From NCBI GenBank assembly GCA_020721815.1, contig DYMA01000007.1:1-32646 (forward strand): a DNA stretch of 32,646 nucleotides. The letters are read 5' to 3'. The notes beneath the pieces are model-generated. The model was not told the DNA's origin. It ran no database searches and saw only the letters and a program-made list of their open reading frames with translations. The translations under genes and the position numbers were made by a program. The DNA is from Sulfurovum sp. GTDB lineage: Bacteria > Campylobacterota > Campylobacteria > Campylobacterales > Sulfurovaceae. Every line of letters starts with the position of its first letter. The first letter of the stretch is position 1. Positions 1 to 32,646 of this stretch are shown here, in pieces.

Positions 1-50
1 ACTGGGGGCTTTAAGTGCTTTAAGCTATCTTTAATTTGGGAAGATTCGTT
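1..50. repeat. Terminal repeat, left copy (inverted relative to 32595-32644)
   Basis: These 50 bases are the exact reverse complement of 32595-32644, and the match stops sharply after base 50. One frame reads LGALSALSYL and then a stop, which could be the end of a gene, but this is too short to identify. The likeliest explanation is that both window edges lie in copies of the same multicopy element, such as an insertion sequence, facing opposite ways. The element itself is outside the window. Confidence 0.75.
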
Positions 51-223
51 ATATCCCAATTCATTTGAGAATTATAACATATTTGTTATATTATTGCGAT
101 AAAAAGCTTCGCACACTAGCGAAAATTCCGCAGGGTGCATTTTAATACACCAAAAGCCAATTTTTTAAAGAAAATGGCTTCAAAATAGACAATTTTAAGC
201 TGTAGGTGCGTTTCTTTCGCACA

Positions 224-247
224 AAAAAGTGTGTGACACGGTCACAC
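224..247 (-). terminator. Probable rho-independent terminator of the lytS/lytT-like operon
   Basis: Read on the minus strand, a perfect 7-bp stem with a 3-base loop (arms 231-237 and 241-247) lies about 11 bases after the response-regulator stop codon and is followed by a run of six T. A wider 9-bp inverted repeat (200-208 and 245-253, arm CTGTAGGTG) and a small stem (206-210 and 218-222) surround it, so alternative folds exist. The strand from 51 to 223 holds no gene that I can support, only short AT-rich inverted repeats. Confidence 0.6.
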
Positions 248-258
248 CTACAGTTATT

Positions 259-969
259 TCACAAACTGTTTCGCTCCAAATAGTCTCGAAACTCTTTGGC
301 TCCCTCTTTGGAGCTTGTGACGGTGTCGTCGATGCCGTTGAAGCTTATTTGGAGTTTGGATTGCTCGACGCTCTCCATGGCTTTGATTTTGTTGATATTG
401 ACGATATAGGAGCGATGCAGACGAAAAAAGGTGCTGGTTTTGAGGAGGCTATCAAGCTCTCCGATTTTCTTTTTGACATAGACATCGGTCTCTTTGATAC
501 GAATAATGACCTCATCAAGGTCGGCTTTGATATAAAAAATATCCTCAATATCTATTAAATATATCTTATTGTAGCGTTTGCCCAGTAGCCGTTTGGTGGT
601 AGGAGGTGGGGTGTTTTGGAAGTTGGCTACCTTTTCAAAGACTTTTTGAATCTCTTTGAACTCAATGGGTTTAAGCAAATACCCCATGCCTCCACTCGCA
701 AACGCCTCCAGAGCGTACTCATCGTAAGCACTGGCAAAGACAATAAAGGTGCTAGGTTCACGCTCCAAAATCCTATTGGCAAGTTCCAAGCCGTTCATGG
801 AGGGCATGGATATATCCAAAAAAACCACATCGTAGCGGTATTGGGTAGCACTTTGCAACGCCTCTAGTGGGTCACTAAAGGTATCGATAGAGCCAATCCC
901 TATTTCACCTATCAGGCGTTCCAAACGCTTAAGTGCCAACTCCTCATCATCTACTGCCATGACTCTCAT
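259..969 (-). CDS. LytTR-family DNA-binding response regulator
   Basis: This 236-residue protein is a two-component response regulator. Residues 1-115 form a receiver domain, with the acidic pair D7/D8, the probable phospho-acceptor D52 (motif FLDISMP) and the conserved lysine K100 in YLLKP. Residues about 130-233 match a LytTR DNA-binding domain, including the typical FFRLHRSYIVN stretch. Its start overlaps the stop of the upstream sensor kinase by four bases (ATGA), so the two are co-translated and almost surely form a cognate pair. By family, phosphorylation should change binding to direct repeats upstream of target genes. The target is unknown, and no partner gene in the window reveals the signal. 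Confidence 0.9.
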   Translation of the reverse strand: MRVMAVDDEELALKRLERLIGEIGIGSIDTFSDPLEALQSATQYRYDVVFLDISMPSMNGLELANRILEREPSTFIVFASAYDEYALEAFASGGMGYLLKPIEFKEIQKVFEKVANFQNTPPPTTKRLLGKRYNKIYLIDIEDIFYIKADLDEVIIRIKETDVYVKKKIGELDSLLKTSTFFRLHRSYIVNINKIKAMESVEQSKLQISFNGIDDTVTSSKEGAKEFRDYLERNSL

Positions 970-1964
970 CGTATATCCTTTTTGAGTTTGATTGCAAAAC
1001 GCATTTTATTATTATCTCCAATACCACACTCCAACTCCCCCACATCAAGCAACTCCAAACGTTTTTTGAGATTGCTTAGTCCCGTGCCAAGCGTTGTGAT
1101 TTCGCTTATTTTACCACTGTTTTCTATAATAATAGAGTTGCCTTTCATATACACATCAATGATTAATAGTCGCCCCATATAGCCGTGTTTGATAGCGTTT
1201 TCGACAAGCAATTGAATCGAAAATTTAGGCACAAGCACCTCCAAAGGGGGCAAGATGACGTGAAATTGGATTTTGTCTGAAAAGCGAATGTTTTCAATCT
1301 CTACATAGGTTTTGACCATCTCTAGTTCATGTTCGAGTGTGATAAGCGAATCTTTACTGATGGCATTACGCAAAAATTGCGAAAGATGAAGCACCGCCTC
1401 TTCCGCCTTTTTTTGATCGACAAAGACAAGTTCACTCATGGAGTTGAGGGCATTGAAGAGAAAGTGGGGATTGAGTTCTCCCTCAAGTGTTTTGATTTTG
1501 CTCTCCAAAATAGAGCTTTTGATCTCCTCGTGGCGATACTTCATGGCTATAAATTTGTGCAAAATGAGTCCGATTAAAAAGGTCAAAAAGCCCGTCGTAA
1601 TGGCAATATAGAAGATATAGGGGCGTAGCAGTCCAATGAGTGCAAAGTTTTGATTGGAAAAGAACCAAAAGCTTACCAATACTCCCAAAGCCCCTGCCAA
1701 AAAGGAGAAAACGAAGCTTAGAAGATGCCAAAAGGCTTCATTGACGTTGGGCAAAATGTAGTTGTTGGAAATCGTAATCAAAACGATTGAGAAGAGCGAA
1801 ATGGTAATTGCCATAGCAACAGCAAAGATAATCGTAGCACTCTCTTGGATGTGAGGATTGAGAAAATAGAAAAAGAGCGAGATAAAAAAGCCAAAAAATG
1901 CCCCAATAATCACAATATAGAGCCAATCCATAAAGCCAATATGAAGTTCTACTTGTTGTTTCAT
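966..1964 (-). CDS. LytS/YehU-type membrane sensor histidine kinase
   Basis: This is a 332-residue inner-membrane sensor. Four hydrophobic segments (about residues 13-35, 42-66, 78-101 and 107-137) are followed by a short coiled linker. Next comes a His_kinase-type dimerisation region with phospho-acceptor H167 in LNPHFLFNALNSM. The ATPase domain shows an N-box at 251-260 (LLVENAIKH, N256) and a G-box near 293 (GTGLSNL). This H-box and N-box layout is typical of the LytS/AlgZ class that pairs with LytTR regulators. No periplasmic or cytoplasmic ligand domain such as GAF is present, so sensing is likely through the membrane segments. A good ribosome-binding site (GGAG) precedes the ATG at 1964. 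Confidence 0.9.
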   Translation of the reverse strand: MKQQVELHIGFMDWLYIVIIGAFFGFFISLFFYFLNPHIQESATIIFAVAMAITISLFSIVLITISNNYILPNVNEAFWHLLSFVFSFLAGALGVLVSFWFFSNQNFALIGLLRPYIFYIAITTGFLTFLIGLILHKFIAMKYRHEEIKSSILESKIKTLEGELNPHFLFNALNSMSELVFVDQKKAEEAVLHLSQFLRNAISKDSLITLEHELEMVKTYVEIENIRFSDKIQFHVILPPLEVLVPKFSIQLLVENAIKHGYMGRLLIIDVYMKGNSIIIENSGKISEITTLGTGLSNLKKRLELLDVGELECGIGDNNKMRFAIKLKKDIR

Positions 1965-2014
1965 TTATCAATCTCCTTTGCAAGAAGCAAAGCTCCTTTT
2001 GAAATATAAGGGTT

Positions 2015-3439
2015 TCATTGTTTTGTATCCTTCAAAATAGCATCCAATACCTTAACGCCCAAAGCAACACCCGGCCAACCTTGTCCGCCAAAAAGCGTAT
2101 CGCCCACATGATAGAGCCCCTTAAAGGGAGTATTGGGCGTAGGAAGCGTGAGCATATTTTTGATCGTAATCGCTTTGCCTCCGCAATTGAGCCGTCCGAT
2201 GTAGCGTTTGAAAGTGGTCGATGTGGCACTAAAGCATTGGGTAATATCGGTAGGAGAAATAGTATCAAAATGCTCCAAAAACTTTTGCATGATATACTCT
2301 TGGGTGAGGGTTTTTTGGATGCGATACTCCTCTTGGGTGAGATTTTGCCAAAAGAGGGCTTGGGTGTGGGTTGAGAGCGTCACCGAGTAGCCTCCTTGTG
2401 AGAGCTGGGTATCTTGGGAATCCGAAAAGGAGACAAAAAAAGATTGAGAGAGGCAATGGGGTATAGGCTCTTGCACAATAATCTGATAGTGGTGCAAAAA
2501 CTCCTCTTTGGACTCTATATGCAAATAGAGCGTAAAGGCACTTTGGTCGCTTAGGCGGTATTGGTTGTAGTAGTTTTGAATGGCTAAGTCGTCAAAGAGC
2601 TTAGCACTATCATAAACGGTTGAATTTAAAATAATATTTTTGGCACAATAGCTTCCTTTGGATGTATGGAGCAAATAACCGCCATCGTGGGGTTTGATGG
2701 ATTGGATTGCCTCATGGGTTTTGACCTCAACATTTTGCAGTATTCCCTCGATAATCTTGCCCATACCGCCATTGGCATAGTAAACCTCGTGAAAAGGATA
2801 GGAGAGTCCTAGTGCCATAGAGAGAAGTGAAACCTTGGCGGATGTTGATTGTACCGTAATAAGCAACTGAGCATCGATAAAAGCAAGGTACTCTGGGGAG
2901 ATATTGGGGAGATGTTTTTGGATAAAAGAGGAGGCGGAACGAAACAAATCGCCTCCAAAACGTCCCAATAGCTCGATGAAAAATTTGGCACTTTTGAGAT
3001 AGCCTTTGAGGGAGTATTTCTCATAGTGGAGGTGTTGAAGTTGCCAAAAGGTTTGGTCAATCGTTTTGATTTTGTGCCAAAAGAGGCGGTTATTGGGATG
3101 GGGATAGTGCAGATTGAGTCCCTCCAAAAAGGCTTCAAAATCTTGGACTCTATCGACTATCTTGTTGCCTTGAACGGTGCGAATGGCGATAGGGGAGGGC
3201 TTAATGTCGGGTACACAATCGATACGTTCAAAGAGGGCTTTGATGGGGTGGTGGGCTTCGTATCCTACAAAGGTTGTCGCTCCTGCGTTGTAAAAATGCC
3301 CCTTTTTGCAAAAGGTAGAGGCGCATCCCCCTACGTTGTAATCTTTTTCAAACACCACCACATTGGCACTATCTTGCAAAGCTGCAATCATAGCACCGCC
3401 CATTCCACTACCCACTACGGCAATATCAATAGACCTCAA
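2015..3439 (-). CDS. CrtI/CrtISO-like FAD-dependent oxidoreductase (phytoene desaturase superfamily)
   Basis: This 474-residue flavoprotein has an N-terminal Rossmann FAD site (residues 9-14, GSGMGG, then the acidic residue of VFEKDYNVGGCASTF). The C-terminal FAD-contact block is also present (YHVGDTLFGGQGWPGVALG). Both are typical of the carotenoid desaturase, isomerase and ketolase superfamily (COG1233). The start is TTG at 3439, supported by a perfect AGGAGG at 3445-3450. No phytoene synthase or other carotenoid gene lies in the window, so the substrate is unknown. Retinol-saturase-like and other isoprenoid or polyene oxidoreductases of the same superfamily remain possible. It lies upstream of the two-component genes on the same strand. 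Confidence 0.75.
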   Translation of the reverse strand: MRSIDIAVVGSGMGGAMIAALQDSANVVVFEKDYNVGGCASTFCKKGHFYNAGATTFVGYEAHHPIKALFERIDCVPDIKPSPIAIRTVQGNKIVDRVQDFEAFLEGLNLHYPHPNNRLFWHKIKTIDQTFWQLQHLHYEKYSLKGYLKSAKFFIELLGRFGGDLFRSASSFIQKHLPNISPEYLAFIDAQLLITVQSTSAKVSLLSMALGLSYPFHEVYYANGGMGKIIEGILQNVEVKTHEAIQSIKPHDGGYLLHTSKGSYCAKNIILNSTVYDSAKLFDDLAIQNYYNQYRLSDQSAFTLYLHIESKEEFLHHYQIIVQEPIPHCLSQSFFVSFSDSQDTQLSQGGYSVTLSTHTQALFWQNLTQEEYRIQKTLTQEYIMQKFLEHFDTISPTDITQCFSATSTTFKRYIGRLNCGGKAITIKNMLTLPTPNTPFKGLYHVGDTLFGGQGWPGVALGVKVLDAILKDTKQ

Positions 3440-3525
3440 TACAACCTCCTAATTTTTGTTCTATTTTATCGGAGTTTGCGATAGGTTGGTAGGGCTATTG
3501 TGGTGCTTTGATGAGATTTGACTCT

Positions 3526-4617
3526 CTATAAAGCCTTAAAGAGCTTGTAGTAGCGTTTGGCAATTTCACGCCAGTTGTAGTAGGTGATAATCTTTTTGTA
3601 GTTGCTTTGGGTGTAGTGGTGATAACGCACGGGGTCAGATTCCACCTTTTTGATAAGTTCACTTAGCTCATTGGGGCTACGCCAATAGAGTCCATGCTCC
3701 CCTAAATACTCCCGATTGAAGAGAGTGTCATGAGCCAAAATCATACGCTTAGATGCCATGGCTTGGAGCAGTGCGTGTGCGTCGTTGCCCACACTATCGC
3801 CATGAAAATAGCTTGTAGCGTTGGCTCTTAAGATATCCAAATCCTCTTTTTTCTCCCTATCTTCAATAAAAATGACACTCAAATTGGCAATATTTTTGAG
3901 CTTTTTACAATAGAGACTCTTGTGCAATTTGCCTACAATCACAAGCGGATAGTGACGAGATGAGCGTTGGTAGCCTTGAATCATCGTATCGATAGCGTTG
4001 GTGGGTTTGAGCGGTGCGATGATGAGATGGTAGCTTTTGGGAATAAGGTTGTAGTGTTTAAGCAAAGTGGTGCTTTGATAATTTTGATGTTCAAGATGGC
4101 GATTGATATGCACACCGTACTCAATGACTTTGGTATTTTTGAGTTGGTAGCTTGCGATAAGATAACGCTCCAATGCATAGGAGTTGCACACCACAACATC
4201 ACTCTTTTGAAAAGCCTTAGCGTAGAAGAGTTTCGCAAGGATACGCATAAGCTTGGAATTTTTATCGCTTTGATAGGCAATCCTATCGATAGCGGTAATA
4301 AGTTTTTTATTGGAGGGTATCAAGAAGCTCAAAACTCCTCCCCAAAAACCAAAGGAATAGACAATGTCGCTACGTTTAATCGCTTTTTGGAGTGAGTCAT
4401 AATAAAACATCAAAGGATTTTGCGATTGTGAGTAACGTGAAGGCACAAACTCAATGCCCTCCATCTCCCCAAAAGGCTTATACTCTTTGTCGCACACGAT
4501 GACAATGGGCGTATTGTATTGATGATAGAGCTTTTTTGTCACTTCGTAGAGAAGATTTTGGCGTACATCACGACTCTCTTTGCTTATCTTGCCCATTCCA
4601 ATAAACGCTATTTTCAT
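3526..4617 (-). CDS. GT-B fold glycosyltransferase (GT4-like)
   Basis: This 363-residue cytoplasmic or membrane-associated protein has the layout of a GT4-type retaining glycosyltransferase. The N-terminal half begins MKIAFIGMG and carries the DVVVCNSYALERYL acceptor-side motif. The C-terminal nucleotide-sugar half has HALLQAMASKRMILAHD in the place of the E-x7-E region, with less acidic character than usual. It ends in YNWREIAKRYYKLF, almost the same ending as the next gene upstream, so the two are probably related paralogues working on one glycan. The ATG at 4617 follows a GGGAG site. Donor and acceptor sugars cannot be told from the sequence. Confidence 0.75.
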   Translation of the reverse strand: MKIAFIGMGKISKESRDVRQNLLYEVTKKLYHQYNTPIVIVCDKEYKPFGEMEGIEFVPSRYSQSQNPLMFYYDSLQKAIKRSDIVYSFGFWGGVLSFLIPSNKKLITAIDRIAYQSDKNSKLMRILAKLFYAKAFQKSDVVVCNSYALERYLIASYQLKNTKVIEYGVHINRHLEHQNYQSTTLLKHYNLIPKSYHLIIAPLKPTNAIDTMIQGYQRSSRHYPLVIVGKLHKSLYCKKLKNIANLSVIFIEDREKKEDLDILRANATSYFHGDSVGNDAHALLQAMASKRMILAHDTLFNREYLGEHGLYWRSPNELSELIKKVESDPVRYHHYTQSNYKKIITYYNWREIAKRYYKLFKAL

Positions 4618-4627
4618 TTTTTCTCCC

Positions 4628-5677
4628 TTAAGCTATGAGTTTGAGATACCCCTTGGTTGTCTCTTGCCAATTGTAGTGGTCACGAATCATCTTAAGAGCC
4701 TCTTTGGGCAAATCGGTGGCTAAATATTTGTACTCCCAAAAGTAGTTTAGTACCTCTTTGAGGCTTTGAACGTTACCCTTTTCAAAGAGCAATCCGTTGA
4801 ATTGGTGCGTTATTAGCTCCTCATGAATGGGAATATCCGAAGCAATGACGGGTAGTGCATGGCTCATTGCCTCCAAAATATACTCATTGCGGTAGCTTTG
4901 AACAAAAGGAAAAACAATCGCATCGCACGCTCCCCAAAGCATCATCTTTGTAGCCTCATCATTCCAAAGTGTAATGTGTTGGGCAACGTGAAGCTCTCTT
5001 ACGAGCAACTCAAAGCTGTTTTTGAGACTATCGTTTGCGAATGTGCCAACAATAATAAGGTGAAAGTGACCCAAAAGTGTCTCAAGGAGCAAATCAACTC
5101 CATGGTGCGACTCAATGGTTTCGACACCAAAGAGCAGGTAATGTATTGTTTTATCAAGTTTGAGCTTCATGCGTAACATCTCGCGTGGCTGGGCGTTGGT
5201 TTCCAAAGTGCATCCGTGCTTGATGAAACGTGCTTTGGGGTATTTGGGTAGAAGTTGCGTATGGGCGAAGCGACTGTGCACGACAAAATGGCTAAGCAGA
5301 TGGTTGTATGCCCAGCGATAGAAAAAGTCTCTTTTGGTATGCACAAACGCCGTATCAAACCCAACCCCCGCACACTCCACATCGTACCATTTGGCTATAA
5401 GCAGTGTCAAAAGGGTTTTGATAGTGGGTTTGAGAGGGGTAATGAGGATCTTAACGGCGTTGGCTTTGGCATCTTTGAGGGATTTGATAGCACTGGCAAT
5501 ATGCCCCACAAGCGTAGAGTCTTTGGCAAAAAAGCGTTTGCCTCGCACCTCTAGTGTATCAAAATCGCTGTAGATATGCACTTTGATAGCACTGTTTTGC
5601 CTCCACGCTTCTACGAGATTTAAATCATACGAAGCACAATTATCGACATCCAAAATAGCAATATGAACGGTTTGCAT
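4628..5677 (-). CDS. GT-B fold glycosyltransferase (GT4-like)
   Basis: This 349-residue protein has the C-terminal donor-binding signature of GT4 transferases: FPFVQSYRNEYILEAMSHALPVIASDIPIHEEL, with an E-x-x-x-A-x-x-x-GlyAla-type arrangement before PVIAS. Its end, HYNWQETTKGYLKL, mirrors the neighbour downstream. It lies 10 bases from that neighbour and 13 bases from bioA, so the three minus-strand genes are likely one transcript. The pair may build a surface polysaccharide or glycosylate a lipid. The neighbouring CrtI-like enzyme suggests, but does not show, a glycosylated isoprenoid or polyene product. Confidence 0.75.
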   Translation of the reverse strand: MQTVHIAILDVDNCASYDLNLVEAWRQNSAIKVHIYSDFDTLEVRGKRFFAKDSTLVGHIASAIKSLKDAKANAVKILITPLKPTIKTLLTLLIAKWYDVECAGVGFDTAFVHTKRDFFYRWAYNHLLSHFVVHSRFAHTQLLPKYPKARFIKHGCTLETNAQPREMLRMKLKLDKTIHYLLFGVETIESHHGVDLLLETLLGHFHLIIVGTFANDSLKNSFELLVRELHVAQHITLWNDEATKMMLWGACDAIVFPFVQSYRNEYILEAMSHALPVIASDIPIHEELITHQFNGLLFEKGNVQSLKEVLNYFWEYKYLATDLPKEALKMIRDHYNWQETTKGYLKLIA

Positions 5678-5690
5678 CTAGGGACTCCTT

Positions 5691-6977
5691 TTATAGGTTT
5701 TTGACTATGGCGTAGGTGACATCTATCATCTTCTTAAGCTCTTCAACGCTGAAGCAATAGGGCGGCATAAAGTAAACCACACTGCCCAAAGGTCGGATAT
5801 AGACCCCTTGTGCCAATGCTTTTTGAAATATCTCCAATCCAATGCGTTGGCTAGGAGCATAGCCTTGAAGCTCAATAGCACAAATCATCCCTCTTTGGCG
5901 TACCTCTTTGACATTGGCAAGGCTTTTAAACTTTTGGGTTTGGTTGTGGATATATTGGATTTTGTCTTGGTTGTTTTGGAGTATTGGCTCATTTTCAAAA
6001 ATATCCAATACCGCATTAGCCACACTGCACGCCAAAGCATTACCCGTATAGGAGTGTGAATCCAAAAACGATTTGCCCTCGTTGTAGTCGCAATAAAAAG
6101 CACTGTATATTTCATCTGTCATAAGTACCACCGAAAGGGGCATGTATCCCCCCGTAATCCCTTTGGAGAGGCACAAAAAATCGGGACTAATACCCGCTTG
6201 TTCAATCGCAAACATAGTTCCCGTGCGTCCAAATCCTACGGCTATCTCATCGGCTATCAAAAAGATACCGTACCTATCGCACATCTCTCTTAGTTTGGTG
6301 ATATAGGAGGCGTTGTACATCTTCATGCTTCCTGCACACTGTACCAAAGGCTCGATAATGACACTGCTAATTTGATTTTGATGGGCTTGAAGCAATCTCT
6401 CCATATCCTCCAAAGCCACCTCTTCATCAACCAATGCAGGAGAGAGGGCTTGAAGCGTTTTGATGAGTATATCGTTATAGACATCTTTGTAGAGTCCCGT
6501 ATCGCTTACCGCCAATGCCCCCATCGTCTCTCCGTGGTAGGAGTTTTGAAGCGAAACGAAAAAGGGGCGAGTTTCGCCTTTGTTTTTGAAATAGTGAAAC
6601 GCCATTTTGAGACTAATCTCAACGGCACTTGAACCGTTATCGGCAAAAAAGAGCTTTTGGAGCGGTTTGGGAGTAAGTTCAATGAGTCGCCTAGCCAAAT
6701 CAATCGCAGGTTTGTGGCTAAATCCTGCGAAAATGACGTGTTCAAGCTCTCCCATTTGCTCTTGGAGGCGTTGATTGATATAGGGGTGGCAATGCCCAAA
6801 GAGATTGACCCACCACGAACTAATACTATCAAGATAACGATTGCCATCAAAATCTTCGATATACGAACCCTTGGCACTTTTGATAGGAATAAGAGGCAAC
6901 TTCTCATAATCTTTCATCTGCGAACAAGGGTGAAAAATCATCGCCAAATCTTGTGCCATCAACGCCTCATTGCTCAT
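5691..6977 (-). CDS. bioA: Adenosylmethionine-8-amino-7-oxononanoate aminotransferase (DAPA synthase)
   Basis: BioA transfers an amino group from S-adenosylmethionine to KAPA to make 7,8-diaminopelargonate in biotin synthesis. The 428-residue protein is a full-length class III PLP aminotransferase: S52-SWWVNLFGH near the N-terminus, D243 of IADEIAVGFGRTG, and the PLP lysine K272 in LSKGITGGYMP. SWW in place of a general aminotransferase sequence is typical of BioA. The ATG at 6977 has AAGGAA upstream. The first 25 codons and leader (6903-6995) are duplicated at 9327-9419, and a 132-bp element now sits 18 bases upstream of the start, so expression of bioA is probably altered. Confidence 0.92.
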   Translation of the reverse strand: MSNEALMAQDLAMIFHPCSQMKDYEKLPLIPIKSAKGSYIEDFDGNRYLDSISSWWVNLFGHCHPYINQRLQEQMGELEHVIFAGFSHKPAIDLARRLIELTPKPLQKLFFADNGSSAVEISLKMAFHYFKNKGETRPFFVSLQNSYHGETMGALAVSDTGLYKDVYNDILIKTLQALSPALVDEEVALEDMERLLQAHQNQISSVIIEPLVQCAGSMKMYNASYITKLREMCDRYGIFLIADEIAVGFGRTGTMFAIEQAGISPDFLCLSKGITGGYMPLSVVLMTDEIYSAFYCDYNEGKSFLDSHSYTGNALACSVANAVLDIFENEPILQNNQDKIQYIHNQTQKFKSLANVKEVRQRGMICAIELQGYAPSQRIGLEIFQKALAQGVYIRPLGSVVYFMPPYCFSVEELKKMIDVTYAIVKNL

Positions 6978-6995
6978 TGCATTCCTTTTTTTATT
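6903..6995. repeat. Long target duplication, left copy, part 1
   Basis: Bases 6903-6993 (91 bp) are identical to 9327-9417. The match covers the first 25 codons of bioA, its ribosome-binding site and a T tract. The two following bases belong to the same copy, with one mismatch (6994 T against 9418 A). Together with 7135-7161 this forms a 120-bp block corresponding to 9327-9446, split here by a later insertion. The copies flank the restriction-modification genes in direct orientation. Confidence 0.9.
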
Positions 6996-7127
6996 CTAAT
7001 GTTATGCAAAAATAGGAGCAAAGCCCCTATTTTTGGCAGGGACACTTGTGTCCCTTGCAACCCCCTAAAGCTACCCGCATGGCGGGAGAGCGACAAAGTT
7101 ATACGCACTTTGAGTGCGTAAGATTAG
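6996..7127. mobile_element. 132-bp MITE-like element with terminal inverted repeats and four hairpins
   Basis: The ends are imperfect inverted repeats: CTAATGTTATGC inward from 6996 and CTAATCTTACGC inward from 7127 (10 of 12 match). They are flanked by the 7-bp direct repeat TTTTATT (6989-6995 and 7128-7134). The uninterrupted site is present at 9410-9425, which shows that this block was inserted. Inside are four stems: 7007-7016 with 7026-7035 (10 bp), 7039-7045 with 7048-7054, 7074-7078 with 7082-7086, and 7102-7109 with 7113-7120. It has no coding capacity, so a transposase would have to act in trans. The family is not recognised. With the RM leader downstream it explains the 330-bp gene-free stretch 6978-7307. 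Confidence 0.75.
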
Positions 7128-7134
7128 TTTTATT

Positions 7135-7161
7135 GCTATTGTAACATCTTAATGGTTCAAA
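7135..7161. repeat. Long target duplication, left copy, part 2
   Basis: These 27 bases match 9420-9446 with one mismatch (7144 A against 9429 G). In the right copy this sequence follows the 91-bp block directly, so here it was separated from it by the 132-bp element and its duplicated TTTTATT. Read on the minus strand it contains TACAAT, a candidate -10 box of the ancestral bioA promoter. Confidence 0.85.
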
Positions 7162-7243
7162 GAACGTATTTAGCGGTCGATTATCGTTTCTTGCTTTTGC
7201 AATCTGCTTGGTGGTACATGGGTGCAATAAAGCAACCAAAAAG

Positions 7244-7249
7244 TATAAT
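7244..7249 (+). promoter_or_regulatory. Candidate -10 box of the restriction-modification operon
   Basis: TATAAT lies about 60 bases before the GTG of the first gene, with no clear -35 box. Just downstream, TCCCA (7251-7255) and TGGGA (7264-7268) form a small inverted repeat across the expected transcription start, a position where an operator would act. No separate controller (C) protein gene is present. This is assigned by pattern only. Confidence 0.4.
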
Positions 7250-7307
7250 ATCCCAACAAACAATGGGACATAAATTGACTTTCAAATGCCATTCAAAGGA
7301 TTAAATA

Positions 7308-8330
7308 GTGATAAATAACCATGGAATATTAAAATTATTAAGAGAAATTTTACTACAAAAAGAGGTACTCAAATCAAAGTACACAAATATAGAAGAAATA
7401 ATATCAGCAACTAATATTCTTCTTGATACAAAAGAAAATTTTAATAGTGCCTATTTATTGAATTATTTGTATCAAAATATATCAGCAAAAGAGATTGCGA
7501 AACGCAAAACAACCGCTAGAGATTTGGAAGATTACTTATCAATCTTATTTAATGGTAAAATTACAGATGAAACAAAACGAGAAAATAAAGATATTAAAAT
7601 CGAAAAGATAGAAAATGATTTTATAACCCATTTTACAATCTCAAACAAAAGAGAAAAAGCAGATATTGTATTTAACGATGATTTTGTGATGTCTATCAAA
7701 ACATTAATGCCAAATAATGATGAGATTAATTTAGGTTCATTTGAAAAAACAGCACTTTTCTATGAATTGGATGTTTATGATTTTCTAGGAGAACGAAAAG
7801 GCAAAAGCGGTAAGCTTGGTAGTGAAATAGTTAAAATAGGATTGGGTTCAACTTCTCTTTTGAAAAATTTACTATTACTTTTACAAGAAAAAGGGAAGTA
7901 TGAAGTTTTTAAAAGTAGATTTTTGAAAATGGCAAAAGAAATTTTTGCAGACGATATGTTAATTGCCATTAAAAATGATGTTGTGATGGATTTGTATTTT
8001 ATAAAATCAAATGATTTTTATAGTTTATTTGAAAGAAATATTGACAATATTGATAATTTTATCTCTATTGTAAACAGATGGGAAGGAAACTCAATGAGAG
8101 TGAGTAGAGAAGAATTTTTAAAAATTGGAGTTTTAGTTAGGCTTGATTTTGGTTTTATAAAAGATTCTATTCTTCAATATTTTTCAGAATTTGAAACGAA
8201 AACTACAAACATATTAATTAAATACATTAATGATGTCGATAATAAATTGGTTTATCAACAAGAGATGTGCGATGAAATTGAAAGAATTATTAGCCTAATA
8301 GAAGAAAAAATTAAAAGTACAGTTCAATGA
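7308..8330 (+). CDS. Probable type II restriction endonuclease
   Basis: This 340-residue protein is encoded directly upstream of a cytosine-5 methyltransferase and overlaps it by four bases (ATGA), the classic arrangement of a type II R-M pair. I do not recognise a named endonuclease family. A possible PD-(D/E)xK-type core is D119 in KADIVFNDD with S129-I-K131 in the following strand, but the acidic residue before the lysine would be Ser, so this is tentative. The GTG start at 7308 has AAAGGA seven bases upstream. Base composition is far more AT-rich than the flanking genes, consistent with transfer. The expected role is cleavage of foreign DNA lacking the cognate 5-methylcytosine mark. Confidence 0.7.
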   Translation: MINNHGILKLLREILLQKEVLKSKYTNIEEIISATNILLDTKENFNSAYLLNYLYQNISAKEIAKRKTTARDLEDYLSILFNGKITDETKRENKDIKIEKIENDFITHFTISNKREKADIVFNDDFVMSIKTLMPNNDEINLGSFEKTALFYELDVYDFLGERKGKSGKLGSEIVKIGLGSTSLLKNLLLLLQEKGKYEVFKSRFLKMAKEIFADDMLIAIKNDVVMDLYFIKSNDFYSLFERNIDNIDNFISIVNRWEGNSMRVSREEFLKIGVLVRLDFGFIKDSILQYFSEFETKTTNILIKYINDVDNKLVYQQEMCDEIERIISLIEEKIKSTVQ

Positions 8331-9418
8331 AAGTAATTTCTCTTTTTTCTGGTTGCGGTGGATTGGATTTAGGCTTTAAAAAAGCTGGTTTTGATATTGT
8401 TTGGGCTAATGATTTCGACAAAGAAGCAACACAAAGCTATAAAGCAAATATAGGTGAACATATTGTGCATAAAAGTATTTATGATATAGATACGACGATA
8501 ATACCTGATGCAGATATATTAATTGGCGGATTTCCTTGTCTAGGATTTACAGTAGCAAAAGGAAAAGATAGAAAACTCGATTGCGACTACAATCAATTGT
8601 TTCAAGAGTATGCTAGGGTTTTAAAAGCAAAGCAACCTAAATATTTTGTCGTTGAAAATGTTACTGGCATTAAAAGCGGTAAAGAGTTTAATGACTTTTT
8701 TCATGATGTAATACTTGAAACTTTTAAAAAATCAGGAACAAATGGTGATTATAAAATTAAATACAATGTGTTAATCTCTTCCGATTACGGTGTTCCACAA
8801 AATAGAAAAAGAGTGATTGTATTTGGAACAAGAAGTGATATAGCAAATGAACCAAATTTTCCACATTTTAATCTGATAAATAAATTGACTTTGAAAGATG
8901 CAATATCCGATTTGCCTATCGATTATGATTTAAAAGTATCCAATCATACAGGAACAAGTCATAAAGTTAAAATTAACGGATATGTAGGAAATAGACAATT
9001 GAATTGGGATAAACCCTCTCCTACTATTACAGGCAGAGGAAGCAGAAGCGGTGGAGCAGTTATACATCCCCATCCAAATGGACATAGAAGATTGTCAGTA
9101 AGAGAGTGTGCTAGGATACAATCATTTCCCGATGATTTTATTTTTCATGGTAGTAACGGAGCTTGTTTTGCTCAAATTGGCAATGCTGTTCCGCCTATTA
9201 TGGCATTTTTTATAGCCAATGAATTTAGGATTTTATTTGACAATCAACCTGTTCATTTCAAAGCACAAAATTGGTTATTGCCTTATTCAAAAAAAATTGA
9301 AAAGCAGGGATTGCAAATGTTGCAGACTCATAATCTTTCATCTGCGAACAAGGGTGAAAAATCATCGCCAAATCTTGTGCCATCAACGCCTCATTGCTCA
9401 TTGCATTCCTTTTTTTAA
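8327..9418 (+). CDS. DNA (cytosine-5-)-methyltransferase of a type II R-M system, with a hybrid C-terminus
   Basis: The protein modifies cytosine at the 5 position in the recognition site, protecting host DNA from the partner nuclease. Motif I is SLFSGCGGLDLGF (5-17). Motif IV is GGFPCLGF with nucleophile C71, and the usual Gln after the Cys is Leu. Motif VI is ENV (110-112), motif VIII PQNRKR (157-162), motif IX RRLSVRECARIQSFPDDF (254-271) and motif X IGNAVPP (284-290). The target-recognition region is about 170-250, and its specificity cannot be read by eye. Residues 334-363 are encoded by the duplicated antisense bioA sequence and resemble no methyltransferase tail. The catalytic core is complete, so activity is likely. 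AT-rich like its partner. Confidence 0.93.
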   Translation: MKVISLFSGCGGLDLGFKKAGFDIVWANDFDKEATQSYKANIGEHIVHKSIYDIDTTIIPDADILIGGFPCLGFTVAKGKDRKLDCDYNQLFQEYARVLKAKQPKYFVVENVTGIKSGKEFNDFFHDVILETFKKSGTNGDYKIKYNVLISSDYGVPQNRKRVIVFGTRSDIANEPNFPHFNLINKLTLKDAISDLPIDYDLKVSNHTGTSHKVKINGYVGNRQLNWDKPSPTITGRGSRSGGAVIHPHPNGHRRLSVRECARIQSFPDDFIFHGSNGACFAQIGNAVPPIMAFFIANEFRILFDNQPVHFKAQNWLLPYSKKIEKQGLQMLQTHNLSSANKGEKSSPNLVPSTPHCSLHSFF

Positions 9419-9446
9419 TGCTATTGTAGCATCTTAATGGTTCAAA
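9327..9446. repeat. Long target duplication, right copy (uninterrupted)
   Basis: This 120-bp block matches 6903-6995 joined to 7135-7161, with two mismatches. It holds the first 25 bioA codons on the minus strand, the bioA ribosome-binding site and part of the ancestral upstream region, but the rest of bioA is missing. The methyltransferase reads into it and stops at 9416-9418. It also preserves the empty site for the 132-bp element. Confidence 0.9.
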
Positions 9447-9501
9447 TGTACAATACCGCTTGAGTATATTGTTTGGCTACTTTTTTGCGGTGTATGGGAG
9501 A

Positions 9502-11016
9502 TTAGCTTCCTGCTACCAATTGCACCAAAAGCAGTCGTGTGGAGTTGTTGTATTTAACAACGAGTTGCAATCCGTCCACTAGGGCAACCGCTTTGCCTTT
9601 TGCTATCTGTTTTGTGTTGTTAGCGTCGCTGTAGTCATAAAGCTCCTCTATCTTCTCATTGACAAGCAACCATTCGTTGTTGTGATAGATGCAATACCCC
9701 ACTCGGCTACTTTGAGAGACCTCCAAACGCTCATTGGGGATAACATCACGACTGATATGCCACGCAAAGAGCGATTGATCTTTGTAAATCATAATACGGT
9801 GATTATCGGGCATAAATTTGCCATTGCCCCCTCGGTCAGAGTAGAGGTTAATCACAGGGAGTTTCCCACGGTAAGGGGTATCGCAAAAGGGGCATTTGGG
9901 CTTTTGTTTGTTGTCAAAAACATACCATTTGGCGATGCATTGGGGGTTTTCGCACGGCACAACAAGATCTACGGTTTTGATAAGCGCTCTCTCCCAATCA
10001 TCGGCAGTAGGGCGTTTGTGAGGATCATGCAATCCCTCCATAAAGGCTTGTTCAATGAGTTTGGAGAGATAGGGGCCTGTGATGGTGTAGGGAAGTTTGC
10101 GTGTATCGTGCCAAAACTGCTCCTCTTTTTTGGCGTATTGTGCATCAATGCGGTTGGAGTCATCAAAGGGGTGTTCAACAAAGAGAGCCTCTTTGCCCAT
10201 TGCCAACGTCTCATCGACGCTAGGGTCCTCTTCGTCGTGGATTTTTCGACCTCGCAAAGGGTGACGAAGCAAGAGGTATTGATAGATAAGCACCGCTAAG
10301 GCGTGGCGATCGGTGTGGCGACTGGGCAAGACTCTTTGGGGGTGTTCTTTGGGCAAATGCGTCGTAGCCACCACTTCGGGAGCGATAAAATCGGGTGTAC
10401 CCACAACATCGGGTGGGAATTTACCAGGCACGACCAATCCATCGACATCGATAATACAAGCATGACCCGACGAGGGGGAGATTAGGACATTTTTGTAGGA
10501 GAGATCGGAGTGAGCCAATCCCGCTGAGTGCATACGCCGAACACTACGGGCAATCATCAAACAAAGCCTCAAATAGATACGCCAATCGCCCCGTTCACGC
10601 TCATCAAGCCGTCCAAAGCGGTTGGTGGGGGTTGAGAACCATTTCCCCTCTTTTTCGCCCCCTTTGATACCCAAAAAATCTCCATTAATCGAACCATGCT
10701 CAAAAAAGTAGTGCCTATCGTATTTGGGCAAAAGTACCCCGTATCGATTGCCCTCTCTTACAATAGCACTGGGCCAACAAAAGAGCTGCTCCCAATACTC
10801 CCCGTGTCCGCTTTGGAATATCCCCTCATGATAAGAGCCTACAATCATCTCAAGGCGTTCAAGCGAATGGCTATCGAGAGGCTCACGAAAAAACGCCACA
10901 GCGTGTTTGCCATCGGTCGTAAAGTAAACATCTTTCATCGTTCCCGAACCAATGATTTCATCGATATACTCAATGTTCTTGCCATCAAGAGTTTGGACTT
11001 GTTTGGTTGTTGGCAT
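9502..11016 (-). CDS. Ser/Thr protein kinase-like protein with zinc ribbon (TerY/YegI-associated type)
   Basis: This 504-residue soluble protein has a glycine-rich loop (22-31), the catalytic loop HSDLSYKN (169-176), DVDG in the DFG place (190-193) and APE (212-214). A normal VAIK lysine is not obvious: the strand reads AVAFFREP. After the kinase core comes a four-cysteine zinc ribbon (C355, C360, C375, C378) and a beta-rich C-terminal region to 504. This layout resembles kinases that in other bacteria sit with a vWA protein and a PP2C phosphatase; neither is nearby. ATG 11016 is chosen over an in-frame ATG at 11118 because AGGAG lies at 11026-11030. Activity is likely but unproven. Confidence 0.75.
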   Translation of the reverse strand: MPTTKQVQTLDGKNIEYIDEIIGSGTMKDVYFTTDGKHAVAFFREPLDSHSLERLEMIVGSYHEGIFQSGHGEYWEQLFCWPSAIVREGNRYGVLLPKYDRHYFFEHGSINGDFLGIKGGEKEGKWFSTPTNRFGRLDERERGDWRIYLRLCLMIARSVRRMHSAGLAHSDLSYKNVLISPSSGHACIIDVDGLVVPGKFPPDVVGTPDFIAPEVVATTHLPKEHPQRVLPSRHTDRHALAVLIYQYLLLRHPLRGRKIHDEEDPSVDETLAMGKEALFVEHPFDDSNRIDAQYAKKEEQFWHDTRKLPYTITGPYLSKLIEQAFMEGLHDPHKRPTADDWERALIKTVDLVVPCENPQCIAKWYVFDNKQKPKCPFCDTPYRGKLPVINLYSDRGGNGKFMPDNHRIMIYKDQSLFAWHISRDVIPNERLEVSQSSRVGYCIYHNNEWLLVNEKIEELYDYSDANNTKQIAKGKAVALVDGLQLVVKYNNSTRLLLVQLVAGS

Positions 11017-11334
11017 CGCTTTAATCTCCTTTTTTTGATTATCATGCGATTGAGTATATTTTATAAAAACAGCGAACACCGTGTTGTGATTTGTTTGTTT
11101 TATTCTCACTGCATTCAAACTTCATGCAAAAATATGCCATCATTATATGAAAACAATTATACCTAAATCCACTTACGGTTCAAAATGCAAATTGTGATTT
11201 ACACAATCTTTCTCCTTCCCATCAAGACGATAGGAGGGAGCAAAAGCTCTTTTTGTTATTAGGATTTAACTTATCAAAAGTTACTAATAGCTAGAATATA
11301 AACCAAAAAGCATAAAAAGTAAGATAGGAAAAAG
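11017..11334. promoter_or_regulatory. Divergent intergenic region between the kinase and hisF, with two minus-strand TATAAT boxes
   Basis: This 318-bp gene-free stretch separates two divergent genes. On the minus strand TATAAT occurs twice (11142-11147 and 11156-11161), either of which could start a kinase transcript with a leader of about 120 bases. On the plus strand GATAGGAAAAAG precedes the hisF ATG as a weak ribosome-binding site. I see no further gene or strong hairpin in it. Confidence 0.4.
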
Positions 11335-12099
11335 ATGGATTATTTTGCAAAGAGGATTATTCCTTGTCTGGATGTCGATAACGGTCGAGTGGTCAAGGGA
11401 GTCAATTTCGTAGGGCTTAGAGATGCAGGAGACCCCGTAGAGGTAGCCAAACGCTACAACGAGGAGGGGGCGGATGAGCTTACTTTCCTTGATATTGGTG
11501 CTTCGCATGAGGGACGTGATACGATTGTGGATGTGGTTCGTCAAGTGGCTCGTGAAGTCTTTATACCGCTAACAGTGGGAGGGGGTATTCGTAAGCTAGA
11601 AGATATTTATGCACTGCTTAACGTGGGATGCGACAAAGTAAGTATCAACTCCGCTGCCATTAAACGCCCTGAGTTTATCGACGAGAGTGCCAAACGCTTT
11701 GGTTCACAGTGTATCGTCGTTGCTATTGATGCCAAAAGAGTAGGTGAAAATGAATGGCATATCTTCACTCACGGCGGACGAAACGATACAGGTATTGATG
11801 CCATTGCGTGGGCAAGAGAAGCCTATAACCGTGGAGCAGGAGAGCTACTCATTACCTCTATGGATGCCGATGGTACAAAAGCAGGGTTTGATAATAAGCT
11901 TAATCGTCGCATCGGCGAAGTGACCAACATTCCCATTATTGCCAGTGGCGGAGCGGGAACGATGGAGCATATACGAGATGCCTTTACACTAGGAAATGCC
12001 GACGCTGCACTAGCGGCTAGTATCTTTCACTTTCGAGAGATAGATATTATGGATTTGAAACGGTATCTAAAAGAGCAAACTATTCCTGTAAGGCTTTAA
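11335..12099 (+). CDS. hisF: Imidazole glycerol phosphate synthase, cyclase subunit
   Basis: HisF uses ammonia delivered by HisH to convert PRFAR to imidazole glycerol phosphate and AICAR in histidine synthesis. The 254-residue protein is a full-length TIM barrel with the catalytic aspartates D13 ([13 protein letters not shown]) and D132 (VVAIDAKR) and phosphate-binding glycine loops (VGGGI near 82 and [10 protein letters not shown] near 201). No other his gene is in the window, so the gene is isolated from any his operon here. The ATG at 11335 gives a normal N-terminus ([14 protein letters not shown]). Confidence 0.97.
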
Positions 12100-12104
12100 A
12101 TATC

Positions 12105-12128
12105 TGTAGGTGGTTGTGTCCATCTACA
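12105..12128 (+). terminator. Hairpin after hisF, possible terminator without a clear T tract
   Basis: A 9-bp stem with one G-T pair (12105-12113 with 12120-12128, 6-base loop) begins five bases after the hisF stop. No T run follows on the plus strand, so intrinsic termination is doubtful. It lies between convergent genes. Confidence 0.35.
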
Positions 12129-12145
12129 CTATTGCATCAAACTTT

Positions 12146-12475
12146 TTACTCCTCTAGTTCCTCTTGAATAATCTCTATCAATCTCTCTATAGAAATATTT
12201 TCAATTTCACTTTTATCATACATACTAACTGCATAGACAATATTATCATGGCTTTTAAAATAGTGAATAGTTCTAAATCCTGCTCTTTTACCCTTGTTTT
12301 TACTACTGTTTGTCAATCTTAATTTATATAATCCATATCCCAAATCTATCCCTGCTGTTGGGTTGCTTGAGACTATTTTTTGAAACTCTATCAAATCAAG
12401 TTCAATTTTTTTATACTTTTTCTTTAGGTGTTTAACATCAGACAAAAACGATTTGAATTTTTTGATTTTTATCAT
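12146..12475 (-). CDS. RelE-like type II toxin
   Basis: This 109-residue basic protein fits the RelE/HigB-type mRNA interferase fold: an N-terminal lysine-rich helical hairpin, then LGYGLYKLRL, KGKRAGFRTIHYF and IVYAVSMYDKSE, the beta-strand pattern of this toxin superfamily. By family it would cleave mRNA on the ribosome and be held inactive by the antitoxin encoded nine bases upstream. Catalytic residues vary in this group, and R and K of the GKRAGFR segment are candidates. The pair is AT-rich, as is common for mobile toxin-antitoxin modules. Confidence 0.75.
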   Translation of the reverse strand: MIKIKKFKSFLSDVKHLKKKYKKIELDLIEFQKIVSSNPTAGIDLGYGLYKLRLTNSSKNKGKRAGFRTIHYFKSHDNIVYAVSMYDKSEIENISIERLIEIIQEELEE

Positions 12476-12484
12476 AATATTACA

Positions 12485-12724
12485 TTATATTTGAGTAAAA
12501 ATATTTTCAAAATCATCAGCCTCCTCAAAGGCTTTTTTGCTTTTTATCCCTTTGAGAGAGTCTCTTAGCTCTTGCTCAATCTGCTCTTGTGTTTTGGCAA
12601 TAAATATATCCTCTTCTATTTTAAAAGATGCAACACCTTTGAGTTTGGATATTAAATCTTTGAGGGCATTAAGGGTGTCACTGTATCCCTCTTCCATCTC
12701 CAATGTCATATTAACTGTGGTCAT
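12485..12724 (-). CDS. Probable antitoxin of the RelE-like pair
   Basis: This acidic 79-residue protein is encoded directly before the toxin, in the order usual for relBE-type modules. I do not recognise a named antitoxin family. The N-terminal half (MTTVNMTLEMEEGYSDTL) is followed by charged helices rich in E and K. ATG 12724 is preferred over an upstream in-frame start at 12742 because GAGG lies about eight bases before it. The upstream start would also place codons inside the palindromic operator. Confidence 0.65.
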   Translation of the reverse strand: MTTVNMTLEMEEGYSDTLNALKDLISKLKGVASFKIEEDIFIAKTQEQIEQELRDSLKGIKSKKAFEEADDFENIFTQI

Positions 12725-12742
12725 TATATTTACCTCTCGCAA

Positions 12743-12762
12743 TATACTTTACGCTAAGTATA
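12743..12762 (-). promoter_or_regulatory. Palindromic operator and -10 box of the toxin-antitoxin operon
   Basis: A perfect 7-bp inverted repeat (TATACTT and AAGTATA around TACGCT) lies 18 bases upstream of the antitoxin start. Its minus-strand arm contains TATACT, a good -10 box, so a bound antitoxin or toxin-antitoxin complex would block transcription. Autoregulation of this kind is the rule for relBE-type operons; binding here is inferred. Confidence 0.55.
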
Positions 12763-12880
12763 GCAAAAATTTTTGATAATAAAAAGTCTTTTTCCGCTAC
12801 TCAATCTGCGTCCACATACCATTCTAAAGATTCTATCAATTCTCAGTAAATCAATAAACAAACTATAACCACTCTTAAGA

Positions 12881-12886
12881 TACAAT
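12881..12886 (+). promoter_or_regulatory. Candidate -10 box directly before rarA
   Basis: TACAAT ends five bases before the rarA ATG, which would place the transcription start at or next to the start codon (a leaderless message). No ribosome-binding site is visible. A second candidate, TATAAC at 12864-12869, would give a leader of roughly 15-20 bases. Confidence 0.3.
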
Positions 12887-12891
12887 TTTCT

Positions 12892-14073
12892 ATGAAACTA
12901 GCCCAAAAATACAGACCTCAAACATTAGCCGATATGGTATCCCAAGAGCATTTGGTGGGTCAAAATGGTATTATTAGTAAAATGGTAGAAGCCAATGCCC
13001 TAACCCATTCGTTTTTTTATGGACCTGCGGGAGTAGGCAAAACTACCCTTGCCCGTGCGATTGCCAAAGAACTTGATAGCCCCTTTTATGAAAAAAATGC
13101 TACCACGCTCAAAGTAAGCGAAATTCGCCAAATCGTTGCTCAGTATAAAAATACGCTCTTTACTCCCATTCTCTTTATCGATGAAGTACACCGCATGAGC
13201 AAAACCCAACAAGAGGTACTGTTGCCTTTTATGGAGGATTTAAACTGCATTGTATTGGGCGCTTCGACGCAAAATCCCTACTACTCCCTCACCTCAGCTA
13301 TCCGTTCAAGGTCGCATAGTTATCAACTCAATGCCATCTCCACCCAAGCGATGCAGAGCTTTTTGGAAAAAGTGTTGGAAAATGAAAAGATAGCTATAGA
13401 TGATGAAGCCAAAGAGTATCTCATCCATTCAAGCAGCGGTGATATTCGTGCCATGTTGCATCTACTAGAGAGTGCCAATACCATTGAAAATCCTATCACT
13501 CTCGATACGCTCAAATCGATTCGGCAAGAGCCTCTACGGGCAGGAACAAACGAAGAGGATTCGCACTACGATGTGATTTCGGCTATGATTAAAAGCATAA
13601 GAGGAAGCGATATTGATGCGGGGCTTTACTATTTGGCTTTGGCGATTAATGCGGGTGAGAGCAGTGATTTTATCGCACGGCGTTTGGCGATACTTGCTAG
13701 TGAAGATATTGGCAATGCCAACCCCAATGCTCTTAATTTGGCTGCTTCAACACTGAGTATTGTATCTCAAATTGGTTTTCCCGAAGCACGGATTCCTTTG
13801 GCTCAACTGGTTATCTATTTGGCATCAAGTCCAAAATCCAACGCTGCTTATCTAGCTATTAACGAAGCTTTAAAAGTAGCTATCGATGATAAAGGTGTGC
13901 CAGAGCATATCAAAACCCACTCCAAAGCCTATAAATATCCCCATGACTTTGGTGGCTGGGTAGAACAAAAATATGTTAGTGATGAAGTAAAATTTTATGA
14001 GAGTAGAAATATAGGGTTTGAAAAAACCCTGCAGGAGTGGCTAGAGAAGATTAAAGTTAAATCTACTCTATAA
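12892..14073 (+). CDS. rarA: Replication-associated recombination protein A (MgsA/RarA AAA+ ATPase)
   Basis: RarA is a clamp-loader-like AAA+ ATPase that acts at stalled replication forks and interacts with single-strand-binding protein. Visible are Walker A GPAGVGKTT (44-52), Walker B ILFIDEVH (93-100), a sensor-1 stretch LGASTQNP (about 118-126) and SAIRSRS with the likely arginine finger. The C-terminal half has the helical tetramerisation region, including ARRLAILASEDIGNANP, a hallmark of this family. At 393 residues it is somewhat shorter than the E. coli protein. Its 3' end overlaps the convergent small gene by 11 bases. Confidence 0.93.
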   Translation: MKLAQKYRPQTLADMVSQEHLVGQNGIISKMVEANALTHSFFYGPAGVGKTTLARAIAKELDSPFYEKNATTLKVSEIRQIVAQYKNTLFTPILFIDEVHRMSKTQQEVLLPFMEDLNCIVLGASTQNPYYSLTSAIRSRSHSYQLNAISTQAMQSFLEKVLENEKIAIDDEAKEYLIHSSSGDIRAMLHLLESANTIENPITLDTLKSIRQEPLRAGTNEEDSHYDVISAMIKSIRGSDIDAGLYYLALAINAGESSDFIARRLAILASEDIGNANPNALNLAASTLSIVSQIGFPEARIPLAQLVIYLASSPKSNAAYLAINEALKVAIDDKGVPEHIKTHSKAYKYPHDFGGWVEQKYVSDEVKFYESRNIGFEKTLQEWLEKIKVKSTL

Positions 14074-14485
14074 GTCCCAATTGATACCTAGCCTCATTGG
14101 CATCAATGGTCCCGGATAAAAATTTCGTCTCAACGCCCTTAACTACTTTATCGACCGCTCTTCGCAAATCGCTATCTTCAATACGGTTACGTGTAAACAT
14201 ACGCATTAAATCAAATTTTGGAAATTTTGATATCATCTCATCTTTGAGCGGACTTCGAGACCAAATATCTTTTTTCTCTTGCAAGCTCAATCCTGTACCC
14301 ACAAAAACATCTTGCCCTATTGAGTCCACTTTGTGGTACTTTTTGTCTCTATCTTCTACTTTTTTCTTAATGTAGTTGGTGTGCATATCGTTGTTATCTT
14401 CGAGTTCTTTTGTGCCATCGACTACTTTGGTTATAAGAAAGTAGGCACCTACTAACAACACAATAACAATAATGATATTTTTCAT
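14063..14485 (-). CDS. Membrane-anchored hypothetical protein
   Basis: This 140-residue protein is not recognised. Residues 1-22 form a single hydrophobic segment after a lysine, fitting an N-terminal membrane anchor or uncleaved signal. The remainder is hydrophilic and mostly helical in appearance, with charged stretches (DNNDMHTNYIKKKVEDRDKKY) and a C-terminal helical part ending EARYQLGLIE. The bulk probably faces the periplasm. GGGAG lies before the ATG at 14485. Its 3' end overlaps convergent rarA by 11 bases, so the two transcripts would pair at their ends. Confidence 0.75.
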   Translation of the reverse strand: MKNIIIVIVLLVGAYFLITKVVDGTKELEDNNDMHTNYIKKKVEDRDKKYHKVDSIGQDVFVGTGLSLQEKKDIWSRSPLKDEMISKFPKFDLMRMFTRNRIEDSDLRRAVDKVVKGVETKFLSGTIDANEARYQLGLIE

Positions 14486-14545
14486 ATCTTAACTCCCTTA
14501 AACATTGATTTGCACAAGACTATCATAACTTCTATAACAAAAAGA

Positions 14546-16363
14546 CTATTTTGAATTTTTCTTGTCTCTTTGGATACGTTTTCGCATATTGGGATCAAGG
14601 TAGCGTTTTCGGATACGAATATTGAGCGGCGTAATCTCTACAAGCTCATCATCTTCAATCCACTCCATGGCTGATTCAAGCGTAATAGGTCGTGGCGGTA
14701 TCAATTTAATGGCTTCATCGGCTCCAGAGGTTCGCATATTGGTCAATTGTTTTCCTTTGAGCGGATTGACTTCCAAATCCCCTGGTCGCGCACTCTCGCC
14801 AATTACCATCCCATCATAGACCTTATCTTGTGGCTTAATAAAGAGCGTTCCTCGTGCTTGAAGGTTAAAAATTGAAAAAGCAATCGCCTCTCCATTATCC
14901 ATAGAGATAAGCGCACCTGGCGTTCGACTCTCAACCGTTCCGCTGTAGGGTCGATACTCAAGGTAGGAGTGGTTCATAATCCCTTCCCCTTTGGTGTCGG
15001 TCAAAAACTCACTTCGGTAGCCAATCAATCCTCTTGCGGGAATTTCAAACTCAATTCTTACTGTACCATCAGGCATTGGAGTCATTGAAGTCATTTCAGC
15101 TTTTCGTTTGCCCAGCTTCTCAATAGCCGCCCCTTGAAACTCGGTAGGTACATCGACAACCAAATGCTCAAAAGGTTCCATTTTGACACCGTTTTCGACT
15201 TTGACGACAACTTCGGGTCTTGCAATCAAAAACTCAAATCCCTCACGTCGCATATTCTCTGCCAAAATTCCAATTTGAAGCTCTCCACGACCTGAAACTT
15301 TGAACGAAGCATCTCCCATAGGTTCCATACGCATAGCAATATTGGTCTCTACCTCTTTTGCAAGTCTTTCACGAATTTTGTTGCTTGTGACGTGTTTGCC
15401 CTCTGTTCCTGCCAAAGGTCCATCGTTTACTGAAAAGACGACCGAAAGCGTAGGCTCTTCGATGTGCATAGGGTCAAGCGGTACGGGGTTGTTAATATCG
15501 CAAAGGCTATCACCCACATCAATATCTCCAAATCCAGCAATGGCTACAATATCACCCGCTTCGGCTTCTTCGATATCGATACGCTCCAATCCTTTGAAAC
15601 CAATAAGCTTGGATATTCTTCCTCTTACCTTCTCACCTGAAGCTTTGACAAGCAACAACTCTTGGTTTTTGGCAACTCGTCCGTTAAAGACACGGGTAAT
15701 TCCAATACGTCCTACAAAGTTATCGTACGCCAAAGTAAAGACTTGCGCTTGGGTGTCGTTGTCGGGTGAACCCGTTGGGTAGGGGACTTTTTCTAAAATC
15801 GCTTCAAACAACGGTGTGAGGTCTTTGTTTTCATCTTCCATATTCCACTTGGCGTATCCGTCTCGTGCGGCTGCATAAAGCACAGGAAACTCCAACTGCT
15901 CTTCATTGGCTTCAAGAGCGACAAGCAAATCAAACACTTCATCCATTACTCTATCGGGTTCAGCACCGTCTTTGTCGATTTTATTGATAACCACTACGGG
16001 GATTAGGTCAAGCTCAATCGCTTTTTTAAGTACAAATTTGGTTTGGGGCATAACACCCTCTTGCGCATCTACAAGTAGCAATACTCCATCAACCATCTTC
16101 AATACACGCTCAACCTCACCACCAAAATCGGCGTGTCCTGGAGTGTCGATAATATTGATTTTGTGATCACCGTATCGAATGGCTGTATTTTTGGAGAGGA
16201 TTGTAATACCTCGCTCTTTTTCAATGTCGTTGCTATCCATTGCTCGTTCTGTAAGTTCTTGGTGGGCTTCAAAAGTACCACTTTGTCTAAGCAGACCATC
16301 GACCAATGTCGTTTTACCGTGATCGACGTGGGCAATTACGGCAATATTTTTTATTTTTTGCAT
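14546..16363 (-). CDS. typA: Translational GTPase TypA/BipA
   Basis: TypA is a ribosome-associated GTPase involved in 50S maturation and stress adaptation. The 605-residue protein has the G1 motif AHVDHGKTT near residue 11, the G3 motif [12 protein letters not shown], and [12 protein letters not shown] as G4. EF-G-like domains II, III and V follow, and the TypA-specific C-terminal part ([20 protein letters not shown], then [12 protein letters not shown]) is present. The length is normal for the family. AGGA lies seven bases before the ATG at 16363. It is transcribed away from the hypothetical gene at 16580. Confidence 0.97.
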
Positions 16364-16375
16364 AAGGGTTTCCTA

Positions 16376-16579
16376 GTGAGTTTCTCTATCATTGCTATGA
16401 TTTTTTTGCAATTATATCCAAATTATTTAGATTTAGACTTTTTTATGGAGCAAAGTCATGAAGCCATAGCAACTGTAGGCTATTTGTATTCATTTTGTGA
16501 CCATTCTGGACTAAATGTCGCAAAAATATTACCTTTTTTAACTATACTTCTCCAAATACACCCTATTAAAGAGACTTGA
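16376..16579 (+). CDS. Possible small hydrophobic protein preceding the next gene
   Basis: An open frame of 67 codons starts with GTG at 16376 and ends with TGA immediately before the ATG at 16580. AAGGG lies seven bases upstream. An internal ATG at 16445 would give 44 residues. The predicted protein is hydrophobic (IIAMIFLQLY and ILPFLTILLQI). Direct abutment on the downstream start would allow coupled translation, but the frame could equally be chance open space in the typA upstream region. Confidence 0.25.
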   Translation: MSFSIIAMIFLQLYPNYLDLDFFMEQSHEAIATVGYLYSFCDHSGLNVAKILPFLTILLQIHPIKET

Positions 16580-17173
16580 ATGTTAGAATTAAGCTATATG
16601 GGACCCAAACCCATTATCAACCAACACGGCGTTTTTTTTCAAAAATCAAAAATGGATAAATATATCTATCTCTCTCATGCTATTGGTATCCTAAAGTCTA
16701 TCAATGAGTACGATAAGTGCCATGTCGATATTCAAACCGATTGGCTTTTAAACGATTTGGAGATTGCAGAGTCCATACATCAACACCTGCCCAATTTGCA
16801 CGACAAAATGACCAAAAAGAAGAGAAGGGTTGAGAGAGATTTGATAATCTCCATAGAGCAAATTCAAAACAAAAACTATCTAAGCAAAGAAGAGAAACGT
16901 ATTTGGACAAAAAATATTGAGATAATGACACCCTATATTGTACAAAGAAAAATCAATAAGCTTTACTATATTTATCTCCTTAAACTTATCACACAAGCAA
17001 TCCATGAGCGTCAAATATCCTCAATTTCTCTTGATTTTGATTTGCTTAAGTGGCATGTTTTGCGTTCCATATCGGGAAACCTAACCTATGGAGTTGGATC
17101 GCTTCGCCCCTCTATTGTGTTGGAAGCCAACCATGCCCAAAAACTGCTCATCAAACTGCACATTAGAGCCTAA
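16580..17173 (+). CDS. Conserved-looking hypothetical protein, 197 residues
   Basis: I do not recognise this protein. It begins MLELSYMGPKPIINQHGVFF, is rich in lysine and aromatic residues in its middle, and appears largely alpha-helical, with no signal peptide or membrane segment. MGPKPIINQHGVFF and the glycine-containing C-terminal stretch (SGNLTYGVGSLRPSIVLEANHAQKLL) look like constrained, folded protein. It stands alone on the plus strand between minus-strand typA and infA. TATACT near 16543 could be its -10 box. The start codon abuts the stop of the possible small upstream frame. Confidence 0.8.
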   Translation: MLELSYMGPKPIINQHGVFFQKSKMDKYIYLSHAIGILKSINEYDKCHVDIQTDWLLNDLEIAESIHQHLPNLHDKMTKKKRRVERDLIISIEQIQNKNYLSKEEKRIWTKNIEIMTPYIVQRKINKLYYIYLLKLITQAIHERQISSISLDFDLLKWHVLRSISGNLTYGVGSLRPSIVLEANHAQKLLIKLHIRA

Positions 17174-17239
17174 AAACGTAATACAATTTTGATTGAAAAG
17201 ATGGAAGCATCACTTCCAAATAGAAGGATAAGCTGATGC
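17174..17239 (-). terminator. Hairpin region after infA, possible bidirectional terminator
   Basis: Between the convergent ends of infA and the 197-residue gene lie overlapping inverted repeats: TGGAAG with CTTCCA, AGCATCA with TGATGCT, and ATAAGC with GCTTAT. On the minus strand the GGAAG hairpin is followed by a short T-rich stretch. It would end the ribosomal operon, though it is not a strong classical terminator. Confidence 0.4.
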
Positions 17240-17458
17240 TTATTTGTATCTAAAGGTAATTCTACCCTTATCTAAACTATAGGGTGTGAGTTCTACTTTG
17301 ACTTTATCTCCAGGGAGAATTTTGATATAGTGCATACGCATCTTACCAGCTATGTGACATAAAATAATATGTCCATTGTCCAACTCTACTCTAAAAGTTG
17401 CATTAGGAAGTGCTTCTACCACTTTACCATCGATCTCAATTACATCATTTTTTGCCAT
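17240..17458 (-). CDS. infA: Translation initiation factor IF-1
   Basis: IF-1 is a single OB-fold protein that binds the ribosomal A site during initiation. The 72-residue sequence is complete and typical: [21 protein letters not shown], then [38 protein letters not shown]. It is the last gene of the S10-spc operon here, 12 bases after map. The rpmJ-rpsM-rpsK-rpsD-rpoA-rplQ block that follows infA in many relatives is not present at this place. Confidence 0.97.
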
Positions 17459-17470
17459 TGGCTTTCTCCT

Positions 17471-18226
17471 TTACAGTTGTGTTAATATAACGGGCTTATT
17501 GTCTATTATTGCTATTTGATGCTCATAATGGCTTGTTCTAAGACCATCTTGGCTCACTATTGACCACTTATCCTCTAATACGACGGGTGTTGAACTTTTT
17601 TGGCATACCATTGGTTCAAGACAAAAAACCATGCCGTTTTTAATCTTGGGACCTTGTTTGGGTTTACCATCAAGATAATTGGGAATACTGGGTTCTTCGT
17701 GAGGTTTCGTTCCAATCCCATGACCGCAAAAATCTCTTAGCGGGACATATCCCCGCTCTTGAATAAAATCTTCCAAAATCTTTGAAAGTTCTTTGAAACG
17801 CATACCTACATGAATCGAATCAATCGCATAATAGAGTGCATCTTTTGAGCAATCAATAAGTTGTTGGTCGGCTTGTGTTATCTCGCCAATAGGTATCGTA
17901 ATAGCCGCATCACCGTAATAGCCATCCAAATGAGAACCAATATCAAGTCCCAAAATATCACCCTGCGAAACTTTTTTTTCGGAAGGGAGTCCATGAATGA
18001 CCACTTCATTGAGCGAGGTACAAACCGAACCACCAAATCCATAAAGTCCCTTAAAGGAGGGTTTAGCCCCCAAAGAACAGAGATAGGCTTCACCCATTTT
18101 GTCAATTTCGCTTAGCGTCATACCTGCACAAATATTTTTTTGGAGATAGTCAAGTGTTTGTGCCACAAGAGCAGCCGCTTTGTGCAGCTTGGCAATCTCT
18201 TGCGGTTTACGTAAGGGTATCGCCAT
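17471..18226 (-). CDS. map: Type I methionine aminopeptidase
   Basis: This enzyme removes the initiator methionine from nascent proteins. All five metal ligands of the pita-bread fold are visible: D95 and D106 (LDIGSHLDGYYGDAAI), H169 (CGHGIGTKPHEEP), E204 (CLEPM) and E235. H79 lies in EVVIHGLPS. At 251 residues it is a compact type I enzyme without an N-terminal zinc extension. Its ATG overlaps the secY stop (TAATG), so translation is coupled. Confidence 0.97.
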   Translation of the reverse strand: MAIPLRKPQEIAKLHKAAALVAQTLDYLQKNICAGMTLSEIDKMGEAYLCSLGAKPSFKGLYGFGGSVCTSLNEVVIHGLPSEKKVSQGDILGLDIGSHLDGYYGDAAITIPIGEITQADQQLIDCSKDALYYAIDSIHVGMRFKELSKILEDFIQERGYVPLRDFCGHGIGTKPHEEPSIPNYLDGKPKQGPKIKNGMVFCLEPMVCQKSSTPVVLEDKWSIVSQDGLRTSHYEHQIAIIDNKPVILTQL

Positions 18227-19488
18227 TAGAGACCTACGTTACCCAAAGTATTGTATTGATTCATGGTTCGTTGAGCTTCGACTTTACGCATCGTATCCAA
18301 AGCAACTTGAACGATAATAAGTACCGCCGTCCCACCAAAATAGAAACTCGCCCCCATACCGTTGATAAAGACAAAGGGTACGGTTGAGATGATAGCCAAA
18401 TAGGTAGCACCCGTTGTTGTTAATCTCGAAGCGACCTCATTGAGGAAATCTTTGGTATGTTCGCCTGGTCTTACACCTGGGATAAATCCACCTTGACGTT
18501 TGAGATTATCGGATATATCTTTGGCATTAAACGCAATGGATGCGTAGAAAAATGCAAAAAAGACCACCAATCCAAAGGTGACAACGTTAAAGACTACGCC
18601 ACCCGGTGCCAAAATATCGGCAATAGCCAAAAGCGTCTCATTTTTGCTCGATTGCAACATTGTAAGCGGGAACATCAAAATCGCTGAAGCAAAAATAGGC
18701 GGAATAACACCTGAGAGGTTTACTTTAACGGGAATATAGTTCATAACACGCTTATTTTGGTTTTGCATAATCGTTTTTCGTGAGTAGCTAATAGGCACTC
18801 TTCGTTCGCCCAACTCTACATAAATAATAGAGAGAATTGTAATAATCATAATCGCCAAAATCGCCAAAATGACCAAGAAGCTCATCTCACCTGCATTGAC
18901 GGCTTTAACCGTATTGGAGATTGCCGAAGGAATACCCGAAACAATACCCGCAAAGATAATCAATGAAATACCGTTACCAATTCCTCTTTGGGTGATTTGC
19001 TCACCAATCCACATCAATAACATCGTACCTGTAAGCATCGAGAAAGTAGAGATAACCACAAACGTCGTAGGATCAATCATAACTGCACTAGCACCACCTT
19101 GACCGCTTAGCGATTGAAGTCCCATTGATACACCAATAGCTTGAACAACGGTAATGAAAATAGTGAAATATCGAATGATTTGCATGTATTTTTGCATTCC
19201 ATCACGCTCTTTTTTCATCTGACCCAAAGCGGGGAAAGTAGCAGCAAGAAGTTCCATAACGATGGAGGCGGTAATATAGGGCATAATACCTAGAGAGATA
19301 ATACTAAATCGCTCAATAGCATTACCTGAAAACATATTGGCCAATCCCAACGCATTGTTGGCGTTGGTGTTGAAAAAATCGGCAATTACGCCTGTATCAA
19401 CACCTGGGACTGGGATGTAGGCTAAAACTCTGTAGGCGAAGATAAATCCTAGGGTTATTAGGATTTTGTGAGTTAAAGCATTACTCAT
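18226..19488 (-). CDS. secY: Protein translocase channel subunit SecY
   Basis: SecY is the central pore of the Sec translocon in the inner membrane. The 420-residue protein shows the expected ten hydrophobic segments and family stretches such as IPVPGVD, LGIMPYITASIVMELL (second segment), GNGISLIIFAGIVSG, and the cytoplasmic loop with YSRKTIMQNQNKRVMNYIPVKVNLSGVIPPIFA. It starts one base after the rplO stop and overlaps map. The lower spacing to rplO matches the usual spc operon. Confidence 0.97.
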   Translation of the reverse strand: MSNALTHKILITLGFIFAYRVLAYIPVPGVDTGVIADFFNTNANNALGLANMFSGNAIERFSIISLGIMPYITASIVMELLAATFPALGQMKKERDGMQKYMQIIRYFTIFITVVQAIGVSMGLQSLSGQGGASAVMIDPTTFVVISTFSMLTGTMLLMWIGEQITQRGIGNGISLIIFAGIVSGIPSAISNTVKAVNAGEMSFLVILAILAIMIITILSIIYVELGERRVPISYSRKTIMQNQNKRVMNYIPVKVNLSGVIPPIFASAILMFPLTMLQSSKNETLLAIADILAPGGVVFNVVTFGLVVFFAFFYASIAFNAKDISDNLKRQGGFIPGVRPGEHTKDFLNEVASRLTTTGATYLAIISTVPFVFINGMGASFYFGGTAVLIIVQVALDTMRKVEAQRTMNQYNTLGNVGL

Positions 19489-19489
19489 T

Positions 19490-19888
19490 TTATTTTCCGC
19501 TTGTTGTGATAGCTTCGTCTTTGATTTTAACAGCTAACTCACTAGCACTGCTTCCAATCAATTTGACTTTTTTAACCGATGAGCCAACCTTGTGAACGCT
19601 TCTAATTGTCTCAAGTGTAATCTCTTCAAGTTCTTTAATAGCAGTGACTCGCTCAACATTGATGACATAAGGCTTAATGACTCTCGAAGTAAATCCAACC
19701 TTTGGAAGTCTTTTGATAAGAGGTTGTTGTCCGCCTTCAAAACCTCTCTTGTGATTGTAACCGCTACGAGCTTTTTGCCCTTTGTTACCTTTTCCAGCCG
19801 TTTTACCTGTACCTGAACCTTGTCCTCGACCCAATCGCTTTTTGGCGTGTGTTGATCCAGGAGTGGGTTGTAAATTGTGTAGTGACAT
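19490..19888 (-). CDS. rplO: 50S ribosomal protein L15
   Basis: The 132-residue protein has the glycine and basic N-terminal tail ([25 protein letters not shown]) that threads into 23S rRNA, then the globular part ending in the [14 protein letters not shown] region. It follows rpsE directly; the rpmD (L30) gene that lies between them in E. coli is absent. It is an essential late assembly protein of the large subunit. Confidence 0.95.
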
Positions 19889-19899
19889 ATCTCTACCCC

Positions 19900-20343
19900 T
19901 TATGCTTTGATTCGTGTAAGTGCTTGAACTGTTGCTCTTACCAAGTTATTTGGGTTGTTTGAACCAATAGATTTAGTCAAAATATCTTTAATACCTGCAA
20001 GTTCCAATACGGGTCTTGCAGCACCCCCAGCAATCACACCCGTACCTTCACTAGCAGGTCGCAAAATAATCTTACTGGCATTGAACTTATGCTCAATATC
20101 ATGGGCGATGGTAGAGCCTTTGATGTTTACCTTCACAAGACTCTTAAAGGCATCATCGACTGCTTTTTTAATCGCATCGGGTACCTCTTTGGCTTTTCCA
20201 AATCCGTATCCAATGGTTCCATTTTTATCACCGATTACAACAAGAGCTGTAAATCTAAAGCGTCGTCCACCTTTAACAACTTTGGTAACACGACCAATAT
20301 TTACGATGACCTCTTCAAAATCTTCTCTGTTAATATTTTCCAT
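19900..20343 (-). CDS. rpsE: 30S ribosomal protein S5
   Basis: S5 takes part in decoding fidelity and in the mRNA entry helicase site. The double-stranded-RNA-binding-like N-terminal domain ([26 protein letters not shown]) and the C-terminal domain ([21 protein letters not shown]) are both present. At 147 residues it is a short, complete form. It lies eight bases after rplR and 11 before rplO. Confidence 0.95.
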
Positions 20344-20351
20344 AATTATCC

Positions 20352-20708
20352 TTATAACTTAATGCCAGCTTCTCTTAAAGCATCTGCAAATGATGCTACC
20401 ACGCCGTGATAGAGATAACCGTTTCGATCAAATACAACAGCGTCAATGTTTTGAGCACTTAGAGATTGGGCTAGATTTTTTGCCAAAACCTGCACATCCT
20501 CTTTGTTGGCTTTCAAACCTGCTTTTTTGCCATCCACACTTGCCAATGTTACTTGTGCATTATCATCAATAGCTTGAGCGTAGAAGTATTTGTTGGATTT
20601 AAAAACCGATACTCTAGGTTTCGTAGCCGTGCCAAAGATATTTTTTCTTACTCGTGCTTTTCTTTTTACTCGTAGTCTATTTTTTCTTGTTTGAATACTT
20701 TTTAACAT
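20352..20708 (-). CDS. rplR: 50S ribosomal protein L18
   Basis: L18 binds 5S rRNA and helps join it to the large subunit. The 118-residue protein begins with a very basic tail ([22 protein letters not shown]) and continues with [18 protein letters not shown] and the C-terminal [26 protein letters not shown], typical of the family. Spacing to rplF is 10 bases. Confidence 0.95.
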
Positions 20709-20718
20709 TTACGACTCC

Positions 20719-21261
20719 CTACTTCTTCTTACCAGATGACTTACCGGCTTTTCTAATGATTTTTTCATCACTGTACTTCACGCCCTTGCCTTTGTATGGC
20801 TCTGGTGGTCTAAAGTCTCTAATCTCAGCAGCCACTTGTCCTACAACTTGCTTATCACTGCCTTTAATGGTCACAACGTTTTTATCCACAGCAATCTCTA
20901 GTCCTTGAGGAATCTCATAGTTAATATCGTGCGAGTAACCCAATTGCATGACAAGCTTATTGCCTTGAACCGATGCTCTGTAACCTACCCCGTTAATCTC
21001 TAGCGACTTTTGAAAACCTTGCTCAAGTCCAATAATAATATTGTTAAACAACGCTCTGTAAGTACCCCAGTAAGCTGCACTCTCTTTGGTATCACCCATA
21101 CGAGAAAATACTACTTCTGTATCGTTTACTTCAATTCCTACTCGTCCGTGTGTCTCAAGGTTCTTTTCAAGATTACCTTTTTTAGCACGAATCACACTAC
21201 CATCGACGCTTACTTCAATCCCTTTAGCGATAACTACGGGTTTTTTACCAATTCTTGACAT
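20719..21261 (-). CDS. rplF: 50S ribosomal protein L6
   Basis: L6 consists of two similar domains near the sarcin-ricin loop. The 180-residue protein starts [17 protein letters not shown], has the inter-domain helix region ([31 protein letters not shown]) and ends with the rRNA-contact signature [17 protein letters not shown], followed by a lysine-rich tail. Confidence 0.96.
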
Positions 21262-21271
21262 TCAACCCTCC

Positions 21272-21667
21272 TTACCATATACTACAGATGACTTCGCCGC
21301 CAATGCCGCGTTTAAATGCCTCATCGTTTGGAAGCACACCGTGAGAAGTTGATACCACCAACGTACCGTAACCGTTTTTAAACGATCGAATATCCTCTTT
21401 GCCTTTGTAGATTCTTCGTCCAGGCTTAGAGATTTTTTTGACCTCATTGATAACACTGTAGCCTTTTTTATTGTACTTTAGCGTTACATCGATTGTCTTT
21501 TTGTTACCGTCTTCATTGACGTTGAAGCTCTCCAAATAACTCTTTTCTACAAGAATAGAAACGATTGCCTCAACGGTTTTTGAGTGAAGAAGCGTGGTTG
21601 TATCCAATCTTCTTTGCGCAGCATTTCTTATTCGGGTAAGAGAGTCTGCAATTATATCTGTCATCAT
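21272..21667 (-). CDS. rpsH: 30S ribosomal protein S8
   Basis: S8 binds the central domain of 16S rRNA and in many bacteria represses its own operon. The protein begins [15 protein letters not shown] and ends with [18 protein letters not shown], the conserved C-terminal RNA-binding part. Two tandem ATG codons (21667 and 21664) follow an AGGAG site at six and nine bases, so the protein has 131 or 130 residues. Confidence 0.96.
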
Positions 21668-21682
21668 CTGTTACTCCTTAAA

Positions 21683-21868
21683 TTACCAGCTTGATTTACG
21701 CATACCAGGGATTAATCCCTCGTTTGCCATTTTTCTTAAACATACACGACAAATTCCAAAGTCTTGATAGACGGAATGGGGTCTGCCACAAATCGTACAT
21801 CGTGTATAACCTCTTACAGCAAACTTAGGTGTTCGCTTTTGTTTGTTGATCATCGATTTTTTTGCCAT
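21683..21868 (-). CDS. rpsN: 30S ribosomal protein S14, zinc-binding type
   Basis: This is the short 61-residue form of S14 with two CxxC pairs (C24/C27 and C40/C43) that hold zinc, the so-called C+ type. Zinc-free paralogues of about 100 residues replace it under zinc limitation in some bacteria; none is in this window. The start overlaps the rplE stop by one base (TAATG-type junction). Confidence 0.96.
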
Positions 21869-22413
21869 TACTTTTTCCCTTTAGCAAAAGGCATACCCAA
21901 TTTTTCGAGTAGTACAAATGCCTCTTTGTCATTTTCTGTGGTTGTGACGATGTTAATGTTCATACCGTGAGTTTTGAGGATATTATCATAGACTACTTCG
22001 GGAAACATGAGTTGTTCATCAAGCCCAAAGCTGTAATTTCCTCGTCCATCAAAACCTTTGCGTGGTGTACCTCTAAAGTCTTTTACTCTAGGAAGTGCGA
22101 TAGAGACCAACTTATCAAAGAAGTTGTACATTTGCTTTCCACGAAGCGTTACTTTGATACCGCTAGGCGAACCCTCTCTAGCCTTAAATCCCGCAACCGA
22201 TTTTTTAGCATTTACAATAATCGCTTTTTGTCCAGCAATCAAAGAGATAGTTTCAGCCATATTGGCGATGAGTTTGTTGTCTTTTCCCTCTTCACCTGCT
22301 CCAACTGAAATGACTATCTTCTCTAGCTTGGGTGTTTGCATAACATTTTTGATGCCGCACTCTTCTTGTAGGGCAGGAATAATCTCTTTGTACTTTTGTT
22401 GCATTCTAATCAT
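21868..22413 (-). CDS. rplE: 50S ribosomal protein L5
   Basis: L5 contacts 5S rRNA and the P-site tRNA. The 181-residue protein shows the family stretches ITVGAGE-like [36 protein letters not shown] and the C-terminal [32 protein letters not shown] lies upstream of the ATG at 22413; a second in-frame ATG follows three codons later. Confidence 0.96.
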
Positions 22414-22416
22414 AGA

Positions 22417-22650
22417 TTACCCCTCGACTTTTTTAACATTAGAGATATGGATAGGCATCTCAATTTGTGCAAACCCGCCCTCTTTGTTCTCTTCGGTTGG
22501 CTTGATTGCTTTTTTAACCATTTTGCAACCCGCTACTACTACCGCATCTTTTTTTGGAAGCACTTTAAGCACTTCACCTTTTTTGCCTCTATCATCACCA
22601 GCGATAACGAGAACCTCGTCGCCCTTTTTGATTTTAAATTTTTTTGCCAT
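22417..22650 (-). CDS. rplX: 50S ribosomal protein L24
   Basis: L24 is an assembly initiator of the large subunit. The 77-residue protein begins [27 protein letters not shown], which is a clear KOW motif. ATG 22650 is chosen over an in-frame GTG at 22656 because it overlaps the rplN stop (TAATG), has GAGG at normal distance and gives the family-standard N-terminus. Confidence 0.93.
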
Positions 22651-23018
22651 TACCACACCTCTGGAGCCAATGATACAATCTTCATAAATCCTGCGTATCG
22701 TGTCTCTCTCGAAACAGGACCGAAAATACGTGTACCAATTGGGTTTTTCTTATCATCAATAATTACAGCTGCGTTATCGTCAAATCGAATGAGTGATCCA
22801 TTTTCTCGTTGAATCTCTTTTTTGGTTCGTACAATAACGGCTTTGACTACTTTACCTTTTTTAACTTTTCCTGTTGGAAGTGCTTTTTTCACCGATGCTA
22901 CAATCACATCACCAACGCTGGCGTATCGTCTTTTGGATCCGCCTAGCACTTTGATACACATAATCTCTTTAGCACCTGAGTTATCCGCTACGTTTAATCT
23001 TGTAAAAGCCTGAATCAT
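22650..23018 (-). CDS. rplN: 50S ribosomal protein L14
   Basis: L14 forms part of the subunit interface (bridge B8). The 122-residue sequence is complete: [33 protein letters not shown], then [24 protein letters not shown] and the C-terminal [11 protein letters not shown]. It overlaps both neighbours by one base, so the whole stretch is translationally coupled. Confidence 0.97.
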
Positions 23019-23266
23019 TACTCTTCACCTCTTTTGACAATATTAAGAAGCGTAAAAGCCTTTCGCTTTGATAGCGGACGACACTCAATTGCACTAATCT
23101 CATCGCCCACATTGGTATTGTTCTCTTCATCGTGTACCAAATATTTTTTAAATCTTTTTACAGTTTTGTGGTACCGTGGGTGGAGAACTTTACGCTCTAC
23201 TAAAACCGTAGCGGTTTTGTCTCCAGCTTTTTTAATGACGGTACCTTGTATCTCTCGTTTTGGCAT
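23018..23266 (-). CDS. rpsQ: 30S ribosomal protein S17
   Basis: S17 is an OB-fold early assembly protein of the small subunit. The 82-residue protein has [32 protein letters not shown] and [24 protein letters not shown], both characteristic. Its stop overlaps the rplN start. Confidence 0.96.
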
Positions 23267-23276
23267 CTTGCTACCC

Positions 23277-23465
23277 TTATTTTCTTAAAGCACTAAGTGC
23301 TGTATTGATTTTTGCTATATCTTTTTTAGCAACTCTCAGTTCACTTGTATTGGTAAGTTGCATGGTTCTTTGTTTTGCTTTAAGTGTAAAAACTTCAATT
23401 TTTTTACTTTTAAGCATCTCAAGCAACTCTTTTTCATTTTTAGATTGAATATCAGTATAGTTCAT
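23277..23465 (-). CDS. rpmC: 50S ribosomal protein L29
   Basis: L29 sits at the peptide-exit site near L23 and contributes to the trigger factor and SRP docking area. The 62-residue helical hairpin begins [20 protein letters not shown]. The ATG at 23465 is chosen rather than the longer frame to 23534, which would run far into rplP and add a non-family N-terminus. It overlaps rplP by 14 bases. Confidence 0.93.
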
Positions 23466-23877
23466 TGCTATCCTTTGCTGTGATAATCTTTGTCTTAAAA
23501 GGCAACTTATGACAAGCCAGAGTGAGAGCCTCACGTGCTAATGACTCTTCGACACCCGCCATTTCAAAAATGATACGACCTGGCTTAATATTCATAACCC
23601 ACTTCTCAACAGGACCCTTACCTTTACCCATCCGTACCTCAAGAGGTCTTTGTGTAATTGGTTTATCGGGGAATACTCGAATCCAGCTCTTCCCTTGACG
23701 GTTGATTTTACGTGTCATAGTAATCCGCGCTGCTTCAATTTGACGTGAGTCAATTCTTCCCGCTGTGGTTGCTTTGATCGCAATGTCACCAAATTCAATC
23801 TTATTACCTGTAAAAGATTTACCTCGGTTACGACCCTTTTGTTGCTTTCTCCATTTGGTTCGTTTAGGCATTAACAT
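23452..23877 (-). CDS. rplP: 50S ribosomal protein L16
   Basis: L16 lies near the A-site tRNA elbow. The 141-residue protein begins [19 protein letters not shown] and contains [29 protein letters not shown] and [24 protein letters not shown], all typical. It starts two bases after the rpsC stop and overlaps rpmC. Confidence 0.97.
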
Positions 23878-23879
23878 AA

Positions 23880-24572
23880 CTATTCACCTCTTCTTCGTGT
23901 TCTTTTGGGAGCTTTTTCCTCTTTGGGTTCTGCTTGAATACCCTTTTGAAGCACCTCACCTTTAAAAATCCATACTTTAATACCGATAATTCCGTAGGTT
24001 GTATGGGCTTCTGCAAAACCGTAATCAATTTTGGCTCTAAGCGTATGAAGCGGTACACGACCTTCCAAATACCACTCGGTTCGTGCCATTTCTGCACCAC
24101 CCAATCGCCCAGCTACTGATATTTTGATACCTTTTGCTCCACCTTTGAGTGCGCCTTGAATGACTTTTTTCATCGCACGTCTAAAGGCAATTCTTCGCTC
24201 CAATTGCGTTGCAACGTTTTCTGCTGCCAATTGGGCTGAAATTTGAGGTTTTTTCTCCTCTTTGATATTGAGCGATACATCTTTTTGCAACATATTGGTC
24301 AAAGTAGTTTTGAGCTTCTCAATATCTGTACCTTTTTTACCAATAATAATACCTGGACGTGCAGTTATAATATTGACTCTCAATTTTTTGGCTGTTCGCT
24401 CAATGATGATATTGCTAACACCCGCATAAAAAAGCTCTTTTTTCAAAAACTTTCTGATTTTGTAATCTTCAGCGATAAAATCAACCGCTCTGCTTTTGGC
24501 TGGAAACCATCGTGACTCCCAGTTTCTGTTAATCCCCAATCTAAGACCTATTGGATTTACTTTTTGACCCAT
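23880..24572 (-). CDS. rpsC: 30S ribosomal protein S3
   Basis: S3 lines the mRNA entry channel. The 230-residue protein has the N-terminal [20 protein letters not shown], a type II KH domain with the GKKG loop at 78-81, and the C-terminal domain ([32 protein letters not shown]). It ends in a basic, disordered tail ([11 protein letters not shown]). It lies two bases from rplV. Confidence 0.97.
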
Positions 24573-24574
24573 GG

Positions 24575-24910
24575 TTACGCTTCCTTCCCACTGTTTACTT
24601 CATTTACTTCGACCAAAATGTGAGATGTTGGCTTAATCACTCTCGTGGCTGTACCTCTTGCTCTAGGTCTCCATCTCTTCATTACCGCTGCTTTATCAAC
24701 TCTGCATGATGTAATTGTTACCTCTTGAGGTTCATAATCACCATTAGCTACTGCCGAAGCAATCACTTTTGAGATAATTTTAGCTGCTTTGTTTGGCGTA
24801 AATTCCAATGAAGCCATTGCAAGTTCGGCATTCATTCCCTGAACTTGTTTTGCAATGAGTCTTGCTTTAGTGGGAGATACTCGTGAAAATTTTAATAATG
24901 CTCTACTCAT
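24575..24910 (-). CDS. rplV: 50S ribosomal protein L22
   Basis: L22 lines the peptide exit tunnel. The 111-residue protein has the family pattern [18 protein letters not shown] near its N-terminus and the tunnel hairpin [22 protein letters not shown] in the C-terminal half. Macrolide-resistance changes in this loop are not apparent by eye. Confidence 0.96.
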
Positions 24911-24913
24911 GGA

Positions 24914-25192
24914 TTATCCTACTTTCTTCTGTACAGAGCCTTTGTGACCCTTAAATGTTCGTGTAGGTGCAAATTCGCCCAATTTGTATCCCACATGGTT
25001 TTCAGTTACAAAGACAGGCACAAAGCTTCTACCGTTGTGTACATTGATGGTCAAACCAATAAATTCAGGGAAAATAACTGAGCGTCTTGACCATGTTTTG
25101 ATGGGTTTTTTATCACCACTCTCTTTTGCTGCTAATACTTTTTTCTTTAGGTGGTCATCTATAAATGGACCTTTTTTTGTTGATCTTGCCAT
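24914..25192 (-). CDS. rpsS: 30S ribosomal protein S19
   Basis: S19 is in the head of the small subunit. The 92-residue protein reads [19 protein letters not shown], then [46 protein letters not shown]-type sequence and a basic end; all are standard. It follows rplB by 14 bases. Confidence 0.97.
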
Positions 25193-25206
25193 CTTATTCC
25201 CTTACC

Positions 25207-26034
25207 TTATTTCTTTCTCTTAGAGATAATGAGTTTATCACTAGCTTTTTTCTTTCTAGTCTTGTAACCCTTCGTTGGCATACCCCATGGGCTTACAGGA
25301 TGTCGTCCAGAGTTTGTCTTACCTTCACCACCACCGTGCGGGTGATCGATTGGGTTCATCGCCGAACCTCGTGTTTGAGGTCTAATTCCCAAGTGTCGTG
25401 TACGCCCTGCTTTACCTATTACCATGTTGGCAAAATCTTCATTACCAACCGTTCCAATAGTAGCCATACACTCACCCAAAATGTAACGCATCTCACCAGA
25501 AGGAAGTCTAAGAGAGACATATTTGCCATCTCTACCCATGATTTGAGCGTAGCCACCAGCTGATCGTGCCATTTGTCCGCCGTGTCCTGGAGACATTTCG
25601 ATGTTGTGTACCAATGTACCCACAGGAATAGCTTTGAGCTTCATAGCATTACCTGTTTTAATATCAAGACCCTCATGAGCTGAGCTAATCATGTCACCTA
25701 CTGCCAATCCTTTGGGTTGAAGAATGTATCTTTTTTCACCATCGGTATAGTTAATCAAACAGATACGGCAGTTTCTGTAGGGGTCATACTCAACCGTTGC
25801 TACTCTTCCCTCTACGCCAAATTTGTTGCGTTTAAAATCAATGATTCGGTAGAGTTTTTTAGCTCCCGCCTCTTTGTGACGGCTTGTAATTCTACCGTTG
25901 TTGTTTCGTCCTGCTTTTCTAGGAATATTTACCAAAAGTGAGCGAACACTTGCTTTAGCCGTAATATCGCTCGTATCCATTGTAGTCATAAAACGACGAG
26001 CAGGAGTAATTGGTTTAAATGTTTTAATTGCCAT
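25207..26034 (-). CDS. rplB: 50S ribosomal protein L2
   Basis: L2 is central to subunit joining and peptidyl-transferase centre assembly. The 275-residue protein is complete, with the N-terminal [14 protein letters not shown], the OB-fold and SH3-like parts, and the conserved C-terminal loop [30 protein letters not shown], including the functionally important histidine of HPHGGG. Confidence 0.97.
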
Positions 26035-26044
26035 TGTCTTCTCC

Positions 26045-26326
26045 TTATACCGCTAAGCTTTCAATTTTAGCATCTTCAGGAAGTTTTACATAGAACTTCT
26101 TGCTATCGGGTCGCTTACCCGCTCTTCCTCTAAACATCTTTTTTTTGCCACTCACGTTGAGTGAGTTAATGCGAAGAGGATTGATTCCAAAGAACTCTTT
26201 AAATACCTCTTTGAGACCGTTTTTAGTCATTCTTGGAGTTGTTTGAACGACGATAATACCCTCTTCTTGGAGTTCAATACTCTTTTCTGTGTACATAATT
26301 GCTTTAATATCTGTAATATCTGCCAT
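26045..26326 (-). CDS. rplW: 50S ribosomal protein L23
   Basis: L23 forms the chaperone and SRP docking site at the tunnel exit. The 93-residue protein contains [38 protein letters not shown] and [25 protein letters not shown]. The N-terminal consensus TEKS is present. Spacing is three bases from rplD. Confidence 0.95.
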
Positions 26327-26329
26327 CTC

Positions 26330-26923
26330 TTAACTCTCTTTTGTTATTTTTTCCAATACTGCTTTTTCAATCACGATAGAGTGATAAGCAGCAGCCAAAT
26401 AAGCGTTTAACTCGTTTGATTCAATGAGATAACTATTTTGTAAATTTCTAAATGCCAAATAGGTTTTATCATCAATCATCTCTTTTACAATCAATACATC
26501 TCTTTGTCCAAGCCCATTGACAAACGCCAAAGCGTCTTTGGTCTTGCCCGATTCAATGCTTAGAGTATCAACAACAAAGAGTGCCTCATTTTGTGCTTTT
26601 TGAGCAAGAGCAAGTTGCAAAGCCAATCTCTTTTGCTTTTTATTGACTTTGAGATTGTAATTTCTATTGTTTTGCGGACCAAAAGCAACACCCCCACCTA
26701 CAAACACAGGAGAGGTAATTGAACCTGCTCTTGCTCGACCGCCACCTTTTTGCGCCCATGGTTTTTTACCACCACCGCTTACCATTGATCGGTTTTTGGC
26801 TTGAGCTGAGTTGGCTCTAATTGATGCTGTGTACGACTTACAATAGAGATAGAGGTTGTGTGGATTAATTTCCAAAAAACTTGAAGGAAGCTCATCTACT
26901 TTTACTAATACTGTATTACTCAT
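26330..26923 (-). CDS. rplD: 50S ribosomal protein L4
   Basis: L4 lines the exit tunnel, and in E. coli it also represses the S10 operon; whether it does so here is unknown. The 197-residue protein has the extended tunnel loop with [34 protein letters not shown] and the C-terminal globular part. Its ATG overlaps the rplC stop (ATGA). Confidence 0.96.
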
Positions 26924-27501
26924 TTAACAATCCTTACAATTCCCATAGCACCGTTTGGACCAGAAACCGATCCTTTGAGTACCAAAATTCCATTTTCGCT
27001 ATCAAACGATACCACATCGTTTTTAACTGTATTTTTTACATTACCGTATTGTCCTGGCATTTTTCTACCTTTTTGGACACGTCCTGGCCATTCGCAGTTA
27101 CCAATTGAACCAACTCTTCGTCCAAATCGGTGTCCGTGTGATTCAGGACCACCGCTGAAGTTGTGTCGCTTCATAGCACCTGTAAAACCTCGACCTTTTG
27201 AATCAAAGGATGATTTCACCAATGTTGCTTCGCTCAAAGCGGCTGTATTTAAATCACCCGCTTCTGTGCCGTTGGCAACTTCTATGGTCATAAATTTATT
27301 AAACTCTTTGGCCACACCATACTTTGATTGCTGACCTTCGATTGCTTTATTGAGCTTTTTGCTGCCGTTATAAGCCACCAATGCCTTGCCATCTTCTCTT
27401 ACTTCACAGACCTTAACATCATGAACTTTAAGAAGCGTAACAGGAACACTTGGTACTTGAACCGTTCTACTCATACCAATTTTTTCTACTAAAAATTCCA
27501 T
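26920..27501 (-). CDS. rplC: 50S ribosomal protein L3
   Basis: L3 is an early assembly protein reaching the peptidyl-transferase centre. The protein begins [13 protein letters not shown] and contains the signature [21 protein letters not shown] and [12 protein letters not shown]. Two ATG codons are adjacent (27504 and 27501); the second is chosen because AGGAG lies six bases before it, against three for the first. It has 193 residues. Confidence 0.95.
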
Positions 27502-27511
27502 CATTTACTCC

Positions 27512-27823
27512 TTACTTATCCATTGATCTGATTTCTACTTCGATCTCTGGAGCCAAATCTAGCTTCATTAGAGAATCGATTGTATCTGAAGTAGCCGATA
27601 CAATATCAATCATTCTTCCATGAATACGAATTTCAAACTGCTCACGTGAATCTTTGTTTACGTGAGGCGATTTAAGTACTGTATATTTTTTTATCTTAGT
27701 TGGCATTGGGATTGGCCCTCTAATTTCAGCACCTGTACGCTTAACAGCATCAACAATTGATGCAACCGATCTATCTAGCACACGATGATCATAAGCTTTA
27801 AGCTTCAATCTAATCTTTTCCAT
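27512..27823 (-). CDS. rpsJ: 30S ribosomal protein S10 (NusE)
   Basis: S10 is in the 30S head and also works with NusB in transcription antitermination. The 103-residue protein begins [19 protein letters not shown] and has the loop [30 protein letters not shown], the standard family core. It is the first gene of the 23-gene operon. AAGG at 27831-27834 precedes the ATG. Confidence 0.97.
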
Positions 27824-27879
27824 TTTTTGACCTTAAATAAAGAACTCGTCAGCATAACTGACATATTTTTGGAGCATAA

Positions 27880-27885
27880 TTATAA
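27880..27885 (-). promoter_or_regulatory. Candidate promoter of the S10-spc operon
   Basis: On the minus strand TATAAT is preceded by a T-rich stretch without a consensus -35 box, as is common in this group. The leader before rpsJ would be about 50 bases and contains a small 5-bp hairpin (GTCAG and CTGAC, 27851-27865). With the divergent promoter at 28057 this explains the 271-bp gene-free gap 27824-28094. Confidence 0.5.
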
Positions 27886-28056
27886 CCAAATAAAAAACAA
27901 TATAGACAAAAAAAGCGTAAGTTTTAAAATTTATTTTCCTTTTTATAAGGAATTTTGCCTCTCTTACGGTTAAAATTTTGCAACCATTTCTTTCAACTCT
28001 CTACAAACTTTAAGCATCACTTGCTATATTTAGCGTCTATATTAAATAATTATCGG

Positions 28057-28062
28057 TATAAT
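28057..28062 (+). promoter_or_regulatory. Candidate promoter of the nifU-like/murE gene cluster
   Basis: TATAAT lies 32 bases before the start codon of the NifU-like gene, followed by AAGGAG at 28082-28087. It faces away from the S10 operon promoter. Confidence 0.5.
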
Positions 28063-28094
28063 AATTAATTATTGATACCTCAAGGAGAATAGGT

Positions 28095-28373
28095 TTGATT
28101 CCTTTTAGTGATGAAGAGCTGCAACCCGCTGTAGCCAATGTGATAGAAAAAGTGAGACCCTCGATTGTACACGATGGGGGGGATATTAAACTTTTGGAGA
28201 TTCGTAATGGAGTGGTCTATGTCCAACTTCAAGGGGCTTGTGTCGGGTGTGCAAGTTCGGGTACGACGATTAAGTATGGGGTTGAGCGGCAAATGCAGAT
28301 GCTTATTCATCCTGAAATAACCGTGATAAATGTACCCATTGGCATGGAAGATAAAATAGATCAGATGAGATAG
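28095..28373 (+). CDS. NifU C-terminal-domain iron-sulfur carrier protein
   Basis: This 92-residue protein is a stand-alone NifU C-terminal domain (Nfu type), a carrier that hands assembled iron-sulfur clusters to apoproteins. The cluster-binding CxxC is C49-V-G-C52 in QGACVGCASSG, after the family stretch VRPSIVHDGGDIKLLEI. The start is TTG at 28095, supported by a perfect AAGGAG seven bases upstream. It heads a plus-strand cluster that continues into murE. Confidence 0.9.
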   Translation: MIPFSDEELQPAVANVIEKVRPSIVHDGGDIKLLEIRNGVVYVQLQGACVGCASSGTTIKYGVERQMQMLIHPEITVINVPIGMEDKIDQMR

Positions 28374-28384
28374 GGGTAGCAAAT

Positions 28385-28957
28385 ATGAAACGTTTACTTA
28401 AACGTGCTCAAATGAAATTTTTGGGCGGGAGTTTTGATGAGGCACTACGGGATTACGGCATGGTTCTCAACGATAACCCTTTGCTTTCTGAAGCCAAAGT
28501 AGGCGTAATCCTCTCCGATTTGGCACTAGAGAGCGAAGATGAAGCAAAAGCGTTGTTTGATTACTATCAAGTGATAAAAAGCAGCAGCGACAATGCCGAT
28601 GAGATTATAGATCAACTCGTTGAGAGTATCTACAACTCCAAAAGCAAAATCCATGAGATACTCCTCGAACCCCTCAAAGAACAAGCCGAGTATGAAGATG
28701 GTATTCGTTACAGTGATTTTTTAAAACACATTCAATCACGCAATGGATTTAGAGAGGCATTTGAGGACATTATGTTCTCTACACGCGTGATACTTACTAG
28801 CAAAAAAGAGTTTATGAGCTTTGTCACCCAGCTTATCACAAACGATTTTCACTCCATGGCACTGGAGTATCTTGACAATACCGCTCCTCTCTTTGGCAAC
28901 GATCAAGAGGTACTAGCCCTCTATACAAAGCTTAAAAACAATGAAAATAGCCTTTAA
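28385..28957 (+). CDS. Helical hypothetical protein with a TPR-like N-terminus
   Basis: I do not assign a function to this 190-residue soluble protein. Residues 1-50 (KRAQMKFLGGSFDEALRDYGMVLNDNP, then EAKVGVILSDLAL) resemble a tetratricopeptide helix pair, and the rest is predicted helical by its charge pattern. It follows the NifU-like gene by 11 bases and overlaps murE by 17, so it is translated with both. GGGG lies upstream of the ATG. Confidence 0.8.
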   Translation: MKRLLKRAQMKFLGGSFDEALRDYGMVLNDNPLLSEAKVGVILSDLALESEDEAKALFDYYQVIKSSSDNADEIIDQLVESIYNSKSKIHEILLEPLKEQAEYEDGIRYSDFLKHIQSRNGFREAFEDIMFSTRVILTSKKEFMSFVTQLITNDFHSMALEYLDNTAPLFGNDQEVLALYTKLKNNENSL

Positions 28958-30239
28958 TAAGCGTGATGGCTTTGACTCCATCACCGACGATACCCATCTT
29001 CTTGAGCACTCAACGCTCTTTTTAAAAACCGCTCAAAACAGCAAATACTTTGATGCACTCCCTACCAAACCGCACCACATTACACCCAAAGAACTCTTCA
29101 CGCTTTGGGAGCTTGAAACTATCCAAATCGTTGGCATTACGGGTACTAATGGCAAAACAACCGTGAGCGCGGCTATCTATTCGATTTTGTTGGATTTGGG
29201 AAGCAAAGTAGGATTGCAAGGTACACGAGGATTTTTTGTCAATGATAGACGCATAGAAGAGCGTTCCATGACGACTCCCTCTATTTTGGAGACGCTGCAC
29301 AATATCTTTCAAGCCAAAGCACAAGGAGCCTCCTATTTTGTGATGGAGGTTAGCTCACACGCTATTGAACAAAATCGTATCGAAGCTATTCCTTTTGCTC
29401 TCAAAATTCACACCAATGTAACGCAAGACCATTTGGATTATCACCACTCTATCGAAGCCTATCGAGCCACCAAAAGCCGTTTTTTTGCCGATGAGAGCCT
29501 CAAATTGCTCAACAAAGATGCCCTAGATACCATTACCTACAATCCCAAAAATGCCTACAGTTACGGGATTGATAACCCCGCATCGTTTAAAGTGCAAGCC
29601 TTTTCACTGCTCAATGGCATTACCGCTGGGATTGTCCATTTTGCCCAAGAGGCTACCTTCTACTCTCCTATGATGGGGCTTTTTAATCTCTCCAATCTTC
29701 TTGCTGCTATCGGGGCAGTGAGTCTGCTCACCAAAAAACCGCTGCAAGAGATAGGCGACGCTGTTGAGGGCTTTGCGGGTGTGTCGGGCAGAATGGAAGT
29801 GGTGAGTCACCATCCCACTATCATTGTCGATTTTGCCCATACACCCGATGGAATGCTGCAAGTGCTAGAGAGTATCAAAGAGAGGGATATTTCGGTGGTT
29901 TTTGGAGCGGGAGGCAACCGTGACCACGACAAACGCCCCAAAATGGGTGCTATTGCTGCCAAATTTGCCAAAAAAGTCTATGTCACCAGCGACAATCCAC
30001 GCGATGAGAAGCCCGAAGATATTATCCATGAAATTCTTACGGGTATCAAAGACCAAAGCCACACAAGAGCCATGGTTGATAGAACCTTTGCTATCTCTGA
30101 AGCGATTAAAGAACTCGGTGAAAATGATGTATTGATGATATTGGGCAAAGGCGATGAACCCTATCAAGAGATAGCAGGAGTCAAATACCCCTACGATGAC
30201 CGTCAGGTCGTACGAGCCATTTTGGGAGAACAACAATGA
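28941..30239 (+). CDS. murE: UDP-N-acetylmuramoyl-tripeptide synthetase (meso-DAP adding)
   Basis: MurE adds meso-diaminopimelate to UDP-MurNAc-L-Ala-D-Glu in peptidoglycan precursor synthesis. The 432-residue protein has the ATP loop GITGTNGKTT (65-74), the HTNVTQDHLDYH stretch of the central domain, and DNPRDEKPEDII, where DNPR is the motif linked to meso-DAP rather than lysine selection. It is shorter than the E. coli enzyme, mainly at the N-terminal domain. It overlaps both neighbours. Confidence 0.95.
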   Translation: MKIAFNKRDGFDSITDDTHLLEHSTLFLKTAQNSKYFDALPTKPHHITPKELFTLWELETIQIVGITGTNGKTTVSAAIYSILLDLGSKVGLQGTRGFFVNDRRIEERSMTTPSILETLHNIFQAKAQGASYFVMEVSSHAIEQNRIEAIPFALKIHTNVTQDHLDYHHSIEAYRATKSRFFADESLKLLNKDALDTITYNPKNAYSYGIDNPASFKVQAFSLLNGITAGIVHFAQEATFYSPMMGLFNLSNLLAAIGAVSLLTKKPLQEIGDAVEGFAGVSGRMEVVSHHPTIIVDFAHTPDGMLQVLESIKERDISVVFGAGGNRDHDKRPKMGAIAAKFAKKVYVTSDNPRDEKPEDIIHEILTGIKDQSHTRAMVDRTFAISEAIKELGENDVLMILGKGDEPYQEIAGVKYPYDDRQVVRAILGEQQ

Positions 30240-31105
30240 TACGCAAGATAGTCCTTATAGCATTAACCATACTAAGCCTAAAAGCCAACGAGTGTCAAGT
30301 GCCCGCTTCGATTGCCTCAATGGCAAAAGAGTTCACAAAACCCACAAACGATACGTTACGCCATACCCGTGCTTTAAGCTCACTTTGCGTCAAAGAACTC
30401 GCTTTTGGGGAGGGGAAATACCATTGGAGAATGTTGCTTGTTTGGAATCCAAAACAACCCAAAGGAGCTTTTTGGTATCTTCCTCACGACAATGAAAACG
30501 TCGCCTTTGATAGTGCACTCTACGCTACTCGCACATACGGAGGGGGTTTTTTGAGCGTCATAAGCAACGATGAGCGTCTCTTTAGAGGGCAAGACCCCAA
30601 TCGCAACTTTGGTACAACCGCCACCCATGCAAGAGTTTGCAACGAACAAAAATATCCCGCACCGCTCTATGTCGCCCATGTTTTTAAGGTTATCAATGCT
30701 TTCAAAGAGAGTCGCTACCCCTATTTGACACTTCATAGCAACTCCAATGGCTATACAGGCAACGGCGGTGAGGGGCATATTTCGATGCTTCAAAACAGCT
30801 CAACGGTGCTTTCTTATCCTGCGCATGCGATTAGACAAGGCAAACGATTGGGGCTAAGCGATGAGGATTCGCTTATCTTTATCGCCTCCACCACACGCAC
30901 ACCCGATCTTGCCAAAATCAAACGCTTCAACGCTTTGGGCATCAATGTCAAATACGAGTGGGTCAATGCCAATCGCAACGACTGTTCCATGTCCAATTAC
31001 GTCGTATTGACTCTTGGCACTTCCTCTTATATCAACATCGAAGTCGAACACGGCGATAGCGATACCCAAAAAGTAATGATTGATAAAGTGTTGTCGCTCT
31101 ATTAG
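30236..31105 (+). CDS. Secreted protein with M14-carboxypeptidase-like motifs
   Basis: This 289-residue protein has a cleavable-looking signal peptide (basic start, hydrophobic 5-15, cleavage probable near residue 17), so it should act in the periplasm. Its motifs follow the order of M14 zinc peptidases: HxxE (H84-D-N-E87), DPNRNF (120-125, compare the NRNF of that family), LHSNSNG with H167, and a late glutamate in INIEVEHGD (E269 or E271). I infer a peptidase or amidase, perhaps on peptidoglycan peptides given its ATGA overlap with murE. Overall similarity to a named member is not established. Confidence 0.6.
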   Translation: MIRKIVLIALTILSLKANECQVPASIASMAKEFTKPTNDTLRHTRALSSLCVKELAFGEGKYHWRMLLVWNPKQPKGAFWYLPHDNENVAFDSALYATRTYGGGFLSVISNDERLFRGQDPNRNFGTTATHARVCNEQKYPAPLYVAHVFKVINAFKESRYPYLTLHSNSNGYTGNGGEGHISMLQNSSTVLSYPAHAIRQGKRLGLSDEDSLIFIASTTRTPDLAKIKRFNALGINVKYEWVNANRNDCSMSNYVVLTLGTSSYINIEVEHGDSDTQKVMIDKVLSLY

Positions 31106-31129
31106 ATACTATCAAAAAAAGGCTAAAGA

Positions 31130-32473
31130 GTGAAAGAAATTCTATGGTTTCGGCGTGATTTACGAGTAAGGGACTCTGCTTTGTTGGCGTATGCCAAAGG
31201 GGAGGTGTTGCCTATTTTTATCTTTGATACCAACCTACTCAAAAAACTCTCCAGAGAGGATAGGCGTGTAAGCTTTATTTTTTATTGGGTAGAGGAGCTT
31301 AAACGAGAGCTTTGTGCCATGGGGCTTGATTTGGCGATTTTTTACGGTGATCCTGTGGAGATTTTCAAATCCCTCAAAAAGCAAAAATTTAGCCGTGTCT
31401 TGTGCAGTGTTGATTACGATAGCTACGCATTGGAGCGAGACAAAAAGATAGACAAAATCATTCCCATGATGCCACTAAACGACGCATGGCTCATAGACCC
31501 CGCCCAAGCACTCAAAAGTGACGGCACTCCCTACAAAGTCTTTACCCCTTTTTACAAATCGCTCAAGCCCCTTTGGAACGCGCACACAATCGAGGAGTAC
31601 CAACCTAGCACCTATTTGCGTAAAGCTTCGTTTGATTATGAAAACACAATCAGCGTAGAGTCGATGGGCTTCAAATGGATGCGTCTTGAACCCTTTTTGT
31701 ACCAATCACCCTTTGAACTCCTCGACGCTTTCAAGCCCAAATTGGCTACCTACCAAGAGAATAGAGACTATTTCTATCTCGATGCTACCTCCAATATCTC
31801 TACGCATCTACGCTTTGGGGTTGTTTCGCCTCGTGAGGTGTTCAACTACCTACGTCCTCTCCCCCAAAGCCAATTTTACATCCGAGAACTTTTTTGGCGA
31901 GAGTTTTACAATACCATTCTCTATCACTTCCCCCAAAGCCAAACTCGCAACTTTAACGCTCTCACGATAGCATGGGAGAGCAATGAGGAGCATTTTGAGG
32001 CGTGGTGCGAGGGGTGTACGGGTGTGCCTATCGTTGATGCGGCTATGCGTCATCTCAACCAAACGGGCTTTATGCACAATCGATTGCGTATGGTAGTCGC
32101 CTCCTATTTGACCAAAAATTTGCTCCTTGATTGGCGAAAAGGTGAAGCCTATTTTGCCTCCAAACTTATGGATTATGAAGCTTGTAGCAATATTGGCTCG
32201 TGGCAGTGGGCGGCTAGTACGGGTGCCGACGCTGTGCCTTATTTTAGAGTCTTTAACCCCTATACCCAATCGCTCAAATTTGACAAAGATTGCCTCTTTA
32301 TCAAACAACTCTTGCCTCAGCTTGAAGTCTTGCCCAATGCCCTGATTCACAAAGAGTACGGGCTTAAAGATTGGGCGATGTTTATAAGCGACTACCCCAC
32401 CATGCCCATTGTCGATACCAAATCCTCCCGCCTTAGAGCCATAGAACGCTTCAAAAAGAGTCAAATGCCTTGA
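31130..32473 (+). CDS. phr: Deoxyribodipyrimidine photolyase
   Basis: Photolyase repairs UV-induced cyclobutane dimers using light, FADH and an antenna cofactor. The 447-residue protein has the N-terminal WFRRDLRVRDSALL and the FAD-binding C-terminal core: REFYNTILYHFP, GVPIVDAAMRHLNQTGFMHNRLRM and the signature SNIGSWQWAASTGADAVPYFRVFNP. The tryptophans of the electron-transfer region are in place. The start is GTG at 31130, with an A-rich AAGG upstream. CPD specificity is inferred from these motifs. Confidence 0.95.
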   Translation: MKEILWFRRDLRVRDSALLAYAKGEVLPIFIFDTNLLKKLSREDRRVSFIFYWVEELKRELCAMGLDLAIFYGDPVEIFKSLKKQKFSRVLCSVDYDSYALERDKKIDKIIPMMPLNDAWLIDPAQALKSDGTPYKVFTPFYKSLKPLWNAHTIEEYQPSTYLRKASFDYENTISVESMGFKWMRLEPFLYQSPFELLDAFKPKLATYQENRDYFYLDATSNISTHLRFGVVSPREVFNYLRPLPQSQFYIRELFWREFYNTILYHFPQSQTRNFNALTIAWESNEEHFEAWCEGCTGVPIVDAAMRHLNQTGFMHNRLRMVVASYLTKNLLLDWRKGEAYFASKLMDYEACSNIGSWQWAASTGADAVPYFRVFNPYTQSLKFDKDCLFIKQLLPQLEVLPNALIHKEYGLKDWAMFISDYPTMPIVDTKSSRLRAIERFKKSQMP

Positions 32474-32513
32474 TTTTGGGTTTTGATAGATTTTGACAAA
32501 GGCAATTACGAGA

Positions 32514-32594
32514 TCATTCCAACTCCTCCAAATCATTTTTTACCAACTTTTCAAGCTCTTTGATTGCAGGGAGTGCGACTTTGTACATGGTTTC
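32514..32594 (-). pseudogene. Possible C-terminal stump of a gene cut by the terminal repeat
   Basis: On the minus strand an open frame enters from the terminal repeat and ends at 32514 with a helical, charged tail (MYKVALPAIKELEKLVK, then NDLEELE). Beyond 32594 the frame continues only into the repeat sequence, where a stop lies eight codons up. It may be the end of a gene broken by insertion, or chance. Confidence 0.3.
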
Positions 32595-32644
32595 AACGAA
32601 TCTTCCCAAATTAAAGATAGCTTAAAGCACTTAAAGCCCCCAGT
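32595..32644. repeat. Terminal repeat, right copy (inverted relative to 1-50)
   Basis: This is the exact reverse complement of 1-50. The identity ends at 32595; the other side is limited by the window edge, with two bases beyond 32644. It faces inward with the same end as the left copy, which fits two oppositely oriented copies of one element at the window borders. Confidence 0.75.
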
Positions 32645-32646
32645 GT

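Follow-up and report, generated by a model that had tools for sequence, protein, structure and literature searches.

How did a restriction-modification (R-M) gene pair come to lie between two direct copies of the start of a host gene in the genome of a Sulfurovum species? Autonomous movement of R-M systems accompanied by long duplications is a long-standing proposal, which first arose from the comparison of two Helicobacter pylori genomes, and to our knowledge the mechanism of such long target duplication is still open. The window considered here, i.e., the whole stretch of DNA that was analysed, is one contig (32.6 kb) out of the 277 that make up a draft genome; it carries bioA, an R-M pair and, behind this pair, a partial repeat of the start and leader of bioA. 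Insertion with long target duplication has been described for R-M genes of H. pylori by Nobusato et al. (2000), as cited in PMC1643837 and PMC3874152 (see also PMC3031569). Whichever route led to it, the locus very probably belongs to this class, and the strongest support for the assignment is the recurrence of such repeats in the same R-M family.

The repeat of bioA DNA and the enclosed R-M pair

The block at 9327-9446 (copy 2, plus strand) equals 6903-6995 joined to 7135-7161 in direct orientation, with 118 of the 120 positions matching. The two mismatches, at 9418 (T to A) and 9429 (A to G), are both derived in copy 2. The copies are free of any mismatch over 91 bp (6903-6993 versus 9327-9417) and reach 94% identity between 7128-7161 and 9413-9446, and within the window's own genome the block is present at these two sites only. 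Copy 1 (6903-7161, plus strand) is part of intact bioA and contains its codons 1-25, the start region and the leader, which amount to 120 bp without the MITE-like element described below; copy 2 holds a partial bioA start and the leader, also without this element. The intact bioA gene (5691-6977, minus strand) encodes adenosylmethionine-8-amino-7-oxononanoate transaminase and matches TIGR00508 well above the cut-off. To the right of copy 2 lies a kinase-like gene (9502-11118, minus strand). The insert between the copies (7162-9326) has a GC content of 29.4%, versus 43% and 47% in the flanks, and the R and M genes are its sole long genes; transposase, integrase or recombinase genes were not seen in it, and no inverted repeat bracketing it was found. 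The original prediction is confirmed on all of these points, namely, a 120-bp repeat with two mismatches, its derivation from the 5' end and leader of bioA, and an AT-rich R-M unit that lacks a transposase, an integrase, and inverted ends.

R (7308-8330, plus strand, 340 aa, GTG start) is a probable restriction endonuclease of an unclassified family, an assignment based on its linkage to M, which it adjoins in relatives, and on a conserved REKAD-x(9)-SxK stretch. M (8327-9418, plus strand) encodes a DNA (cytosine-5) methyltransferase (PF00145, E=3.8e-73, residues 1-299), and both genes have a GC content of 25-33%. R homologues, a few of them weak, occur in about 20 Campylobacterota-type genomes, and an M homologue adjoins R at nearly every locus examined (L235 consists of pieces of both at a contig end). 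R had no credible match in Pfam, NCBIfam, PADLOC, or PDB at the limits used, and no match on plasmids, phages, or viral contigs or in a genome-contig collection; its single-sequence fold (pLDDT 35) was too poor for use. Judged from the sequences, the pair would qualify as a type II R-M system by its methyltransferase, with R as the putative cognate endonuclease. M comprises about 333 residues ahead of the junction and then 30 residues from copy 2. Its relatives end about 10-30 residues ahead of the junction, and its stop codon is a TAA created by the substitution at 9418; M appears to have gained about 30 residues from copy 2. In genome G002, a 68-bp M fragment at the end of contig C212 (L244, 1-68) shares 94% identity with window positions 8622-8689 and may be what is left of this methyltransferase gene at a second locus.

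An element in one copy and the nearest relative

The original prediction overlooked three features of the locus, namely, the interruption of copy 1 by a MITE-like element, the entry of the M reading frame into copy 2, and the dependence of the repeat edges on the model. The 139 bp that are absent from copy 2 consist of a 132-bp MITE-like dispersed element (6996-7127, plus strand), with the imperfect terminal inverted repeats CTAATG...GATTAG, and one 7-bp target repeat (TTTTATT, at 6989-6995 and 7128-7134). With termini and flanks compared, related copies were found at other sites in the same genome and in the genomes G001, G002, and G462. The 139-bp segment was also considered as plain ancestral leader, and this was rejected because the element is dispersed and has a 7-bp target repeat. 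The element contains several hairpins, the 7-bp target repeats are T-rich, and common sites are occupied across species of the genus.

The closest relative of the window is Sulfurovum sp. FS08-3 (G001), in which a MITE-like element occupies the corresponding position and, like that of the window, has the end variants CTAAT and TTAG in place of CTGAT and TCAG. Given that these shared variants are unusual, the elements of FS08-3 and the window most likely represent one insertion; their identity of 92.5% does not by itself separate the FS08-3 copy from other copies. FS08-3 matches window positions 3532-7169 at 96.6%, and has one bioA leader, no R-M pair and no copy 2. The bioA block is closer to FS08-3 than other compared parts of the window are.

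The expectation of a single uninterrupted bioA leader in relatives thus holds for FS08-3 with respect to the one copy and the missing R-M pair, but not with respect to its surroundings. Past 7169, FS08-3 runs into a cyclic-nucleotide-domain-like gene, the relative of which sits elsewhere in the window's genome. The FS08-3 counterpart of the kinase-like gene (95% identity) is at an unlinked place, on a different contig from the bioA leader, and bioA leader and kinase flank adjoin each other in none of the relatives searched. The bioA neighbourhood is rearranged in every species compared, and therefore a locus with one 120-bp copy and both flanks of the window cannot be demonstrated; from hisF rightwards, the window is syntenic with FS08-3 and G002. 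An exchange of the bioA and kinase neighbourhoods by reciprocal inversion was considered and rejected, as the displaced neighbours are not joined in the window's genome. Compared with FS08-3, gene order in the window (3532-7169 and 9513-11021) breaks down at single genes or small groups of genes despite 93-97% identity.

The homology to FS08-3 extends past the repeat. FS08-3 resembles the 8 bases past the end of copy 1 (7162-7169, plus strand; 7/8 positions), not those past the end of copy 2, and random 8-mers reach 7/8 at a frequency of 0.00075. The stretch would be either ancestral leader or a remnant common by descent. Because of this match past 7161, the exact edges of the repeat depend on the model, and the description of the boundaries as readable to the base was too strong. 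The 8-bp match and the shared element together indicate that the FS08-3-like continuation belongs to copy 1, whereas plain target duplication predicts it for copy 2. Since, in addition, the element common to copy 1 and FS08-3 is absent from copy 2, the duplication need not date from the insertion; in the claim that bioA DNA was duplicated upon entry of the R-M pair, it is the host-gene origin that stands.

Recurrence and comparison with known systems

Three further loci of the R-M family contain direct repeats of the end of a neighbouring gene, with lengths of 62, 42, and 49 bp, and for two of the three (L053 and L059) unoccupied sites are present in relatives. At L053 (G247), the R-M pair is located between trmB and ftsE and is bracketed by a 62-bp repeat of the trmB 3' end (62/62 identical), and trmB directly adjoins ftsE in four members of the same genus (G276, G530, G527, and G327). 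At L059 (G028), the pair follows an rluB-like gene, the last 42 bases of which recur behind M (38/42, 90%), M ends with the host rluB residues DLRDFLKQNGVRY, and R is interrupted by a stop. The unoccupied site in G232 is identical to the right copy of L059 over all 42 bases and is followed by the same downstream gene; both L059 copies are near the 92-93% background identity to G232, which gives no confident assignment of donor and resident. At L251 (G584), a repeat of the 5' end of an N6-methyltransferase gene (43/49, 88%) brackets the R-M pair together with a PIN-domain toxin-like gene (3478-3861). A rule by which the remnant is always behind M was dropped, since L251 has it ahead of R.

As a control, direct repeats of at least 35 bp with at least 85% identity and a spacing of 1.5-3.5 kb were counted in 603 kb of Campylobacterota-type sequence, a set that does not include L251. 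There are four such repeats, the window's included, and three of the four bracket an R-M pair of this family; the window repeat is far beyond chance. No comparable repeat brackets the R-M genes at L049-L052, L054-L058, L060, L234, or L235, and with about a dozen loci lacking one, the long repeat is a frequent but not a constant feature of the family. Within this genus, the position behind the rluB-like gene (L201-L213) varies in content by species, e.g., this R-M family, a HARE-HTH domain gene, and others, and may be a hotspot for such genes.

The window is a new example of a known event, and the link to the H. pylori class that had been drawn from the sequence is supported by the repeat, the compact unit, and the three sister loci when set against the accounts in PMC1643837 and PMC3874152. 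As in H. pylori, the R-M genes are without mobile-element genes, the direct duplications are long and variable, in the order of 100 bp, and the phylum is the same, judging by the relatives found. Unlike the H. pylori cases, as far as later papers present them, the window duplicates the start of bioA, one copy has a MITE-like element, and M reads into the duplicate. R-M systems also move by linkage to insertion sequences (IS) or as composite transposons (PMC3031569), in which the unit is likewise between direct repeats; the repeats of the window, however, are host-gene DNA and not insertion sequences, and the unit is without a transposase. Hallmarks of transposons (a fixed short target repeat, terminal inverted repeats, flanking IS) were not seen in the R-M family, and a transposase is argued against because the duplications range in length from 42 to 120 bp, no sequence is common to the insert ends, and there is no recombinase gene. 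A third known type is DNA duplication associated with inversion (Furuta et al. 2011, cited in PMC3874152), which in the account given there is tied to chromosomal inversion. It resembles the window in the long duplication at a rearranged, R-M-linked locus and differs in that the window copies are direct. L061, where a decayed R-M pair of the family is located between 136-bp inverted repeats (3845-3980 and 6208-6343, 98% identity), may fit this type better.

Routes to the duplication

The preferred origin is one-sided homologous recombination combined with an illegitimate junction behind M, to which a probability of just under 0.6 is given. Incoming DNA containing bioA-region sequence and the R-M pair would have paired at one end with the bioA region of the recipient, while its other end would have been joined illegitimately just behind M, and the resident leader would have been left over as copy 2. 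The element-bearing copy at intact bioA and the element-free remnant would then derive from two slightly different alleles. We infer this route, and the order of events that it implies, because the window copies appear to be different alleles; it is the MITE-like element and the 8-bp match that favour two alleles. Against one-sided recombination stands that the relatives searched do not show the pre-insertion site, that the L053 copies have no difference between them, the outcome expected of a one-step duplication, and that the window is explained equally well if copy 2 lost the element or if the duplication predates the split of G000 and FS08-3.

A one-step insertion with true target duplication is unlikely by comparison. 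In such an event, the bioA leader would have been cut at staggered positions about 120 nt apart and filled in after insertion of the R-M pair, and the element would have been gained later in copy 1 from an FS08-3-like strain or lost from copy 2. The arrangement agrees with this, since here, as in L053 and L059, the left copy is continuous with the intact gene and the right copy still has its own surroundings on the outer side, and so does the sequence, with 91 identical bp in the window and 62/62 in L053; variable long duplications of this kind are also described in the literature, to the extent that the later papers report it. An unoccupied allele of leader and kinase flank with the MITE-like element, then TGTACAATACC, would favour this scheme over that of two alleles. 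One-step insertion would, however, require an extra event, as the same insertion of the element, with the CTAAT/TTAG variants, is present in FS08-3, it would leave the 7/8 match of FS08-3 past copy 1, and not copy 2, to chance, and it has to contend with L059 and L251 copies that differ by 10-12%. The simple staggered-cut form fits poorly, since FS08-3 has the element at the same place and the homology continues for 8 bp past the repeat.

More unlikely still is an old event, in which the R-M pair and the duplication predate both the FS08-3 split and the insertion of the MITE-like element, and FS08-3 later lost the R-M pair and copy 2 by rearrangement, with 8 bp of the unit left. This would account at once for the 8-bp match and for an element that copy 1 shares with FS08-3 but that copy 2 lacks, and it is compatible with the derived state of copy 2 at both differences, with the rearrangement seen in every species compared, and with the M fragment at another locus in G002. 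The copies, however, differ at only 2/120 positions, no more than copy 1 differs from FS08-3, and no R-M remnant was found in FS08-3. An assembly chimera, in which the contig wrongly joins two leader alleles or two strains, might be suspected from the 277 contigs of the draft, the heavy rearrangement relative to relatives, and the repeat elements present, but is very improbable, because an indel and two substitutions distinguish the copies, neither of which is thus a plain echo of the other, no shared sequence lies at the junctions 7161 and 9326, and other assemblies, made independently, show the same architecture around members of this gene family.

An R-M family with long repeats at four independent loci, for some of which unoccupied sites exist, offers a way to examine whether such repeats arise by duplication at insertion or by recombination between alleles, and the MITE-like element at one of these loci helps to order the events. 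Tentatively, the R gene and its C5-methyltransferase partner could form a minimal mobile unit in its own right, whose repeated insertion at the start or end of a gene, in several families of the phylum, would require no transposase, would restore the intact gene and would leave a remnant of 40-120 bp at the other end, which is sometimes fused in frame to M. At the window locus, the start of bioA would have been kept, and the MITE-like element would now separate a promoter-like region from the start codon. A promoter-like match in copy 2 faces M (9452-9423, minus strand), such matches being no commoner there than in shuffles. Recombination between the direct copies would delete or amplify the R-M unit, and its precise loss or tandem amplification is therefore predicted.
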